Assembly: GCA_938050045.1 (NCBI GenBank)
Contig: CALLJS010000017.1
Location: forward strand, 186,001 to 250,000
Direction of reading: 5' to 3'
DNA: 64,000 nucleotides
From: an uncultured Sphingomonadaceae bacterium
GTDB lineage: Bacteria; Pseudomonadota; Alphaproteobacteria; Sphingomonadales; Sphingomonadaceae
Shown: positions 1 through 64,000 of the stretch, piece after piece
Layout of the letters: each line of letters starts with the position of its first letter
How positions within the stretch are numbered: position 1 is the first letter of the stretch
Program-made: the position numbers and the translations under genes
Notes under the pieces: generated by a model
Seen by the model: the letters and a program-made list of their open reading frames with translations, nothing else
What the model was told of the DNA's origin: nothing
Database searches by the model: none

Positions 1-750
1 ATACCAGCGTTCATCGCCTTCAAGGCCAATCGCCGTCAGCACTCCATTTTTATAAGCCCCCGTATCAATCCCAATATATGTGTTTTTCTCTCTTACGTCT
101 TCAAAAATAGTATGACCAAAAATAATGATTTTACCGTGAGAGCCTCTATGGTCGATGAAATCCTCTCTTATCCAGCGTAAATGTTTTGGTTCTTGTTCAT
201 CGAGCGGGACGCCAGGTTTCACCCCCGCATGGACGAACATATAATCACCAATTGTGATATGGTCATCAAAATTTTCAACGAAATCGATATGGTTTTGTGG
301 GACTAATTGCGGGATATAATCGCATAATTCGTCTATATCCATATTGATGAAATCGGATTTTAATATGTCATAGCTTAGCAAAGTTTCCGTGCCGCCAATA
401 CGCAAAAAGAAGCGCATTATTTTGGGCTGTCTTATCGTAACGGCATCCAAAAATACCTCTTCGTGATTACCCATTAGAAAATGAATATTGGCATTCACCT
501 TTTTCAGCTCAATTGCCAAATCTAAAACGCCAGCACTTTCTGGGCCGCGATCAATTAGATCGCCCAAGAAGATAATATCGGTTTTGGCCAGGCCGCGATC
601 GCTATTATCCTCTTCTATTTGGCGCAGCAAATCTTCGAGCAAAGATTTACAGCCATGCACATCGCCAATGGCATAGACGCGCCTGCCCTCTGGCACAGAA
701 GGTTTTTTCTTTTTAACAGGGGGTTTACTCTTGAATAATTTACCAATCAT
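1..750 (-). CDS. Metallophosphoesterase (serine/threonine phosphatase-like), C-terminus cut by window edge
   Basis: A calcineurin-like phosphoesterase that hydrolyses phosphoesters with a two-metal centre; the physiological substrate cannot be read from sequence. The protein starts MIGKLFK, has a lysine-rich N-terminal segment, then the family motifs in order: GDVHG near residue 30, GDLIDRG near residue 60, GNHEE near residue 95, and a later VHAG plus GHT segment that supplies metal-binding histidines. The frame stays open to the first base of the window, so the C-terminus is missing; about 250 residues are present, close to the usual length. It begins 15 bp after the stop of the enoyl reductase gene on the same strand and is probably co-transcribed. 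Family assignment is firm; whether it acts on proteins or on dinucleotides is not decidable. Confidence 0.9.
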   Translation of the reverse strand, partial: MIGKLFKSKPPVKKKKPSVPEGRRVYAIGDVHGCKSLLEDLLRQIEEDNSDRGLAKTDIIFLGDLIDRGPESAGVLDLAIELKKVNANIHFLMGNHEEVFLDAVTIRQPKIMRFFLRIGGTETLLSYDILKSDFINMDIDELCDYIPQLVPQNHIDFVENFDDHITIGDYMFVHAGVKPGVPLDEQEPKHLRWIREDFIDHRGSHGKIIIFGHTIFEDVREKNTYIGIDTGAYKNGVLTAIGLEGDERWY

Positions 751-765
751 AACAAGACTATTCTA

Positions 766-1935
766 TCATCCCTCTAAGGTAAAAGTAAGTCCTGCATTGG
801 CTTCTAAGCGCATGATTAAAGGCTCGCCCAATGCTGATCCAGGCGTGTGAATACCGCCAGCACAATCGCTGTCTAGCAGCGCCATTGCCGTTTCGGCTAT
901 CATTTTAGAGGTAGAGCCATATCCTGGGTCTTTATCGCCCTTTACGGATAACATTGTCCGCGCTCCATCTGCCATTTCTGCGATAAACAAAATGTCATAA
1001 AATCCATTTTCGCGCTCTTCTTTGCTTGGGCCTTCGCCGGGTTTGGGCGCATCATCACCGCCCATTGGGTCTGATTTGGTAACAAAATTAGCCATTTTTT
1101 CGCCTTGTTCACCATCACCAGTGAGCATCATTTCATCATAGACAAAATCTTCGCCATATTCATGGCCAAGCAATGCATTGGTGCGATGCACATTTTTGGT
1201 ATTGATGGGGGCCATGATGAATGGTGCGGCCCAGCTTTTCAAATCTTCTTCATATAGCGGTTTATTGCCCAATGGTTGCTCTGGCCCATCAAAGCCAGGC
1301 GCAAGGCTGAACGGGTTGGTGAGATATTTTATCACCATCGGGTCTTTGGCCGCAGCGGCCATCGTAGCTTTTAAGCTTGCTGCTGTGCCGCCAGAAAATG
1401 TACCCTGCATAGCGCGAACACGGCCCTTTATGCGCGGGGCGGCTTGGCCATAGCGGTTGAAACATTCTTTTTGCAGCATCAACACACCCAAATCAAAGGG
1501 GATAGAATCAAAACCGCTGGAAAATATGATACGTGCACCGCTCTCTTTGGCTTGCGCTTCATGCGCATCAATTTTCATGCGCATCCAAGCCGGTTCACCA
1601 GAAAGATCGCAATAATCAGTGCCATATTCTGCGCAAGCCGCGACCAATTCATTGCCATAAAGTTGATAGGGGCCAACGGTGGTAATGATAACCTTTGCGC
1701 GCTTTACCATAGCTATCAAAGAATCGGCATCGTTGGCATTGGCCACGATTAGAGGTGTATCAGATGGAACGCCCATTTCATCGCGCACCGATTCTAATTT
1801 CTCTTGCGAACGACCTGCCATGGCCCATTTGGGTGCATCGTTGCCATATTGGTTTGACAGATATTCGGCGACCAAACGCCCCGTAAATCCAGTGGCACCG
1901 TATATAATGATGTCAAATTCGCGTTCTTGTGTCAT
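766..1935 (-). CDS. Saccharopine dehydrogenase-like / trans-acting enoyl reductase family protein
   Basis: An NAD(P)-binding oxidoreductase of the saccharopine dehydrogenase-like family, whose best-known relatives are trans-acting enoyl reductases. The N-terminus has a Rossmann loop GATGFTG at residues 13-19, followed by a second half with the SGFDSIPFDLG segment conserved in this family. The ATG at 1935 (MTQERE) is chosen because the Rossmann strand then begins about ten residues in; an in-frame ATG six codons upstream is possible. Length of 389 residues is normal. It sits in tandem with the downstream phosphoesterase gene and no pathway partner is nearby, so the substrate is unknown. Confidence 0.85.
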   Translation of the reverse strand: MTQEREFDIIIYGATGFTGRLVAEYLSNQYGNDAPKWAMAGRSQEKLESVRDEMGVPSDTPLIVANANDADSLIAMVKRAKVIITTVGPYQLYGNELVAACAEYGTDYCDLSGEPAWMRMKIDAHEAQAKESGARIIFSSGFDSIPFDLGVLMLQKECFNRYGQAAPRIKGRVRAMQGTFSGGTAASLKATMAAAAKDPMVIKYLTNPFSLAPGFDGPEQPLGNKPLYEEDLKSWAAPFIMAPINTKNVHRTNALLGHEYGEDFVYDEMMLTGDGEQGEKMANFVTKSDPMGGDDAPKPGEGPSKEERENGFYDILFIAEMADGARTMLSVKGDKDPGYGSTSKMIAETAMALLDSDCAGGIHTPGSALGEPLIMRLEANAGLTFTLEG

Positions 1936-2040
1936 AATGATTTCCCTGTTCAATTTTGCCCGATTATGCAGTTAAGTCAGCATAAGTCACGCATAAAACA
2001 TAAGCTATATCCCAAAGCCCCAATGCCCTATGGGAAGCTG

Positions 2041-2595
2041 TTATAATTTGGGCAGTGTGACGCCTTGCTGACCCATATATTTGCCCGCTCTATCAGCATA
2101 GCTGGTTTCGCAACGCTCATTGCCTTTTAGGAATAAAAATTGGCACGCGCCTTCGTTTGCATATATTTTAGCAGGTAGCGGCGTTGTGTTAGAAAATTCT
2201 AATGTCACATGTCCTTCCCATCCTGGTTCGAGCGGCGTTACATTGACGATGATACCGCAGCGCGCATAGGTGGATTTGCCCAAACAAATGACCAATATAT
2301 CCTCTGGGATGCGGAAATATTCCACAGTTCTAGCGAGTGCAAAACTGTTGGGCGGGATAATGCAGCAATTCGTTTTTTTATCGACAAAGCTATCGGGGTC
2401 AAATTCTTTGGGATCGACTATCGAAGAATTAACATTGGTGAAAATCTTGAACTCATCGGCCACTCGCGCATCATAGCCATAGGATGAGAGGCCATAGCTT
2501 ATGCATCCATCGCGCCTTTGGGCCTCTGTAAAGGGCTCTATCATATCGTCGTTTTGGGCTTTGCCTCTAATCCATTTATCCGATAATATGCTCAT
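2041..2595 (-). CDS. dcd: dCTP deaminase
   Basis: Deaminates dCTP to dUTP, feeding dUMP and dTMP synthesis. The 184-residue protein matches the family in length and carries [10 protein letters not shown], the [14 protein letters not shown] active-site block with the catalytic glutamate, and the near-C-terminal segment [13 protein letters not shown] good ribosome site (AGAGGA, about 6 nt before the ATG) supports the start. It lies 15 bp after cdd, so two pyrimidine deaminases are adjacent and probably share a transcript. Confidence 0.97.
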
Positions 2596-2610
2596 TATAA
2601 TCCTCTAAAT

Positions 2611-3048
2611 TTAAGCTAGCGTATTGGGGCCAAATGCATCGGGTAATATTTCCGATACGCTATAGCGTCTATAGCCGCTCTGGTGCAGACAATAAATGGG
2701 TGTGTCGATATTTGTCGCATCCGAGACTTCTTTGATGATCTGTCGACACCGTCCGCAGGGTGTGTCGGCTATTTCATTTAGCACCGCTCTCCCGCTTTGG
2801 TCTGGTTTGCCGCCCGCAAGCGCAATAGCAATGATATGTTTCAATTTTGATTGGCTGTTTGCGGATGCAATGGCCACGGTTTCGGCACATAATGAGAGAC
2901 CATAGCTGGCATTTTCAAAATTACTGCCTGTGATAATAGTGCCATCATCCAATAAAACAGCCGCCCCCACATGATAGCCCGAATAAGGCGCATAGGCATT
3001 GCAGCTCGCATCATGCGCTGCTTGTAATGTTGTTTCTATAGGGGTCAT
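2611..3048 (-). CDS. cdd: Cytidine deaminase
   Basis: Salvage enzyme converting cytidine and deoxycytidine to uridine and deoxyuridine. The zinc site is of the three-cysteine type: CAETVA supplies one cysteine and the catalytic glutamate, and PCGRCRQ supplies two more, as in small tetrameric deaminases. The chosen ATG at 3048 overlaps the stop of the upstream GH25-like gene as ATGA, a typical coupling; a start five codons earlier is possible but lies inside that gene. The 145-residue length fits the family. It is followed by dcd 15 bp later. Confidence 0.93.
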   Translation of the reverse strand: MTPIETTLQAAHDASCNAYAPYSGYHVGAAVLLDDGTIITGSNFENASYGLSLCAETVAIASANSQSKLKHIIAIALAGGKPDQSGRAVLNEIADTPCGRCRQIIKEVSDATNIDTPIYCLHQSGYRRYSVSEILPDAFGPNTLA

Positions 3049-3725
3049 CGCAGCACAACCCACGGCACAGGCGTATCTATGCCATCGATGGTGCGCGAAT
3101 CATTCGCTGTCCACATTTTCCATGGCTGGGCGGTATAAGATGGCACAAAATAATTACCTTGCGTCCACATATTGCGGTTGATAGCACCGCTAATATCATA
3201 ATGGCCCTCGAAATCGGCAGAAATTAATAAGAGGGCTGGTTTTTCAAGGTGCAGCTCAATTTGCCCTAGAAAGGTGCTAATTTCTGATAATATAAGGGCG
3301 CGTGTGGGCTTGCTTTTACAATTTTCCGAAAATCCAATTTTGACAGCAGGGGGCAGGGCATTGGGGTCGCGCGGTACGGTAGTGTTAAATAATGTCGCTT
3401 GGTCAGTGGCCAACCGGCAAATATCAAAATCATGGATAGCCCCATAGCGTATACCAGCATCTTTGACGCCCGCGATATTGGTTGCAAAACTTGCATCGCG
3501 TTTATCCGTGCTTTTGCTCGCGGTTAGATAAGCAAAATCGACGCCTTTTGCGCCGAGGACGGACCAAGTAGGATTGCCATGGCTTTCATCCACCAACACG
3601 CCTTGCAAAGCATAAGTATCGCGCGATGGGGCCCAGCCTTTTGCAAGCGCGTAAAATATATAGAGTATCAGCAAAATCACTATGATAGTGACCATTGTTA
3701 ATTTACCTTTACGCCGCGCTAACAT
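3045..3725 (-). CDS. GH25-like (muramidase-type) glycoside hydrolase with N-terminal membrane anchor
   Basis: A 226-residue protein that resembles GH25 lysozymes, which cleave the muramic acid to glucosamine bond of peptidoglycan. The N-terminus has one hydrophobic stretch (residues about 11-25, TIIVILLILYIFYAL), so it is probably anchored with the catalytic part in the periplasm. The GH25 pattern is visible in GVLVDESHGNPTW, VDFAYLTASKST, GIRYGAIHDFD and the C-terminal PWKMWTAND and TPVPWVV. The usual DvS-x-yQ start motif is degenerate here, so catalytic competence is uncertain. It begins 11 bp after the UPF0262 stop and overlaps cdd by 4 bp, so it lies inside a four-gene leftward unit. Confidence 0.7.
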   Translation of the reverse strand: MLARRKGKLTMVTIIVILLILYIFYALAKGWAPSRDTYALQGVLVDESHGNPTWSVLGAKGVDFAYLTASKSTDKRDASFATNIAGVKDAGIRYGAIHDFDICRLATDQATLFNTTVPRDPNALPPAVKIGFSENCKSKPTRALILSEISTFLGQIELHLEKPALLLISADFEGHYDISGAINRNMWTQGNYFVPSYTAQPWKMWTANDSRTIDGIDTPVPWVVLR

Positions 3726-3736
3726 TATATACCCCT

Positions 3737-4231
3737 CTAGCTTTTGATATGCAAAACACAGATAAGAGTAAACAGGCGTCTTGCCGTTGCAAAATCAACG
3801 TTGATTTTACCCGACAATCTCTCAATCAATAATTCAGCAGCCTCATTATGAATGGCTCTTCGCGCCATATCAATGGTTTCTATCTCGGTGGCGGTTGATT
3901 TACGGATGGCCTGATAATAACTATCACAAATTGCGAAATAATCTTTTACCGGACGTCTGAAACGCGCTAATCCAAAGATTAATGTTTCTAATCGCTTCTC
4001 ATCGCTCGTCCTAATGTCCCAAATCAACCGTCCTTCTTGCACGCTTAAGTGCAAATTATACGGGCCAGCATAATTATTGGGATAGGTTTTTTGTGGTTCA
4101 AAACTATTGTCTTCGATAAGATCAAAAATTGCGATACGCCGTTCTTGTTCAATATCAGCATTGCGCCACAAAATTGTACTGTCGTCCAATTCAACTTTTG
4201 CGATGCGCTTGCTGATGTCTTTTTGGCTCAT
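3737..4231 (-). CDS. UPF0262 family protein
   Basis: A 164-residue member of UPF0262, a family of unknown function found almost only in Alphaproteobacteria. Recognition rests on the block VELDDSTILWRNADIEQERR followed by IAIFDLIEDNSFEP, and YNLHLSVQEGRLIWDI. No signal peptide or membrane segment is seen, so it should be cytoplasmic. It is first in the leftward run UPF0262, GH25-like, cdd, dcd, and is transcribed divergently from dnaB across about 160 bp. No function can be stated. Confidence 0.88.
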   Translation of the reverse strand: MSQKDISKRIAKVELDDSTILWRNADIEQERRIAIFDLIEDNSFEPQKTYPNNYAGPYNLHLSVQEGRLIWDIRTSDEKRLETLIFGLARFRRPVKDYFAICDSYYQAIRKSTATEIETIDMARRAIHNEAAELLIERLSGKINVDFATARRLFTLICVLHIKS

Positions 4232-4288
4232 AGTTTTGTGATAGCTTGTATAGAAATTGTAACAAGTAATATTTGCTCAACATATTAC

Positions 4289-4297
4289 TTATCCACA
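4289..4297 (+). promoter_or_regulatory. Perfect DnaA box in the UPF0262/dnaB intergenic region
   Basis: TTATCCACA matches the consensus DnaA box exactly. It lies in the 160-bp divergent region between UPF0262 and dnaB, about 95 bp before the dnaB start. A DnaA site there could tie dnaB transcription to DnaA activity, but a single 9-mer can occur by chance. Confidence 0.45.
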
Positions 4298-4390
4298 ATT
4301 GATGGTCATTTACCCACATAGATTTATAACATACCCACTGGTCATTTTTATCCCCCTTGCATTGCCGATGCGAATGATAGAAGAAACCAC

Positions 4391-5899
4391 ATGGCCGAAC
4401 CAATTAGCATTAATGATAATGTCAAAGACGAACCAACGCAATTGCCGCATAATATAGAGGCAGAGGCGGCGTTTCTGGGGGCTATTTTAATCGATAATCG
4501 CTTACTCGAAGAAGTGCAAATTAAGCTGCAACCCGAACATTTTTTTGAACCGTTGCATGGCCGAATCTTCGATCAAATATTGCGGCTGGTTGATCGTTCG
4601 ATGGTGGTCACACCCATCACGCTGAAGCCTTTTTTCGAATCCGATGAAACCATGAAAGAGCTGGGCGGCGCGGGCTATTTGGTGAAAATGACCGCCGATG
4701 GCGCAGGATTAATAGGCGCGCGCGATTTTGCTCAGCAAATATATGATCTGGCATTGCTGCGCGAATTAGTATCGGTGGGCCGCACATTGGTCGATGAAGC
4801 ATTGGATACGAGCGAGAGCGTTGACCCCAAGGCGCAGATCGAAAATGCGGAAAGCGCGCTCTATAAAGTAGCCGATGGCGAGGGCGAGCAAGGCAGCGTT
4901 AAAAGCTTTATCTCGGCCTCTACCGATGCGATTGCCAATGTTAAAAAAGCCCTTGAATCGGGCGGTGGTCTCTCGGGTATTACCACGGGCCTGAACAGCG
5001 TGAACACCAAAATGGGCGGGCTGCATAATAGCGATTTAATCATATTGGCGGGGCGACCGGGCATGGGCAAAACCGCTTTTGCTACCAATGTCGCCTTTAA
5101 TGCCGCTAGCCGCTATGCCCGCGATAAAGCCGAAGGCTTTGACATGGAAAAAACCGTTGGTGCCAAAGTGGCTTTTTTCAGTCTAGAAATGTCCGCCGAT
5201 CAGCTCGCAACCCGCATATTGGCTGAACAATCGGGCATTAGCTCAGAAGCTTTGCGCATGGGTAAAATCAGCCGCGAGGAATTTCGGGAATTATCGCGCG
5301 CTTCGCGTGAGCTCCAAGAATTACCGCTTTATATTGATGACACGCCTGCGCTCTCTATTGCCGCGTTGCGCACCCGCGCGCGCCGATTGCAGCGCCGTCA
5401 TGATATTGGCTTGATTGTGGTGGATTATCTTCAGCTCTTGCAGGGTTCTGGCCGCGCCAATGATAATCGCGTGAATGAAATTTCCGAAATTAGCCGTGGG
5501 CTGAAAACACTGGCGAAAGAATTAAATGTACCGGTAATCGCGCTCTCGCAGCTCAGCCGTGCGGTGGAACAGCGCGAGGATAAAACACCGATGCTATCAG
5601 ATTTGCGCGAATCGGGTTCGATTGAACAAGATGCGGATATTGTGTTGTTCGTCTATCGCGAAGATTATTATATTAAATCAAAAGAGCCCAAAGAACCCGT
5701 GGATGGGGATGATCCGAAAATTCACGAAGCCTATGAACAATGGCGCATTGATATGGAGCGGGTTTATGGCTTGGCCGAACTTGGCGTTGCCAAATCGCGT
5801 CATGGTTCAACGGGCAAAGTGCGGATGAAATTTGAAGCGAAAATTACCCGCTTCTCTGATCTGGCGGATGATAGCTACCAAGATGACCATTATGCGTGA
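4391..5899 (+). CDS. dnaB: Replicative DNA helicase DnaB
   Basis: Hexameric 5'-3' helicase that unwinds DNA at the fork and recruits primase. The 502-residue protein has the N-terminal scaffold (LPHNIEAEAAFLGAIL near residue 18) and the C-terminal RecA-like motor: Walker A GRPGMGKT near residue 221, SLEMSADQL, Walker B VVDYLQLL near residue 342, and DLRESGSIEQDAD. Length and motif order are normal and no intein interrupts Walker A. The ATG at 4391 gives the usual short acidic lead. It is a single gene with a DnaA box upstream. Confidence 0.98.
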   Translation: MAEPISINDNVKDEPTQLPHNIEAEAAFLGAILIDNRLLEEVQIKLQPEHFFEPLHGRIFDQILRLVDRSMVVTPITLKPFFESDETMKELGGAGYLVKMTADGAGLIGARDFAQQIYDLALLRELVSVGRTLVDEALDTSESVDPKAQIENAESALYKVADGEGEQGSVKSFISASTDAIANVKKALESGGGLSGITTGLNSVNTKMGGLHNSDLIILAGRPGMGKTAFATNVAFNAASRYARDKAEGFDMEKTVGAKVAFFSLEMSADQLATRILAEQSGISSEALRMGKISREEFRELSRASRELQELPLYIDDTPALSIAALRTRARRLQRRHDIGLIVVDYLQLLQGSGRANDNRVNEISEISRGLKTLAKELNVPVIALSQLSRAVEQREDKTPMLSDLRESGSIEQDADIVLFVYREDYYIKSKEPKEPVDGDDPKIHEAYEQWRIDMERVYGLAELGVAKSRHGSTGKVRMKFEAKITRFSDLADDSYQDDHYA

Positions 5900-5944
5900 T
5901 ATAAGCTTAAATTAATATTAGGGGCTGACCAGCGCTGCAATAGC

Positions 5945-6496
5945 TTATTTATCGCGGCAGCTTGTATAAGCTTCTTCATAGCTTTTGCCGAAACATTTTT
6001 GAAAAGCGATCAAAATACGCAAATTCACGGGCCATTGCTCTTGATCTAATTCCTGTTTTGCGCGCTTTTTGAGTTCTAACGCTTTATATCTCTCGACAGA
6101 TTTATCCAAAATATCACGATTTTTAACAAGATAAGCAATCGTTCCATTAACATAGTGATTCCAGCCAAAATCATCAAACTCCTGTGGTTCATATGTTAAA
6201 CTAAATAGATCAATGGCCTGCTGTGTTTGCCCAGCAAAAGCGCGTAATTGCCCTTCATGCCAATAGAGAATATTGTCATGCGAACGTTTGTGGAAACGCC
6301 ATTCGCGGATTAACTCAGCCGCTTCTGAATGACACCCTTTGCTGGACAGTGCGCGCCACCCGCCTTTTTGATCTTGATCAAATTGCTGCAGTTCTAAAGC
6401 AAGCATCGCATCCAAATCATAGCTGCAATCAACCGCTTGTGGTTCTGCGGCCTGCGCAGAACTTAATAGTAGAAGAAACGAGAATATAAATAACAT
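5945..6496 (-). CDS. Hypothetical exported protein
   Basis: A 183-residue protein that I do not recognise. It starts with a clear Sec signal peptide (MLFIFSFLLLLSSAQA, predicted cleavage after AQA), so it is probably periplasmic. The mature part is rich in aromatic and charged residues and alpha-helical in character; EWRFHKRSHDNILYWHEGQLRAFAGQTQQAIDLF resembles a helical-hairpin repeat of TPR type. Four cysteines occur (YCxY-like near residue 24, KGC, QKCF and TSCRDK), so disulfides are possible. It converges on dnaB across about 45 bp. Confidence 0.7.
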   Translation of the reverse strand: MLFIFSFLLLLSSAQAAEPQAVDCSYDLDAMLALELQQFDQDQKGGWRALSSKGCHSEAAELIREWRFHKRSHDNILYWHEGQLRAFAGQTQQAIDLFSLTYEPQEFDDFGWNHYVNGTIAYLVKNRDILDKSVERYKALELKKRAKQELDQEQWPVNLRILIAFQKCFGKSYEEAYTSCRDK

Positions 6497-6540
6497 AAGT
6501 CAAAAACTAATGTCATTTATGTATTTTGTAAAATTTAATC

Positions 6541-7341
6541 CTAGAAAATAGGGTCATTTGCTCCATCATCAAGCGGCCTATTGGTCGGTTCGTGAATACC
6601 GCATTCAACCTTATCCCAGCCCTTCCAACGGCCAGAGCGCGGGTCTTCGCCTTCGGCTACTTTGCTGGTGCAGGGCGAACAGCCGATGGATGGATAGCCC
6701 TGTTCGACCAAGGGATGCGGCGGCAGGTCATGCTCGGCGATATAGCCATCCAATTGCTCTTTGCTCCAATCGGCCAGCGGATTGATTTTGAGCCGTCCTT
6801 GGGTGTCGGTCGTATCAATCTCAAAGCGCGGCAGAGCATTGCGCGTTTTGGATTGAAATCCTTTGCGGCCGCTGATGGAGGCATCATATTTAGCCATCTC
6901 TTTTTCGAGCGGCAATATTTTGCGAATATGGCAGCAGCCATCGGGATCGAACGACCAACGCAGCCCATTGCTATCTTGCTTTTCTATATCGCTGAGCTTT
7001 GGCGTTAAGTTGACAAGGTTTAATCCAAAGCGCTCAACCAACAAATCGCGATATGCTAATGTTTCGGGAAAATGTTTGTCTGTATCCAAAAATATTACTG
7101 GAATATCGCGGTTGATTTGCGCAATAAGATGCAGCAAAATTGCGCTTTCCGCGCCAAAAGATGACACAAGCGCAATATCCCCTGCTAATCCGTCTTCGAA
7201 AACCGATTGTAGCATTTCATTGGTGCTACGCCCGCGAAACATATTGTTCAAACGCACCGCATCGGTGGGCTTGAAACGGGCGTCGCTCTTTATTGTATCA
7301 ATAGTGCGTTCTTGCGATGCTATCTTGTTTTCGATGTTCAT
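6541..7341 (-). CDS. cysH: Adenylyl-sulfate (APS-type) reductase
   Basis: Reduces adenylyl sulfate to sulfite in assimilatory sulfate reduction. The PP-loop-like SSFGAESAILLHL and FLDTDKHFPETL bind the nucleotide. Cysteine pairs DGCCHIRK (near residue 138) and CSPC (near residue 220) are the [4Fe-4S] ligands that mark the APS-preferring subtype, and ECGIH near the C-terminus carries the catalytic cysteine. The ATG at 7341 (MNIENK) is used because it follows the DUF934 stop by one base; upstream in-frame ATGs lie inside that gene. It is the last gene of the cobA-DUF2849-cysI-DUF934-cysH operon, which supplies the next enzyme. Confidence 0.95.
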   Translation of the reverse strand: MNIENKIASQERTIDTIKSDARFKPTDAVRLNNMFRGRSTNEMLQSVFEDGLAGDIALVSSFGAESAILLHLIAQINRDIPVIFLDTDKHFPETLAYRDLLVERFGLNLVNLTPKLSDIEKQDSNGLRWSFDPDGCCHIRKILPLEKEMAKYDASISGRKGFQSKTRNALPRFEIDTTDTQGRLKINPLADWSKEQLDGYIAEHDLPPHPLVEQGYPSIGCSPCTSKVAEGEDPRSGRWKGWDKVECGIHEPTNRPLDDGANDPIF

Positions 7342-7342
7342 A

Positions 7343-7786
7343 TCAATTTCCGTGGCGCAAATTCCAAACAGGGTTTTGGTGGCCACCATTTTTTTGGTCA
7401 GCAGCGGCCTGATACACGGCATCAAAGCGTTTGAGCACAATATCGACTTGTTCGGCATTTAATGGTTTTTCAGGGGCAAAACTGTCAAAACCACAGCGGT
7501 GCATATAGCGGATTTGATCGAGCAGAACATCGCCCTGCGCGCGCAATTCACCATCATAGCCAGCCTCGCGGAGTATCCGCGCTGCGCTATAACCGCGCCC
7601 ATCGGTAAAGGCAGGAAAGCTGACCTGTATCAATGCAATGCGGTCAAGATAAGGCAATAATTGCCGCGCATCTTCGCCGACTTCGATACGCACCGCCGTC
7701 GCATTGCTATTGCCCAAAAATTCTTCGATAGAAACGGGCGTTTCACTTACGGGGCTATCATCGCGTAGGGAAAATATATCAGTCAT
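7343..7786 (-). CDS. DUF934 family protein, sulfite-reduction accessory
   Basis: A 147-residue DUF934 protein. The family is almost always found between sulfite reductase and cysH and is thought to help that step, but its biochemical role is unknown. The family pattern shows in LLPYLDRIALIQVSFPAFTDGRGYSAARILREAGYDGELRAQGDVLLDQ and the C-terminal MHRCGFDSF. The ATG at 7786 overlaps the cysI stop by 8 bp and gives the family's normal length. The cysH start follows after one base, so translation of the three genes is probably coupled. Confidence 0.9.
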   Translation of the reverse strand: MTDIFSLRDDSPVSETPVSIEEFLGNSNATAVRIEVGEDARQLLPYLDRIALIQVSFPAFTDGRGYSAARILREAGYDGELRAQGDVLLDQIRYMHRCGFDSFAPEKPLNAEQVDIVLKRFDAVYQAAADQKNGGHQNPVWNLRHGN

Positions 7787-9413
7787 ATAGAGCCTCCTTA
7801 AACGGTGCCATGCCAACACGGCGATAGGTATCCACAAAACGTTCATCGCCCTCGCGCTCTTTCAAATAGACATTGGTGGCTTTTTCAACCGCATCGACAA
7901 TGCCATCTTCGTCAAATCCTGGGCCTGTGATTTTGGCAAGGCTGACATCTTCTGCACCGCTGCCGCCCAATGACAATTGATAATTTTCAACGCCTTTGCG
8001 ATCGACCCCCAAAATGCCGATATGGCCAGCATGGTGATGACCACAAGCATTGATACAGCCAGAGATTTTCAGCTTAAGCTCACCCAATAATTTTTGTTTG
8101 CTAATATCGGAAAAACGTTGGGCAATTTTCTGGGCCACGGGGATAGAGCGCGCATTGGCGAGGCTGCAATAATCGAGGCCAGGACAAGCGATTATATCGC
8201 TAATCAAATCAAGATTTGGGGTGGCAAGCCCAGCTTCATCTAATTTTTGCCAGAGCGCATATAAGTCAGATTTTTTGACATGCGGCAGCACGATATTTTG
8301 CGCATGCGTCACACGCAATTCATCAAAGCTATATTTTTTGGCAAGATCAGCCATAATATCAATTTGCGCAGATGATGCATCGCCCGGTATACCGCCGATT
8401 GGTTTGAGCGATATAGTGACAATCGCATAACCCGATTGTTTATGCGTTTTAACATTCTGTTCGACCCATAGCGCGAAATCAGGATCGCAAAGATCCAAAT
8501 CATCGGATGCTAATATGTCATAATCAGGGTCTTGGAAGAAGGCGGTGATACGCTCTAACTCGGCCTTTGGCGGATCAAGGTTGAGCGTTTTGATATGCTC
8601 AAACTCTGCTTCGACTTGGCGGATATATTCATCTTTGCCCAGTTCATGCACCAAGATTTTGATGCGCGCTTTATATTTATTATCGCGGCGACCATAGCGG
8701 TTATAAACGCGCAAGCAGGCCTCGGCATAGCTCACCAAATCATCGGCAGCGACAAAATCACGCACCATCGGGCCAATCATCGGTGTGCGGCCCATACCGC
8801 CACCCACAAAGAATCGCGCCCCCAATTCACCTGCATCATTGCGCACCAATTGGATGCCAATATCATGAAGGCGCATGGCCGCGCGGTCTTCTTTGGATGC
8901 GATTACGGCAAATTTGAACTTGCGTGGTAAATGCGCAAATTCAGGATGAAATGTTGACCATTGGCGCAGCAATTCTGCCCAAGGACGCGGGTCGGTTACT
9001 TCGTCGGCCGCAGCACCTGCATATTGGTCAGAGCTAATGTTGCGAATGCAATTACCCGATGTTTGGATAGCGTGCATTTCTACGCTTGCTAAATCGGCCA
9101 ATAAATCAGGTGTTTGGTCGAGCTGTATCCAATTATATTGGATATTTTGTCGCGTGGTAAAATGGCCATAATCACGGTCATATGTGCGGGCAATATGCGC
9201 CAGCATCTTCATCTGTCCGCTGTTTAATGTGCCATACGGAATCGCAACGCGCAGCATATAGGCGTGTAATTGAAGATATAATCCATTTTGCAATCGCAGC
9301 GGTTTGAATTGATCTTCGGTAATTTCCCCTGCAAGGCGCCGTTCCACTTGATCGCGAAATTCGGCAACGCGGGCATCGACGATGCTTTGGTCGTAATGAT
9401 CATATTTATACAT
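7779..9413 (-). CDS. cysI: Sulfite (or nitrite/sulfite) reductase, siroheme-[4Fe-4S] hemoprotein
   Basis: Carries out the six-electron reduction of sulfite to sulfide. The 544-residue protein has the duplicated ferredoxin-like architecture and both cysteine motifs of the coupled siroheme/[4Fe-4S] centre: C-x5-C in CPGLDYC near residue 407 and C-x3-C in GCINACG near residue 446. Arginines and lysines in TTRQNIQYN and in FFVGGGMGRTPMIGP fit the substrate pocket. Genome context (DUF2849, DUF934, cysH, and the siroheme methyltransferase cobA) argues for sulfite rather than nitrite. No flavoprotein partner (cysJ) is adjacent, so electrons may come from ferredoxin. Confidence 0.93.
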   Translation of the reverse strand: MYKYDHYDQSIVDARVAEFRDQVERRLAGEITEDQFKPLRLQNGLYLQLHAYMLRVAIPYGTLNSGQMKMLAHIARTYDRDYGHFTTRQNIQYNWIQLDQTPDLLADLASVEMHAIQTSGNCIRNISSDQYAGAAADEVTDPRPWAELLRQWSTFHPEFAHLPRKFKFAVIASKEDRAAMRLHDIGIQLVRNDAGELGARFFVGGGMGRTPMIGPMVRDFVAADDLVSYAEACLRVYNRYGRRDNKYKARIKILVHELGKDEYIRQVEAEFEHIKTLNLDPPKAELERITAFFQDPDYDILASDDLDLCDPDFALWVEQNVKTHKQSGYAIVTISLKPIGGIPGDASSAQIDIMADLAKKYSFDELRVTHAQNIVLPHVKKSDLYALWQKLDEAGLATPNLDLISDIIACPGLDYCSLANARSIPVAQKIAQRFSDISKQKLLGELKLKISGCINACGHHHAGHIGILGVDRKGVENYQLSLGGSGAEDVSLAKITGPGFDEDGIVDAVEKATNVYLKEREGDERFVDTYRRVGMAPFKEALYD

Positions 9414-9414
9414 G

Positions 9415-9711
9415 TTAAACTACCTTATCTATGGCGTTAGCATCATTGGGTTTCAAAGTTAAATCAGGACGCACCGTTGGGCCAAGCGCGCGAACGCGAT
9501 CCTTGATATGGCCTGGGCGCGGCGCACCAGAGGTTTCATCGCCATCGATAATATAGGCCGAATTAACGCGCTGTGCTTCTTGTTCGGCGGCTAAAATGGC
9601 TGCACCATCTTCGCCAACATCAATCGCATCCTCAATATTGATCGACCAATTTTTACCCGTCCACCATGTGACTAGGCCGCTTTTTAAGTCATTGCCCGTG
9701 AGCAATTTCAT
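9415..9711 (-). CDS. DUF2849 family protein
   Basis: A 98-residue DUF2849 protein, a small alphaproteobacterial family that accompanies siroheme and sulfite-reductase genes; its function is not established. The family pattern is VTWWTGKNWSINIEDA followed by the acidic, alanine-rich middle. Its ATG overlaps the cobA stop as ATGA and its stop lies one base before the cysI start, so it is tightly coupled to both. An electron-transfer or assembly role is only inference. Confidence 0.88.
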   Translation of the reverse strand: MKLLTGNDLKSGLVTWWTGKNWSINIEDAIDVGEDGAAILAAEQEAQRVNSAYIIDGDETSGAPRPGHIKDRVRALGPTVRPDLTLKPNDANAIDKVV

Positions 9712-10532
9712 GACATATTCTCCATTTTCTCTATTGCGAAATCATCGGCTTCACCGATAAGTTTGCTAATGCGCGATGCTCTAAAATCATGCTCTGCTAA
9801 TGATCTGCGCACTATTTCTCCGACAATGATGAGGGCTGGGCTTTTGATATTATGGCGCTGCATCATATCCCCTAAATCGGTGAGCAAGCTTTGATATGCG
9901 CGGCTATCGGGGCGCGTGCCTTTTTCTAAAACAGCTACGGGCGTATCGGGCGATAATCCATCGGTGATTAATTTTTCGGATATAGCATCGGCGGTGGCGA
10001 CGCCCATATAGATTATGAGCGTGCGGCCTTTGCCCGCAAGGCCCGCCCAATTTTGATCGGACAATCCCTTGCATTGTCCCGCAACAAATGAAACTGCGCT
10101 GGCATGATCGCGGTGGGTCAGCGGGATTAAATATTCAGCGGCACCGCCCACGGCTGCGCTAATGCCAGGGACTATTTCGACCTTAATATCAGCAGCACGA
10201 CACGCTTCAACTTCTTCGCCGCCGCGCCCAAAAATAAAAGGATCGCCACCTTTGAGACGAATGACGTCATGACCTTGCAGTGCATATTGCACTAACATTG
10301 TATTGATTTGATTTTGGGGAACGCTGTGGCGCGATCTTTTTTTAGCAACCGAAGTTTTAATCGCATCCTTGGGGATTAAATCCATAATAGCTTGATCGAC
10401 CAATCCATCATGAATGACCAGGGCTGCATTGCTAAGCAATTTGGCCGCTTTAACCGTGAGTAAATCGGGATCGCCAGGGCCTGCACCAACCAAATATACG
10501 GTGCCATAGGATTGTTTCGATGCTTCTTTCAT
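9708..10532 (-). CDS. cobA: Uroporphyrinogen-III C-methyltransferase (SUMT)
   Basis: Uses S-adenosylmethionine to make precorrin-2, the precursor of the siroheme needed by CysI. Motifs: VGAGPGDPDLLTVKAAK near the N-terminus, IRLKGGDPFIFGRGGEE, EIVPGISAA, and VYMGV-like IIYMGVATAD. It is the methyltransferase only: there is no N-terminal precorrin-2 dehydrogenase/ferrochelatase part as in CysG. The ATG at 10532 (MKEASKQ) is used; an in-frame ATG nine codons upstream would add an unusual lead. It is first in the sulfite operon. The preceding 140 bp are very AT-rich and presumably hold the operon promoter. Confidence 0.93.
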   Translation of the reverse strand: MKEASKQSYGTVYLVGAGPGDPDLLTVKAAKLLSNAALVIHDGLVDQAIMDLIPKDAIKTSVAKKRSRHSVPQNQINTMLVQYALQGHDVIRLKGGDPFIFGRGGEEVEACRAADIKVEIVPGISAAVGGAAEYLIPLTHRDHASAVSFVAGQCKGLSDQNWAGLAGKGRTLIIYMGVATADAISEKLITDGLSPDTPVAVLEKGTRPDSRAYQSLLTDLGDMMQRHNIKSPALIIVGEIVRRSLAEHDFRASRISKLIGEADDFAIEKMENMS

Positions 10533-10675
10533 TATCCTTATATGATATAGGACTATCATATTTGCAAAACAGGATAATTTTGCATTGCAATAGAAGGGCT
10601 TTACTGCATCATATTAATCTAATAACTATATGGAATAATTATAATATTTTATATAGCTAAACTAAATTATTTTAT

Positions 10676-12130
10676 TTAAGCCGCAGCACTTTGTTCATCT
10701 TCTTCGCTTTCAGACCCATAATTATCATCTTTCAGACCAATGCCTATCATCGCTTTAGGATGCTGATGTTCCTCTGATGCGACGGGATAAGCGCAATGAT
10801 CGGCGCTATAAAATGCGCCAGGGCGACCATTGCCCGATAATCCTTTACCACCCACAGGAGCAGAGCTTGAGACTTTATAGGTTTCGGCGTTCCAATTGAC
10901 TATGCCAGCGCGGCTATTGGCCCAAAATTGGTCATATTGTTTTGCATTTCCGCCCAATAAGGATGCGCTTAGACCAAATCGCGTATTATTGGCTTCAATA
11001 ATCGCTTCTTCGAAAGTTGAAACTCTGATGATTTGCAATAAAGGGCCGAATAATTCCAAATCGGGGCGTTCTTGCATATCGGTGACGTCGATCATACCAG
11101 GGGATACAAAGGGACGGTCTTTGATAGGGCGTTTCATGTGGCAGATTGGTTTGCCGCCGTGGCTCATTAATGCCAGAAAACTCTCGGTAAGGCAATCGGC
11201 TGCATCATTATCAATCACTGGTCCCATGAACGGCGGAGGGTCTCCATGCGGATCGTTAATGAGTAAGCGATCGGCCAATCTTTTAATTTCTGGGATGACA
11301 ATATCATAGAGTTCATCTTTGATTATGAGGCGGCGTGCAGATGTACATTTTTGCCCTGCTGATGCAAAAGCAGATTTAACAACCAAAACAGCGGCGCTGT
11401 AAACATCGGTCGTATCCCAAAAGATGATCGGATTATTACCGCCCATTTCTAAGCTCAGAATTTTGCCTGGGCGGTTCACAAATTGACGATTTACCTGAAC
11501 ACCATTATGTGCAGAGCCAGTGAAAAATAAACCATCAATTTCTGGATGGGCTGCAATTTTTGCACCAATATCGGGGCCGCCATGGACGATGCGGACAATT
11601 TCTTTTGGAATAGCAGCACTGTGCATACAATCGACAATAAATTGGCCGACAGCAGGTGTGAATTGACTGGGTTTGAATATGATAGCATTGCCTGCCAATA
11701 ATGCTGGAATGATATGCCCACAGGGAATGGCCGCAGGTTCATTAAAAGATGTTATGACAGCAAATAGGCCATGCGGTTTGTGGCGCAGAGCGGCTTTTGA
11801 ACCAGCGGCGCCATCCAATCTTCTTTGCGAGCTGCGTTCGGCATAGGCTTTGATCGAAATATCGACTTTACCGATGATTTCCTCAACCTCTAGGCGCGAT
11901 TCCCAAATTGGTTTGCCCGTTTCTCTGGAAATTAACTCAATCAGAGGCTCTGCGTCTCTTTTTAATCTGTTGGAGAATTTGCGCACTGCTTCGATGCGAT
12001 CAGAGAGTCCATATGACGCCCATTTGCTCCAAGCCTCTCTTGCAGTAGCGATTTCGCTATCAATATCGCCTTGATGACTGGACCATAACTCGGCACCAGT
12101 AGCAGGTTCATATGATTTTATTATACTCAA
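10676..12130 (-). CDS. astD: N-succinylglutamate 5-semialdehyde dehydrogenase-like aldehyde dehydrogenase
   Basis: An NAD-dependent aldehyde dehydrogenase most like AstD, the fourth step of arginine succinyltransferase catabolism. Supporting blocks are SLEMGGNNPIIFWD (with the general-base glutamate), SAGQKCTSARRLII (catalytic cysteine), NTRFGLSASLLGG, and RAGIVNWNAET followed by SAPVGGKGLSGNGRPGAFYSADHCAYPVAS, a near-diagnostic AstD tail. After that the protein has an unusual acidic extension ending SESEEDEQSAAA. No other ast gene is nearby, so the pathway assignment depends on genes elsewhere in the genome. Confidence 0.85.
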   Translation of the reverse strand: MSIIKSYEPATGAELWSSHQGDIDSEIATAREAWSKWASYGLSDRIEAVRKFSNRLKRDAEPLIELISRETGKPIWESRLEVEEIIGKVDISIKAYAERSSQRRLDGAAGSKAALRHKPHGLFAVITSFNEPAAIPCGHIIPALLAGNAIIFKPSQFTPAVGQFIVDCMHSAAIPKEIVRIVHGGPDIGAKIAAHPEIDGLFFTGSAHNGVQVNRQFVNRPGKILSLEMGGNNPIIFWDTTDVYSAAVLVVKSAFASAGQKCTSARRLIIKDELYDIVIPEIKRLADRLLINDPHGDPPPFMGPVIDNDAADCLTESFLALMSHGGKPICHMKRPIKDRPFVSPGMIDVTDMQERPDLELFGPLLQIIRVSTFEEAIIEANNTRFGLSASLLGGNAKQYDQFWANSRAGIVNWNAETYKVSSSAPVGGKGLSGNGRPGAFYSADHCAYPVASEEHQHPKAMIGIGLKDDNYGSESEEDEQSAAA

Positions 12131-12263
12131 AACAATGCCTAACTATAAAATATCTGAACGTTACTTTGTAAAAGCAGCTTTCAATTGTAATATACAGTAA
12201 CTGCACTAATCCTATATGCTTACTATTTTATTAATGAAGCTGGTTATTATATAGATAATAGAA

Positions 12264-13664
12264 TTATTTATTATGCGCTTTACCCATGCGGCGGATCGCG
12301 CGTATTTTTTCATTTAAAATGCGCCAATCATCATGTTCAGCGATGCGCGACCAAATATGCTCGACCTCCGCTATATGCATGGAACATGGAGCAGCATCGG
12401 CCCAATAATCAAGGCCGCTTTCACGAACTTCATACTCATTAAGTAATTCTAAGAAATGTCTATATTCTATACTGTCATAAGATGAAGTATCGAATTTATT
12501 TTGCGCGCGATGATAAAAGAAAAAATCATCAATTTTAATCTGCTCTTTAATCATAGCTTTTTCGGCAGCACTCACTAGAGCAGCGTCTTTATCTTGCGAT
12601 TCCAACCCTAGGCGGTTCAAAAATTTAATTATAAAAGCGGTTTTAAACCGCTCTGCAAAATTATCTAGCACCGCTATCAAAGGCTCAGAATCGCATATCA
12701 TGCGCAAAGCGATCGCGAGCTGTGCCAGATTCCAATGCATCGCCTCGGCTTGCCGGCCAAAGGCATAGAGGCGGTTTTCATCAAAATAGGCTGCGGTAAA
12801 CATCGGATCCCAATATGGGGTAAATCGCCATGGCCCATAATCAAAACTCTCACCCGTAATATTCATATTATCGGTGTTGAGAACACCATGCACAAATCCT
12901 GCGACCATATAGCTAGCGGCTTGTTCGGCAATCGCAGAGCTGACCAAATCAAATAATTGTGCGGCTGGATTATCATTGGGGGTTTGATGATAGAGTTCGG
13001 TGAGGCAATAGCGCACCAGATTTTCCATCAATAATTTATTATCTTCGGCGGCAATACGCTGAAATGTTCCAAATCTGATGTGACTATGGTTCAGACGCAC
13101 CATAACCGCGCTGCGGGTTGGCGACGGTTCATCGTTACGCTCTAGCAGCTCACCCGTTTCGATAAGAGATAATGTTTTGGAGGTATTGACGCCAAGGGCT
13201 TCGAGCATTTCTGTGGCCAAAATTTCACGAACTCCGCCCTTCAGGGTCAGCCGTCCATCGCCTTGGCGGCTATAGGGCGTCGTGCCGCTCCCTTTTGTAC
13301 CCAAATCCATTAATCGATCTAAATGATCGCGCATTTGAGCGAATAAAAAGCCGCGTCCATCGCCTATATCGGGATTATAATAGCGAAATTGATGGCCATG
13401 ATAGCGCATAGCAAGTGGCTGGGGTAAATTATCGGGCAAGGGCTTAAATCGGCCAAAATGCTCTATCCATTGTTCATCTGATAGAGTATCAAGGCCAATG
13501 CTTTGCGCCCAACCATCGTTGCGAAAGCGCAACAATGTCTCGGGGAATAGCGCAGCGTCAACGCGGTCAGCTATTTTATCGCCAAGGGTGGTGATTTTTG
13601 GTTCTGCCCTGTAAGGGGATGGAGAGCAAGAAGATGCAGAGGATTTAATGTTCATGAACATCAT
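12264..13664 (-). CDS. selO: Protein adenylyltransferase SelO family (YdiU/UPF0061)
   Basis: A pseudokinase-fold enzyme that AMPylates proteins on hydroxyl side chains using ATP in a flipped orientation. The nucleotide-binding segment KGSGTTPYSRQGDGRLTLKGG, followed by VREILATEMLEALGV, and the metal-binding VLNTDNMNITGESFDYGPW are typical. At 466 residues it is slightly shorter than many SelO proteins but looks complete at both ends. The true start may be the second or third ATG (MNIKSS). It is divergent from the alpha/beta hydrolase gene, whose start is 20 bp away, so the two promoters overlap or sit inside the coding ends. Confidence 0.93.
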   Translation of the reverse strand: MMFMNIKSSASSCSPSPYRAEPKITTLGDKIADRVDAALFPETLLRFRNDGWAQSIGLDTLSDEQWIEHFGRFKPLPDNLPQPLAMRYHGHQFRYYNPDIGDGRGFLFAQMRDHLDRLMDLGTKGSGTTPYSRQGDGRLTLKGGVREILATEMLEALGVNTSKTLSLIETGELLERNDEPSPTRSAVMVRLNHSHIRFGTFQRIAAEDNKLLMENLVRYCLTELYHQTPNDNPAAQLFDLVSSAIAEQAASYMVAGFVHGVLNTDNMNITGESFDYGPWRFTPYWDPMFTAAYFDENRLYAFGRQAEAMHWNLAQLAIALRMICDSEPLIAVLDNFAERFKTAFIIKFLNRLGLESQDKDAALVSAAEKAMIKEQIKIDDFFFYHRAQNKFDTSSYDSIEYRHFLELLNEYEVRESGLDYWADAAPCSMHIAEVEHIWSRIAEHDDWRILNEKIRAIRRMGKAHNK

Positions 13665-13683
13665 TTGGAGCGAGAATAGATAA

Positions 13684-14577
13684 ATGGCAAGTGTAGCTGA
13701 TTATAAAGATGGCTATTGGTGGTCAAATGATGGGTTGCGTCTGCATTATAGAGATTATGCGCATGGTGCTAATCAGAGCGATGACAGGCCGCCAATCATT
13801 TGTTTGCCTGGGCTTACCCGTAATGCCCGAGACTTTGCTCCTGTGGCTGATATATTTGCCGATGAATGGCGCGTCATCGCTATGGATTTTAGGGGACGCG
13901 GAGAGAGTGCTTATGCCAAAGATCCGATGAGCTATGCTCCGATTAGCTATGTCCAAGACTTAGAGGCCTTGCTAGCGGAATTAAATTTAGAGCAATATAT
14001 CGCACTTGGTACATCGCTGGGCGGTATAGTTACAATGCTCGCTTCGGCGACAATTCAACGCAAGATGATAGGGGCAATCATCAATGATATTGGCCCCGAC
14101 ATTGACTCGCGCGGTTTAGAGCGCATCAAAAATTATGTCGGTCAAGGGCGCAGCTATGAAACATGGGCTCATGCGGCGCGCGGTCTGTCAGAAGGTGGAG
14201 ATATTATGTTCCCAGACTATGGGCTCAATGATTGGATAGGTTTTGCAAAAAAATGCTGCAAATTATCATCCAGTGGCCGTATAATTCTTGACTATGATAA
14301 TCGAATTTCCGAACCGTTTAAGGTGCAAGGTGGTGAAGCGGGTGTAGATTTATGGCCTGCTTTTAAGGGTTTATTGGATGTTCCTACATTATTATTGCGC
14401 GGTGAATTATCCGATATATTAAGCACCCAAACGGCAGAAAAAATGGTAAAGCAATTGCGTAAAGCGACATTATCAACGATTAAAAATGTTGGGCATTGCC
14501 CTGCGCTTGATGAAAAAGATTCTGTTGCGGCCATAGATCAATTTTTGTCGGGTTTAACCAGTAACCCTATCAATTAA
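13684..14577 (+). CDS. Alpha/beta-fold hydrolase
   Basis: A 297-residue serine hydrolase of the alpha/beta fold. The nucleophile elbow is GTSLGG near residue 114, the acid is probably in LRGELSDIL near residue 243, and the catalytic histidine is in NVGHCPALDE near residue 266. The oxyanion-side HG-like motif is LPGLTRNARDF. No signal peptide, so it acts in the cytoplasm. The substrate is unknown. The glycosyltransferase gene starts 19 bp after its stop on the same strand, and the two may form an operon. Confidence 0.88.
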   Translation: MASVADYKDGYWWSNDGLRLHYRDYAHGANQSDDRPPIICLPGLTRNARDFAPVADIFADEWRVIAMDFRGRGESAYAKDPMSYAPISYVQDLEALLAELNLEQYIALGTSLGGIVTMLASATIQRKMIGAIINDIGPDIDSRGLERIKNYVGQGRSYETWAHAARGLSEGGDIMFPDYGLNDWIGFAKKCCKLSSSGRIILDYDNRISEPFKVQGGEAGVDLWPAFKGLLDVPTLLLRGELSDILSTQTAEKMVKQLRKATLSTIKNVGHCPALDEKDSVAAIDQFLSGLTSNPIN

Positions 14578-14596
14578 TCCTACCCTGGGGGCTATC

Positions 14597-15748
14597 ATGA
14601 AGCCAGCAAAAATATTACACCTTCATAGCAGTTTTGATCTGGGCGGCAAAGAAGCCCGCGCTGTGCAATTGATGAACAAATTTGGCAAAGCAGCGCAACA
14701 TACGATTATTTCTGCTGACCCTAATGCCATGGCCGCCGCTAAAGCCATTGATGATGCAATAGCCGTTGATTTTCCCGACGAAAATTATGGCGAATGTCCG
14801 CCGCTCCATGGCAAACCTTCGCTGCGCCGCTATCGCGAGATTAGCGATTATATGAAGCAATTTGATCTGATATTATCCTATAATTGGGGGGCGATGGATG
14901 GTGTGATGGCGCATAGTATTTACGGCAAGAAAAAGGGGCTAGCGCCGCTTATTCACCATGAAGATGGGTTTAATCATGATGAGATTGAAAGATTAAATTG
15001 GAAACGAAATCTTTTTCGTACAATCGCATTGCAGCGCGTTTATAGCGTGATTGTTCCATCGAAAATTTTGGAAAATATCGCTATCACCATATGGAAACAA
15101 CCCAGCGGACGGGTTATGCGTATTGCCAATGGGATTGCGCTCAAAAGCTATGCAAAAAAAGCGCAATTTGGCTCTTTCCCAGGTTTGAAAAAACGCGATG
15201 GCGAGGTCATTGTGGGAACGGTAGCGGGGTTGCGCCCTGTGAAGAATCTTACCAAAATTGTGCGCGCAGTGGCTGCTGCTGGCGCGCATGTTAAACTGGC
15301 TATTGCAGGCGAAGGCCCAGAAAAAGATGCTATTTTGATGGAGGCTAAGCGTCTTGATATAGAAGAGAGGGTTATCATGCCTGGCTTCTTGCGTGATCCA
15401 TCGCGATTTATCGGTTTATTTGATATTTTTGCCTTATCATCGCTGAGCGAGCAATGCCCAATCGCATTGGCCGAAGCAATGGCTGCGGGCGTTCCGGCCC
15501 TATCCACCGATGTTGGTGATGTGCGTAATATGGTGAGCGAGGCAAATCTTGATTATATTATAGATCGTAAGGATGATATGGCCTATAATGCAGCATTGCA
15601 GGCTCTCGTCAATGATCCCGATTTACGGCAAAAAATTGGCTCTGATAACCAAGCTAAGGCGCACATAGAATTTGACGAAACGATCATGATTGCTAAATAT
15701 ATGAAAATTTACGGTGCAGCTATGGGACGTCCTAATTTTATGGTATAA
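14597..15748 (+). CDS. Family 4-type glycosyltransferase
   Basis: A GT-B fold glycosyltransferase that transfers a sugar from an activated donor. The N-terminal domain begins KILHLHSSFDLGGKEARAVQLM, typical of GT4 proteins. The C-terminal donor-binding domain has GTVAGLRPVKN near residue 210, VIMPGFLRDPSRFIG, and SLSEQCPIALAEAMAAGVPA, with the E-x7-E-like pattern near residue 290. Length of 383 residues is normal. No polysaccharide cluster is adjacent, so acceptor and product are unknown. Confidence 0.9.
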   Translation: MKPAKILHLHSSFDLGGKEARAVQLMNKFGKAAQHTIISADPNAMAAAKAIDDAIAVDFPDENYGECPPLHGKPSLRRYREISDYMKQFDLILSYNWGAMDGVMAHSIYGKKKGLAPLIHHEDGFNHDEIERLNWKRNLFRTIALQRVYSVIVPSKILENIAITIWKQPSGRVMRIANGIALKSYAKKAQFGSFPGLKKRDGEVIVGTVAGLRPVKNLTKIVRAVAAAGAHVKLAIAGEGPEKDAILMEAKRLDIEERVIMPGFLRDPSRFIGLFDIFALSSLSEQCPIALAEAMAAGVPALSTDVGDVRNMVSEANLDYIIDRKDDMAYNAALQALVNDPDLRQKIGSDNQAKAHIEFDETIMIAKYMKIYGAAMGRPNFMV

Positions 15749-15829
15749 TAGTATCATTAGTGATAATTTGTAATTCTTGAAACCATCTTAATTAAAGCAT
15801 TGCTTTCCTCTTAAGGACAGGCAATAAGC

Positions 15830-17257
15830 TTGGCGAATCTATGGGGGAAGCATGTGTTTAAAGGTCTAAAACCTATCCTATATGCGGGCAAAGAAGTATG
15901 GCCATTAATTGAGGGCGGTAAAGGCGTTTCTGCCACCAATCATGCCAGCGCAGGTGCTTGGGCAGCAGCAGGCGGTATTGGCACAGTTTCAGCCGTTAAT
16001 GCGGATAGCTATGATGATAATGGCGATGTCGTTCCGCAAATCTATCATGGTAAAACGCGCGGTGAGAGGCACCGTGAGCTGATTCATTATGCTGTTGATG
16101 GGGCCGTAACGCAAGTCAAAAAAGCTTTTGAATTATCAGACGGTAAAGGCGCTATTAATATCAATATTTTGTGGGAAATGGGCGGCGCAGAAGAAATTTT
16201 GCGGGGCGTATTGGAGCGCACTAAAGGCATGATTGCGGGCGTAACATGCGGGGCTGGGATGCCATATAAATTATCCGAAATAGCCAAACAATATGATGTA
16301 TATTATTTGCCGATTATTAGCAGCGCGCGCGCATTTCGCGCGCTTTGGAAAAGATCATATAAAAAAATTCCCGACTATTTGGCCGCTGTAGTTTACGAAG
16401 ATCCATGGCTTGCAGGCGGTCATAATGGTCTATCCAATGCCGAAGATCCCAAAGCTCCGCAAGACCCAAAACCGCGCGTTCAAGATTTGCGCGATGTTAT
16501 GCGCAAAGAAGGTATATCTGATGATGTACCGATTATCATGGCAGGCGGGGTTTGGTATTTGCGCGATTGGTCGGACTGGATTGACAATGAAGATTTGGGC
16601 AAGATTGCCTTTCAATACGGAACGCGCCCATTATTGACCAAAGAAAGCCCTATACCCGACCGCTGGAAAGACAAATTAGCCAGCATTACCAAGGGCGATG
16701 TTTTATTGCATAAATTCTCGCCAACAGGATTTTATTCCAGCGCGGTTAAAACTGAATTTTTGATGGATTTGGATGCCAGAACGAAACGCCAAATACCCTA
16801 TGGTAAAGAGCAGTGCGATACCTATGCTATGCTATTGGATGTCGGCGTAAAAGGTAAGAATATTTGGGTGAGCGGTGAAGATTTGGGACGGGCGCGTCAA
16901 TGGGTAGCCGCTGGTTTTACTAAAGCATTAAAAACGCCAGATAATAGTTTAGTATTTGTAACAGAAGAAGATGCTGGGACCATTCGTAAAGATCAAAAAG
17001 ATTGCATGGGTTGTTTGTCGCATTGCGGTTTTTCATCATGGAAAGATCATGATAATTTCACGACGGGACGCCTTGCTGATCCGCGCAGTTTTTGTATTCA
17101 AAAATCGTTACAAGATATTGCGCATGGCGGCGATCCTGAACAAAATTTGATGTTTGCAGGGCATGCAGCCTATAATTTTAGCACCGACCCATTTTATTCA
17201 AACGGATTTGTGCCAACGGTGAAGCAATTAGTGGACCGTATTTTAACGGGCGATTAA
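15830..17257 (+). CDS. Nitronate monooxygenase-like flavoprotein (NMO/2-nitropropane dioxygenase family)
   Basis: An FMN-binding TIM-barrel protein of the nitronate monooxygenase family, about 475 residues, longer than classic class I enzymes. Visible family features are the N-terminal SATNHASAGAWAAAGGIGTVS, AGVTCGAGMPYKLSE, and PIIMAGGVW followed by the IAFQYGTRPL phosphate-binding region. A cysteine-rich segment DCMGCLSHCGFSSW near residue 390 is unusual and could bind a metal or cluster. The start is a TTG with AAGGACAG eight to ten bases upstream; there is no closer ATG. The natural substrate is unknown; it may not be a nitronate. Confidence 0.8.
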   Translation: MANLWGKHVFKGLKPILYAGKEVWPLIEGGKGVSATNHASAGAWAAAGGIGTVSAVNADSYDDNGDVVPQIYHGKTRGERHRELIHYAVDGAVTQVKKAFELSDGKGAININILWEMGGAEEILRGVLERTKGMIAGVTCGAGMPYKLSEIAKQYDVYYLPIISSARAFRALWKRSYKKIPDYLAAVVYEDPWLAGGHNGLSNAEDPKAPQDPKPRVQDLRDVMRKEGISDDVPIIMAGGVWYLRDWSDWIDNEDLGKIAFQYGTRPLLTKESPIPDRWKDKLASITKGDVLLHKFSPTGFYSSAVKTEFLMDLDARTKRQIPYGKEQCDTYAMLLDVGVKGKNIWVSGEDLGRARQWVAAGFTKALKTPDNSLVFVTEEDAGTIRKDQKDCMGCLSHCGFSSWKDHDNFTTGRLADPRSFCIQKSLQDIAHGGDPEQNLMFAGHAAYNFSTDPFYSNGFVPTVKQLVDRILTGD

Positions 17258-17326
17258 ATATCTTCTTATAGCATCATATTAGATGATCTGCGCCGCGAAG
17301 ATGTTCGGGCTTTAATTAGCTCTCAT

Positions 17327-17722
17327 ATGTCTAATATGCACAGCACAACCCCTACAGAATTTGCATTTGCTATGGATGTTGATGCCCTAAAAGCTGATGA
17401 TATTGATGTATGGACATTGTGGGATAGAGATATTCTGATGGGATGCGGTGCATTGCATCAATTGAATAAATCTCATGGTGAGATTAAATCTATGCGCAGC
17501 CATTTAGATTTTTTGCGGCGCGGCGTTGCGGCTGCATTATTGGATCATATTATATCCGAAGCGCGCGCAAGAGATTATAATATATTATCCTTAGAAACAG
17601 GCACTGCGGCAGAATTTGAACCTGCTGTTCAGCTCTATAAAAAATATGGCTTCCAAAAAGGAGGGGCCTTCGCCGATTATGGTGAAAGCCCCTACAATCA
17701 ATTTTATCATTTAACGCTCTAA
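17327..17722 (+). CDS. GNAT family N-acetyltransferase, N-terminus lacking a normal start codon
   Basis: An acetyl-CoA-dependent N-acetyltransferase. The acetyl-CoA loop is RRGVAAALLDH near residue 64, preceded by GEIKSMRSHLDF and followed by LSLETGTAAEFEPAVQLYKKYGF, as in small GNATs. From the ATG at 17327 the protein has 131 residues. However, the open frame continues upstream to the stop of the preceding gene (17255-17257), and the 23 codons there read like the family's usual N-terminus (IILDDLRREDVRALISSH). None of those codons is ATG, GTG or TTG, so the true start may be an ATA, ATC or CTG codon around 17273-17288, or the gene has lost its start. It runs in the same direction as the monooxygenase gene. 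Confidence 0.8.
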   Translation: MSNMHSTTPTEFAFAMDVDALKADDIDVWTLWDRDILMGCGALHQLNKSHGEIKSMRSHLDFLRRGVAAALLDHIISEARARDYNILSLETGTAAEFEPAVQLYKKYGFQKGGAFADYGESPYNQFYHLTL

Positions 17723-17731
17723 GGCCGTATC

Positions 17732-17803
17732 TAGCTATCAAGATTCCCTATGGCTTAGCTATCAAGATCCCCTAAGCTTTAGCTATCAAGATCCCACGCG
17801 CGC
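17732..17803. repeat. Three tandem 24-bp copies of the amt stop-codon region
   Basis: Three copies begin at 17732, 17756 and 17780 with exactly 24-bp spacing; each starts TAGCTATCAAGAT and ends differently. The rightmost copy is the end of amt itself (codons for DLDS and the stop). Read on the minus strand, the two outer copies repeat GDLDS-stop and GNLDS-stop in the same frame, giving backup stops TAA and TAG. It looks like replication slippage at a gene end. Confidence 0.9.
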
Positions 17804-19095
17804 TCACCATGGTTGGCAATGTCTAATCCATCGCGCTCATCATCTTCGCTAACGCGCATTGGGATGACCATGGAAACCGCCAGAGCCAGAAGCACGCTGC
17901 CGAAAGCTGACCAGAGGGCCACCGAACCGATGCCGATAAGTTGGATAAAAAATTGACCCATCATAGAGCCGTCATCGCCATAACCAACGCCGCCAAATGC
18001 CTCGCTCATCAAAAATGCAACCAATAATGAGCCGAGCATACCGCCAACGCCGTGAACGGCAAAAACGTCGAGTGAATCATCAATTTTCATTGTGTTTTTG
18101 ACCAAGCCAATCGCAAAATAACAGACAATAGCGGCGAATATACCAATTATGATAGCCCCGCCTGCCGATACGTTGAGCGCAGCGGGCGTAATGGTCGCAA
18201 GGCCAGCAATGGCGCCCGTGGCCCAACCCACGGTGGTGGGTTTGCCAATCTTGATTTTCTCAATCAATATCCAAACGAGCGAAGCCACCGATGCCGCCAA
18301 ATGCGTATTCAAAATAGCCGATGAAGCATCATCATTGGCTGCAACTGCGCTGCCGCCATTAAAGCCGAACCAACCAACCCATAGCAAGGCTGCACCAACA
18401 AATGTAAGCGCAGGGCTATGCGGTAGCATCATTGTTTTGGGCCAGCCTGTGCGTTTGCCAACCATCATAGCCGCAACCAATGCAGAGACGCCCGCAGTAG
18501 TGTGAACAACGATACCGCCCGCAAAATCAACCACGCCTATTTCGGCAAGCCAGCCGCCGCCCCATACCCAATGGGCCACGGGCGCATATATGATCAAACC
18601 CCATAGCGCGCAGAATGCCACGACCCACCCGAAGGTTGCGCGTTCGACCCATGCGCCGATCATCAAGGCGGGCGTAATAACCGCAAAGGCCATTTGGAAG
18701 ATTGCAAATGTGCTTTCTGGAATCAATAATCCCTCTCGGACATTGCCCAGAACGATGAGCATCCATGCATTACCGCCGCCCATGACGCCGCCTCCCACTT
18801 CACCAAAAGCTATCGTATAGCCGACAATCACCCATAGCACAGAGGCTATTGCCGCCACTGCGCCGCATTGGATCAGTACCGATAGAAAATTTTTGGATCT
18901 TACTAGTCCGCCGTAAAATAGGGCAAGGCCCGGTAAAGTCATCAGCAATACCAGAGCAGTAGAGGATAATATCCAGGCTGTATCACCGCTATCGGCTGCA
19001 TCAATTTGCGCTAAATCAATAGCATCTTGCGCGAATGATGGCATATTGGCGAATATTATAGACAGCATTATTGCTGTAGATATTTTGCGTAACAT
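17779..19095 (-). CDS. amt: Ammonium transporter
   Basis: An Amt/MEP/Rh channel that moves ammonium across the inner membrane. It begins with a signal peptide (MLRKISTAIMLSIIFANMPSFA, cleavage likely after SFA), as many Amt proteins do, then shows about eleven hydrophobic segments. Family motifs include MTLPGLALFYGGLVRSKNFLS, the twin-histidine regions GGIVVHTTAGVSALVAA and DVFAVHGVGGMLGSLL, and FGFNGGSAVAAN. Length of 438 residues is standard. No glnK gene is adjacent in the window, which is unusual because amt is often paired with it. Confidence 0.97.
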   Translation of the reverse strand: MLRKISTAIMLSIIFANMPSFAQDAIDLAQIDAADSGDTAWILSSTALVLLMTLPGLALFYGGLVRSKNFLSVLIQCGAVAAIASVLWVIVGYTIAFGEVGGGVMGGGNAWMLIVLGNVREGLLIPESTFAIFQMAFAVITPALMIGAWVERATFGWVVAFCALWGLIIYAPVAHWVWGGGWLAEIGVVDFAGGIVVHTTAGVSALVAAMMVGKRTGWPKTMMLPHSPALTFVGAALLWVGWFGFNGGSAVAANDDASSAILNTHLAASVASLVWILIEKIKIGKPTTVGWATGAIAGLATITPAALNVSAGGAIIIGIFAAIVCYFAIGLVKNTMKIDDSLDVFAVHGVGGMLGSLLVAFLMSEAFGGVGYGDDGSMMGQFFIQLIGIGSVALWSAFGSVLLALAVSMVIPMRVSEDDERDGLDIANHGERAWDLDS

Positions 19096-19269
19096 GAACT
19101 AAAATTCCCTTATTAGACATAATGCAAACGCATGATTATCAGATACTGATTTCAAGGTTATGCTTAAAAATAATGTAATATTATAATTTGGCTTAAACAT
19201 ATAGAATCAAATTATAAAGCTATTTTATAGGGGGCAATGAAAAATTCTGTTGAAAAATGTGGTTATGAT

Positions 19270-20268
19270 CTAGGTCAGACCCTCTAATATTTGATCGGGG
19301 GGGCGATGCCCATCGGCCCATACACGAATATTGGTTATGACACGCTCACCAGATGCGGTGCGCCCTTCGAACGTTGCGCTCCCCATATGCGGCAATAATA
19401 CGACATTGGCGAGCGCGAACAAACGCTTGTCTACCGCAGGCTCATGGGTATAGACATCAAGGCCAGCTCCTGCAATTTGCTCTTTTTCTAAGGCTTCGAT
19501 CAGAGCATTTTCATCGATAATCTCGCCGCGCGATGTGTTGATGATATAAGCATTGTTGCGCATTAAGGCTATTCTATCGGCATTGATGAGATTATCGGTG
19601 TCGCGCGTTAGGGGACAGTGGATCGATATAATATCGCTGCGTGATATGAGGCGATCGATATCCGCTTCATAACTAATTCCTAATTCATCCTCGCTCGATG
19701 CTGGCAGTCTCTTGCGTTTATTATAGAGGATAGAGAGGCCCAAGGCTTGTGCGCGGCGAGAGACGGCTTCGCCGATACGACCAAAACCAATAATTCCGAG
19801 TGTTTTACCACTAATTCTATGGCCAAGCATAGAAGAGGGGGCCCAGCCTTGCCAAACGCCAGAGCGCATTAATTTTTCGCCTTCGGCTAGGCGGCGCGGG
19901 ACGGATAATATCAATGCCATAGTCAAATCAGCGGTATCATCGGTGAAGACGCCGGGCGTGTTGGTGATGATAATATTGCGTTTTTTTGCAGCCGCGCAAT
20001 CAATGTGATTCACACCAGAGCCGAAATTGGCAATGAGTTTCACGCTATTGGGCAATTTATTTATCAAATCTGCGTCAAGCGTATCGGTGACAGTTGGAAC
20101 CAACACCTCTTTATTGGCGAGTCTAGCGATGATGTCTTCTTTGGTCATCGCATCATCATCTGCGTTAAAATCACAATCAAATAATTGCGCCATCCTCTGC
20201 TCAACGGCAGGCAACAGCCTGCGTGTCAGGAAGATTTTTGGTTTGATTGATCTTTTGCCGTGCTTCAT
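19270..20268 (-). CDS. D-isomer-specific 2-hydroxyacid dehydrogenase (glyoxylate/hydroxypyruvate reductase-like)
   Basis: An NAD(P)-dependent reductase of 2-ketoacids. The N-terminal catalytic lobe contains LIANFGSGVNHID; the Rossmann domain has GIIGFGRIGEAVSRRA near residue 160; the catalytic set is the arginine in INTSRGEIIDE, the glutamate in YTHEP and the histidine in LPHMGSAT. The last pattern resembles glyoxylate/hydroxypyruvate reductases. Length of 332 residues is normal. It is divergent from the SH3 protein gene and the two are about 105 bp apart. Confidence 0.9.
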   Translation of the reverse strand: MKHGKRSIKPKIFLTRRLLPAVEQRMAQLFDCDFNADDDAMTKEDIIARLANKEVLVPTVTDTLDADLINKLPNSVKLIANFGSGVNHIDCAAAKKRNIIITNTPGVFTDDTADLTMALILSVPRRLAEGEKLMRSGVWQGWAPSSMLGHRISGKTLGIIGFGRIGEAVSRRAQALGLSILYNKRKRLPASSEDELGISYEADIDRLISRSDIISIHCPLTRDTDNLINADRIALMRNNAYIINTSRGEIIDENALIEALEKEQIAGAGLDVYTHEPAVDKRLFALANVVLLPHMGSATFEGRTASGERVITNIRVWADGHRPPDQILEGLT

Positions 20269-20373
20269 TTACCCTATTTTACCTTCTTTAATACAAAGCT
20301 ATATTTCTCTAGCTTGTGTAATCATGTATTGCTATTTTATAGAGGATATAATTCCAAGGACATAGCTATTATT

Positions 20374-20886
20374 ATGAATATCATCTCTCCCACCCTATTT
20401 ACTTCACCGATACGGTATGCAATATTTTTATGTGGTGCAATTTTATTTATATCATCACTCACAATTTCAGCGAATGCGCAAAATAAACGCAAGACACCTT
20501 ATTGGGCGTCTATTGATGAATCCAAAGCAAGGATGCGCACAGGGCCTAGCACCGAATATCCAGTAAAATGGGTGTATAGGCGTGAAAAATTACCCATTAA
20601 AGTTATTGATATTCATCAAGACTGGCGCAAGATAGAAGACCCCGATGGCGATCAAGGTTGGATGCATGTCCGTTTGCTCAGCCCCGTGCGCACGGCCATG
20701 GTGATTGGTAAATCAAATGCTGAATTAAGAGATGAACCTTCGCCCAACGCTAAGATTGCATGGCGGGCTCAACCGGGCGTTGTTGGCCGCATCGATGATT
20801 GCAAAGACGGTTATTGCCGTATGGATGTTGCGGGCCGCGTGGGATATATTGATGTGCGTAAAATTATGGGCGACGAAAAAATCTAA
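20374..20886 (+). CDS. Secreted SH3-domain protein
   Basis: A 170-residue exported protein with a signal peptide (hydrophobic core YAIFLCGAILFISSLTIS, cleavage near SANA) and two bacterial SH3-like repeats: ARMRTGPSTEYPVKWVYRRE and AELRDEPSPNAKIAWRAQPG, each followed by a tryptophan- or cysteine-containing strand. Such domains usually bind cell-wall peptides. The ATG at 20374 is chosen because upstream in-frame ATGs overlap the divergent dehydrogenase gene and would put the signal peptide too far in. It stands alone; binding partner unknown. Confidence 0.85.
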   Translation: MNIISPTLFTSPIRYAIFLCGAILFISSLTISANAQNKRKTPYWASIDESKARMRTGPSTEYPVKWVYRREKLPIKVIDIHQDWRKIEDPDGDQGWMHVRLLSPVRTAMVIGKSNAELRDEPSPNAKIAWRAQPGVVGRIDDCKDGYCRMDVAGRVGYIDVRKIMGDEKI

Positions 20887-20960
20887 TCCGCTATAGCGTT
20901 AAGCCCTATAACGTTAAACCATAGAGTGATAGGCTTAAATTTAGCATAAAATTAGACGAT

Positions 20961-21036
20961 TTTAGGCAAGTATAACGATTTTAGGCAAGTATAACGGGTT
21001 TAGGCAAGTATAATGGGTTTAGGCAAGTTCAACAGC
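20961..21036. repeat. Four tandem 19-bp copies of the thiolase stop-codon region
   Basis: Copies of TTTAGGCAAGTATAACG or close variants begin at 20961, 20980, 20999 and 21018, exactly 19 bp apart. The rightmost is the end of the thiolase gene (its TAA is at 21019-21021). Because 19 is not a multiple of three, the repeated CTTGCCTAA places stops in all three minus-strand frames. Confidence 0.9.
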
Positions 21037-22206
21037 TATAGCCGTCGCCTCGCCGCCACCAATGCACAAACTGGCAACGCCTTTCGTTTTGCCTTGGGTT
21101 TTCAGCGCATTGATAAGCGTTACCAAAATGCGCGTTCCAGATGCACCGATAGGATGACCCAATGCAGTCGCGCCGCCATTAACGTTAATCTTATCGTGCG
21201 ATATTCCCAAATCGCGCATGGCAAACATAGCAACGCAAGCAAAGGCCTCGTTAATCTCGAACAATTCAACTTCATCGATTGCCCAGCCCGCCCGCTGCAA
21301 ACATTTTTGAATGGCACCAACGGGGGCGGTCGTAAATGCTGATGGTTCATGCGCATGGGCTGCATGTGATACGATATGGGCGATCGGTTTTGCGCCTTTG
21401 GCTTTTGCTGCGCTCTCGCGGCTTAATACGATGGCCGCAGCACCATCAGAGATAGACGAGCTGGTGGCTGCTGTTATCGTTCCATCCTTGGCAAAGGCAG
21501 GGCGAAGCGATGGTATTTTATCGGGTCGACCACGGCCAGGTGCTTCATCGGTATCGACGATCACATCGCCTTTGCGTCCAGCGATAGTGACAGGAACAAG
21601 CTCATCGGCAAATGCACCGCTTTCAATGGCTGCTTTGGCGCGTTCCAAAGAGGTTATAGAATATTGGTCCATTGCATCGCGCGTTAATTGATATTCATCG
21701 GCGGTATCTTGGGCGAATGTTCCCATGGCGCGGCCTTCTTCATAGGCATCTTCTAAACCGTCCAAAAACATATGGTCATAGGCGGTATCATGGCCGATAC
21801 GCGCGCCGCTGCGATGTTTTTTGAGCAAATAGGGGGCATTGGTCATGCTCTCCATACCGCCAGCAATCATAAAATCTACCGATCCAGCCGCCAGAGCTTC
21901 GGCGCTCATGATGATGGTTTGCATGCCAGAGCCGCATACTTTGTTGACGGTTGTTGCTTGTACAGATTTGGGGAGTCCTGCATTTAGTGCGGCTTGGCGT
22001 GCGGGTGCTTGGCCCAATCCTGCGGGTAAAACACAGCCCATATAAATGCGATCAAAATCTGCGCCTTTGATGCCCGATCGTTCTACCGCTGCTTTAACGG
22101 CGGTAGACCCTAAATGCGTTGCACTGGCATCTGCTAATGCGCCTTGCATGGCACCCATTGGAGTGCGGGCATAAGAGAGTATAACGACGGGATCAGATTG
22201 TTTCAT
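21019..22206 (-). CDS. Acetyl-CoA C-acetyltransferase (thiolase)
   Basis: Condenses or cleaves acetoacetyl-CoA. The 395-residue protein has the full thiolase set: NKVCGSGMQTI with the nucleophilic cysteine near residue 90, NEAFA near residue 316, NVNGGATALGHPIGASG with the catalytic histidine, and CIGGGEATA with the second cysteine near the C-terminus. The N-terminal VILSYARTPMGAMQGALAD is typical of biosynthetic-type enzymes. It could serve polyhydroxybutyrate synthesis (phaA) or fatty-acid and amino-acid breakdown; no adjacent partner decides between these. Its stop is embedded in the 19-bp tandem repeat. Confidence 0.95.
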   Translation of the reverse strand: MKQSDPVVILSYARTPMGAMQGALADASATHLGSTAVKAAVERSGIKGADFDRIYMGCVLPAGLGQAPARQAALNAGLPKSVQATTVNKVCGSGMQTIIMSAEALAAGSVDFMIAGGMESMTNAPYLLKKHRSGARIGHDTAYDHMFLDGLEDAYEEGRAMGTFAQDTADEYQLTRDAMDQYSITSLERAKAAIESGAFADELVPVTIAGRKGDVIVDTDEAPGRGRPDKIPSLRPAFAKDGTITAATSSSISDGAAAIVLSRESAAKAKGAKPIAHIVSHAAHAHEPSAFTTAPVGAIQKCLQRAGWAIDEVELFEINEAFACVAMFAMRDLGISHDKINVNGGATALGHPIGASGTRILVTLINALKTQGKTKGVASLCIGGGEATAIAVELA

Positions 22207-22381
22207 TGGAAATCCTCATTAATGGGGGCTAATATTCACATTATATAATATCGCTGACGGGGCTTTGCAATTCATCATTCATATTAATTTGTTTCGGACG
22301 TGTTTTTCATTGTCATAAAGACAGTTTCTTTTTGCAATCTTGTTAAACTGCTCTATAAATTCCTGAAGCAGGAGAGAAATT

Positions 22382-23815
22382 ATGAGCGATACCGTTAAAG
22401 AAGAAATGCAAAACATATTAGAGAAGCAACGTAAATCTTTTACCGCAGCAATGCCCGAACCTCTATCTTTGCGCCAAGATCGATTAGACCGCGCCATTGC
22501 TATGGTGCTGGATCATAAGGATGAATTTGCCAAAGCGGTATCCGCAGATTTTGGCCATAGAAGCGTTGAGCAAACCTTGCTCACCGACATTATGCCCTCC
22601 GTCAGTGCTTTAAAGCATGCCAAAAAACATCTTAATAGCTGGTCGCGCAATGAAAAGCGCAAACCAACATTTCCATTGGGCATGATTGGTTCAAAGGCCG
22701 AAGTGGTCTATCAACCCAAAGGCGTTGTTGGGGTTATTGCCCCTTGGAATTTCCCCGTTGGCATGGTGATGGTGCCGATGGCGGGGATATTGGCGGCGGG
22801 TAATCGCGCTATGATAAAGCCATCAGAATTTACCCCGCGCGTATCAGAAATGTTTGGCCAAATTGTTCCTAAATATTTTGCCGAAGAGGAAATGGCCGTG
22901 TTTACGGGTGAGAGCGATGTGGGCGCAGCCTTTTCTGCGCTGGCTTTCGATCATATGATATTCACTGGCGCAACCTCGGTTGGCCGCCATATCATGCGGG
23001 CTGCTGCGGATAATTTAGTGCCTGTCACATTAGAACTTGGCGGTAAGTCGCCAACCATCATTGGGCGCAGTGCTGATACTAAAAAAGTCAGCGAACGCAT
23101 TGCCCTCGGTAAGATGATGAACGCTGGACAAATTTGTCTTGCGCCTGATTATCTGATGGTGGCGAAGGAGCAAGAAAATGACGTTATCGATGGCTTAAAA
23201 GAAAGCGTGGCTTCTCAATATCCAACGCTGCTGCAGAATGATGATTATACATCGGTGGTCAATGGCCGCAATTATGAACGGCTGCAAAGCTATCTGGTTG
23301 ATGCCAAAGAAAAAGGTGCGGAGCTTATCGAGGTTAATCCAGCCAATGAAGATTTTGAAAGCTCCAATGGCAATAAAATGCCGCTCACTATCGTGCGCAA
23401 TGTCAACGATGATATGAAAGTGATGCAAGAAGAAATTTTTGGCCCTATTTTACCGATTATGACCTATGACAATATGGATGAAGTGGTGGATTATGTGAAC
23501 AATCATGACCGTCCATTGGGCCTATATTATTTCGGCAAAGATAGAGATGAGGAAAATCAGATTCTCGACAAAACCATATCGGGCGGTGTTACGGTTAATG
23601 ATGTTATCTTTCACAATGCGATGGAAGACCTGCCCTTTGGCGGTGTGGGGCCATCGGGCATGGGTAATTACCATGGTTTTGATGGGTTTAAGACATTCAG
23701 CCATACCAAAGCTGTGTATCGCCAAACGGGCGTTGATGTTGCGGCTATGGGCGGATTTAAAGCCCCTTATGGCAAATCAACGCAATCCACTTTGAATCGT
23801 GAATTGAAAAAATAA
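22382..23815 (+). CDS. calB: Coniferyl-aldehyde dehydrogenase
   Basis: An NAD(P)-dependent aldehyde dehydrogenase of the coniferyl-aldehyde dehydrogenase group, which oxidises aromatic and other aldehydes to acids. Evidence: VIAPWNFPVGMVMVPMAG with the catalytic asparagine, TLELGGKSPTIIG with the general-base glutamate, NAGQICLAPDYLMV with the nucleophilic cysteine, and EIFGPILPIM. The shortened 477-residue length and the C-terminal GMGNYHGFDGFKTFSHTKAV are characteristic. AGGAGAG lies about 8 nt before the ATG. It is the last chromosomal gene before the integration site, and the substrate could be broader than the name suggests. Confidence 0.88.
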   Translation: MSDTVKEEMQNILEKQRKSFTAAMPEPLSLRQDRLDRAIAMVLDHKDEFAKAVSADFGHRSVEQTLLTDIMPSVSALKHAKKHLNSWSRNEKRKPTFPLGMIGSKAEVVYQPKGVVGVIAPWNFPVGMVMVPMAGILAAGNRAMIKPSEFTPRVSEMFGQIVPKYFAEEEMAVFTGESDVGAAFSALAFDHMIFTGATSVGRHIMRAAADNLVPVTLELGGKSPTIIGRSADTKKVSERIALGKMMNAGQICLAPDYLMVAKEQENDVIDGLKESVASQYPTLLQNDDYTSVVNGRNYERLQSYLVDAKEKGAELIEVNPANEDFESSNGNKMPLTIVRNVNDDMKVMQEEIFGPILPIMTYDNMDEVVDYVNNHDRPLGLYYFGKDRDEENQILDKTISGGVTVNDVIFHNAMEDLPFGGVGPSGMGNYHGFDGFKTFSHTKAVYRQTGVDVAAMGGFKAPYGKSTQSTLNRELKK

Positions 23816-23933
23816 CGCTCTCATGGCGCGCGCGCATCGGATGGGCCATTTTTGCATTGCATCCTTTGCGGCGTCCCGCTAATGAGACGCTCTGTTTCTT
23901 ATGATAGCATGATTGCTAATATTTCTGAAACGC

Positions 23934-23973
23934 GCCCCTGTGGTGGAATTGGTAGACGCGCCGCACTCAAAAT
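23934..23973 (+). pseudogene. 5' half of a tRNA-Leu gene, cut in the anticodon loop
   Basis: GCCCCTG starts an acceptor stem, then come the TG at positions 8-9, the leucine-type D-arm, an anticodon 5' stem CCGCA (23961-23965) and the loop CTCAAAA with anticodon CAA at 23968-23970. After the loop only one base (T) could pair with the stem; the expected TGCGG is replaced by TTGAG and no variable arm, T-arm or CAGGGGC acceptor half follows. The gene therefore ends at the crossover point of the inserted element. The missing half is not in this window. It cannot make a tRNA by itself. Confidence 0.75.
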
Positions 23974-23978
23974 TGAGT
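23965..23978. other. Probable attachment-site core in the tRNA-Leu anticodon loop
   Basis: ACTCAA and TTGAGT form an inverted repeat around a 2-base centre AA, exactly where the tRNA sequence stops matching. Tyrosine integrases that use tRNA genes often cross over in the anticodon loop, and an integrase gene starts about 105 bp to the right. The partner site at the other end of the element is not visible in this window. Confidence 0.5.
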
Positions 23979-24083
23979 TCTACCTTCAAAAATTAGCCAA
24001 AAACCCTTTAATACCAACGGTTTGAGCAAGGACGAGACTTCCAAAAAGACTTACACATGTCTTACACATTTTGGAGTTTCGTT

Positions 24084-25370
24084 ATGACAGCTGAAAGTTA
24101 CGCTCTGATGGATGGCGCGCTTCACGTTTATCGGCGTGAGAATAGTCGCTTCTGGCAATGCTCAACCTATCTTGGCAGCCGCAATCACCGGCAGACAACC
24201 AAAGAGATGAACCTTGCTGCCGCTAAGGATTTTGCGCGCGACTGGTATATGGAAAAATGCGTAGAGGATCGCCAGCGCCGACGCGGCGGGTTTGCCTTGC
24301 TGGCCAACCCAGTCCCGGCACAAATGGTTGAGCCCTCACCGGTGACCGATGGTCGGCTACGCCGAACGCCAACTGGTCCCAGTTTCGAGGATGCCGCCAA
24401 AGCATTTCTCGATGAGTTCGAGGTTATCACGCAGGGCGAACGCAATGAGGGATATGTGGAATCGAAGGCTATCCATGTCCGCGTTCACCTGTTGCCATTC
24501 TTTGGCGATACAGCGCTTAAAGATATTAACGCGGGCAAAGTTCAGGACTATCGTGTTCACCGCCAGACATCCCGCGTCGATGCCAAAACCGGCAAGCCGA
24601 AGAAACCGGCACGCGCGACTTTGCATGGCGAGATCGTCACGCTCCGTCAGGTGTTGAAGACCGCCAACCGCAAGGGCTGGATTTCCGCAATTCCTGATAT
24701 GTCAGCGCCATATAAGACATCTGGCAAGCTGGAGCATCGCGCTTGGTTTTCACCCGAGGAATATAAACTGCTCTATGAGGCCACGCGTGAGCGGGCCAAA
24801 AACCCTCCCAAGCCGCGCTGGCGGGAGGTATGCGAGACTTTTCACGACTATGTTCTGTTCATGGGAAACACCGGACTTCGCCCCGACGAGTCGGCACGGA
24901 TTCAGCTGCGCGACGTCAAGATCGTGGATGACGAATCGACCGGAGAGCGAATATTAGAGATCGAGGTGCGTGGGAAGCGGGGTGTCGGTTTCTGCAAATC
25001 GATGCCCGGTGCAATTCTGCCCTTCGAGCGCGTTCGTGATCGCAAGGAGCTCAAACCGACTGACTCGATATTTGGGAAAACGCCGCGCGAATTGATGAAC
25101 ACTGTCCTAGACGAGCTTAATATGAAATTCGACCGCGATGGGCATGTCCGCACCTGCTACAGTCTGCGGCATACCTATATCTGCCTTCGACTGCTGGAAG
25201 GCGCGGATATTTATCAGGTCGCCAAGAACTGCCGGACCAGTGTCGAGATGATCGAGAAGTATTATGGACGGCATTTGAAGAACAACATCGATGCCTCGGC
25301 AGTCAATGTTCGCAGAGCGCGGCCAAAGCCAGTCGCTGCCTCAAAGAAGTCTATGAAGCCAAAGGCATAA
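24084..25370 (+). CDS. int: Tyrosine-type site-specific integrase
   Basis: Catalyses integration and excision of the element. The 428-residue protein has an N-terminal arm/core-binding part (residues about 100-200) and a C-terminal catalytic domain: first arginine in MGNTGLRPDES near residue 262, second box CYSLRHTY near residue 360 (the usual first histidine is Y), and the nucleophilic tyrosine in EKYYGRHL near residue 393. The ATG at 24084 is preferred over the ATG 27 bases upstream because GGAG lies 7 bases before it. It sits just inside the broken tRNA-Leu, the standard position for an ICE integrase. Confidence 0.92.
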   Translation: MTAESYALMDGALHVYRRENSRFWQCSTYLGSRNHRQTTKEMNLAAAKDFARDWYMEKCVEDRQRRRGGFALLANPVPAQMVEPSPVTDGRLRRTPTGPSFEDAAKAFLDEFEVITQGERNEGYVESKAIHVRVHLLPFFGDTALKDINAGKVQDYRVHRQTSRVDAKTGKPKKPARATLHGEIVTLRQVLKTANRKGWISAIPDMSAPYKTSGKLEHRAWFSPEEYKLLYEATRERAKNPPKPRWREVCETFHDYVLFMGNTGLRPDESARIQLRDVKIVDDESTGERILEIEVRGKRGVGFCKSMPGAILPFERVRDRKELKPTDSIFGKTPRELMNTVLDELNMKFDRDGHVRTCYSLRHTYICLRLLEGADIYQVAKNCRTSVEMIEKYYGRHLKNNIDASAVNVRRARPKPVAASKKSMKPKA

Positions 25371-25431
25371 TTTGCGTTCTTGATATTTTTCGTTGCGTCT
25401 CATGACGACGGCGTTATATGCCTCTCTCAAC

Positions 25432-25516
25432 GCGGGCGTGGTGGAATTGGTAGACGCGCGGGATTCAAAATCCCGTTCCGCAAGGAGTGTGGGTTCGATT
25501 CCCACCGCCCGCACCA
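25432..25516 (+). tRNA. Complete tRNA-Leu (anticodon CAA), element-borne
   Basis: An 85-nt class II tRNA with acceptor stem GCGGGCG/CGCCCGC, a leucine-type D-arm, anticodon stem CGGGA/TCCCG with loop TTCAAAA (anticodon CAA at 25466-25468), a variable arm, T-loop GGTTCGATTCC and an encoded 3' CCA. It begins 61 bp after the integrase stop and so lies inside the element. Its D-arm is nearly identical to the broken tRNA at 23934, but the acceptor and anticodon stems differ, so it is a different gene and not the other half of the same one. Confidence 0.95.
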
Positions 25517-25525
25517 TCTAAATTA

Positions 25526-25567
25526 GCAGGCTCCGATAACCCCACCGCACGGTGGGTAGGAGCCTGC
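25526..25567 (+). terminator. Long hairpin just after tRNA-Leu
   Basis: Outer arms GCAGGCTCC (25526-25534) and GGAGCCTGC (25559-25567) enclose inner arms CCCACCG and CGGTGGG. It follows the tRNA gene by 9 bases and could end its transcript, although only ATTAG and no T-run follows. Confidence 0.5.
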
Positions 25568-25602
25568 ATTAGCGGATCGCTTGGGGACGAACGTCCCGCG
25601 CT

Positions 25603-25678
25603 CCGCTTTCGCGAAATGACAATGGAAGGGTATTGTCATGTTGGCCTCAGAAATCCCGAACAGGATTTAGCCATCGCC
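25603..25678. repeat. Left copy of diverged 76-bp direct repeat flanking the restriction-modification gene
   Basis: It begins CCGCTTTCGCGAAATGACAA and ends CCATCGCC. Aligned without gaps to 29230-29305, 58 of 76 bases are the same by hand count, with the first 21 identical. The start also resembles decayed intergenic repeats of the CGAAAGCGGG type found in many alphaproteobacteria. Confidence 0.8.
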
Positions 25679-25885
25679 ACAAATTGACGCCGCGAAGTGG
25701 CATCTTTCACTTGGTCGTCCTGAATATTGTTGCGGAACGGTTTAACGATATGCTGCTATGCCACAAGCTATTGGCATTCCTCACATTCGTTGTGGACATT
25801 GACCCGTTTAATCAGTCAATGTCGTTTGGATAAGTAAGGGGGTCACATTGACGATTCAGACCGCAGTTTCAAAAAGAGCTAACAA

Positions 25886-28800
25886 TTGGCCGCGATAGAT
25901 CGCTTCTGCGACCTTGTTGAGCGATTAGGCCCCGAGGGAATTTCCCGTGGGGAGAATGATCTTAGTGCACGTCTAGCTCGATGCTTCGAGCAAATAGGGT
26001 TGCACACGATCATCGATACAAGCTCAGGATCAGACAACCGACGTCGTCCTGACATCGTGGGCTATATCGATGAAGGAACGTCCGATCTTGGCGGTTTTGG
26101 TGAACTTGTTGTCGAGTCAAAGAGGCCTTCCGAAGTACCCGGAGATTTGCTGGAAGCACTGCTCGGCACTTCTCTTTGGAGCGAAAAATTTGTTCCTTAT
26201 GTTAAGGCTCACCTGCCCAGCATTCGATATTTTTGCCTTACTACATTTGAGCATCATCTTTATGTCGAAATTACTCCCGAACTTCGGGCGCTGCTAACTG
26301 AGTTAGAGCCGACTGCAAGTCATTGTGAGGCCAGTGTTCGAGAAAGTTGCCAAGCCTTCAATTTGCTGGAGCGGAAGGATGAATGGATTGGCTGGCTCAC
26401 TTCGACGCTTTCTCCAGTCAATCTTGATCCTCCACTTTTTTCCGAAGCGGTTGATCTTTTCGCAGTAGAAACAGCCGAGGAACTCGAAGGTTTTGCTGAT
26501 CAACTCGCAACGTTGGTTGCAGGCGAAATTGGAACACCGGAGTCGCATTTCGCACTTGTCAATTCGGTTCGGATCAATGCCTCGACCCTAGAGGATTTAC
26601 CTACCGATGTTGCGGCGAGCCTTTCGATCTATGTTCTCGCCCAACATCCAGGGATGAGCGTGGAAGCGGGGCAAGAGTTCTTGGCCTCTAACCTCGAATC
26701 CGAACTCACGAATTTCGTTTCCGCGAGTGTTCAGTCACTCATAGGGCGGATGTTCGCGTTCAAGATGATTGAAGATTGCTTTTGCATCGACGTGGCGCCA
26801 CCGCTCATCGCTGAGGACCGGTATGTCTTTCATCATGACCGTTATGATGGTGCCGCAAGCTCAGATATTGTTGCCAGTTTCTTCGAAGCGGTGCGCATCT
26901 TAGAATCCGCATCGAGTCCTGCAATAAGCAATCTCTCTAAAACCGGCCGGTTTTATGACTGGATCGAGAGCCGAGTTGATCCAAATGCGTTTGAACGGGT
27001 TTTTCGAGCGTTTGCATCGCACAGTTTCGCTAGCCTTTCAGGCGATCTGCTTGGACGCTTTTTTGAGCACTATGCCCAACGTGTAGACAAAAGAAGGCGG
27101 CGGCGGCTCGGACAGTATTATACACCACCTTCAGTGGTGCAATTTATCTGGTCCGAAGCACTTGCTATCGCCGAGGATAGGGGCGTACTTCAAGACGTTC
27201 GAGTGCTCGATCCAGGTGTTGGGTCAGCTGCTTTTCTGACTGAGGGTGCTCGACGGATGTCCGATGCGGGCGTGACGCGATTCTGGGAAAGGCTCGTCGG
27301 CTTCGATATCGACCCACAAGTCATAGGCGTTGCCTATGTGAATCTGTTTCTTGCGGTTTTAAGTGGACTTGAGCGGCAAGATGCGGAGCAAGTTGAAGAG
27401 CTTCATTTGTACCCGACGGATGCTCTAGAGCCAACAAGTTCTGCTCCATTGACTGCATATTTGCCGTTGCTCACCGCTGAGCCTTTACGGCAGTATCTTG
27501 CCGGACAAATTGACCTATCGGCTAGTGTTAAAGCAGCCAGCGCGTATGATCTTGTAATCGGCAACCCTCCCTATCGGAATAACAGCACGAGAACTTTGCA
27601 GCAGGTAGCTGAAACATTTCCTCGATTGTTACAGACGTCAAGAGCGAACGCCCGTTTGCGGGAGCGAAATATTCGTGATGACTATGCGTGGTTCTTTGCG
27701 GCCGCCGACTACTACATCCAGCAGGACGGGTTAATTGGGTTTGTCGTGTCGAGCTCATTCTGTGCGGCGGACAGTTATCGGTATTTTCGTCTAGACCTTC
27801 TCCGAAACTACGCAATTCGCAGACTGGTTCATCTCGGAACCGGCATATTTGACGACGTAGGTCCACGAACTTCATTTGTAGTGGTTTTGCTGGAAAAGCG
27901 CGCAAGCTCAATTGCTACTGAGAACATTGAAAGCCATGAGTTTTTTGACCTGCGTGCATTTGATGAGCCAGAGGCGCGGCTTGCCTTATTGAATGAAGCG
28001 GCTGTTGGAAACTGGGTAAACTGGCCCGATGCTGAACTCGTCACTCCAACTGAAACTCACAATTTCCGGTTACACCCGATTGACCCGCTTGTACCCGCAG
28101 TCAAATCTGCCGGGTTGCCGCTCTTCGCCGGTCGTGACGAGCAATCGATCTTCCTTAAAAAATGGCCCGGCTTGATAACCGCACTCGATAACCTTTGGCG
28201 AGGGCAAGAGCGTCAGGAACTGGAAAGCCGAATCCAAGGATTCTTTTCGTGCGCTCATGATCGGTCAGATCGTGCAGAGACGAACATTGAGAGCTTTCTC
28301 AACGCAGAAGGGCTGGAGGATAAGGATGCGGATCGGGTTCGCGTTTTTTTGCTGCAAGCTAGAGACGCAAACCTCCAATATGACGCGAACAAGATCAAGC
28401 GGATCGTGACGGGAACGTCCCCCAATACCGATTGCTGGTATCCCTCGCCCAACATTACGTCGTGGCTTTATTATGAACCAAGCCTTCGGGTTCCGCGGAA
28501 TATCAATGAGGGACGGCCGGTCGGCTATGGAACTATGACTCAATGGGGAGAGCCGGATGCTCACGCAACTACTCCGAAATTGATATTTACTTCAGGCAGT
28601 TCTTCAAAAAACGGCTTGAAAGCGTATGTGGTGAATGACGAATGGTATGTAAAACTTCACGGAGGCACGAGGCAGCAATTCAATTACACGGTGTGTGAGA
28701 ACCCATTAAAGGGTGCGCAGTTGAGCGGTCTGCCTAATAATCTATCGCCGCTCGCATCAGATTTTTACGAGACCATGCAATCCAATGGGTGGAACGAAGA

Positions 28801-29194
28801 GGATTTTCTTCTTTACATCGCATCTTTTTATAATTCTCCGATCGCCAATGAGTTTCTTGACGGAGGTGGCGGAAAAATGATGCACATACCTTTCGCACCA
28901 CCGGCTCTCGCTAGTGATATAGCAAACGCAGCGAAGAAAGCTCGATTGCTTGTCATAGCAAGTCATCTCTTATCGGAATCGGATACGATCAACGCAGCTG
29001 ACTCAGAATACGATTTTACCCAACTTGTCGATGACGGCTTAATACTGGCCGAAGAGTCTGGCGGCGGGCGGTTCCGATCAAGTCTTCGTTTCCTGTCGCA
29101 TTCAACCTCTCTGGAAGACCTTGCTAGTGAGCGCGTAAGTCTGGAAGCACATTTGAATGATCTCGTTCACGAGGCAATCGGCTTGGATGGTTGA
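25886..29194 (+). CDS. Single-polypeptide restriction-modification enzyme (Eco57I/type IIG-like), N6-adenine methyltransferase
   Basis: A 1102-residue fusion that should both methylate and cut DNA. The N-terminal nuclease has a PD-(D/E)xK pattern: PD at residues 55-56 and ESK at 77-79 (RRRPDIVGY ... LVVESKRP). The methyltransferase follows: GQYYTPPSVVQ near residue 410, SAM-binding DPGVGSAAF near residue 441, GFDIDPQ, and catalytic NPPY at about residue 560. The remaining 500 residues include YYIQQDGLIGFVVSSSF and a target-recognition-like part with WYPSPNITSWLYYEP. The start is TTG with AAAGAG upstream; a stop codon lies two codons before it, so no earlier start is possible in frame. Its site specificity cannot be predicted. 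It is flanked by 76-bp direct repeats. Confidence 0.85.
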   Translation: MAAIDRFCDLVERLGPEGISRGENDLSARLARCFEQIGLHTIIDTSSGSDNRRRPDIVGYIDEGTSDLGGFGELVVESKRPSEVPGDLLEALLGTSLWSEKFVPYVKAHLPSIRYFCLTTFEHHLYVEITPELRALLTELEPTASHCEASVRESCQAFNLLERKDEWIGWLTSTLSPVNLDPPLFSEAVDLFAVETAEELEGFADQLATLVAGEIGTPESHFALVNSVRINASTLEDLPTDVAASLSIYVLAQHPGMSVEAGQEFLASNLESELTNFVSASVQSLIGRMFAFKMIEDCFCIDVAPPLIAEDRYVFHHDRYDGAASSDIVASFFEAVRILESASSPAISNLSKTGRFYDWIESRVDPNAFERVFRAFASHSFASLSGDLLGRFFEHYAQRVDKRRRRRLGQYYTPPSVVQFIWSEALAIAEDRGVLQDVRVLDPGVGSAAFLTEGARRMSDAGVTRFWERLVGFDIDPQVIGVAYVNLFLAVLSGLERQDAEQVEELHLYPTDALEPTSSAPLTAYLPLLTAEPLRQYLAGQIDLSASVKAASAYDLVIGNPPYRNNSTRTLQQVAETFPRLLQTSRANARLRERNIRDDYAWFFAAADYYIQQDGLIGFVVSSSFCAADSYRYFRLDLLRNYAIRRLVHLGTGIFDDVGPRTSFVVVLLEKRASSIATENIESHEFFDLRAFDEPEARLALLNEAAVGNWVNWPDAELVTPTETHNFRLHPIDPLVPAVKSAGLPLFAGRDEQSIFLKKWPGLITALDNLWRGQERQELESRIQGFFSCAHDRSDRAETNIESFLNAEGLEDKDADRVRVFLLQARDANLQYDANKIKRIVTGTSPNTDCWYPSPNITSWLYYEPSLRVPRNINEGRPVGYGTMTQWGEPDAHATTPKLIFTSGSSSKNGLKAYVVNDEWYVKLHGGTRQQFNYTVCENPLKGAQLSGLPNNLSPLASDFYETMQSNGWNEEDFLLYIASFYNSPIANEFLDGGGGKMMHIPFAPPALASDIANAAKKARLLVIASHLLSESDTINAADSEYDFTQLVDDGLILAEESGGGRFRSSLRFLSHSTSLEDLASERVSLEAHLNDLVHEAIGLDG

Positions 29195-29229
29195 TAGCCC
29201 AGACCAAGCCTAACAGCTTGTTCCGCGAA

Positions 29230-29305
29230 CCGCTTTCGCGAAATGACAATCGAAGGTTATTTTTTTGGTAGCCCACAGGATCCCGGACGGGATCCGGCCA
29301 TCGCC
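29230..29305. repeat. Right copy of the 76-bp direct repeat
   Basis: Same orientation and same length as 25603-25678, 58 of 76 bases matching. It lies 35 bp after the restriction gene stop and 54 bp before the AAA ATPase stop. The pair brackets the restriction gene and nothing else. Confidence 0.8.
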
Positions 29306-29359
29306 TCGAACTACTGATGCGATATGGTGTTTCAGTTTGACGAAAATTCCATCCGTCCC

Positions 29360-31987
29360 TTAAGGTTGAGCTTGTTGTTTGCGCTTTTCCTTGATGGCTT
29401 CGGCCCAGTCTTTGAGCGATTGAATATCAGAAAGCAATTCATCTGGGACAGGAACTTCCTGATCCATTCCCATTGATGAATCATGCGCTTCGGTAAAATC
29501 GCAGCATTTCTTAAATCCAGCGTCAAATGCGTCAATGTCGCCATTATCAAGAACCGTGACCGCTCGAAGGTTTTTCGTGTCCACATATTCACGTTGCCGC
29601 AGAATGACATTGGCAAACACAATCGTTTCAATGCCGCGCTCCCAAGTGGAGCGAAGACGCCCGTAAATTTGACGGACCTCTCTTGCGTAGGCTTCTTCAT
29701 CGTGTGCCTCGAACAATTTTTTTGCCGCGTGAACTTCTTTTTCCAATGTATCTAGGCGTTGTCCCAGCTTGCCAGCACGCCAAGGTAAACCTTCTGAAAA
29801 CACGCCAACGCGGGTGCCAGCGCGATCCAAGGTGGCAAATTTGGTGGGTACACTCAGTTGACCGGCCCGATTGTCCAGGTCGTTCAAAAATACAAGATCA
29901 TGCGTGAAGACAATGACCTGCCGTATCTGGGCTTCTTCAGCCAGCCGCTCAGCGACTTTGCGCCGCCAGCGATGGTCGAGCGATGACACTGGGTCATCAA
30001 AAACGAGCGCCGAAGTGTGCGTAGCTGTGGCAAGCTCAGTCAAATAGGCAGCTAGAGCAACACAGGTCTGCTCTCCTTCACTTAAAACCTCGTGGACTTT
30101 TGCGTCAGCGTTGGCAAAAAATTTGATTGCATATTGGGGCGATCCTGTCTGTCCGCCAGAGCGTTCCATTTTCACCCGGACGCGGCTGTCTGCCAGTTTG
30201 ATAATCTCTTCCTGAAAGCGATCCTGCATTTTTGGAGTGACCAGTTCATCGGCAATCTGATTGCCAAGCGTGGTTATCGAGCGGGTGTTTGTTTCTTTCA
30301 GACATGCTTCGATGATATTCAATTGCTGCAATCTTGCGATTTCCGTTTCAGCAACAGCTTTTAGTTTCCCGCCATTTTTCCGATCTTGCAGTTCGCCATG
30401 TTCTGACAGAAGCGCTTCACGCTCTTCCGACTTTGTATCTGCCGACAAACTCTCTGCGTAGCTGACAATTGCGTCCGCTTCTGCATCTATTTTGGCAGCA
30501 GGAATGACCGGAAGTTCCACATGGTCATTTTCGACGTCATCGTCAAAATTTTTCAATAGTTGAAAACGCCGCAGGCGAGCAGCTGCCATGAATTCGAGCA
30601 CTTTCCGCCCCAAACTCGGATCGCGTGATTTAAGAACTTTTCGGGCAGCTGACACCGAGCCAATTTCAATGCGCAAGTCTTGGAGTGCTTTTAACGCCGC
30701 GTCATATGCTCTTTTCGCGGCAACGGCTTTGCCTTCGGTTTCCTGCTTAATGAACGTCTCGAACCCGTTGAGACGAACCGACGTTTCTGCATCAATTTCC
30801 TGATGGCACAACACACATAACTCGCCTTCCGCAGGAGGAAATATCTGCGTCCGCTTTTCCAGTGAATCTGAATATTTTCGAGCGCTGTCCCAAAGTTCTT
30901 TCCAAACCGGTTGGCCTACGCCATCCAGTTCCAATTCTCCAAAGGCCGTCTCCGCAGCCAAATCAGCGGCTTCCCGTTTCGTTTCGGCTTCGCCCTTCTT
31001 GTCATTCAAAGCTATAAACGCCGCAGGGGATACGATGTCGTGTATAGCGGACATCGTTTTGGTCAATTGACGTATCGTTTGTGCATTGCGTTTTTGTTCC
31101 GCCGCGATGGCAGCAGGATCTTGCGCCAAGTCGCCAATCAGCTTTCCGAGACGAGTTTCTTCTTCCGGTGTCAGAGGTGTATCAAAATCGACTTTCGACA
31201 AATCAGTTTCACGTTTGAGAGCATTGAGGACTTTACCGACCGGAGACAATCCAGACCAGATCGGCGCATCAAAAACTGGATCGCGCAAGTCCTCCAGCCG
31301 CTGTTTTTCGGTTGTCAGCTTAGCTTTGATGTCGATACATAGCTTTGCTAGGTCGTCAGGGATATCTAATCCGAAAGGCCGGAACCAGACTTCGTTTTTC
31401 TTGCTAATATGTTCTGCGCCGCAATCCTTGTCGAATACGGTAATAGCAGAAAGTAGCGGCTCTGGTGTTTCGGCGTCTTTCCACTCCAGCGGCGTTTTGC
31501 TGCCGTCGGCGCGCTGGACAATTAACTTTGCTTTTGCAGGCACTGCTGCGCCTCCGCCTAGCATATCTGGCATGACCTCGCCGGGGAAACGGGCGCGGCA
31601 AGCTTTTTTGAGCACCCTAGCATAACCCGATTTACCCGTTCCATTCTTTCCGTAGACGACCGTAAGACCACCGGTTTCAAATTGCATATCTTGGTCCGCG
31701 GCAAGCTGATTGACGCCGACTATACCCGACAGGGAAGCCAGCCGGATCGATTCTCCAGCGCCGGGATCGGCAGGTAAATTTTCTTTGGTCAGTGGTTTCG
31801 CTTCGGTGGAAACTGTGTCGTCACCATGCGCTTTGCGAGCCAGAGCAATTAACTCCTGAACGCCCGTTTCATCGGGCAGGCCGCTATTTACAATCCGCCG
31901 TAAACCGTCCTTTTGCCAATCCGGTTTGCCTGATGACCACTCCAGAATGGTATTTAGTACGCTTTTATTGTTTGATTCTTCGCTCAT
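29360..31987 (-). CDS. AAA_13-type ATPase with zinc-hook-like motif (PrrC/RloC-like architecture)
   Basis: An 875-residue ABC/SMC-like ATPase of the AAA_13 group, which includes the anticodon nucleases PrrC and RloC. Walker A is GKNGTGKS at 113-120; the signature LSEGEQ is at 635-640; Walker B LVFDDPVSSLD is at 661-671; the switch histidine is in VFTHD (696). Between the two halves is a mostly helical arm with CVLC at 391-394, like a zinc hook. The C-terminal region has R779-x3-E783 and H835, the spacing type of the R-E-H triad in PrrC/RloC nucleases, but that assignment is inference. It converges on the restriction enzyme gene. Defence role is likely from family and context; target is unknown. 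Confidence 0.8.
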   Translation of the reverse strand: MSEESNNKSVLNTILEWSSGKPDWQKDGLRRIVNSGLPDETGVQELIALARKAHGDDTVSTEAKPLTKENLPADPGAGESIRLASLSGIVGVNQLAADQDMQFETGGLTVVYGKNGTGKSGYARVLKKACRARFPGEVMPDMLGGGAAVPAKAKLIVQRADGSKTPLEWKDAETPEPLLSAITVFDKDCGAEHISKKNEVWFRPFGLDIPDDLAKLCIDIKAKLTTEKQRLEDLRDPVFDAPIWSGLSPVGKVLNALKRETDLSKVDFDTPLTPEEETRLGKLIGDLAQDPAAIAAEQKRNAQTIRQLTKTMSAIHDIVSPAAFIALNDKKGEAETKREAADLAAETAFGELELDGVGQPVWKELWDSARKYSDSLEKRTQIFPPAEGELCVLCHQEIDAETSVRLNGFETFIKQETEGKAVAAKRAYDAALKALQDLRIEIGSVSAARKVLKSRDPSLGRKVLEFMAAARLRRFQLLKNFDDDVENDHVELPVIPAAKIDAEADAIVSYAESLSADTKSEEREALLSEHGELQDRKNGGKLKAVAETEIARLQQLNIIEACLKETNTRSITTLGNQIADELVTPKMQDRFQEEIIKLADSRVRVKMERSGGQTGSPQYAIKFFANADAKVHEVLSEGEQTCVALAAYLTELATATHTSALVFDDPVSSLDHRWRRKVAERLAEEAQIRQVIVFTHDLVFLNDLDNRAGQLSVPTKFATLDRAGTRVGVFSEGLPWRAGKLGQRLDTLEKEVHAAKKLFEAHDEEAYAREVRQIYGRLRSTWERGIETIVFANVILRQREYVDTKNLRAVTVLDNGDIDAFDAGFKKCCDFTEAHDSSMGMDQEVPVPDELLSDIQSLKDWAEAIKEKRKQQAQP

Positions 31988-32093
31988 ATTTGCCCCGCTT
32001 ATTGCCTTTTCTTAGTTCATATTCCCCGCAAATTGAAACACTGACTTCGCTGCGTTGTTTAATCTGGGCTAGAACTTAGTTTGCATTTTCATT

Positions 32094-32120
32094 GCGAACC
32101 GCTGAGTGGTCTCGGTTCGC
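32094..32120 (-). terminator. Hairpin downstream of the VRR-NUC gene
   Basis: GCGAACCG (32094-32101) and CGGTTCGC (32113-32120) form an 8-bp stem with an 11-base loop, 31 bp beyond the stop of the minus-strand nuclease gene and before the start of the AAA gene. On the minus strand it is followed by AATGAAAATGC, without a strong T-run, so terminator function is only likely. Confidence 0.45.
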
Positions 32121-32150
32121 TTAAAGCCTATAATCAAATTCGAACGCCAG

Positions 32151-33815
32151 TTATGTGATCCGAACTTCCGCGAGGCTCACTTTGAACTCCAAGGGAAGTA
32201 AAATGGTTGAAATGAGGCGCGACTGACTAGCGTGCATTGAATCGCGTGGCGCTTTTACTTCCACAAAGCGAACATCGCCACCCTTCCAAAGCGTCAGATC
32301 GGGCCATCCGGCACGAAGATCGTAGGGTGCTTTCGCAAATAGCTGTGCGATTTGTGCAAGCCGCTCCGGACCTAGATGATCGAATAATTCGAGGACATGA
32401 TTCAATCGGACAGTCGGGTAATAGGCAGGCGATACTCCGGCGGTCGCTGAAATGATTTTCCAATTGCGTTTGAGCTGGTCATGCGTTGCACGGGCGAGCG
32501 TCTCAATTAGCTGGTTAATGTCGAATCTGTCTTCATCAAATGCAACATTCTGGGCGTAAAGTGCTTCGATGAAAGTATCGGCATTCCTGCTGTCCAGATT
32601 GGTGAATGATGCGGCTTTGATCAGCGTCAATATGAGGCCGCCTTCTGCTGCGGCTCCGGCCCAACCAGCATTCTCGTAGTGGGTGAGGGCTGCTTCTTCG
32701 ACCGATGACCAGTCATTGCTTGCTTGGAACCGCCAACTTTTCCTTTCTCCAGCTTCCAGGTTCACCACTTCATGCTCAATGCCCAGCCGGTGCGCTTGCC
32801 GTTCAAACTTCCCTATTTTTTTGACGCTGCCTTGCTTGGATTTGGGGGTGAGGGACTTTCTTAGCTTTTCGGCGCGTCTTGAAACGCCAACTTGCGGATC
32901 AAACGTCAAAGCTTTGTCATAAGCCTTTAATGCTTCAGCTGGCTTGTCGAAGGCTTCGTGGATTTCGCCAAGCAAGCGTAATGCGCGTGCTTGATGCCAG
33001 CCTTCTCTCTGTTCGATTGTGCGGTTTAATCCATCGATCATTGCGCTCCGAAGGTCGCTGTCCGGTTTGCTATCAACACCTTCAAGAACCTTACTGATGA
33101 TATTGATATCGCCATCGGCTATTTTCCGTTGTTGCCATCCTTCACGGTCAACCATCTGACCGTCGAAATTGTAGCCAACGCGCTCATCATCTTCGCATAT
33201 GAGATATAATTGCCTATTGATTGAATCGAATTCGTAGCCGCTGGCCCATCCGGTCTCAGGTTCCCATCGCGCCAATTCCCGAGATTCTTCAAGGTCGAAC
33301 AGGATGTAGCGGCAGCTATCATCGCTGTCGGGTGCATTGGCCGTTTGGCAAATGGCGTAACGGCCGTCTGCTGACAGTCCATTGCTTGAAAGGTTGGCCG
33401 CCAATTCTTTTGCGATCAGCTGCGTTCCATCGACAGTGAAAGCATGAAAACGGCCATTCAGTCCGTCTCCGAACATCCAGTCGTTGAAAATGAAATTGCC
33501 ATTATCCGCTACCTGCCCGTCATTTGGCCTTTCGAGCCTACCTTCCGCAATTATTTGGTCCTGTGACAGCAATGTCCATGACCCATGCCCTTTATAGCGA
33601 TGACCCCCTCTGGTGCCTTCGGGGTTTCTATCGGACCAGATGAGGCGATATTTTCCATTCGGCGACTTGGAGGAACGACCAATGAAATCGAGCGCGTCGA
33701 TAGAGATGAGGCCATGACCAAATTCTTCGATTTCAAGGTTCTGGGATGACGCTGGTGGCTTATTGGATCTGGAATTAGCATCAGTTCCAAATAGTCGCTT
33801 GAGAAAAGATTTCAT
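32151..33815 (-). CDS. FAN1-like VRR-NUC nuclease fused to beta-propeller-like and TPR segments
   Basis: A 554-residue protein with three parts. Residues about 30-230 look like blades of a beta-propeller (repeated DG-R and W-containing strands such as SPNGKYRLIW, SADGRYAICQ). Residues about 275-315 read as a TPR (ARALRLLGEIHEAFDKPAEALKAYDKAL). The C-terminus resembles the nuclease end of FAN1: a helical part with AAEGG (E391), then GWPDLTLW with D506 and FVEVKAPRD with E519 and K521, plus Q531, the VRR-NUC catalytic set. FAN1 cuts 5' flaps and cross-linked DNA. It starts 22 bp after the AbiEii gene on the same strand, so it may share the AbiE transcript. A defence role is inference from context. 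Confidence 0.75.
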   Translation of the reverse strand: MKSFLKRLFGTDANSRSNKPPASSQNLEIEEFGHGLISIDALDFIGRSSKSPNGKYRLIWSDRNPEGTRGGHRYKGHGSWTLLSQDQIIAEGRLERPNDGQVADNGNFIFNDWMFGDGLNGRFHAFTVDGTQLIAKELAANLSSNGLSADGRYAICQTANAPDSDDSCRYILFDLEESRELARWEPETGWASGYEFDSINRQLYLICEDDERVGYNFDGQMVDREGWQQRKIADGDINIISKVLEGVDSKPDSDLRSAMIDGLNRTIEQREGWHQARALRLLGEIHEAFDKPAEALKAYDKALTFDPQVGVSRRAEKLRKSLTPKSKQGSVKKIGKFERQAHRLGIEHEVVNLEAGERKSWRFQASNDWSSVEEAALTHYENAGWAGAAAEGGLILTLIKAASFTNLDSRNADTFIEALYAQNVAFDEDRFDINQLIETLARATHDQLKRNWKIISATAGVSPAYYPTVRLNHVLELFDHLGPERLAQIAQLFAKAPYDLRAGWPDLTLWKGGDVRFVEVKAPRDSMHASQSRLISTILLPLEFKVSLAEVRIT

Positions 33816-33837
33816 CTCGCGGCTCTTGCCCGATCGG

Positions 33838-34884
33838 TCATGCTACACCGTTGAGTGTATGTTGGAGCTCTGCAATTTCCTCAATGATCGCATTGAAAGG
33901 CGGCGGATCGCCAAAGATCATCGTGTCCATCGCCTTATAATCCTGCCGAAGATCGTCAACCATTCCCCCTTCGGGGCAGAGTGCAAATGTTGGTGGCTGC
34001 GCCGAAGCAAGATCAAATGGTGCGCGGTTGAAGAACATGCGGGCGTGCGCGACGCAGTCCTCGCCCAACGGTCGGTTTTCGGTTGCCGATTGTCCCGTCT
34101 CCGACTGGATCAGTCGGTATAAATCATAATAGTGTCGCGAAATACGCTGGCCGTTGCCGCGCAGCTGGCCTCGGATTTCATACCACCGGCGCAGCCCGTG
34201 CAGGATCACCACCTTGTCCCAGAAGGTGCGTTCGGCATCGACAATGGTGACATTGGGAACGACAAGATCGATCTCAGGAAGATCGGCATCAACATAAGGC
34301 ATTATCGACCGGTTGGAGTTCGGATCGAGTGCCGATTTAGCGCCCGATTCAATTTTCACTGATTTGGCGATATAGGCGTCGGTCGGTGTTATGCTGGGAT
34401 AGATGACCAGCAAGGTTTGCCGGTCGGCAGGGTCCACCTCTATCCGGAGCGCATTTTGCTCCAGACCATTTCGGGTGCAGGCCTCTTCTGAAATCGCTGT
34501 AAGGCGCTGCATCAACGGGCCATTAATATATGCTTCGCAAGCGGCTTTGATTGCATCGAGCGCTTTCTGGCGCTTTTTGCCGCTCAACCCGGCCAGTTCA
34601 TCAATCGAAGCGGGAACGCCGAGATCATCTCGAAAAACTGTGACGTCGATGTCCTCTGAAAAGCGCTGTATCAATCCGAACCCCTTGGAAAGCGAGGTGC
34701 CACCTTTGAACAGTAGGCGCGGACCCTCGGTGATGCCGTTGAACAGGGCATCGAGCGTCCAGCAGACCCAGAAGTCCTTTTCGACATTCTGCGGGGTTGT
34801 TCCCATGCGTTGAGCCGTCGTGGTGAACAGACCTTGGCGCGTATCAATATCGGCCCGCAAGATGTCGTCAAAAGCTGGATTCAT
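33838..34884 (-). CDS. abiEii: AbiEii toxin (nucleotidyltransferase)
   Basis: Toxin of an AbiE type IV toxin-antitoxin and abortive-infection pair; it is a DNA polymerase beta-like nucleotidyltransferase. The family signature is LLFKGGTSLSKGFGLIQRFSEDIDVTV, with the GG-S loop and the acidic D-x-D near residues 60-85. Later blocks include ERTFWDKVVILHGL and RHYYDLYRL. At 348 residues it is full length. Its ATG overlaps the antitoxin stop by 4 bp, the usual coupled layout. Expression should fall under the antitoxin's control at the operators near 35,535-35,609. Confidence 0.92.
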   Translation of the reverse strand: MNPAFDDILRADIDTRQGLFTTTAQRMGTTPQNVEKDFWVCWTLDALFNGITEGPRLLFKGGTSLSKGFGLIQRFSEDIDVTVFRDDLGVPASIDELAGLSGKKRQKALDAIKAACEAYINGPLMQRLTAISEEACTRNGLEQNALRIEVDPADRQTLLVIYPSITPTDAYIAKSVKIESGAKSALDPNSNRSIMPYVDADLPEIDLVVPNVTIVDAERTFWDKVVILHGLRRWYEIRGQLRGNGQRISRHYYDLYRLIQSETGQSATENRPLGEDCVAHARMFFNRAPFDLASAQPPTFALCPEGGMVDDLRQDYKAMDTMIFGDPPPFNAIIEEIAELQHTLNGVA

Positions 34885-35534
34885 GTGGATGGCGTTTCAT
34901 TGGAAGCAAGCGGACGGAGCAATTCCTGCATCCAAGCTGGAAGGGCGGGCATACCATCGATCAGATCAGCACGTAGCTTTGCGCCATGCTTTGGGTCGTT
35001 GAGCAGGATAGAAAGTCTGTTCTGCCAACTTGGCATATCGTCGCCTGGCATCGTGTCGCGCAGCCAGTGCAGGGCTTGGACGATGCGCATCGCGGGACGG
35101 CCTGCCCAGAAAAGTTTGCTTGGAGCTGTCTGTTTGAAATAAATGGTAAGATTTCCGAGGCTGATCTTCTTGGAGCGCGCTTCGCTATGGACGATGATCT
35201 TGGCTGGCACCGCATTGGTAAAGCCGAGATCGTTAGCCGCCGTCATCCCGTCAACCAACACCCGTATTTGATCACGCCGCACGACAGCATCGATAACGGC
35301 CTTTGGATTTGGTGGGTTATCCTGCTGTGTAAGTTTGTTGGTTCGAGGTTTATCATAAAGGCCCCAATCGATCCTGCGCAAGTCTTCCGAACGGACAAGG
35401 CGTTGCAGGGTTTTATCGACGACATCACGGCTGCCGAGGTCAAGAAAATCGCTCGGTGTCCAAACAGTGATCGTTGCACCGCTTTCGATGCGAGCAAGAA
35501 TTTTTTCTTTCAGACTGGTGGATGGCTTATTCAT
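34881..35534 (-). CDS. abiEi: AbiEi-family antitoxin (DUF6088-like), autorepressor
   Basis: A 217-residue antitoxin. Residues 1-75 form a winged helix of the AbiEi_4/DUF6088 type (SLKEKILARIESGATITVWTPSDFLDLGSRDVVDKTLQRLVRSEDLRRIDWGLYDKP), and the C-terminal part (IIVHSEARSKKISLGNLTIYFKQTAPSKLFW) is the usual antitoxin domain. The ATG at 35534 is chosen because upstream in-frame ATGs would translate the two operator palindromes into an implausible repeated peptide (CYIFRT twice). No clear ribosome site precedes this ATG; a promoter inside the operator would start the transcript close to it, so the message may be nearly leaderless. Confidence 0.88.
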   Translation of the reverse strand: MNKPSTSLKEKILARIESGATITVWTPSDFLDLGSRDVVDKTLQRLVRSEDLRRIDWGLYDKPRTNKLTQQDNPPNPKAVIDAVVRRDQIRVLVDGMTAANDLGFTNAVPAKIIVHSEARSKKISLGNLTIYFKQTAPSKLFWAGRPAMRIVQALHWLRDTMPGDDMPSWQNRLSILLNDPKHGAKLRADLIDGMPALPAWMQELLRPLASNETPST

Positions 35535-35609
35535 TGTCCGAAATATGTAGCATGATTTCGGACAATGTCGAGTTAAAAGTGTCCGAAATATGTAGCATAA
35601 TTTCGGACA
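35535..35609 (-). promoter_or_regulatory. Two 30-bp palindromic operators of the abiE operon
   Basis: Each site has arms TGTCCGAAAT and ATTTCGGACA around a 10-base centre: 35535-35564 and 35580-35609. The two 30-bp sites differ at one base only and are 45 bp apart. The first ends exactly where the antitoxin ATG begins. A candidate minus-strand promoter has TCGACA as -35 and ACATAT inside the first operator as -10, with a 17-base spacer, so bound AbiEi would block it. Confidence 0.8.
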
Positions 35610-35617
35610 TATTTTGC

Positions 35618-37024
35618 TCAACTAGCCTTATCAGAACAAGCCGCCCATTTGGGAAGGCGCCCAAGATCGTCTAATTCGGCTCGCACTAAACCATCCAGCA
35701 CCTCCGGGAAAAGCCGAGCCATCGCCCGCCAAACCGGATGCTCACTATCGATTTGCGCTTCAGTTTCTTGGGCCTCTTTGAACATTCGTCTGAATGATAG
35801 CCGTTCTGCAAGATCGGCCAGCGCAGTCAAACGAACAAAGCTATCTATGAGATTGGCACAATGTTTGAAATCGCCGCTACTCAGTTTGCTATTGAGCATG
35901 GCAAGAACCGCGCCTTCACCTTTATATTTTGTAATATAGACATTTTCCGTGCCGGTGTCGGCGCTGTGCGCGACTGAGCAAAGGATCGCAAAGAGCATGG
36001 CTAGATGCGCTTGGCCTCTGTCGGAGCGTGATGCCCAAAACTCCTCCTTCCACGCATCAAGTCCTGGCACCCTCAATTGCAATGAATCCCAGGCCGGTGC
36101 AAATGTTGTGCTGTAGAATGGGGATTTAGGCTTGTCATTTTGCGCTTGCTGAAAGGCCTTCCACCATCGCGATCGTTCTACTTTGCTTCTTGCTACTAAC
36201 AAATCGCTCCGCCGGTCCTCGACAAAAGCAGACCGGCCATAGCCGGTTTGCAGATCATCCAGTGTTACAAGCCGGGGTTCTAGCCAACCGCCTTTTCCGT
36301 TTTCCAAATAACACTTTAGAACCAGCGTGGCGCGCTCGATTGAAGCCGCTTGCGCCGCATCATCGAACAGGAAGGCGTTGCCTCGCTGCATCGTTATGAC
36401 ATCATGGAAGCCTTGCGGCAGCGGGTCTTCGAGAACATTGAAAATCCATACCAGTCTGACACCTTCGTTATCATAGTGGATATGGCGTGCAGCAATCTCT
36501 GGCGCAAAGGGTTTGGAAAGCTGAACTTCGAGCGCAAACTTACCTAATTCTCCAAATTCGAGATACACATCGGGCCAGCGTCCACGCTTGTGGATCTCGG
36601 GCCGCAAATAAGTGTCCACCGCCGAATGTGTGCAGCGGTGATCTGCGTTAGCTAGCTCCTCGATTGTTACGCATAATTGACGGTGGAGCGCCGATTCCTG
36701 ATGCCCCTGATATTGCGCGGCGCGGGCGTCATCGGGCCGCAAAGTCCGGCCCTCGTACCAAGGGCATTCTTGAGACCCTTCCGGAAAATGAACGAACATT
36801 GGCACATGGTCATGCTTTGTCGCCTGCGAGCGAATGAATACACCAGCCTCGCAAAGCCTGCACCGGGCCAATGGCACTGATGGGTCAGATTGTCGGCGCA
36901 GATTGATCTGCGAGCGCAAATGTTCCCAGCTTGCCCTCGGCATAGCCATGAGCGCCTCGATTGTTACCGGGCCTCGCGGCAGTTCAAAGTCGGCAATCCG
37001 GATAGTACGTTGATGATCTGCCAT
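35618..37024 (-). CDS. CoiA-like nuclease-fold protein (DUF6035-like) with N-terminal zinc finger
   Basis: A 468-residue protein. Near the N-terminus CRLC (C55, C58) and a later ECPWYEG suggest a zinc ribbon, as in CoiA-type competence proteins. The nuclease core reads GRWPDVYLEFGELGKFALEVQLS: PD at 151-152 and E166-x-Q168, the PD-(D/E)xK variant typical of CoiA, followed by AARHIHYDNEGVRLVWIF. The last 300 residues are helical and unassigned. It starts 7 bp after a small winged-helix-like gene on the same strand, and the two form a pair just upstream of the AbiE operators. In a defence island a nucleic-acid-cutting role is plausible but unproven. Confidence 0.7.
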   Translation of the reverse strand: MADHQRTIRIADFELPRGPVTIEALMAMPRASWEHLRSQINLRRQSDPSVPLARCRLCEAGVFIRSQATKHDHVPMFVHFPEGSQECPWYEGRTLRPDDARAAQYQGHQESALHRQLCVTIEELANADHRCTHSAVDTYLRPEIHKRGRWPDVYLEFGELGKFALEVQLSKPFAPEIAARHIHYDNEGVRLVWIFNVLEDPLPQGFHDVITMQRGNAFLFDDAAQAASIERATLVLKCYLENGKGGWLEPRLVTLDDLQTGYGRSAFVEDRRSDLLVARSKVERSRWWKAFQQAQNDKPKSPFYSTTFAPAWDSLQLRVPGLDAWKEEFWASRSDRGQAHLAMLFAILCSVAHSADTGTENVYITKYKGEGAVLAMLNSKLSSGDFKHCANLIDSFVRLTALADLAERLSFRRMFKEAQETEAQIDSEHPVWRAMARLFPEVLDGLVRAELDDLGRLPKWAACSDKAS

Positions 37025-37031
37025 GATCTAA

Positions 37032-37346
37032 TCAATCGGGCAGTTCTGGTTTGGCGATCCAGTCCAGTGATTCAATGCCGGAAGCAATTTCTCCGCCAAG
37101 TTGCCGGAGGTGGATGACACGGAAATTGTCGATTTTCTCGCTGCGAACCAAAGCCTCTTTTTCGAGACGATCCAGTAAATCTTGAAGGTCACGACGAGAG
37201 ATTCCAAGGCCTATGCTGCCGAGCCAGCTGGTTAGAATTTGGCTATTTGTGCTTCTTTCGTGATTCAATATGCGCAGAATTTCACGGGCTTGGTGGGCGA
37301 TACGGATAGCTTCAAATTGATCAGGTCGGTTGGACAAATTGCTCAT
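37032..37346 (-). CDS. Small winged-helix-like protein paired with the CoiA-like gene
   Basis: A 104-residue protein I cannot name with certainty. Residues 15-80 have the helix pattern of a winged helix (AREILRILNHERSTNSQILTSWLGSIGLGISRRDLQDLLDRLEKEALVRSEKI) and resemble small phage proteins of the VpaChn25_0724 type. It ends with an acidic tail. It lies 7 bp before the CoiA-like gene, and about 15 bp from a 106-bp repeat copy. It might be the regulator or specificity partner of the CoiA-like protein. Confidence 0.6.
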   Translation of the reverse strand: MSNLSNRPDQFEAIRIAHQAREILRILNHERSTNSQILTSWLGSIGLGISRRDLQDLLDRLEKEALVRSEKIDNFRVIHLRQLGGEIASGIESLDWIAKPELPD

Positions 37347-37356
37347 CGGAATATCT

Positions 37357-37462
37357 TAGCTTGTTCACCGACGGAGGTAAAAACATTTCAAGAACATTGG
37401 TTGAATTTTGTTTGGGGGGGGTGGGAAGGCCTTCCCCTGAGCCGCTACGCTGTCTCCGGCTA
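37357..37462. repeat. Left copy of about 105-bp direct repeat flanking mobile mystery A/B
   Basis: It begins TAGCTTGTTCACCGACGGAG and ends at the stop codon of the mobile mystery B gene; the partner is 38700-38803. Shared blocks are TAGCTTGTTCAC, GAGGTA, GAACATTG, GGTTTGGGG-like, CCTTCCCCTGAGCCG and CGCTGTCTCC. It includes the perfect palindrome GGGAAGGCCTTCCC (37423-37436). Confidence 0.8.
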
Positions 37463-38053
37463 ACTCCGCGCAAATTTCAACAGTGGTTCGATGTCCTCGC
37501 GGTCCGCTGCCTGTAGCGCTGTGATATAGGCTTTGCAGGTTGCGCTGGCATCGGTCAGGCTTGTTCGCCCCCATGTAAATGGGTGCTGGCCTAGTTGTAT
37601 TGTGAGATAGTCGCCTGCCATGCGGGAATGCCGTCCATTGCCGTTGGGGAAGGGGTGGATGGAGACAAGCTGGTGGCTGAACCGGATGGCGATTTCGTCG
37701 GGCGGGTAGGTTTCATTCTCTACCCAGAACCGGACATTATCGACGAGCTGGCGCATTTCGGTCGGGATCCGGTAGGCCTCAATCCCGATATTTCTGGGGC
37801 TCTGGCGGTATTTGCCCGCCCATTTCCAGACCTGCCCGAACATCTGTTTGTGCAGTCCCTTGAGCAGCGCGTCATCGAGTATGTCCGCCTTGCGCTTGCG
37901 CCCATACCAGCGGCTTGCCTCGGTGATGTTGATCTGCTCGGCTTCGTTGAGCTCGCTGCGCAGCGTTATATAGGTCGGGATCAGCTGTTCACGCTCCTCC
38001 TCTGTTAAAGGCGTGTTGGCTTCATCATCACCATCAAACAGCGGATCGGTCAT
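37460..38053 (-). CDS. Mobile mystery protein B (Fic/DOC-fold)
   Basis: A 197-residue Fic-domain protein of the mobile mystery B family (TIGR02613). The Fic motif HPFPNGNGRH, near residue 133, has the catalytic histidine and the phosphate-binding loop used for AMP transfer or related reactions. The N-terminal RWYGRKRKADILDD and FKQMFGQVWKWAGKYR-like LHKQMFGQVWKWAGKYRQ pattern is typical. Its ATG overlaps the stop of mobile mystery A by 4 bp. The family is known for always travelling with protein A on mobile DNA; its biochemical target is not known. A toxin-antitoxin-like role is plausible. Confidence 0.92.
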   Translation of the reverse strand: MTDPLFDGDDEANTPLTEEEREQLIPTYITLRSELNEAEQINITEASRWYGRKRKADILDDALLKGLHKQMFGQVWKWAGKYRQSPRNIGIEAYRIPTEMRQLVDNVRFWVENETYPPDEIAIRFSHQLVSIHPFPNGNGRHSRMAGDYLTIQLGQHPFTWGRTSLTDASATCKAYITALQAADREDIEPLLKFARS

Positions 38054-38517
38054 TCATCATCCCATAGATGGCTAATCGGTTCTGATAGAATGTCCCTGGT
38101 CATGCGTTCGAGCTCTTCGCGTGATTGCTCTTTGGTCATTGACTGATTTTCCAGCAGCATGCCATGCGATATGGTCCCGATCTGGTCATGGGCTTTGCTG
38201 CGCGCACGATCCTCGACGATCTGGTCGAGCGGCTTATTGGGGACAAACGCATAAACCAGCGTGCAATCCAGCGCTTCAGCCGCTTCTCTCAGCGTTTTTA
38301 GCGTGGCCGAGCCATGCGCTTCGGCCCGTTCAAGCGGGGTAATACGCGACTGGGAAACGCCCAGTCTATTCGCAAGCTGACGGCTTGACATGCCCAGCGC
38401 ATCGCGAATGGCGCGTATCCAGCCGCCCACTGGTCTGGTAAGGTTTGTATCACGCAGAAAGCCGAGGCGCTTGTCGAGATTTTTGCGGGCTAATCCGGCT
38501 CTTTTTGCATTTGACAT
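38050..38517 (-). CDS. Mobile mystery protein A (Xre-type HTH)
   Basis: A 155-residue regulator with an Xre helix-turn-helix at residues about 35-90 (MSSRQLANRLGVSQSRITPLERAEAHGSATLKTL) followed by LDCTLVYAFVPNKPLDQIV, the mobile mystery A signature. The ATG at 38517 is used because GGAG lies about 7 bases before it; an earlier ATG nine codons upstream has no such site. It is first in the A-B pair and probably represses it from the inverted repeats immediately upstream, analogous to an antitoxin. Confidence 0.92.
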   Translation of the reverse strand: MSNAKRAGLARKNLDKRLGFLRDTNLTRPVGGWIRAIRDALGMSSRQLANRLGVSQSRITPLERAEAHGSATLKTLREAAEALDCTLVYAFVPNKPLDQIVEDRARSKAHDQIGTISHGMLLENQSMTKEQSREELERMTRDILSEPISHLWDDE

Positions 38518-38551
38518 ATCTGATCTCCGGCGTTTTCGTAACACTCATAGA

Positions 38552-38622
38552 TGTTCAAATCAATAATTATTGAACATATTTAGATATTAGAATTTGTAAT
38601 AATTGAACACATATAGATATTT
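38552..38622 (-). promoter_or_regulatory. Operator region of mobile mystery A/B
   Basis: TGTTCAA (38552-38558) and TTGAACA (38570-38576) form an inverted repeat, and TTGAACA plus an A/T-rich TAGATATT recurs as a direct repeat at 38570-38588 and 38603-38622. The region is very AT-rich and directly precedes the Xre gene, so it is the probable promoter and autoregulation site. Confidence 0.65.
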
Positions 38623-38699
38623 GATTATAGGCATGTCCTGATATAAAACCGCCAATCTCAGGGTCTGGACTGTGAGCTTTTGTATCATGCAGATGAACG

Positions 38700-38803
38700 T
38701 AGCTTGTTCACAGGCAGAGGTAGAAGAATTCAGGAACATTGTCTGAAATATGGTTTGGGGAAAGCCTTCCCCTGAGCCGGAGCCGCTGCGCTGTCTCCCG
38801 CTA
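38700..38803. repeat. Right copy of the repeat flanking mobile mystery A/B
   Basis: Same orientation as 37357-37462, imperfect, with a small duplication of GAGCCG. The two copies bracket exactly the A/B gene pair and its operator (about 1.24 kb). Confidence 0.8.
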
Positions 38804-39296
38804 CCCCTTCTACGGGGACACCCCGCAACGCCCCGGATCATGAGCGGGATTTTTTAAGGCCGCACTCTTTCCCGCTGCGCTCCTTGAGGGTGCGGCTTTT
38901 TTGTTCTGACCCGCTGGCACTCTTGCCTCTCTCCTTGCCCGGTGGGCGCTGGCGCACAGCTGCGCGCGCACACCACCGCGCGGCGTCGCGCCGTGCAAGG
39001 GTGCCGTCTTTATTGAGCCGCTTCGCGGATCATGGAATCGCGATGTCGTGCGATTGATATGGACGGCGCGGTGGCGCCGGCGTTGTTTTCCGGCTCCAGA
39101 GAGACGGTGTGGGCGGCGCTCCCGGCTAGGCCCGCCGCGCTCAGGCGCAACCCGGCCTTTCAGGACCGGGTATTTCTCTGTGTTCCATCCCTTCGGGTGC
39201 GCCTGACCGCTTGATGCGGGCCTTTCTGGTCGCTCTTGCCGCCCACCCCGCCTCTCCGGGGCCGGTTGCGGCAGTTTTGGGGTGATGGAGGCGGTT
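38804..39296. other. GC-rich gene-free stretch before ardC
   Basis: About 490 bp with no supported gene. A long minus-strand frame is present but has no family resemblance and exists because of high GC. It contains GCCGCAC (38859-38865) and GTGCGGC (38890-38896) as a hairpin followed by six T at 38897-38902, a rightward terminator-like structure, plus several short G/C palindromes. It may hold regulatory or origin functions; nothing specific can be shown. Confidence 0.55.
38859..38902 (+). terminator. Rho-independent terminator-like hairpin
   Basis: GCCGCACTC and GAGGGTGCGGC form a stem with a 20-base loop, directly followed by TTTTTT on the plus strand. The only rightward genes upstream are far away, so it may shield ardC from read-through. 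Confidence 0.5.
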
Positions 39297-40298
39297 ATGT
39301 TGCATGAAAATTCTAGGGTTTCGGATAGCGGCACGGGCAGGAAAGCGAAGGCAAAGCGCGCTTCGCGCACGGCGCGTAAATCGCGCCGGAGCGGCAGGGC
39401 AGCGCCGAAGGTGTCTCTATATGATGAAGTGACCGCGCAGATTATCGCGCAGCTTGAGGAAGGCGTGTTTCCTTGGGTGAAGCCTTGGAATAGCGGCAAC
39501 GCCGTGACCGGCTTGCCGCGCAATGCGATTACAGGGCGGCATTATTCGGGCATCAATATCCTTATTCTCTGGGGCGCGGTTATTGATGGCGGTTATCCCT
39601 CGCAGGACTGGCTGACATTCCGGCAAGCCTTGGCCGCTGGAGGATGCGTCCGCAAGGGCGAGAAGGGCCGGACGGTTTTTTACGCTAACCGCTTCACGCC
39701 CGATGATGACAGGAAACAGGAAGGCGAGGGCGATAAGCCGCGCTCGATTCCGTTTCTCAAACGCTTTACCGTGTTCAACGCCGCGCAGTGTGATGGCTTG
39801 CCGGAGAAGCTGACCGCCGAACCCGCGCCCTTGCCGGAACGCGAGTTGCACGATCAGGCCGAGGGTTTGATTGCCGCGACCGCAGCGGATTTTCGGACGG
39901 GCGGGACCAAAGCCTTTTACAATGTCGGCGCGGATTATGTGCAGGTTCCCCCGCAATCCGCCTTCACCCATCAGATCGACTATTACCGCACCGCCTTGCA
40001 TGAACTAGGCCACTGGACCGGACACAAGACCCGCCTTGGCCGCGATCAATCGGGCAGTTTCGGAACCGCGCTTTATGCGCGGGAGGAACTGTGCGCCGAA
40101 CTTTCATCGGCTTTTCTTTGCGCTGCGCTCGGTATCGTCCCCACCGTCCGCCATGCCGACTATCTCGGCTCTTGGCTGGCCGTGTTGCGGCAGGACAACC
40201 GCGCCATTTTCAAAGCCGCCAGTCAGGCCAGCAAGGCGGCGGATTATCTTTTGGCGTTCACCGACCAAGTGCCATTCCGGTCGGAGTGCGCGGCATGA
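39297..40298 (+). CDS. ardC: ArdC-like antirestriction protein (ssDNA-binding and zincin domains)
   Basis: A 333-residue ArdC family protein; relatives bind single-stranded DNA and protect incoming conjugative DNA from restriction. After a basic N-terminus, residues about 40-180 form the ssDNA-binding domain (SLYDEVTAQIIAQLEEGVFPWVKPW, YSGINILILW). The C-terminal zincin-like domain has HELGHWTGH near residue 239 with the metal ligands, and REELCAELSSAFLC. The ATG at 39297 is used because GGAG is 6 bases upstream. It heads the plasmid-type module ArdC, small ORF, DUF2958, ParB-like, and would enter the recipient early according to the candidate nic site. Confidence 0.92.
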   Translation: MLHENSRVSDSGTGRKAKAKRASRTARKSRRSGRAAPKVSLYDEVTAQIIAQLEEGVFPWVKPWNSGNAVTGLPRNAITGRHYSGINILILWGAVIDGGYPSQDWLTFRQALAAGGCVRKGEKGRTVFYANRFTPDDDRKQEGEGDKPRSIPFLKRFTVFNAAQCDGLPEKLTAEPAPLPERELHDQAEGLIAATAADFRTGGTKAFYNVGADYVQVPPQSAFTHQIDYYRTALHELGHWTGHKTRLGRDQSGSFGTALYAREELCAELSSAFLCAALGIVPTVRHADYLGSWLAVLRQDNRAIFKAASQASKAADYLLAFTDQVPFRSECAA

Positions 40299-40510
40299 GC
40301 AGGGTGTCGCCAGATCATGCCGCCGCGCCGCTTGAAGCGGAGCAGACGCCTATCGGCGTTCAGACTTTGGTGTCGGGTGTTGCGCCGATCACGCCAGCCC
40401 AAAGGCTGGCGATGCGCGCCAACGCACCGATGGAACCCAAGAAGGCCCAGCGACCCGCCGATCACGGTCTGTTCGACACCAATAGCCGCAACCAGATCGA
40501 GATGTTCTGA
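40295..40510 (+). CDS. Small conserved-type protein following ardC
   Basis: A 71-residue protein whose ATG overlaps the ardC stop as ATGA. It ends HGLFDTNSRNQIEMF, a tail that I recall from small proteins located after ArdC on sphingomonad and other alphaproteobacterial plasmids. It is mostly disordered and basic. No domain or function can be assigned; coding status rests on the coupled start, the ending motif, and the clean ribosome site of the next gene directly after its stop. Confidence 0.6.
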   Translation: MSRVSPDHAAAPLEAEQTPIGVQTLVSGVAPITPAQRLAMRANAPMEPKKAQRPADHGLFDTNSRNQIEMF

Positions 40511-40524
40511 AAGGAGTTTTTATC

Positions 40525-40896
40525 GTGCTGTTACTCACCCAACACCAGCGCCAGCGTCTTTTGGCTAATGGCCAGAATCGCGGCGACCATGTTCCGGTTG
40601 TCAAATTTTTCAATCCCGTTGGCGCAGCCACTTGGCTGCTGTCCGAACTCGACGAAGATGGCGACACTCTGTTCGGACTAGCTGACCTTGGGTTCGGCTG
40701 TCCCGAACTCGGCTCGGTTAGCCTGTCCGAGATTGCATCTCTGACTTTGCCGCTTGGTCTATCCATCGAGCGCGATCTGCATTTTGAAGCGCGCTTTACG
40801 CTCACCGTTTACGCTGATGCCGCCCGAAATATCGGACGCATCACCGAGGACGAAGCGCGGCTTGAAGCCGCTGCCTTCGCCCAAGCCCATGAATAA
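40525..40896 (+). CDS. DUF2958 family protein
   Basis: A 123-residue DUF2958 protein. The family signature is LTQHQRQRLLANGQ, followed by HVPVVKFFNPVGAATWLLSELD, then LFGLADLGFGCPELGSVSL. The start is GTG with AAGGAG nine bases upstream. The family is common on plasmids and conjugative elements and has no established activity. It lies between the small ArdC-linked gene and the ParB-like gene. Confidence 0.88.
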   Translation: MLLLTQHQRQRLLANGQNRGDHVPVVKFFNPVGAATWLLSELDEDGDTLFGLADLGFGCPELGSVSLSEIASLTLPLGLSIERDLHFEARFTLTVYADAARNIGRITEDEARLEAAAFAQAHE

Positions 40897-41053
40897 CCCC
40901 ATCTTCCGCCGCCTTGCCCCCCTCCGGTCAAGGCGCGGCAGACCCTCGCGTGGCAATCCTGCTGCGCGGGAACACCGGCCCCGCTTCCACCGCCACCCCC
41001 GTATGCAACGGGAGCGGGGCCAATCATCAACGTAACTTTGTAGGAGAAAGACA

Positions 41054-42886
41054 ATGCAACTCGAAAATATAGACCTCGCCAAACTCTCGGTATCGCCCGT
41101 TAATATGCGAAACGCCAAGAAGCCCCCCGACATTAGCGACATATTGCCCTCGGTGCGGGTGCGGGGCGTTCTTGTGCCTTTGCTGGTCCGTCCTAACGGC
41201 AGCGCCGATACGTTCGAGATTGTCGCGGGACGGCGGCGCTATCATGCCGCAACCACTGTTGCCGAAGAAGGTGGCAGCGATGGACCGCTCCCTTGCGCGA
41301 TATTGGAGGAGGGCGACGATGCCGCCGCCCTCGAAGCATCGCTCATTGAAAATCTCGTGCGTGAAAATCCCGATGAGGTCACGCAGTGGGAACAGTTTAC
41401 GCAACTGGTCAAGAAAGGCCGCAAGGCAAGCGAAATTGCCGATACATTCGGGATGGACGAAAAGACCGTGGGGCGCATTCTTGCGCTTGGTAATTTGCTG
41501 CCAGCTATCCGCAAAACCTATGGCCGCGAAGAAATTGATGCCGCCACGGTGCGCCATCTGACCTTGGCCAGCAAGGCGCAGCAAAAAGCATGGCTGGCAT
41601 TGTTCAGGGATGAAGAAGCCTATGCGCCGCGCGGGACGCAGCTAAAGGCTTGGCTGTTTGGCGGTGCGTCGATTTCCACTTCCGCCGCGATCTTCGATAT
41701 GGCGGAGTTCAAAGGCCAGATCGTCAGCGATCTCTTTGCCGAAGATGGCTATTTTGCCGATGCCGACCAGTTCTGGGAAGCGCAGTCCGCCGCGATTGAA
41801 GCGAAGAAAGCAGCCTATCTCGAAGATGGCTGGAGCGATGTGCAGATCATTCCGCCAGACAGCTATTTCCAGACATGGGACCATGAAAAGACCATCAAGC
41901 GCAAAGGTGGCCGCGTCTATATTGATGTGAGCGCCAAGGGTGAGGTGACGTTCCACGAAGGCTATCTCACCGCCAAGGAAGCGCGGGTTCGGGAAACCGG
42001 ACAAGTCGATAGCACCGCCGAAAAACCCAAGCGTCCTGAAATCACCGGACCAATGGCCGAATATATAGACCTTCACCGCCATGCCGCCGTCAGCAACGAA
42101 CTTGCGGCCAGCCCCACTATCGCGCTGCGCGTTATGGTCGCTCACGCGATTTGTGGGTCGCCTTTGTGGAATGTGAGAGTGCAGGAGCAGCGCAGCCGCA
42201 AGGAAGCGATTTGCGAAAGCATCGAAACCGGCGTGGCGGAGGCGCGTTTTGATGAACGCCGCCGTGCGGTGTTGGCGGTGCTTGGCTTTGATGCCGACGA
42301 ACCCACCGTGACGCTCGGCCATGAAACGCGAAACGGTATGAGCGGCTTGCTTCTCCGTTTGCTTGATGTGCCTGATAGTGTGGTCATGGAGATATTGGGC
42401 GTTGTAATGGCCGAAACGCTGGCAGCGGGAAGCGATCTTATCGAAACCTTGGGTATCCATCTTGATGTGGAGATGGCGGATTACTGGACGGCGGACGATG
42501 CGTTCATGGACCTTGTGCGCGACCGTGAAGTCTTGACCGCTATATTGTCGGAAGTTGGCGGAGCCAGCATTGCTGCCGCCAATGCCAGCGAAAAGACCAA
42601 GACAGTGAAGGGCATTATCAGTGACCACCTCACTGGCGAAAATGGACGCGAAAAACAGGAGGCTTGGGTTCCACGCTGGATGGCGTTTCCGCCATCCGCC
42701 TATACCGAGCGCGGCGGGGTCGGAACCGTTACCGCCGCTGAAAGGGCGAAGTGGCTTATGGAGGAGGATGAACCATCAGGCCCAGCCCCGCAGGTTGCGG
42801 CAGTTTCCGCGTCAGCAAAAGACGAGGACGAGAGCGGCGAAGCCCCCCATAGCGACGCAGCCGGTGACGGGCGGATTGCAGCTTGA
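41054..42886 (+). CDS. ParB/RepB/Spo0J-like protein, plasmid type
   Basis: A 610-residue protein with an N-terminal ParB-like CTPase/nuclease-fold domain (LSVSPVNMRN, RGVLVPLLVRP, FEIVAGRRRYHAA) and an HTH segment near residues 110-150 (QWEQFTQLVKKGRKASEIADTFGMDEKTVGRILALGNL). The long C-terminal part is unassigned and typical of large ParB-like proteins on ICEs and plasmids. No parA gene is adjacent, so classic partition is doubtful; a role in element maintenance or regulation is more likely. AGGAGAAAG precedes the ATG. A strong hairpin follows the stop. Confidence 0.88.
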   Translation: MQLENIDLAKLSVSPVNMRNAKKPPDISDILPSVRVRGVLVPLLVRPNGSADTFEIVAGRRRYHAATTVAEEGGSDGPLPCAILEEGDDAAALEASLIENLVRENPDEVTQWEQFTQLVKKGRKASEIADTFGMDEKTVGRILALGNLLPAIRKTYGREEIDAATVRHLTLASKAQQKAWLALFRDEEAYAPRGTQLKAWLFGGASISTSAAIFDMAEFKGQIVSDLFAEDGYFADADQFWEAQSAAIEAKKAAYLEDGWSDVQIIPPDSYFQTWDHEKTIKRKGGRVYIDVSAKGEVTFHEGYLTAKEARVRETGQVDSTAEKPKRPEITGPMAEYIDLHRHAAVSNELAASPTIALRVMVAHAICGSPLWNVRVQEQRSRKEAICESIETGVAEARFDERRRAVLAVLGFDADEPTVTLGHETRNGMSGLLLRLLDVPDSVVMEILGVVMAETLAAGSDLIETLGIHLDVEMADYWTADDAFMDLVRDREVLTAILSEVGGASIAAANASEKTKTVKGIISDHLTGENGREKQEAWVPRWMAFPPSAYTERGGVGTVTAAERAKWLMEEDEPSGPAPQVAAVSASAKDEDESGEAPHSDAAGDGRIAA

Positions 42887-42896
42887 GTGAGCGAGC

Positions 42897-42918
42897 GGAC
42901 GGCGCGTTAGCGCCGTCC
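42897..42918 (+). terminator. Hairpin after the ParB-like gene
   Basis: GGACGGCGC (42897-42905) and GCGCCGTCC (42910-42918) form a strong 9-bp stem with a 4-base loop, 11 bp after the stop codon. A second, weaker stem GTCTTT/AAAGAC follows at 42921-42939. There is no T-run directly after the first stem. Confidence 0.6.
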
Positions 42919-43011
42919 GTGTCTTTGTCCGATAAAGACAGCCGGCGCGATGATTGAGATACGCATGCTGCGAACAGTGTGAATTTGCCAAGCCTGCGAT
43001 TTTCCGTGAAT

Positions 43012-43038
43012 GCCCCGCCCGAACAGATCGGGCGGGGC
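43012..43038. repeat. 27-bp hairpin, inverted partner of 43957-43983
   Basis: Arms GCCCCGCCCGA and TCGGGCGGGGC around ACAGA. The 27 bases are the exact reverse complement of those at 43957-43983, so the two hairpins form an inverted-repeat pair around the DUF736 gene. Confidence 0.85.
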
Positions 43039-43140
43039 TATTGGCTATCTGTCGCCAACCTTAAAGACGAGTGGCCGAGCGACTGTCAGCTATCTTCACC
43101 GGCGAACAGGCGGGATCGTGTGCTTTGACTGGAGGCCGTG

Positions 43141-43230
43141 ATGAGCGATCAGTTGGCCGGTCTGATTCTAGTCGTGGCGACAGCCTTCGATTTTTGCGCG
43201 TTCAAATCAGGGGTGGGCGGCACATTATGA
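43141..43230 (+). CDS. Possible 29-residue membrane peptide
   Basis: A short frame starts at ATG 43141 with GGAGG five bases upstream and ends at TGA 43228-43230. It encodes MSDQLAGLILVVATAFDFCA and nine more residues, with one short hydrophobic stretch. The good ribosome site is the only support; it may be chance. Confidence 0.25.
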   Translation: MSDQLAGLILVVATAFDFCAFKSGVGGTL

Positions 43231-43618
43231 TCGCGCAGATCAGGAATCATTAGTATTTGGTCTGGGGCCATATTTACAAATTTCACCGAATTTGCACTTT
43301 TTGCTATTGGTTCAGACAGCGATATTTGCCAGTTTCTCCATTGTTCTGATTTAACCAGTCCGCGCCCAGCACGGTCTCTTCAAATGGCTTGGTAGGCCGG
43401 GAGCGGCTGCGCCTTATGGCCTTTGCTGCAACGCTGGCCCCACCAATTTCTTCCCCTGCCTGCTTGCAGGCATTCCTCGCGGAAGCAAGAAATGGCCAAG
43501 TCCAGCGTCCTTCGCTGTGCTGCGGCCCTGCGGGTGCAGCAGTCCATATCCCGGCCTTAGAACCAGCCATCGAGACCGCGATGAGCGCGGGACCGAGATA
43601 AACTCAAGGAGAAATATC
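43231..43618. other. Gene-free stretch before the DUF736 gene
   Basis: No supported gene. Frames on both strands are short and unlike known families. The region probably contains the DUF736 promoter; I see nothing else specific in it. Confidence 0.5.
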
Positions 43619-43942
43619 ATGGCTAATATCGGATCATTCACAAAGTCAGGCGAAAGCTACAAAGGCGAAATCGTCACAATGAGCGTTCAGACCAAGAACG
43701 TCCGCATCGTTCCCGAAGAAGCAAGCGAGAACGAAAACGCACCGACCCACCGGGTTTTTGTCGGTCGCGCAGAAATCGGAGCAGCCTGGACCAAGACCTC
43801 GAACGAAGGCCGCAACTATCTGTCGGTCAAGCTCGACGATCCTAGCTTCACCGCACCCATTTTCGCTAATCTGTTCGACGACGAAGATGGCAAGACCTAC
43901 AATCTCATCTGGTCACGCGCCCGCAAGGCCAGCGGCGAATAA
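43619..43942 (+). CDS. DUF736 family protein
   Basis: A 107-residue DUF736 protein, a family of unknown function very common on alphaproteobacterial plasmids and ICEs. The pattern is IGSFTKSGESYKGEI near the N-terminus and GAAWTKTSNEGRNYLSVKLDDPSF, then YNLIWSR. AAGGAG lies 7 bases before the ATG at 43619. It stands alone between two inverted hairpins. The single-domain OB-like size suggests a nucleic-acid-linked role in transfer, but that is inference. Confidence 0.92.
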   Translation: MANIGSFTKSGESYKGEIVTMSVQTKNVRIVPEEASENENAPTHRVFVGRAEIGAAWTKTSNEGRNYLSVKLDDPSFTAPIFANLFDDEDGKTYNLIWSRARKASGE

Positions 43943-43956
43943 GCCGCTCAATTTCA

Positions 43957-43983
43957 GCCCCGCCCGATCTGTTCGGGCGGGGC
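43957..43983 (+). terminator. 27-bp hairpin after the DUF736 gene
   Basis: GCCCCGCCCGA and TCGGGCGGGGC around TCTGT, 14 bp after the DUF736 stop. It is a likely terminator and the exact inverted copy of 43012-43038. Confidence 0.65.
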
Positions 43984-44130
43984 TTCGCTGTGTATGTATC
44001 ACATTGAGCAACTGTTGATTTTGGGTCTAAGTGGAATCTCCACGTTATTGATAAGTGTCAGGCAACGACCCAATTGCAAACGTTTCGATCATCGAGCGAT
44101 CGCGCCAAGAAAGTAATCTATAAACTCAAC

Positions 44131-44168
44131 TTGACTTCACAATAATATATCAATAATTCATGATATAT
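44131..44168 (+). promoter_or_regulatory. arsR promoter and operator
   Basis: A -35 TTGACT (44131-44136), a 17-base spacer and a -10 TAATTC (44154-44159) would start transcription at or next to the arsR ATG. The inverted repeat ATATATCA (44145-44152) and TGATATAT (44161-44168) overlaps the -10 and the start codon, as expected for an ArsR operator. No ribosome site fits, so arsR may be translated from a leaderless message. Confidence 0.65.
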
Positions 44169-44499
44169 GGATAAAACTGCTGCTCTCGATGCTTTTTCTG
44201 CTCTTAGCCAGCCAACGCGGCTCGATGTGTTCCGCCTGCTTGTTAAGGCGGGGGATAAGGGAATGCTCGCGGGTAACATTAGTGATGCACTCGAAGTGCG
44301 CCAGAACACAATGTCGGCCAACCTATCAATTCTCAACCAATCTGGCCTGATCAGGAATGAACGTCAGGGCCGGAGCATTCGCTACTTCGCCGATATGGAA
44401 GGGATGAGCGGTCTTTTGGCCTTTCTGATGGAGGATTGCTGCGGCGGTCGCCCAGAACTTTGCCAGCCCGTGATCGATGAGATTGCCTGTGCCTGTTAG
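44167..44499 (+). CDS. arsR: ArsR-family arsenic-responsive repressor
   Basis: A 110-residue winged-helix repressor that leaves DNA when it binds arsenite. The HTH is at residues about 35-65 (MLAGNISDALEVRQNTMSANLSILNQSGLI) and the wing is RQGRSIRYFA. Cysteines are clustered at the C-terminus (DCCGGRPELC and ACAC), not in the classic alpha-3 ELCVCDL box, so the metalloid site is probably of a C-terminal type. It heads arsR-acr3-arsC-arsH. Confidence 0.92.
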   Translation: MDKTAALDAFSALSQPTRLDVFRLLVKAGDKGMLAGNISDALEVRQNTMSANLSILNQSGLIRNERQGRSIRYFADMEGMSGLLAFLMEDCCGGRPELCQPVIDEIACAC

Positions 44500-44508
44500 G
44501 ACTTTGCT

Positions 44509-45576
44509 TTGACTGACAATTCACTACCTGCTGCGGCGGGATTGGGAACCTTTGAACGATGGCTATCAGTCTGGGTGGCGCTTGCCATTGGTGCGGGCCT
44601 TCTGCTCGGGAACCTCTTTCCCTCGCTGTTTGCCGCGCTCGCGTCATTGGAGATCGCATCAGTCAATCTGCCTGTCGCCGTTCTGATCTGGACAATGGTT
44701 TATCCTATGATGGTGGGAGTAGATTTCGGCGCGCTGCGACAGGTTGGTGATAAGCCAAAAGGGCTAGTAATTACGCTCGTTGTGAACTGGCTCATCAAGC
44801 CGTTCACAATGGCAGCGCTCGGTGTGCTATTTTTCAATTATGTGTTCGCGGACTTGATCCCAGCGGACGATGCGCAGGCTTATCTAGCGGGGGTCATCTT
44901 GCTTGGCGCAGCACCTTGCACGGCGATGGTCTTTGTCTGGTCAAATCTGACACGCGGGGATGCTACCTACACTTTGGTGCAAGTCAGCGTGAACGATGTC
45001 ATCATGGTTTTCGCATTTGCACCGATTGTGGCGTTGCTGTTGGGCATGACAGATATTGTCGTGCCGTGGGATACTTTGCTGCTGTCGGTCGGCCTCTATG
45101 TCTTGTTGCCTCTGCTGGCAGGCTATCTAACCCGCCGCAAATTGGTTGCTGTTAGCGGCGAAGCTGCGGTTGACGCATTCAAAGCCCGCGTGCAGCCATT
45201 TTCGATCATTGGCCTCTTGATGACCGTGGTATTGCTGTTCGGGTTCCAGGGCGAGGTCATTTTTAACCGCCCTCTCGTCATCGCACTGATCGCCGTGCCA
45301 TTGCTTATTCAGTCCTACGGTATTTTCTTTATCGCATATGGAGCGGCGAAGGCTTGGCGCATTCCCTTCAATGTAGCAGCACCATGCGCACTGATTGGCA
45401 CATCCAACTTTTTTGAATTGTCTGTGGCGGTTGCGATCAGCCTGTTTGGCCTTGGCTCAGGGGCAGCACTGGCAACGGTAGTAGGCGTTCTCGTCGAGGT
45501 TCCAGTGATGCTCTCGCTTGTCGCCTTCGCCAACAGGACAAAACACTGGTTTCCATACGACGGAGATACGGCATGA
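44509..45576 (+). CDS. acr3: Acr3-type arsenite efflux transporter
   Basis: A 355-residue inner-membrane transporter with about ten hydrophobic segments that exports arsenite. Motifs: [17 protein letters not shown] near residue 70 and [18 protein letters not shown], whose cysteine is essential in the family, near residue 138. [37 protein letters not shown] is the conserved C-terminal end. The start is TTG with AGGA eight bases upstream; it follows arsR by 9 bp. The stop overlaps arsC as ATGA. Confidence 0.95.
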
Positions 45577-45995
45577 CCATAGTCATTCATCACAACCCAG
45601 ATTGCGGCACATCGCGTAATGTGTTGGCGATCATCGAAGCATCAGGCGAAACGCCTATTGTCATCGAATATCTGAAAACAGGTTGGACGCGCCCGCAACT
45701 GTTGGCGTTGTTCGCCGCCGCCGATTTGACTCCGCGCACTGCTCTGCGAACAACCAAATCCCCTGCCGAAGAGCTGGGCTTGCTCGACCCATCTGTAAGC
45801 GACGCGGCGGTTCTTGATGCGATGTTGGAGCATCCGGTGCTGGTCAACCGGCCTCTCGTTTGCTCGCCCAAAGGCGTGCGGCTGTGCCGCCCAAGTGAGG
45901 CCGTGCTGGACCTCTTGGAAAGCCTGCCACCCGGACCGATGGCTAAAGAAGACGGCTCGCCTCTGATTGATGCAGAAGGAAACCGCGTTGACTGA
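45573..45995 (+). CDS. arsC: Arsenate reductase (glutaredoxin type)
   Basis: Reduces arsenate to arsenite for export by Acr3, using glutathione and glutaredoxin. The catalytic cysteine is in [13 protein letters not shown] near residue 12, and [15 protein letters not shown] is the arginine-containing oxyanion site. Length of 140 residues is typical. It overlaps acr3 by 4 bp and arsH by 8 bp, so the operon is tightly coupled. Confidence 0.96.
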
Positions 45996-46698
45996 TACGC
46001 CAAACTTACAAGAAGAGTATTTTTGCACAATCGACGAGAAAGGCCTGTTGTCGCCAGCGCGGGCAACGCATGCTCCGCGCATTCTGCTGCTTTATGGTTC
46101 GCTTAGAGAACGCTCTTTCAGCCGATTGATGTCAGAGGAAGCTGCTCGCATTCTAACGCGACTTGGAGCCGAAACGCAGACTTTTTCCCCGTCTGGTCTA
46201 CCGCTACCTGATGATGCAGGGGAAGATCATCCAAAAGTTCAGGAATTGCGTGATCTGGTAACTTGGTGCGAAGGAATGGTGTGGTGTTCGCCAGAACGGC
46301 ACGGCGCGATGACCGGCATCATGAAAACACAGATCGACTGGATACCGTTGTCGCTTGGCGGCGTGAGGCCAACACAGGGAAAGACACTGGCTGTGATGCA
46401 AGTCAGCGGTGGGTCGCAAAGCTTCAATGCGGTGAACCAGCTCCGTATTCTTGGGCGCTGGATGCGTCTGCTGACCATTCCGAATCAATCATCCACACCG
46501 AAAGCGTTTTTGGAATTTGACGATACAGACCGCATGAAGCCTTCACCGTTCTACGACCGGATGGTCGATGTTATGGAAGAACTGATGAAATTCACCCTGC
46601 TTACCCGTGACAACAAAGACTATCTGTTGGACCGCTACAGCGAGCGAAGAGAAAGCGCAGCAGACTTGTCAAAGCGAGTGAATCAGAAGGCTATTTGA
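45988..46698 (+). CDS. arsH: ArsH, NADPH-dependent FMN oxidoreductase for organoarsenicals
   Basis: A flavodoxin-like oxidoreductase that oxidises trivalent organoarsenicals or supports arsenic resistance. Evidence: [26 protein letters not shown] (FMN phosphate loop), [24 protein letters not shown] and [25 protein letters not shown]. The TTG at 45988, inside the arsC stop region, gives 236 residues and a start just after LT; an ATG seven codons upstream is an alternative. It ends the arsenic operon. Confidence 0.94.
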
Positions 46699-46840
46699 GT
46701 TAGCCTAAGTTTTCACTCTGGCTTTCCGGAGCGGACGTTTGGTTTTCAACCCAAAGAATGAAATTCAATCGATCAATGACAGATATCTTGATTATGCATT
46801 ACGGAGACTCTGCTTCACTTGCCTTATGCGGATTGGAGTT

Positions 46841-47038
46841 ATGACGAGCCGACCCCTATCTCCTTGCAAAGATATTTGCGCGCTGGACGATAGTGCCAGC
46901 GTCTGCACCGGCTGCGGTCGCTCCGTCGCCGAGATCGCCGAATGGGGGAGCGCGACCGCCAGCCGCCAGCACGAAATCGTGCGGCGATCTTCTGCCCGTA
47001 TGAGAAGCCCCGCTTCACAGGGGCACTCAAAAACCTAA
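46841..47038 (+). CDS. DUF1289 family protein
   Basis: A 65-residue DUF1289 protein. The family has a cysteine pattern seen here as SPCKDICALDD then CTGCGRSVAEIAEW, which probably binds zinc or a cluster. The ATG at 46841 starts the conserved part; GGAG lies 5 bases upstream. The family occurs widely in proteobacteria with no known activity. It sits between arsH and the transfer-origin region, with a long hairpin after its stop. Confidence 0.85.
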   Translation: MTSRPLSPCKDICALDDSASVCTGCGRSVAEIAEWGSATASRQHEIVRRSSARMRSPASQGHSKT

Positions 47039-47045
47039 CGCCCGA

Positions 47046-47097
47046 GCGCATCCAAAGCGACCTTCATCTTTGATGAAGATTGCCGCTTTGGATGCGC
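47046..47097 (+). terminator. Long two-stage hairpin before the candidate oriT
   Basis: Outer arms GCGCATCCAAAGCG (47046-47059) and CGCTTTGGATGCGC (47084-47097) are perfect, and inner arms CTTCATC and GATGAAG pair around TTT. TTTTCTTA follows on the plus strand. It can end the ars/DUF1289 transcript; its size and place next to the nic motif also allow a role in the transfer origin. Confidence 0.7.
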
Positions 47098-47130
47098 TTT
47101 TCTTAGGGGGTTTTAGGGTATTTGTCTTAA

Positions 47131-47144
47131 TTGCAGGATATGCC
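47131..47144 (-). other. oriT: Candidate oriT nic site (P-type motif)
   Basis: On the minus strand 47142-47133 reads CATATCCTGC, which contains ATCCTG followed by C, the nick consensus of RP4/Ti-type (MOBP) origins. It lies 50 bp before the mobC start and beside a relaxase of that class, the expected position. Nicking between the bases at 47134 and 47133 of the minus strand would send the left side of the element first. Confidence 0.55.
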
Positions 47145-47192
47145 TAGCGGCGCGTGTTGTATTACAATGCCCGTGTTTCACGAGGCAATTTC

Positions 47193-47747
47193 ATGGCGAC
47201 AAATACCGATCTAAAACCTGCGATGCTTAGCATTAGGCTAGATGCTGGAGCGCTATCTGCGCTCGACAGCTTGGCAGTGGGGCGCGGCGGTCGAAGCGCG
47301 ATTTTGCGGCAAATGATTGAACAGGTGTTGGAGGAGAATAGTGGCCGTCCTCTGTTAGAACGCCGAGAAGGAATAGCGCATAATCGTGTCTCGCTACGCT
47401 TCACCGAAGCCGAGATTTCGGTAATCGAATTTCGTGCATCGCAGCGTTCAACCAATCGGGCGGAGTGGATCAAGGCATTAGTGCGCCGCCACCTCTCTTT
47501 GAAATCTCGCGTCGATGACGGTCTGCTTAACGAGCTTGCGCCAATCAGGATGCAATTGCTCCGCATTGGCCGCAATCTCAATCAGGCGATGAAGGCTGCC
47601 AATTTGCGGATGATGGATGATGGCGACAAGAAAATCGAAAACGACCTTCGACGAATCGCTGATATGCGGATGGAAATTTCCGAACAGATAGCAGCCGTCG
47701 GTGATGCCATGCATGGCGATGTGGGCTACTGGAAGGTTGCTGACTAA
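47193..47747 (+). CDS. mobC: MobC-like relaxosome accessory protein
   Basis: A 184-residue DNA-binding accessory protein. An N-terminal ribbon-helix-helix-like part (PAMLSIRLDAGALSALDSLAVGRGGRSAILRQMI) is followed by a second segment with MobC features (VSLRFTEAEISVIEFRASQRSTNRAEWIKALVRR and LAPIRMQLLRIGRNLNQAM). It should bind near nic and load the relaxase. The ATG at 47193 is preferred; an earlier in-frame ATG lies inside the oriT region. Its stop and the relaxase start share one base (TAATG). Confidence 0.85.
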   Translation: MATNTDLKPAMLSIRLDAGALSALDSLAVGRGGRSAILRQMIEQVLEENSGRPLLERREGIAHNRVSLRFTEAEISVIEFRASQRSTNRAEWIKALVRRHLSLKSRVDDGLLNELAPIRMQLLRIGRNLNQAMKAANLRMMDDGDKKIENDLRRIADMRMEISEQIAAVGDAMHGDVGYWKVAD

Positions 47748-48784
47748 TGGGTCTGGAATCGGCCTTATGGGAAGCGACGCGACCCGCATACCGGGTGCGC
47801 TATATCCATGACCCCAACGGGTCACTCCATATCCCGCTTTATGGAAGCTACGGAGCTGCCAATGGAAAGACGGCGAGGGCAAAGCTGGCGCGGATTGTGC
47901 GGGGTGCCCCAGAAGTGCTGGTCAAAGTCACTGGCCGTCAGCGCGGCGGTAGCCATGTCAAAGCCCATCTCGATTATATCGGGCGCAAAGGGATCGTCGA
48001 CATTGAGAGTCGCGATGGAGAGATCCTGACCTCAAAGGAAGATGTTGCCGAGCGTGCAGCAGAGTGGAGTGACACGCTGCAATGGCGGTCGCGGCCAACC
48101 GTATCATCGGTGTCATTGGTGTTCTCGATGCCAGCAGGAACCGACCCCGAAAAGGTGTTGGGAGCTGTCCGTGCGCTTGCCCACAGTGAGCTGAGCGACA
48201 ATCATGATTATGTCCTAGCATTGCACACAGATACCCCGCGTCCGCATGTCCATCTGACTGTGCAGGCCGAGGGCCTGGATCGCATTAGATTTAATCCGCG
48301 CCCTGCTCAGCTCAGCCGTTTTCGTGAGCGATTTGCCCATGAATTACGCGCGCGCGGTGTTGCCGCCGAAGCAACGCCGAGACGGGCGCGAGGTCGCGGT
48401 ATTGCTGGATCGAGTATGGCACTTGTCAAATTGCGCGCCCGATTAGCAAGTGGGGCAATTCCGGCAATGACAGATGCAGACCGGCGCACTAACGAACAGG
48501 CGGTTGCTGTTGCGCGCGGCCAATCAAATCTTCCACCATTTATCGCAAAAGGTAAAACCCGCTGGCAGCAGATACGCCATTCTTATGAGCAAGCTGCTGC
48601 TGCGCTCGGAGCAACCGGAAAATCCGAAGACCAGACGCTAGCAGAGGATGTTCGCAAATTCCTTGATAAGCATCCCGATATGAATGCCACGCCGGAAATT
48701 TTTGCCGCGCATCATGCCCGGAATCTTGGCATTGAGCGTAAGAAACCAGAACAGTCGCGTGAGCCTTCACCCAGACGATTTTAA
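47747..48784 (+). CDS. MOBP-type relaxase (VirD2/TraI-like)
   Basis: Nicks oriT and pilots the transferred strand. The 345-residue protein has the N-terminal relaxase domain: GGSHVKAHLDYIGRKG near residue 67 and the three-histidine motif HTDTPRPHVHLTV near residue 160, which binds the divalent metal. The catalytic tyrosine is probably the Y in HLDYIGRKG. The C-terminal part is short and basic. It is translationally coupled to mobC and converges with the LPD7-like gene by 4 bp. Confidence 0.85.
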   Translation: MGLESALWEATRPAYRVRYIHDPNGSLHIPLYGSYGAANGKTARAKLARIVRGAPEVLVKVTGRQRGGSHVKAHLDYIGRKGIVDIESRDGEILTSKEDVAERAAEWSDTLQWRSRPTVSSVSLVFSMPAGTDPEKVLGAVRALAHSELSDNHDYVLALHTDTPRPHVHLTVQAEGLDRIRFNPRPAQLSRFRERFAHELRARGVAAEATPRRARGRGIAGSSMALVKLRARLASGAIPAMTDADRRTNEQAVAVARGQSNLPPFIAKGKTRWQQIRHSYEQAAAALGATGKSEDQTLAEDVRKFLDKHPDMNATPEIFAAHHARNLGIERKKPEQSREPSPRRF

Positions 48785-49581
48785 CGTGTCTTGCCGTCTT
48801 TTTTCATTATCTGATCTTGGGTAATTTCGCGCACGCGCTGGGCCTGTTGGTTGCGGACCTGAATGGCGGCGATACTATCTCCGCTGGCGATGCGCCGCGC
48901 AACATCCTGACGTTTCGCTTCAACTTCCTTCGATGCTTTTACCGAATCATCAGGATATTTCGCGCGCGTAATCGAAATGGTTTGGGCGACAAGGCTCTGG
49001 GCGCGGCGCAGTTCGGGGTCGCGCGCGTTTTCCTCATGCGTCTGTTTCAAGAAGCGATCCGAAAGGGTTTTGAATGTGATTGTTTCATTCGCGGCTTCTG
49101 ATGATTTGCTATTCGGGTTTTTGTCCTCGCGTCGTTTCTCGCGTTCCGCAATTCTTGCTTGCAGGCGCTCGGCTTCGGCTTGAACTATCTTAGAGGGTTT
49201 GTAATTTTCTACTGTCAGCCCTTGCGCGGCAGCGGCAAGGAATGCGGCTTTCTTAAATTTGTCCCCGCCGTTGATCCTTACAGAAGTCCATCCATTAGCT
49301 TTGGCAATCCGCAATATGTCAGGCAGGGCATCAATGTTACTTGTTTTGAGGCGGTCAGGTTCCAATCGAACCAGCGGCTTTTTATCATCCGAAATTCTGT
49401 AAATCTTATTGCCAACGCGCAGGAATCTTCCTGACAGATCATCGGTGATCGTCGGCTTTTCTGCCTTTCGCTTTGGCTTTTTCGGCGTGGTTTTGTGGAG
49501 TGTTGATTTGGATTGGCCGGCTTTCGATCTAGCAGCATGGCCGCCTTCTGACGAAGAGTTGCCTTCGAGCTTATCAGCCAT
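48781..49581 (-). CDS. LPD7-like relaxase-associated protein
   Basis: A 266-residue protein with a lysine- and alanine-rich N-terminus, then LRIAKANGWTSVRINGGDKFKKAAFLAAAAQGLTVENYKPSKIVQA, which matches the LPD7 (large polyvalent protein-associated domain 7) pattern found in and near conjugative relaxases. The C-terminus is charged and helical. The ATG at 49581 overlaps the virD4 stop by 8 bp, so it is the last gene of the leftward transfer operon. It probably assists DNA processing; exact role unknown. Confidence 0.6.
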   Translation of the reverse strand: MADKLEGNSSSEGGHAARSKAGQSKSTLHKTTPKKPKRKAEKPTITDDLSGRFLRVGNKIYRISDDKKPLVRLEPDRLKTSNIDALPDILRIAKANGWTSVRINGGDKFKKAAFLAAAAQGLTVENYKPSKIVQAEAERLQARIAEREKRREDKNPNSKSSEAANETITFKTLSDRFLKQTHEENARDPELRRAQSLVAQTISITRAKYPDDSVKASKEVEAKRQDVARRIASGDSIAAIQVRNQQAQRVREITQDQIMKKDGKTR

Positions 49582-51409
49582 TTTCGTCTCCTTCCTCAAT
49601 AATTCCTTCTACTTTCCCGTTAAGATTGAGCGTCAGCGTGTCGGCATATAGACTTGGACAGTCTTCCGTCATGATATCTTCCTGATCCATAGGCCTTGTA
49701 TCGTGTCCGGCAGCTTCCGCTTCGGTCATGTCGCGGAACGGTGCCGCAACCTTGTCGTTTTGCACCTGTTTGGGTGTGAGTGGGACTATCGGCGGAGGAT
49801 AGGCGCGGCGTTTGAAGAAGCGGCTGCTAAAATAGGCGATCTTCGAGCCGACGATGGGCGGGATGCCGCCGCGCAGCAAAATCAGCTTATCAGCTGAAAA
49901 TTGCATCAGTTCCTGCGGGAGCAGCAGCGCGCGGCGTTGCTCTGAAATGGATTTCGACCGATTGGCGAGTAATCCATTGATGGTGAGCGACTTGGTAACG
50001 CTGTCCTGTCCCACATAGCCGATGCGTTCGGACAAATCGTTGGCAACGCGCAGTTCTTTGGGCGTAAACGCCACTTCGACACCGCAATTGGCTACGATTT
50101 CATCGGCGACATGCTCGCCGTAGACGCCGCGCAATTGCGAGCGCGACTGAATGACCGGAAGGAGCCTGATCCCGTAACCTGCAACATAGGAAAAGGCGCT
50201 GGCAATCATAGATGCGCGGCCAAGCCGCGCAAATTCATCAAGGATGACCAGCACTGGTATCGGCGTGGTTTCATTGGGCAGTTCTCGCACGTTGAGGTCG
50301 ATAAGCTGCTGGAACAGAAGGTTGTAGAGCGGAGCTATTCGGTCCAGTTCGTCTGGCGATACGCCGAGATATATTGAGATAGGTTTTTTCCGAAGCAGGC
50401 GAAGATCAAAGTCGCTTGCGGCGGTTGCAGCATCAACCAAGGGATTGAGCCACAGGCCGAGGACGTTGGTGATCGTTTTCTTGACATCGGCGAAGCTATT
50501 GTCGGAACCACCAGCAAAATCGGCCAGCGCCGTGCGGCATCCGACCGATAAGTTTAGTCTGGGATTGTTCAGTTCCTTTTGGAAAAAGCCCCGAGCATCG
50601 CCTTGATTCAAGTGGCGATAGATTGCGCCCATCGTTAGAGGCTCGTCGCTGGTTTCGGCAATCCAAGCACCAACTCCTGAAAATCCGGTCCTTGCGCCGT
50701 TGGCCCAAAAGGCCTCGCCGTGATCAGGCGCAACAAACAGCATTGTTGCGATCTTTTGTAATTCGATAATGACATCATCGGGGTCATCACGGTTGATGTA
50801 GGCCAGCGGATTGTAACGGGCAGTCCGGCCTTCACGGTCGGTTGGATTGAAGAGATAAACGTCCTGACCATAATGGGCGCGAAACCCAGCGCTGGCGTCA
50901 TAATTTTCGCGTTTTACGTCAAGGACGACAACCGAGCCTTGCCATGTCAGCAGGTTGGGAATGACAATGCCGGTGCCTTTACCTGAGCGGGTTGGAGCTT
51001 CGACGATGACATGCTCACTGCCACCAAAGGTCAGGAAACGGCCCCCCTTGCGGCCGAGGACGATTCCGACATTGCTACGAAAGCCGTGGCGCTTGACCTC
51101 GCTTTCACGGGCAAAGCGCGCAGCTCCATGCAGCGGCGCACCGCGCGCCCAAAGCGCATAGATTAAGCCAATCAGGAGCAAGCCGCCGCCAATCAAACCG
51201 CCCGCCATCGCCCTTACAACATGCGGATCACCGCGATAATACCAGACGAACTGCGGAATTTTGAGCGGATCATAGGCGGTGACGGGCAGACCCAGAATAA
51301 GCCATCCGATCATACTAGCTATAGCGAGAGCAATGAGCAGCCCGAACGGGATTCCTATGAGTAATCTTAACGCCCCGCCGTCAGGCGGCGTGCCTGCCTT
51401 CTGGGTCAT
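49574..51409 (-). CDS. virD4: Type IV coupling protein VirD4/TraG
   Basis: Hexameric ATPase that delivers the relaxase-DNA complex to the secretion channel. The 611-residue protein has two N-terminal membrane segments (residues about 12-37 and 70-88), Walker A APTRSGKGTG near residue 135 and Walker B VILDEFARLG near residue 390. It overlaps the virB11 stop by 29 bp. Its place at the end of the virB cluster and next to the relaxase is typical. Confidence 0.95.
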   Translation of the reverse strand: MTQKAGTPPDGGALRLLIGIPFGLLIALAIASMIGWLILGLPVTAYDPLKIPQFVWYYRGDPHVVRAMAGGLIGGGLLLIGLIYALWARGAPLHGAARFARESEVKRHGFRSNVGIVLGRKGGRFLTFGGSEHVIVEAPTRSGKGTGIVIPNLLTWQGSVVVLDVKRENYDASAGFRAHYGQDVYLFNPTDREGRTARYNPLAYINRDDPDDVIIELQKIATMLFVAPDHGEAFWANGARTGFSGVGAWIAETSDEPLTMGAIYRHLNQGDARGFFQKELNNPRLNLSVGCRTALADFAGGSDNSFADVKKTITNVLGLWLNPLVDAATAASDFDLRLLRKKPISIYLGVSPDELDRIAPLYNLLFQQLIDLNVRELPNETTPIPVLVILDEFARLGRASMIASAFSYVAGYGIRLLPVIQSRSQLRGVYGEHVADEIVANCGVEVAFTPKELRVANDLSERIGYVGQDSVTKSLTINGLLANRSKSISEQRRALLLPQELMQFSADKLILLRGGIPPIVGSKIAYFSSRFFKRRAYPPPIVPLTPKQVQNDKVAAPFRDMTEAEAAGHDTRPMDQEDIMTEDCPSLYADTLTLNLNGKVEGIIEEGDENG

Positions 51410-52391
51410 AATAGATCTCCGTTACCCGAAATTTGCCGTCAGTTTTTTTGATTTGCACGACGCAATCCACGAGCATTTTTAGCAACGCCCTAATATCGTC
51501 TCGCGCCAGATCGGAGCCGCCTTCGCTTTCCTTGACCAGCAAAGTCAGCTGTTCGAACGCCAGTTCGGCGGAATCGGCATGGATAGTGGTAATCGATCCT
51601 GGATGCCCTGAATTGACGTTGCGCAGGTAAAAGAACGCTGTTCCATCCCGCAGCTCCTGAAGCAAGATACGATCAGGGCGCATCCTGAGCGCGCTTTCCA
51701 GCAAATGTTTGGCAGTAACATTGGCGGTGCCTTGTCCGTCCTTTGCATAGAGCATGTGCACGGCATTCTTCTGGGGAACGATCAATTCGCGCGTGTCTTC
51801 GATGGTTAGGAGTCTTTCTTCGGGAGGGATCAACTGAATCAATCCCTTAGAAAATGTGGTTTTGCCAGAGCCGGTTGCACCCGAGATAAGAATGTTCAGC
51901 TTTGCTTTGACCGCAGCATCGAAGAACGCGACATGATGACCTGCGCGAAGCAGAGCGAGCAAGTCTAACTCATGCTGGCTGATCTTGTTTTCAGCAATCC
52001 GTGTGTTTTTGAACAAGCCCGCGGCCTCGAAATCATCTAATGTCATGGACACGCTTGATGGTTTGCGAATGGTGATTGAGACCGTTTCATCAGGAACAAC
52101 CGGCGGGACAATGATTTGCACCCGCTCGCCAGTTGGAAAAACGGTCGAAACTATCGGATTTTCGCGAGTAATATCCTGCGCTGTATAGGCCGCTGCAGCA
52201 GTTGCCAGCGCCATCAGCGTCTTGAAATCGAGCGATGGCTCATTTTCCCATGTCCAGCGTCCGCCCCGCTCTATGCCGACCTCACCGGGAAGATTGATAA
52301 CCAGTTCGGTGACGCTCGGATCATCCAGATATTTAGCTAAAGGCTGGGTCACGCTATCCAGAACAGCGGTGTTTTTACCCGGCGCGGCCAT
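51381..52391 (-). CDS. virB11: VirB11 secretion ATPase
   Basis: Hexameric traffic ATPase at the cytoplasmic base of the channel. The 336-residue protein has the N-terminal domain (SVTELVINLPGEVGIERGGRWTWEN), Walker A SGATGSGKTTFSK near residue 167, LTIEDTRELI, and the His-box HMLYAKDGQ region followed by LQELRDGTAFFYLRNVNSGHPGSITTIHAD. Its ATG shares one base with the virB10 stop (TAATG). Confidence 0.96.
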   Translation of the reverse strand: MAAPGKNTAVLDSVTQPLAKYLDDPSVTELVINLPGEVGIERGGRWTWENEPSLDFKTLMALATAAAAYTAQDITRENPIVSTVFPTGERVQIIVPPVVPDETVSITIRKPSSVSMTLDDFEAAGLFKNTRIAENKISQHELDLLALLRAGHHVAFFDAAVKAKLNILISGATGSGKTTFSKGLIQLIPPEERLLTIEDTRELIVPQKNAVHMLYAKDGQGTANVTAKHLLESALRMRPDRILLQELRDGTAFFYLRNVNSGHPGSITTIHADSAELAFEQLTLLVKESEGGSDLARDDIRALLKMLVDCVVQIKKTDGKFRVTEIYYDPEGRHAA

Positions 52392-53581
52392 TATTTAAGC
52401 GCAAGGCCGTAAACGGCCGAGAAATCGAAGTCCTGTGCGACGGTTATTCCAACGTCCTCACCCTGATTTTTGCGCAGGACCGGCTTGATGTCGCCATTCT
52501 GCTGCAAGACGGTGGAGGCTGCGTCAGATGGAACACGGGTTGTGTTCGAACCGTTATTTCCCACGGCCTCAGCACCAATTGTAGCCGCATCTTCGACAAG
52601 ACTGAAAAGCAAAGCGGTACCAAATCGTTTCCAGAAAAAATTCTCGACTTTACCGTCTACGCCGCCGCGACCAAGTGCGTCGGTTGCCGGCGAGCCCACG
52701 TCAATCGCGATGCCGCGCGGTGTCACTGCGCGCGTCCAAAGGACAAACAGGCGGTATTGTCCGCGATTGAGGCCGCCTTGATATTCGCCAAAGATTTTTG
52801 TGCCTTTTTCCAGAAGCACGACCCGGCCATTGTCGGAATAGACATTGCGCGGGACAATGCAGCTCACATAGCCGGGCTGACTGGAATCCATCGCGGTTTG
52901 TAGAACGCAAGGGATAAAACTTCCCGCTGTAATCAGGAAATTCAGGTCGGGAAGCGGACGAGCCTGCGCCTGCCCGATTACCGATGCTCGCCTCAGCGTA
53001 TCAAGATTGGTGGATTGCCGGGGCGACGTTTCTCCGGTGCTTGCACCACTACTAGCCGCGTTATAATTCGCTGCATTGGCTCCACCAGCACGTTCACCGC
53101 CATAGGCGATAAGCGTTGACCGGCGTGCAGCTTCGCGCAGCGCCTCAGCTGGCGATTGCTGCCGCGGTTGCACCGGGGCCGGAGCTTGGCCTTGCGGGGG
53201 TAAGGGCTGTTCGCCAATTGCTGGAACAACCGGCTCTCCGAGTGGGATGGGCGCATTGGGGTCTGTTCCAGCTTCTGCAAGCGTCGGTGCAATGACCGTT
53301 GCCGGATCATAATCTGCCGCTTCGAGCGCCGGTTTGGGTTTTACGGGCGGTAATTCTGAATTGCCAGTCAGCCCAGTTCCAAGTGCCAGAACGGTGAACA
53401 TCAGGGCACCAGCAGCGGCGGCAAAGCCGATCATCTTTTTCGGGTCCATCGCCGTGCCGGGGATCGACGGCATTTTACTGCTACGTTCGCCCGTAGGGCT
53501 GCGATCAATCTCGTCGGGACCAGGAGTCTGATCAACCGTGGGACGGTTTGAGGTTTGTTCTGGTTGGGTGATATCAGTCAT
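52391..53581 (-). CDS. virB10: VirB10 channel protein
   Basis: Spans both membranes and forms part of the outer-membrane core. The 396-residue protein has a cytoplasmic N-terminus, one membrane segment (IGFAAAAGALMFTVLALGTG near residue 50), a proline-rich periplasmic stretch, and the TrbI/VirB10 beta-barrel domain with GSFIPCVLQTAMDSSQPGYVSC and GTKIFGEYQGGLNRGQYRLFVLWTRA. The ATG at 53581 overlaps the virB9 stop by one base. Confidence 0.95.
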   Translation of the reverse strand: MTDITQPEQTSNRPTVDQTPGPDEIDRSPTGERSSKMPSIPGTAMDPKKMIGFAAAAGALMFTVLALGTGLTGNSELPPVKPKPALEAADYDPATVIAPTLAEAGTDPNAPIPLGEPVVPAIGEQPLPPQGQAPAPVQPRQQSPAEALREAARRSTLIAYGGERAGGANAANYNAASSGASTGETSPRQSTNLDTLRRASVIGQAQARPLPDLNFLITAGSFIPCVLQTAMDSSQPGYVSCIVPRNVYSDNGRVVLLEKGTKIFGEYQGGLNRGQYRLFVLWTRAVTPRGIAIDVGSPATDALGRGGVDGKVENFFWKRFGTALLFSLVEDAATIGAEAVGNNGSNTTRVPSDAASTVLQQNGDIKPVLRKNQGEDVGITVAQDFDFSAVYGLALK

Positions 53582-54441
53582 CAATTTGACTCCCCATCAT
53601 CTGTGCGCTCGACAATGCTTGAGGCCGTGCCGGTCTTGGGATCGCGTCCATAAAAATCAGGTGCGTCATTGTAGATGCACAGCACCTTCTTGCCGCGCCT
53701 CAAACGAAGCTGCGCAAACACGCCGTGGACAACCACAAATTCATCGCGAACATCGAACGGGACGATGCTCTCCGTGCCATCAGGATTGATTGCAAATATT
53801 GCCGGTAATTCGCGCTGGTTCGGAAAACGCAGGGCGGTAAATTGCCCGTTGTCAGTAATTTCAGAAGGCTGGATTTCCGATGATCCCTGAACGCTGTACT
53901 TGAGATTACGGGTGCCTTCGAGAACGCCAAGATCAAGCGCCGAGCGGATTGCGCCTGATTGCAGCGCGACGGCCTGTGCGTATGCCGCTTGGGTAGCAGC
54001 GGCTTGCGCCGCCGCTGCCTCTTCGCGCGGATAGCGGAAGGCTACCTTAAAAAAGGTATCAGCGGTTCGTTCGCCAATCGCGCCCCAGCGCGCGCTCAGC
54101 TCGAATGTATAGGTCCGGTTTCCGGTATTTGAACGCGTGATGACGATCAGATTGGTTGGGCCAGCTCGTTCGCGTGGCTTGATGAAGAGTGAATTTTCAG
54201 CCGGGGCAACTTCCCAGGATATCGTGTCGCCGAGCGCGACATGCTCGACGCGTTCGCCCGGAGAAAATACGATCTGCGTTGCCGACCGGAAGACACCGAC
54301 AATACGGAAGACCTGATTTTCGTCATAGATGACTTCGCGGATTCGGTTGTCTTGCGCCGTTGGCTGAGGGGTCTCACCAGCCATTATTGGCGATCCGCTA
54401 AACAGCAGCGCCAATAGGGTGAAGTTTTTTAGATTTTTCAT
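53581..54441 (-). CDS. virB9: VirB9 channel protein
   Basis: Outer-membrane core subunit. It begins with a signal peptide (LLALLFSGSPIMAG) and has the VirB9/CagX pattern: IREVIYDENQVFRIVGVFRSATQIVFSPGE, SLFIKPRERAGPTNLIVITR and, near the C-terminus, VVHGVFAQLRLRRGKKVLCIYNDAPDF. Length of 286 residues is typical. Its ATG overlaps the virB8 stop as ATGA. Confidence 0.95.
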   Translation of the reverse strand: MKNLKNFTLLALLFSGSPIMAGETPQPTAQDNRIREVIYDENQVFRIVGVFRSATQIVFSPGERVEHVALGDTISWEVAPAENSLFIKPRERAGPTNLIVITRSNTGNRTYTFELSARWGAIGERTADTFFKVAFRYPREEAAAAQAAATQAAYAQAVALQSGAIRSALDLGVLEGTRNLKYSVQGSSEIQPSEITDNGQFTALRFPNQRELPAIFAINPDGTESIVPFDVRDEFVVVHGVFAQLRLRRGKKVLCIYNDAPDFYGRDPKTGTASSIVERTDDGESN

Positions 54442-55124
54442 GGTGTGACCTCCAGATCAGCGCGGTAGGTTTGCACTTCCAGCCCCAGCGGATTTTTGAA
54501 CCGTTGCTGTTCGGTAGTTGGTGTGTCTGTGGTATCGTAGGTCACGGTTGCGATGGCCTGCGTGTCGGTAACGCGCGACCCCTGCTGGAGCGATTTGGTG
54601 AAGCGTATTTGCGCTACGTTTTCGGAGACGAATGTGACCGATTTAACCGCGATGAATACAGTATCGAGATCGGTAAAGACGTTCTGCGGTGAGCTTGCAT
54701 TGTCTTTGCTATAGAAGGCGGTCCAGCGTGCCTGTTCCTCGCGTGATGACATCGCCAGCACGCCCTCAAAGAACTCCTTGCGAGCCTGCGGTATCCAGCC
54801 CTCGCGGTTGCGAACGTAATCGGCGAGAAAATATTTGGCGACCGCTTCATTGTAGGTGATCTGGTTATCGCCCGACATCTGCGCGGTAATCTCACTAGCG
54901 CCGGTCGCCTTATCGACAGTGATGACATAGGGAGCGACGGTTTTAAGCGGCGTCAGCATTGCAACAGCGGCAACGCCGGTGATCGCAAGTCCGCTGGCAA
55001 TCGCGGCTACTATCCACGCGAGCCGTTTCGAACGCCGCGCTGCAACAAAGCGGTCGCGGTCCCAGCTTGCGCTTTCCGCAAAATAGGCTTTGAGATCATC
55101 TTTGTCGGTGACGCCGCCAGCCAT
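54438..55124 (-). CDS. virB8: VirB8 assembly factor
   Basis: Bitopic inner-membrane protein that nucleates channel assembly. The 228-residue protein has one membrane segment (WIVAAIASGLAITGVAAVAMLTPL near residue 45) and the periplasmic NTF2-like domain (TVAPYVITVDKATG, YFLADYVRNREGWIP, PLGLEVQTYRADLEV). It starts 3 bp after the preceding small gene. Confidence 0.95.
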   Translation of the reverse strand: MAGGVTDKDDLKAYFAESASWDRDRFVAARRSKRLAWIVAAIASGLAITGVAAVAMLTPLKTVAPYVITVDKATGASEITAQMSGDNQITYNEAVAKYFLADYVRNREGWIPQARKEFFEGVLAMSSREEQARWTAFYSKDNASSPQNVFTDLDTVFIAVKSVTFVSENVAQIRFTKSLQQGSRVTDTQAIATVTYDTTDTPTTEQQRFKNPLGLEVQTYRADLEVTP

Positions 55125-55127
55125 CGC

Positions 55128-55484
55128 TCAGCAACTCTGATAAACGCGCTTTTGCTGCGCGCTGCTGATAGGTGGGACTATGGTTTGGGCCTTGGTGCTG
55201 GGCCTTGTTGCGGGTTTTGGGAGCGTAGATGATTTGCTCGGGAATACTTCAACACCTTCACTTTTCGGTTCTTCGCCCGGTTCATTACCGGACGGCTGAC
55301 TTGCAGGCGTTGATGTTCCGGTCTCGGGATCGACGGTCGGCAATATAGAGCCGTAAGGGTTGGCTGGCCTGCGCTTCTTGCCGTCGCACTCGGAGAGCTT
55401 GGGCGATTTTGGTGCAGCTACAATAGGGCTGGCAGGTATCGAGATTGCCAAGGCGGCAATCAAAGCTATGATATGTTTACGCAT
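55128..55484 (-). CDS. Small exported protein in the virB7 position
   Basis: A 118-residue protein with a Sec signal peptide (MRKHIIALIAALAISIPASPIVAA). The mature part is proline-, serine- and lysine-rich and likely unstructured, ending QKRVYQSC. It lies between virB6 and virB8, where virB7 normally sits, but has no lipobox cysteine after the signal. It may replace VirB7 or be an unrelated periplasmic subunit. Start chosen at 55484 because of the clear signal peptide; upstream starts fall in virB6. I do not recognise a family. Confidence 0.65.
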   Translation of the reverse strand: MRKHIIALIAALAISIPASPIVAAPKSPKLSECDGKKRRPANPYGSILPTVDPETGTSTPASQPSGNEPGEEPKSEGVEVFPSKSSTLPKPATRPSTKAQTIVPPISSAQQKRVYQSC

Positions 55485-55494
55485 AATTTGCTCC

Positions 55495-56490
55495 TCAATT
55501 TGTTCCGCGACTGACCGAACCTGATGTCCGCATTCTTGCGATGCCGCGTGCGAAGCCCCGTTCGATGGCTTTACTGGTTGCCTGTGCACCGGTCGCTCCG
55601 CGTCCGACAACGAACCCGCCTGCTGCTGCGATTGCCGAGGCAAACTGGTTGGCGAGGGCGGGGCCGCCGCCACCGAGCGATGCGGCTAGCATGGGAATTT
55701 GCAGGAAAAAGAAAAAGCCGAGCGCGTAGAAGGCCAGAGCTTTGATAGCGGCCATGCCAATTTCGTCATTTTCTGAAATGGTGGCGATGATTGCTTCGCC
55801 GGTCTGGGTAAGAAACAGCGTCAGAACGAGCGCGAAGACGATCAGCATCAGATAATTGATGCACGCACCTAGCCAGGCAAAGAAATAACCGCGTGTGGAC
55901 TCAAACAGAAGTGCCGCGACAAAGAGCGGACCGACCACCGATAACAAAGCCAATGCGAACAGGCCAAACGCGCTGATGACGAAGCCGATAGCAGCACATA
56001 GCAAGGTGGCTATAAGGACCATCACCACCAAAAAACCCGAAAAGACGGCATAGCCAATATCAGGAAGCGTGCCTTGCGTTTCCTGATAATTGGCCGCGAT
56101 CTTGCGCATGGTGTTGGCGGTTTCAAATCCGGTTCCTGCCAGCTTGTCATAAAAACCGCCAAGACCGCCAACATCCGCGCCGCCAAGAGCGCTGGCGAAC
56201 TGGCTTGGTAGGCCGCCAAGCGCAAACATCCCGATCTGGGTTCCGTAAAGCGATGTGACGGCGAAATAGAGGAGCGCGAGCTGGCAACCGCGATAGGCAT
56301 ATTCGCGGAATGGATATTGCACAGCGCCGCGCATGATCGCGTAACCCAGCAGCGAAATATAAATCACGATACCGATCCGCAGCGCAGGCGATACAATGCC
56401 GATTATTGCAGCATATTTACCAACGATCGCGCCCAAGGCGGAATTAAGCGCCTCAAACATCGTGGTAAAAACATGATCGCTAAAATCCAT
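55495..56490 (-). CDS. virB6: VirB6/TrbL inner-membrane channel protein
   Basis: Polytopic inner-membrane component. The 331-residue protein has at least six hydrophobic segments (for example AAIIGIVSPALRIGIVIYIS, LLCAAIGFVISAFGLFALAL and AFYALGFFFFLQIPMLAA) and the TrbL/VirB6 core WLGACINYLMLIVFALVLTLF. It follows the EexN-like gene and precedes the virB7-position gene. Confidence 0.92.
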   Translation of the reverse strand: MDFSDHVFTTMFEALNSALGAIVGKYAAIIGIVSPALRIGIVIYISLLGYAIMRGAVQYPFREYAYRGCQLALLYFAVTSLYGTQIGMFALGGLPSQFASALGGADVGGLGGFYDKLAGTGFETANTMRKIAANYQETQGTLPDIGYAVFSGFLVVMVLIATLLCAAIGFVISAFGLFALALLSVVGPLFVAALLFESTRGYFFAWLGACINYLMLIVFALVLTLFLTQTGEAIIATISENDEIGMAAIKALAFYALGFFFFLQIPMLAASLGGGGPALANQFASAIAAAGGFVVGRGATGAQATSKAIERGFARGIARMRTSGSVSRGTN

Positions 56491-56518
56491 TTCGGTACTT
56501 GGTCCTTTTGGCTTGTTT

Positions 56519-56782
56519 CTATTGGGTTAATTGAAGCTGTGACTTGGCGAATGCTGCTGCACGGCAGTTGGTCGTGACCACCGCAGGCTGCGCGCTTACA
56601 GGGATATTCGAACCTGACCATCGCCGACAAATTTCCTGCATTGACTCGATCTCGGCAGGGTGGGCAGCATAATATTTCCAACTTCTGGCTGGCATATTGC
56701 TGTCCGTCCCGTCCGAAGTCTCAGACGCGCCGCACCCCGTGAGCAATAACAGGATCGTAAGGGGCACGGCGCGCATGGTCAC
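56519..56782 (-). CDS. EexN-like entry-exclusion lipoprotein
   Basis: An 87-residue lipoprotein: signal peptide with lipobox LLTGC, then SWKYYAAHPAEIESMQEICRRWSG and TTNCRAAAFAKSQ, the pattern of the EexN family located between virB5 and virB6 in related conjugative systems. Such proteins hinder re-entry of the same element. The ATG overlaps the virB5 stop by 4 bp. Confidence 0.8.
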   Translation of the reverse strand: MTMRAVPLTILLLLTGCGASETSDGTDSNMPARSWKYYAAHPAEIESMQEICRRWSGSNIPVSAQPAVVTTNCRAAAFAKSQLQLTQ

Positions 56783-57483
56783 TGTCCCCGGTAGTAGCGG
56801 CTTGCTTCATCAAGCTTTTGTGCCAGGGCAGCTTGGCCCTCGGCGGCGCGGGCGCGTTCCTGTGCTTGCTGCTGCAAAGCAATCGCCTGCAAACGAAGCT
56901 GGTCATTTTGCATTGCGGCGGATTCCAATTGTAACCTTGCGGTCAAATCAGCGACTTCTTTAGCTGTGGTTGCGGTTGTCAATCTGCTGCGTAATTGGTC
57001 GAGTCCTTGCGCCCGCGAGGTAACGGCAGCGCCGACATTTTCTGCAAGGCCGGCATTGATACCGATGTTACGCGCATTAAGATCAAACGCAGCGCGCGAC
57101 TGCTCCGAGCCTGCGAGACCAAGCCGGTCAAGAAGTCCGCGATAGACTTCATCGGCCTTTGCGCGGCCCGCGCCAACAACATTGAGATCGCCAGTTCCAA
57201 ACCCTTCGAGCGAACCGTTTGATGTATCGAGTTCGCGTAGCGCATCAGTTTTGAGCTGCTGGGCTAATGTCGGAATATCAGTGAGCTTGTTCAAATCCTC
57301 ATAGAGCCTTTGAGCTTCGGCAATTTGCTCTTTGCCTTGCTTCACCATTTCCAAGGTTTGCCGAACGGTATTGATCTGCTGGATCAGGCTGGCGCTATCA
57401 TGGACGGGCATACCTTGGCCAAATGCGGGGAGCGGTGATGCGACAAGCAGCGTTGCTCCTAGTAGCTGGATCATTTTTTTCAT
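56779..57483 (-). CDS. virB5: VirB5 minor pilus protein
   Basis: Periplasmic pilus-tip subunit. A signal peptide (MIQLLGATLLVASPLPAFG, cleavage after AFG) precedes a long helical domain (LIQQINTVRQTLEMVKQGKEQIAEAQRLY, then a C-terminal coiled segment with many Q and A), as in the VirB5/TrbJ family. The ATG at 57483 is preferred because AAGG lies about 7 bases upstream; an ATG six codons earlier is possible. Confidence 0.88.
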   Translation of the reverse strand: MKKMIQLLGATLLVASPLPAFGQGMPVHDSASLIQQINTVRQTLEMVKQGKEQIAEAQRLYEDLNKLTDIPTLAQQLKTDALRELDTSNGSLEGFGTGDLNVVGAGRAKADEVYRGLLDRLGLAGSEQSRAAFDLNARNIGINAGLAENVGAAVTSRAQGLDQLRSRLTTATTAKEVADLTARLQLESAAMQNDQLRLQAIALQQQAQERARAAEGQAALAQKLDEASRYYRGQ

Positions 57484-57522
57484 CGTCTTACCTTTCTTCA
57501 TGGTTCAGCGTCTTGTTTGGGT

Positions 57523-59916
57523 TCAGCTGGGACGCCTCCGGCTATGGAAGAGGGGAAGCCAGATGGCAGGATCGCTTCCTGCCTCGGCAATAATTTCATC
57601 GACTTGGGCTGTGGTTTCGGCGCGGCCCGACAGGACGGCCAGCGCGTCATCAAGCCCGCTCAGGTCAAGTTCGACCACCACACTGTCATGGCCCTGCTTG
57701 ACCAGAAACTTGTGGCTTTCAGGCGAGAGATCTTCGCGCACGAGTTTGAATTCGGCTTCTGACAATGCGAACCCGTCGACATAATCGCGCCGGGCACCAA
57801 ATGGATTTGGTAGCATGATCTTAGTGGCGACTTGTTCGAGGATAGAATGGCTTATGTCGCTTTTGAGCGCATCAGCGGGCGACTGTGTGGCGAAGATCAG
57901 CAAGGCATTGCGTTTGCGATAGGTTTTAAGCCCGTCCTGCGCGAAGCGCCGAAACGCTTCATCGCCTAGCGCCTTCCAGAATTCGTCGATGCATATAATC
58001 ATCCGCTCGCCGGTTAATAGCTGGTCGATCCGGTGAAACAGATACAGCATGACGGGCGTGCGGATATCGGCGTTGTCCAGGAAGTCGGTCATGTCGAAAC
58101 CGATGAACCGCGCATCAAGCGTCATGCTGTCATGCGCATTGTCGAACACCCAACCGAGCGAGCCTTCCGACGTCCATTTCTCCAATCGAGCACCAACCCC
58201 GCTTGCATCTTTCATACCGAGCATCGAGCGTAGCGCGCTTAGAGACCGCTCGCTGACAGGCAGCTTCATTACAGCATTTATACCATCTTCGATCCTTCGC
58301 TCTTCCTGGACCGAGATGGGTTTGCCATCGGCGCGGACCAATTGGCGGATGAATATCGACAAGAAGCTCTTATCCGGGGCGCAGTCAGTCAGCGCTTTGA
58401 GCGGAGAGAAGCCTGTGGCGATGCCATTGTGCAATGCTAGATAAGTGCCGCCACTTGCCCGCACGAAAATTTGCGCGCCGCGATCTTTATCGATGAATAT
58501 CTGCTGTGCGCCGGTTTTTTCCGCTTGTGCCATCAGGAAGTTAAGCAGCACAGTCTTGCCGCCGCCGGAGGGACCAATGATCAGCGTGTGACCTAGATCG
58601 CCTTTATGGAAATTGAAGAAATAGGGGCTGCGCGCGCTGGTCTTTAGAAGCGCTATGGCTTCGTCCCAATGGTTGCCGTTCGCCTGTCCCGCGGGAAAAG
58701 TATGGAATGGCGAAAAGGCGGCGAAATTGAGCGATGTGATGGGCGCTGGCCGGGCGCGCCACGCGAAATTGCCGACAAGCTGCGACCAATAGGCAGCTTC
58801 AAGCGCTGCTCCCTCGCGCGCCGCCACCATGCCTGTATCGGCAAGAGCGGCGCGGGCCACAGACATATGATCTCGCAAGGCGCGCATACTGGTCCCATAT
58901 ACGGCAAGCGTGAAATGGTGATCGCCCAGAACGAAGCGATTTGACATCAGATCGTCGCTTGCATCAATCAGCGCATCTGCCTGACTGACCGCGCGGTCGC
59001 CTGAATTTTCCATTTGCGTCATGCGCAGGCGGAATTTCTCGGTTGCCGCCGCTCGCCCGAGGAAGGTGAAAGATTGTGTCAGCACGAACCCGAAATCGAC
59101 TGACAGCAACGCCTCAAACTGGCGCGGGGTGGTTTGCGCGGGATATTCGCGGATACCGAAAATTCCGCCAAAGGCAGATGTGTCGGCACCGCGAACCTCA
59201 ATGGTTTCCGCGCCGAAAATCGTCCGCGCGCGGTAAAGCGCGCCGCCCAGATGCCCGCGCACGACGGGAACCCGGACATGACGTCCGGTCATTACCATGT
59301 CCGCGACTTCCATCGTTTCGGAAAACATCAATCCGCGATGTTCATATATCCCGCAGCGGCGCGGCTGACAGCGGGCCATGAGCTTTTCGAAATCGCGCCC
59401 TTTATCATCGAGCAATTCGACTAGTGCCTCGTCTATCAGCGGACCTTTGTCCGCCTGCTTCGATACCTTGCGTTTAAAGAGCTGGATGATCTTGTCGCTT
59501 CCCGTTGCAGAAGGGCGAATGACAAGGCTGACGAAGAAGCGGTTGATGAACATCCGTTCCCGGTTGATGCGGCCAAAATAGGCGCGGTCCAGATCGGCAG
59601 CGAAACCAGATTTGAATGCCCCGCCCGGATATTGATCCACGCGCATCCTGATCAAATGCGTCCAGACTGACAGACGTTCGTCATGCAGGTTGCGCAGCAA
59701 TCCATTTAACTTAGTATGCCAGTCGTTGAGATCACGCACATCCGATGTCTCGAAGGCGCGGCCCGTGAGTTCGAAAGTCAGCATGATGTCACCAGAATCA
59801 AGCGCCACCATTTGATCGTCTATATGGCGAGCATAGGGCAGAAACCTTTCAGGCGTTGCCTCGCGCTGCGCTATCTTTAGCGGCACAGCATTGTTGGAGG
59901 TGAGCGATCTACCCAT
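57523..59916 (-). CDS. virB4: VirB4 ATPase
   Basis: The largest channel ATPase, 797 residues. N-terminal CagE/VirB4 domain (FLPYARHIDDQMVALDSGDIMLTFELTG), then Walker A GPSGGGKTVLLN near residue 453, Walker B MIICIDEFWKAL near residue 635 and FATQSPADALKSDISHSI. The ATG at 59916 overlaps the virB3 stop by 8 bp; a TTG three codons earlier is less likely. Confidence 0.96.
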   Translation of the reverse strand: MGRSLTSNNAVPLKIAQREATPERFLPYARHIDDQMVALDSGDIMLTFELTGRAFETSDVRDLNDWHTKLNGLLRNLHDERLSVWTHLIRMRVDQYPGGAFKSGFAADLDRAYFGRINRERMFINRFFVSLVIRPSATGSDKIIQLFKRKVSKQADKGPLIDEALVELLDDKGRDFEKLMARCQPRRCGIYEHRGLMFSETMEVADMVMTGRHVRVPVVRGHLGGALYRARTIFGAETIEVRGADTSAFGGIFGIREYPAQTTPRQFEALLSVDFGFVLTQSFTFLGRAAATEKFRLRMTQMENSGDRAVSQADALIDASDDLMSNRFVLGDHHFTLAVYGTSMRALRDHMSVARAALADTGMVAAREGAALEAAYWSQLVGNFAWRARPAPITSLNFAAFSPFHTFPAGQANGNHWDEAIALLKTSARSPYFFNFHKGDLGHTLIIGPSGGGKTVLLNFLMAQAEKTGAQQIFIDKDRGAQIFVRASGGTYLALHNGIATGFSPLKALTDCAPDKSFLSIFIRQLVRADGKPISVQEERRIEDGINAVMKLPVSERSLSALRSMLGMKDASGVGARLEKWTSEGSLGWVFDNAHDSMTLDARFIGFDMTDFLDNADIRTPVMLYLFHRIDQLLTGERMIICIDEFWKALGDEAFRRFAQDGLKTYRKRNALLIFATQSPADALKSDISHSILEQVATKIMLPNPFGARRDYVDGFALSEAEFKLVREDLSPESHKFLVKQGHDSVVVELDLSGLDDALAVLSGRAETTAQVDEIIAEAGSDPAIWLPLFHSRRRPS

Positions 59917-60253
59917 GACGACCAAAGCCTTTCCGGCGCAGGCCCGTTAAAGGCAGCGGCGAGTAGCTGCTGCCGCCCCAGAACGCTCGGTTTCGATTGC
60001 CCGCTTTCGTTCGGCCCCAAAGGAACAGCAGACGAAACGCATTGACATCGTGCCGCACGATCAGCCGTGAGATTGAATAGCCAAAAGCTGCGATCAATGC
60101 GGCATAGAGTGGGCTGTTGCTTTGAATCAGTACCGATGCGCTGGCGATTAACAGTAACACCGCCGCTTCAATTGGAATCCCCGCCCAGAGCGCCGGGCGC
60201 GTCACCGCGAGGAACAGCGTGTTTTTTGTCAGATTTTCGGTTTGCTCGTTCAT
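59909..60253 (-). CDS. virB3: VirB3 inner-membrane protein
   Basis: A 114-residue VirB3 with the family start TLFLAVTRPALWAGIPIEAAVLLL and a second hydrophobic segment LYAALIAAFGYSISRLIVRHD, followed by FRLLFLWGRTKAGNRNRAFWGGSSYSP. It works together with VirB4, whose gene it overlaps. Start chosen at 60253 to begin just before the first membrane segment. Confidence 0.93.
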   Translation of the reverse strand: MNEQTENLTKNTLFLAVTRPALWAGIPIEAAVLLLIASASVLIQSNSPLYAALIAAFGYSISRLIVRHDVNAFRLLFLWGRTKAGNRNRAFWGGSSYSPLPLTGLRRKGFGRHG

Positions 60254-60258
60254 CGCCG

Positions 60259-60624
60259 TCAACCTGCAATGAGACCGACGATGGAATCCGCCGAGAAGAC
60301 TATGGCGATGCCAATGATGACCGTCACTAGAACAGCGGTCGAGGCGCGGCCTGTAAACCACAGTAGGCCGGTTACAATTACGGCGATGACCGCCAGTGTG
60401 CGGAGAAGCGTCGATGATAAAAGCCCGCGCACGTTGCTAGCAAAACTCTCTAGGTTTTGTGCGTAGGCTGGCTCGGCGAGCGCGAGCGAAATGAACATCG
60501 AAGACAAGAGGGCTATGCTCCAGAACACCGCGCCTTGGCACATGTTTTGAAGCTGGCTAGATTTTGCCGCACGAGATGTGCGCCGCACGTTAGCGCGGCG
60601 TACCAAATTTAGGATCGTGCTCAT
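60259..60624 (-). CDS. virB2: VirB2 major pilin
   Basis: A 121-residue prepilin. A long N-terminal leader ends at AEPAYAQN, after which the mature part has two hydrophobic helices (LLRTLAVIAVIVTGLLWFTG and TAVLVTVIIGIAIVFSADSIVGLI), as in TrbC/VirB2 pilins. Its ATG overlaps the virB1 stop by 4 bp. Confidence 0.93.
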   Translation of the reverse strand: MSTILNLVRRANVRRTSRAAKSSQLQNMCQGAVFWSIALLSSMFISLALAEPAYAQNLESFASNVRGLLSSTLLRTLAVIAVIVTGLLWFTGRASTAVLVTVIIGIAIVFSADSIVGLIAG

Positions 60625-61286
60625 ATGCTGCCCCTTTCATTTTCTGCGAGAGCTTTGGTTTCACGTTCATAAGCCGCCCGTTCAAAGACATTCCAGCGCG
60701 GGGGCGGTGCAGGGCGAAGTGGTGGCCGTTGCACCGCATTTTCCTCGACAACTATTGTCCGCAGATCGCCGCTTGTTTCCGCGATTGGTTGCGATGCAGT
60801 GGGGGCATAGGACACTTGCCTATCGGCAATGCCAGCATTGCCGACGACCTTGGCGACATAGCCATTGCGAAATCCGCGCGATTGGCTGCCTGTGTTATAC
60901 ATTGAGAGGGCAATACGAAGGGCGCTTTGCGGGTCACGCCCCGCTTTCACTGAATTATAATTCTGGGTAAGAACGCGGCCTATTGCTGCAATGTTGGTGC
61001 AAGGGTCGAACACCGTTTCCCATGTGAGGCCAAGCCACCGCATGTTGCGGGAATTGATCTGGCCAAGGCCCAGATCGACCGAATATCCTGCTGCAACGTA
61101 GCGTTTGGCCGTAGCCGCTGCCGCTGCTGCACTGGACTGTCGGCGCGGTTGCCGCCCGCCGTTGACGTTGAGGGCGAAAACATGACCGCGGCTTTCGGTA
61201 TTAACAATCGCGACAACCGTTTCCGGCGCTACCGACGGAGCACATTGAAGTGCCAATGACACAATAGTTGCAGTAGAGTAGTCCAT
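60621..61286 (-). CDS. virB1: VirB1 lytic transglycosylase
   Basis: Opens peptidoglycan for channel assembly. The 221-residue protein has the SLT fold: NTESRGHVFALNVNGG with the catalytic glutamate near residue 31, VDLGLGQINSRNMRWLGLTWETVFDPCTNIAAIGRVL, and ALSMYNTGS. No clear signal peptide is visible at the chosen start. It is the first gene of the leftward virB operon. Confidence 0.93.
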   Translation of the reverse strand: MDYSTATIVSLALQCAPSVAPETVVAIVNTESRGHVFALNVNGGRQPRRQSSAAAAAATAKRYVAAGYSVDLGLGQINSRNMRWLGLTWETVFDPCTNIAAIGRVLTQNYNSVKAGRDPQSALRIALSMYNTGSQSRGFRNGYVAKVVGNAGIADRQVSYAPTASQPIAETSGDLRTIVVEENAVQRPPLRPAPPPRWNVFERAAYERETKALAENERGSI

Positions 61287-61623
61287 TACCCTGCTCGCTT
61301 CGGAATTCTATCTGTTGCTCCTAATCGCGTGGTGCATTTCATGGCGCTTCGCTCCTGTTTTACTTTTCTCCTCCAAATTATAGATGCTGATTTATTTGTT
61401 CAGCCATAGATTCAAGAAGGCGTTACAGCCGTTTCGACTTGCCAATCGAAACCCATAACGGGCTTTGACCTTCAATTTTGACCTTGCGGACTAGCTGCTT
61501 GTCGCTGGGTGTGTTCGCTGTAAGCCCGATTTCTAGCTCAAACTTAGGATAAATAAGGCAAAATCGAACATTTGCCTTCGTAATCTCAAGGCCTCGCCGG
61601 TGTCATCCAGCTAGAGGTGAAAT
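61287..61623. other. Divergent intergenic region before virB1 and the Lrp gene
   Basis: About 340 bp without a supported gene. It should hold the leftward virB promoter and the rightward lrp promoter. Two TTTGACCTT-like repeats occur near 61,477 and 61,490, and AGAGGTGA lies just before the Lrp ATG. No strong palindrome or hairpin is evident to me. Confidence 0.5.
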
Positions 61624-62085
61624 ATGAATCGAAGCCGCTATGTAACCCGGCCAATTGATGCAACTGATCGCGCTATAATTGCCGCATTGGTCGGCAATGG
61701 CCGAATGACAGTTCGGGAGCTCGCAGAGCAAATTGGAATGTCCAGTCCAAGTGTTACCGAGCGCATTCACAAGCTGGAAGATGCAGGCGCGATCCGCAGC
61801 TATACGATCAATGTAGATCCTACCGTATTTGGACTGGGCGTCACTGCACATGTAAGAGTGTGCGCTTTGCCGGGAGAGGCAAAGAGAGTGGCGCAGATGC
61901 TGATCGACACGCCCGAAATAGTTGAAGCGGATCATGTTACTGGCGAAGACTGTTTTGTGGCAAAAGTTGTGGTTCATGATGTACAAGAATTGGAAACTGT
62001 TATGGACCGTTTCTTGCCATTTTCCTCGGTCGATACCGCAATCATTCAGTCATCGACAGTGACTAAGCGCCTTCCAAAATTATAA
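61624..62085 (+). CDS. Lrp/AsnC family transcriptional regulator
   Basis: A 153-residue regulator with an N-terminal HTH (RAIIAALVGNGRMTVRELAEQIGMSSPSVTERIHKLEDAGAI) and the C-terminal ligand-binding RAM domain (VTAHVRVCALPGEAKRVAQML, VEADHVTGEDCFVAKVVVHDVQELE). Its effector and targets cannot be read from sequence. It has a good ribosome site and is divergent from the virB operon, so a link to transfer control is possible but unshown. Confidence 0.93.
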   Translation: MNRSRYVTRPIDATDRAIIAALVGNGRMTVRELAEQIGMSSPSVTERIHKLEDAGAIRSYTINVDPTVFGLGVTAHVRVCALPGEAKRVAQMLIDTPEIVEADHVTGEDCFVAKVVVHDVQELETVMDRFLPFSSVDTAIIQSSTVTKRLPKL

Positions 62086-62130
62086 AATTACTTGTCTTTA
62101 GTAGTGTGAGTGAACTCCACGCTCAACTGC

Positions 62131-62529
62131 TCAGGACAATGGCCTTGGTGCCAATGTCTCGATTATCTTGCAATCTCCCACCGTGCCATGTTGGCAAGCG
62201 CTGATTACGCGGTCTAACTCTAAGCGAAGCGTAGTCAGGTCGTCGATTTTCTGGTCAATTTTAGCAAGATGCCGGCTCGCAATATCATCAACGGCTTCAC
62301 AGGATTGCTCCCGATCGTCAGACAGGGTGAGCAATTCCGACAGAGCTTTTAATGTGAAGCCGAGATCACGTGCGCGGCGGATAAATGATAGTCTCGCCAG
62401 ATGGTCGCTCCCATAATCGCGATAGTTGGCAGTGGTCCTCGCCGCTAGCGGCAAGAGGCCAATTTTTTCGTAATAGCGGACGGTTTCCACCTTTGTTCCC
62501 GTTGCTTTTGCCAACGCTCCAATTTTCAT
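62131..62529 (-). CDS. MerR-family metal-responsive regulator
   Basis: A 132-residue MerR regulator. The winged HTH is KIGALAKATGTKVETVRYYEKIGLLP at residues 2-27, followed by YGSDHLARLSFIRRARDLGFTL and a dimerisation helix. The metal-binding cysteines are at C79-like SCEAVDD, SACQHG and GDCKII, the pattern of ZntR/CadR/PbrR-type regulators. It is divergent from the cation transporter gene and the shared promoter has the typical 19-base spacer. Confidence 0.92.
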   Translation of the reverse strand: MKIGALAKATGTKVETVRYYEKIGLLPLAARTTANYRDYGSDHLARLSFIRRARDLGFTLKALSELLTLSDDREQSCEAVDDIASRHLAKIDQKIDDLTTLRLELDRVISACQHGTVGDCKIIETLAPRPLS

Positions 62530-62532
62530 CGC

Positions 62533-62563
62533 TTGACCCTATAGTTACTACAGGGTGCATAAC
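62533..62563 (+). promoter_or_regulatory. MerR-type promoter and operator
   Basis: TTGACC (62533-62538) and CATAAC (62558-62563) are separated by 19 bases, the over-long spacing that MerR proteins correct. A near-perfect dyad (arms ACCCTATAGT and ACTACAGGGT, 62536-62556) lies between them, very like known ZntR/CadR operators. It should drive the cation transporter operon to the right. Confidence 0.85.
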
Positions 62564-62596
62564 TAGCTGCGAATCGAAATAAGTCTAGGAAAAACA

Positions 62597-63247
62597 ATGT
62601 CTGAAAATTGCTGTGCTGACGCCACCGGGACCGGAGATGCGCTTAACGATAAGCGTTGGCGGCGTATCCTTTGGATTGCCCTCATCCTCAATGCTGCGAT
62701 GTTTTTCGTTGAAATGGGTGCTGGCGTTCAAGCGGACTCGCGCGCGCTCCAAGCTGATGCGCTCGATTTTTTCGGTGACGCTGCCAATTATGCGATCAGT
62801 CTTGGCGTGGCCGGGATGGCGCTGGCTTGGCGATCGCGGGCGGCCATGTTCAAGGGAATAACAATATTGCTGTTCGGTCTATTTGTAATGGGATCGGCAT
62901 TATGGGCCTTTGCAAATGGCACGGCCCCGGTAGCAGAAACGATGGGCATCGTCGGAACCTTGGCGCTGCTAGTCAATGTGGGTGTGGCGCTTATGCTCTA
63001 TCGCTACCGGACAGGTGACGCGAATATGCGTTCTGTCTGGTTATGCTCGCGCAATGACGCCATCAGCAACGTCGCCGTTATCGCTGCTGCTTTGGGCGTG
63101 GCTGGCACAGGCAGCGCGTGGCCTGACCTCGGTGTGGCTGCAATCATGGCAGGCTTGGCAATTACCAGCGGGATTCAGATAATCTGGCAAGCGCGCGATG
63201 AATTGAAATCAGCTGCGGAACCAAACGTTTCGGTGGGAGAAGCCTGA
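62597..63247 (+). CDS. Cation diffusion facilitator-type transporter, short form
   Basis: A 216-residue inner-membrane protein with about six hydrophobic segments that resembles CDF metal exporters but lacks the usual C-terminal cytoplasmic domain. The metal-site region in the second segment reads DFFGD (D-x3-D), and the equivalent in the fifth is CSRND (C-x3-D where H-x3-D is usual). A cysteine pair NCC lies at the N-terminus. It starts 34 bp after the MerR promoter and its stop overlaps the next start. It probably exports a divalent or soft metal; which one is unknown. Confidence 0.8.
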   Translation: MSENCCADATGTGDALNDKRWRRILWIALILNAAMFFVEMGAGVQADSRALQADALDFFGDAANYAISLGVAGMALAWRSRAAMFKGITILLFGLFVMGSALWAFANGTAPVAETMGIVGTLALLVNVGVALMLYRYRTGDANMRSVWLCSRNDAISNVAVIAAALGVAGTGSAWPDLGVAAIMAGLAITSGIQIIWQARDELKSAAEPNVSVGEA

Positions 63248-63810
63248 TGGTTGACGCTATTCCGCTTATTGTATTGGTCGTGATTTTCATTTCATCATTG
63301 TGGCGCGGTCGTTCTGTTTCGCGTTCGAGCGGAGACAATGCTTGGGCATTTGGATCAGCTAAAGGCAGGCAGAGACTGGCGGGCGCTGCCTTTGCAATCA
63401 GCATTGTCATTTTGGCTTTTGCTGCTGCCGAAGCGGCGCTAAGGTCAGAAAGCGCCTACCCGCTGATTGGCGCGCTAGTCTCCATTGCTGGCGGAGCTAT
63501 TGTTGTAATCGCTCAACTCCAGATGGGTCGTGCATGGCGGGTCGGTGTTCGTGAGGGCGATGCTCCGCTTTTCGTCCAGCATGGTCTTTTCCGCTTCAGC
63601 CGCAATCCAATATTTGTAGGAATGATGCTTATTGGGCTTGGTATTGCCATGACTGCAAATAGCTGGTGGGCCTGGATGGCGCTACTAGCATTTGTTCTTG
63701 CTTGCCGTGAACAAGTCAGGATTGAAGAGGCGCATCTAAACGATAGCTTTGGAGGAGCATATATCAGTTTCAAGAATGATGTTCCGCGCTGGCTTGGAAT
63801 TCCCAAATGA
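63247..63810 (+). CDS. Isoprenylcysteine carboxylmethyltransferase-like membrane protein
   Basis: A 187-residue membrane protein of the ICMT/phospholipid methyltransferase-like family: several hydrophobic segments, then RVGVREGDAPLFVQHGLFRFSRNPIFVGMMLIGLG near residues 97-130 and EEAHLNDSFGGAYISFKNDVPRWL at the end, which form the SAM-binding part. It overlaps the transporter stop (TGATG) and the next gene start (ATGA), so it belongs to the metal-responsive operon. Its acceptor is not known. Confidence 0.85.
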   Translation: MVDAIPLIVLVVIFISSLWRGRSVSRSSGDNAWAFGSAKGRQRLAGAAFAISIVILAFAAAEAALRSESAYPLIGALVSIAGGAIVVIAQLQMGRAWRVGVREGDAPLFVQHGLFRFSRNPIFVGMMLIGLGIAMTANSWWAWMALLAFVLACREQVRIEEAHLNDSFGGAYISFKNDVPRWLGIPK

Positions 63811-64000
63811 CCGTGGAATTTTGGTCACCACTCCTCTTTTCTGTATCGCTGGTCTCAGTAAGCATCATTCTGATCTTGTCGCTCTTTGCAACAATCCGAG
63901 AAGGTTTTCAGTTTTGGCCGCCACCGGCACGGAAAAGCTGGCAGCATCGCAGTTTCCTGGTTCTGTTTAGGTGTTTCGTTTATCCGCTTATAATTTTGTC
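63807..64000 (+). CDS. Membrane protein, C-terminus cut by window edge
   Basis: A frame starting at ATG 63807, overlapping the preceding stop by 4 bp, stays open to the end of the window (64 residues). It begins MTVEFWSPLLFSVSLVSVS and has a long hydrophobic segment, a loop with PPPARKSWQH, and a second hydrophobic segment. The pattern resembles the start of another ICMT-like methyltransferase, but too little is present to be sure. Confidence 0.6.
   Translation, partial: MTVEFWSPLLFSVSLVSVSIILILSLFATIREGFQFWPPPARKSWQHRSFLVLFRCFVYPLIIL

Follow-up and report, generated by a model that had tools for sequence, protein, structure and literature searches.

An integrated element of ~47 kb in the genome of an uncultured Sphingomonadaceae bacterium very probably splits a host tRNA-Leu(CAA) gene and supplies a matching replacement tRNA, which across the clade of its integrase is often altered inside the attachment core. 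The left end of this element lies in the window, i.e. the whole 64,000 nucleotide stretch of DNA analysed in the present study, and comprises the following features:

23934..23973, plus strand, 5′ half of the host tRNA-Leu(CAA) gene, GCCCCTGTGGTGGAATTGGTAGACGCGCCGCACTCAAAAT, which forms a complete tRNA together with the 3′ half at the other end
23964..23973, plus strand, core CACTCAAAAT at the left end of the element (attL), with a second copy beyond the window at L043:6945-6954 (window-equivalent 70945-70954)
24051..24068, plus strand, two TTACACA repeats, possible arm-type sites of the integrase
24057..25370, plus strand, tyrosine recombinase (integrase) of 437 aa, its class taken from predicted-fold matches
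25393..25420, plus strand, promoter-like TTGCGT-16-TATATG upstream of the cargo tRNA, from which the latter would be expressed
25432..25516, plus strand, complete cargo tRNA-Leu(CAA) with the loop TTCAAAA (T32), the sole tRNA found in the window

Direct reading of the window confirmed the initial annotation, in which a host tRNA-Leu 5′ half was described as cut at the anticodon loop and followed by an integrase and an intact tRNA-Leu(CAA). The sequence departs from a tRNA after position 23973, and 61 bp separate the stop codon of the integrase (ORF 24057-25370) from the complete tRNA (25432-25516). The host 3′ half, CACTCAAAAT GCGGTTCTTAACGGAGTGCCCGTTCGAGTCGGGCCAGGGGCACCA, anticipated at the other end of the element, is present on the same contig outside the window (L043:6945-6999, window-equivalent 70945-70999), where it begins with the same core, and the starts of the two core copies are 46,981 bp apart. 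No tRNA half lies directly upstream of the far core copy, which leaves the gene unrestored at both junctions, and aragorn detected no complete tRNA at the far end (L043), i.e. neither the restored gene of a classical tRNA-restoring island nor the one that had been held incompatible with the annotation. A core of 10 bp inside a tRNA gene that is rebuilt at neither junction is the arrangement of tRNA-dependent lysogeny. When the two flanks were joined in silico, aragorn read one complete tRNA-Leu(CAA), which shares 83 of 85 bases with the intact gene in a relative of the same genus (L090). Genus relatives also have an intact tRNA at the corresponding place, the left flank (1.5 kb) aligning beside it in 10/11 genus loci tested with 67-76% identity; the right flank (1.5 kb beyond the far junction) aligned in 0/11. 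Four more TTACACA copies occur at the far end (L043:6849-6886), placing six of the eight copies in the window and L043 at the two element ends. The 10-bp core used by the tyrosine recombinase is too short to rebuild the gene, and the sequence shows the host tRNA split, with the 5′ half on the left and the 3′ half on the right.

That an assembly error or a mixed bin produced this layout is the least probable of the alternatives considered here. The genome (2.42 Mb, 99.28% complete) is in 28 contigs with an estimated contamination of 1.37%, but a single contig spans both junctions, and the two halves pair with each other. Moreover, the layout recurs with an orphan 3′ half in records labelled as strains, for example in Pontixanthobacter rizhaonensis RZ02, both ends being on one contig, and is also found in Parasphingorhabdus flavimaris SW-151, with the ends on two contigs. 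Near the right end of the Pontixanthobacter element there is a decayed cargo-type tRNA (L323:4726), as if left by an older element.

Further genes in the window bear on the type of element:

47747..48784, plus strand, relaxase (MobA/VirD2-like), PF03432
49574..51409, minus strand, type IV coupling protein, PF02534
51381..52391, minus strand, VirB11-type ATPase, PF00437
57523..59925, minus strand, VirB4-type ATPase, PF03135

Based on this content of relaxase, coupling protein, VirB4 and VirB11 in addition to the integrase, the 47-kb element is a predicted integrative and conjugative element. It also holds ArsC, SBF and FMN_red family genes, which we read as putative arsenic resistance. An AbiE-type pair, a weak CoiA-like match, a Fic protein and an HTH regulator are located within the element at 33838-38544 and are candidates for real maintenance or defence modules. 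At 25886-31987 an Eco57I/N6-type DNA methylase adjoins an 875-aa AAA protein, which matches the PADLOC candidate family PDC-S06 at 2e-203. When the AAA_13 protein (29360-31987) was considered as a candidate anticodon nuclease, PDC-S06 was its best PADLOC family and PrrC a weak partial match.

Comparisons of the integrase with Pfam and PDB sequences gave no match, and NCBIfam gave no meaningful one, a threshold of 0.01 yielding only two stray matches across 14 members. The predicted fold matches Tn1549 Int, XerA, XerH, Cre and lambda Int, with Tn1549 Int as the best structural match (E 5e-9, TM about 0.3). On the strength of these matches, and with a model of moderate quality (pLDDT 69, pTM 0.49), the protein is predicted to be a tyrosine recombinase.

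The tRNA complement of the genome supports the annotated proposal that the element disrupts its target gene and supplies a substitute. Of 39 tRNA matches, aragorn typed all but one (C16:27748), which at 72 nt is too short for a Leu tRNA, and the Leu tRNAs comprise UAA, UAG and GAG plus the cargo CAA. A Leu(CAA) 5′-half pattern searched over the genome matched the broken and the cargo copy only; no second intact Leu(CAA) besides the cargo tRNA and no intact GCCCCTG-type tRNA were found in this genome, as the annotated model had expected of the gene count. Since the cargo tRNA is the sole intact Leu(CAA) found, the host would rely on it for as long as the element stays integrated. Six host genes to the left of the element use UUG more than any other Leu codon (54/200); this codon may also be read by the Leu(UAA) tRNA. 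The initial annotation had further suggested an addiction-like form of maintenance, and this part holds only to a degree. Imprecise deletion of the element, or decay of the cargo tRNA, would indeed be costly. Precise excision, in turn, would rejoin the two halves into a whole host gene, so that the host would pay no price for losing the element correctly. Dependence would come into play solely in the two former cases, imprecise deletion and cargo decay, and the relation between host and element is better described as compensation with conditional dependence, which the term addiction fits only partly.

The integrase was present in 22 of the 298 genomes of the family at E 1e-60, its own genome included, and a pattern scan using one genome per species returned 509 integrase relatives, of which the best 80 were examined. 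Most integrases of this clade are preceded by a tRNA 5′ half that is broken within the anticodon loop and are followed by an intact tRNA. From 104 loci we removed 12 duplicates sharing the same last 200 residues, and target or cargo was not visible in 26 of the remaining 92, leaving 66 with both. Target and cargo have the same anticodon in 64 of these 66 pairs, namely 35 Leu(CAA), 20 Leu(UAA), six Ser(UGA) and three Ser(CGA). Two disagreements were machine-called; by our reading one of them (L152) reflects the mis-splicing of a Leu(UAA) tRNA by aragorn, and in the other (L143) the broken half reads TTGAAA. The gap between integrase stop and cargo tRNA is mostly 10-100 nt, about 60 being typical, with six larger values, and a TTG-spacer-TATA sequence was seen by eye upstream of many cargo tRNAs. 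This recurring order of broken half, integrase and same-anticodon tRNA in related loci cannot be attributed to chance. In an integrase tree of 85 rows, which left out rows of <330 residues as well as L160, L162 and L163, the labels of target and cargo each change 12 times and do so together among the 65 rows with both parts, with no mismatch after L143 (target) and L152 (cargo) had been relabelled Leu(UAA) by eye before mapping. Independent pairs on supported branches agree in 7/7 cases (p 0.016).

These joint changes bear on the reading that the element is an ordinary tRNA-site element whose restoring half has decayed, the intact tRNA being an unrelated passenger. Many elements do restore their tRNA (PMC4383910), as do three tRNA-Lys relatives in the present set, which have an intact tRNA ahead of the integrase and lack a Leu or Ser cargo tRNA. 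However, missing restoration and matching cargo recur throughout the clade, in 64/66 pairs and over 12 joint changes, making a decayed ordinary element very improbable. Several loci depart from the common layout. Leu(UAG) cargo tRNAs, two in all, come from a Planctomycetaceae and a Verrucomicrobia MAG and have no visible tRNA half upstream, and the four loci without a tRNA half before the core (L104, L065, L121 and L151) may be off-target insertions. At L107 the sequence before the core resembles, by eye, the right end of an element, which would fit a circular or tandem form. The two tRNA halves have mismatched stems in G363, and the stem bases of L117 / L180 read CCCCA vs TCGAG, as if the bases 5′ of the loop had come from the element.

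Far ends and gene counts in the relatives are in line with a split target and its replacement. An orphan 3′ half follows the core in 11 of 13 further distinct genomes with GCCCCTG-type targets, and no complete tRNA occurs at these far ends. Six of the 3′ halves share contig and strand with the 5′ half and are correctly ordered, at distances of 7-73 kb; four are on a different contig, and one, an exception (G359), shares the contig but is in the wrong order. Of 28 genomes with a Leu(CAA) element, 24 have exactly two pattern matches, broken and cargo. The others comprise a third copy that is decayed (G355), an extra, third copy that is intact (G359), a cargo tRNA that is present though missed by the pattern (G371) and a broken copy found alone (G364). 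Aragorn found no intact uninterrupted Leu(UAA) among 28 uninterrupted matches in 25 Leu(UAA)-element genomes, two of the matches being right-hand junctions by eye, and the intron-bearing cargo therefore looks like the sole Leu(UAA) gene there. Where no cargo lies near the integrase (12 genomes), a displaced, second intact Leu(CAA) shares the contig and strand in 10, at a distance of 8-22 kb in seven of them and of about 1.4 kb in three; G408 has a reverse-strand Leu(CAA) copy behind the integrase, and a second Leu(CAA) was not found in G398 (Tahibacter). All six Ser(UGA)-element genomes combine a broken copy with a cargo copy, and none yielded an intact Ser(UGA) other than on an element. As an exception in its anticodon, G791 has a second broken Ser(UGA) followed by family integrase sequence and then a Ser(CGA) tRNA. 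Two broken Leu(UAA) 5′ halves occur 235 bp apart at L256 and L263 (G226:C8).

The same counts can be set against the view that the main role of the cargo tRNA is to escape anticodon nucleases or other defences that cut tRNAs, the loop change serving evasion and the broken target being a side effect. Loop mutations reportedly feature in the title of a 2023 eLife paper. The element has candidate defence genes, including the one with the weak partial match to PrrC, and a role of this kind has been discussed for phage tRNAs (PMC10865867). Evasion nevertheless predicts neither the joint anticodon change of cargo and target nor a cargo tRNA that is the sole intact copy, and we regard it as improbable, if less so than a decayed ordinary element.

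In a replacement that follows its target across the clade, the altered core would most likely shield the rescue gene from the element's own integrase. A replacement with the loop of the target could recombine with the element's own ends, and we infer that T32, or an intron, in the replacement protects it from self-integration. The 35 Leu(CAA) pairs have C32 in 34 targets and T32 in 29 cargo tRNAs, C32 target and T32 cargo occurring together in 29 (counts that ignore relatedness), and each of the 25 Leu(UAA) cargo tRNAs called, counting L152, contains an intron that sits in the anticodon loop, within the core. Covariance matches support a group I type for these introns, as judged from eight intron sources of which two scored above and six below the Rfam cut-off; an earlier Rfam search gave no match in 11 sources, mostly loci with displaced copies and no cargo near the integrase. 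We consider the chances about even that the integrase of the element cannot see its replacement tRNA, due to a group I intron in the core of Leu(UAA) or a single base of the crossover region in Leu(CAA). Loop-based self-protection is not universal, since five Leu(CAA) pairs share the loop base (L124, L128, L129, L130 and L171), one is reversed and the Ser cargo loops are unaltered relative to their targets, and a universal position-32 rule was rejected on these grounds. In the reversed case (L053 / L326) the target has T32 and the cargo C32, and the 5′ half of the target looks like a cargo tRNA from the other elements.

Alternatively, the altered loop base and the intron may be inherited accidents of the donor tRNAs, unrelated to self-protection, a reading to which we give somewhat less than an even chance. 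It is favoured by native Leu(CAA) genes, 10 of 27 of which have T32 (the other 17 C32), by the pairs without a loop difference, and by the fact that the Fisher tests on position 32 ignore relatedness. Group I introns also occur in other tRNAs far from a family integrase. A survey of the class gave group I intron matches in 30/385 genomes, and the 30 loci fetched include nine Leu(UAA), of which four adjoin a family integrase (2/4 above the Rfam cut-off). None of the 21 non-Leu(UAA) loci adjoins one, and the idea that tRNA group I introns in general are cargo of these elements was rejected. Six intron-bearing Leu tRNAs had no family integrase in the roughly 10 kb flanking them on each side. Intron-bearing Leu(UAA) tRNAs resembling element cargo, with no family integrase within about 10 kb, were observed at L295, L298 and L303. 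Inherited accidents are less readily reconciled with the opposed bases at position 32 of targets (C32 in 34/35) and cargo (T32 in 29/35), with introns in 25/25 Leu(UAA) cargo tRNAs vs Leu(UAA) introns in 9/385 genomes of the class, and with an intron position inside the core.

The principle of self-supplied replacement has already been published for phages: tRNA-dependent lysogeny was demonstrated experimentally in mycobacteriophages (mBio 2024, PMC10865867), with the actinobacteriophages Fionnbharth and Gaia as examples. As in the phages described there, we find a tyrosine integrase, a short core in a tRNA gene (8-17 bp in the phages), no reconstruction and a tRNA of the same isotype aboard; Gaia likewise uses tRNA-Leu-CAA, with an 8-bp core and a tRNA downstream of Int. 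Unlike these temperate phages of Actinobacteria, the present case concerns a conjugative element of a sphingomonad, in its clade the integrase and the cargo are mostly no more than about 100 nt apart, the tRNAs are class II with intron or loop-base differences, and the integrase clade has no match at 1e-5 in 50,697 phage records. Weaker relatives of the integrase occur in 24 plasmid records. The element thus appears to work like tRNA-dependent lysogeny but is not a phage case on this evidence, given the predicted conjugation genes. The term group I intron does not occur in the mycobacteriophage study (PMC10865867). Prophages of Sinorhizobium meliloti similar to phage Lo5R7ANS also inactivate a tRNA-Leu(UAG) and carry a tRNA-Leu(UAG), although the evidence there is two prophage cases rather than a clade (PMC11476347), and Lactobacillus johnsonii prophage Lj965 has an unreconstructed tRNA and a cognate tRNA aboard but is a prophage of a Firmicute (cited in PMC10865867). 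Prophages without tRNA-dependent lysogeny have been reported as well (PMC12429752). Classical tRNA-site genomic islands (Islander, PMC4383910) share the tyrosine integrase at a tRNA gene and the direct-repeat ends, whereas they restore the tRNA from the element, which the element described here does not. An intron interrupting an attachment site in a tRNA gene recalls the proposal of Randau and Soll that tRNA introns block attachment sites in archaea (described in PMC3293823), which concerns archaeal host genes, in contrast to the element's own replacement gene in bacteria. Searches of the open PubMed Central literature, judged mostly from article listings, brought up no conjugative element that is described as tRNA-dependent in this way and no paper that connects an integrase with intron-bearing replacement tRNAs. 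New here are the conjugative element, a separate target-switching integrase clade and replacements altered inside the attachment core.

These findings carry tRNA-dependent integration beyond phages, to a conjugative element and to a broad integrase clade (509 relatives, best 80 examined), in which target and replacement tRNA switch together. They also offer a concrete and testable reason for introns in some bacterial tRNA genes. If the integrase indeed cannot see its replacement, self-splicing introns would act as shields of a rescue gene, which would partly explain the scattered introns in proteobacterial tRNA-Leu(UAA) genes. Finally, it appears that certain hosts rely on a mobile element for a tRNA that is unique in their genome.
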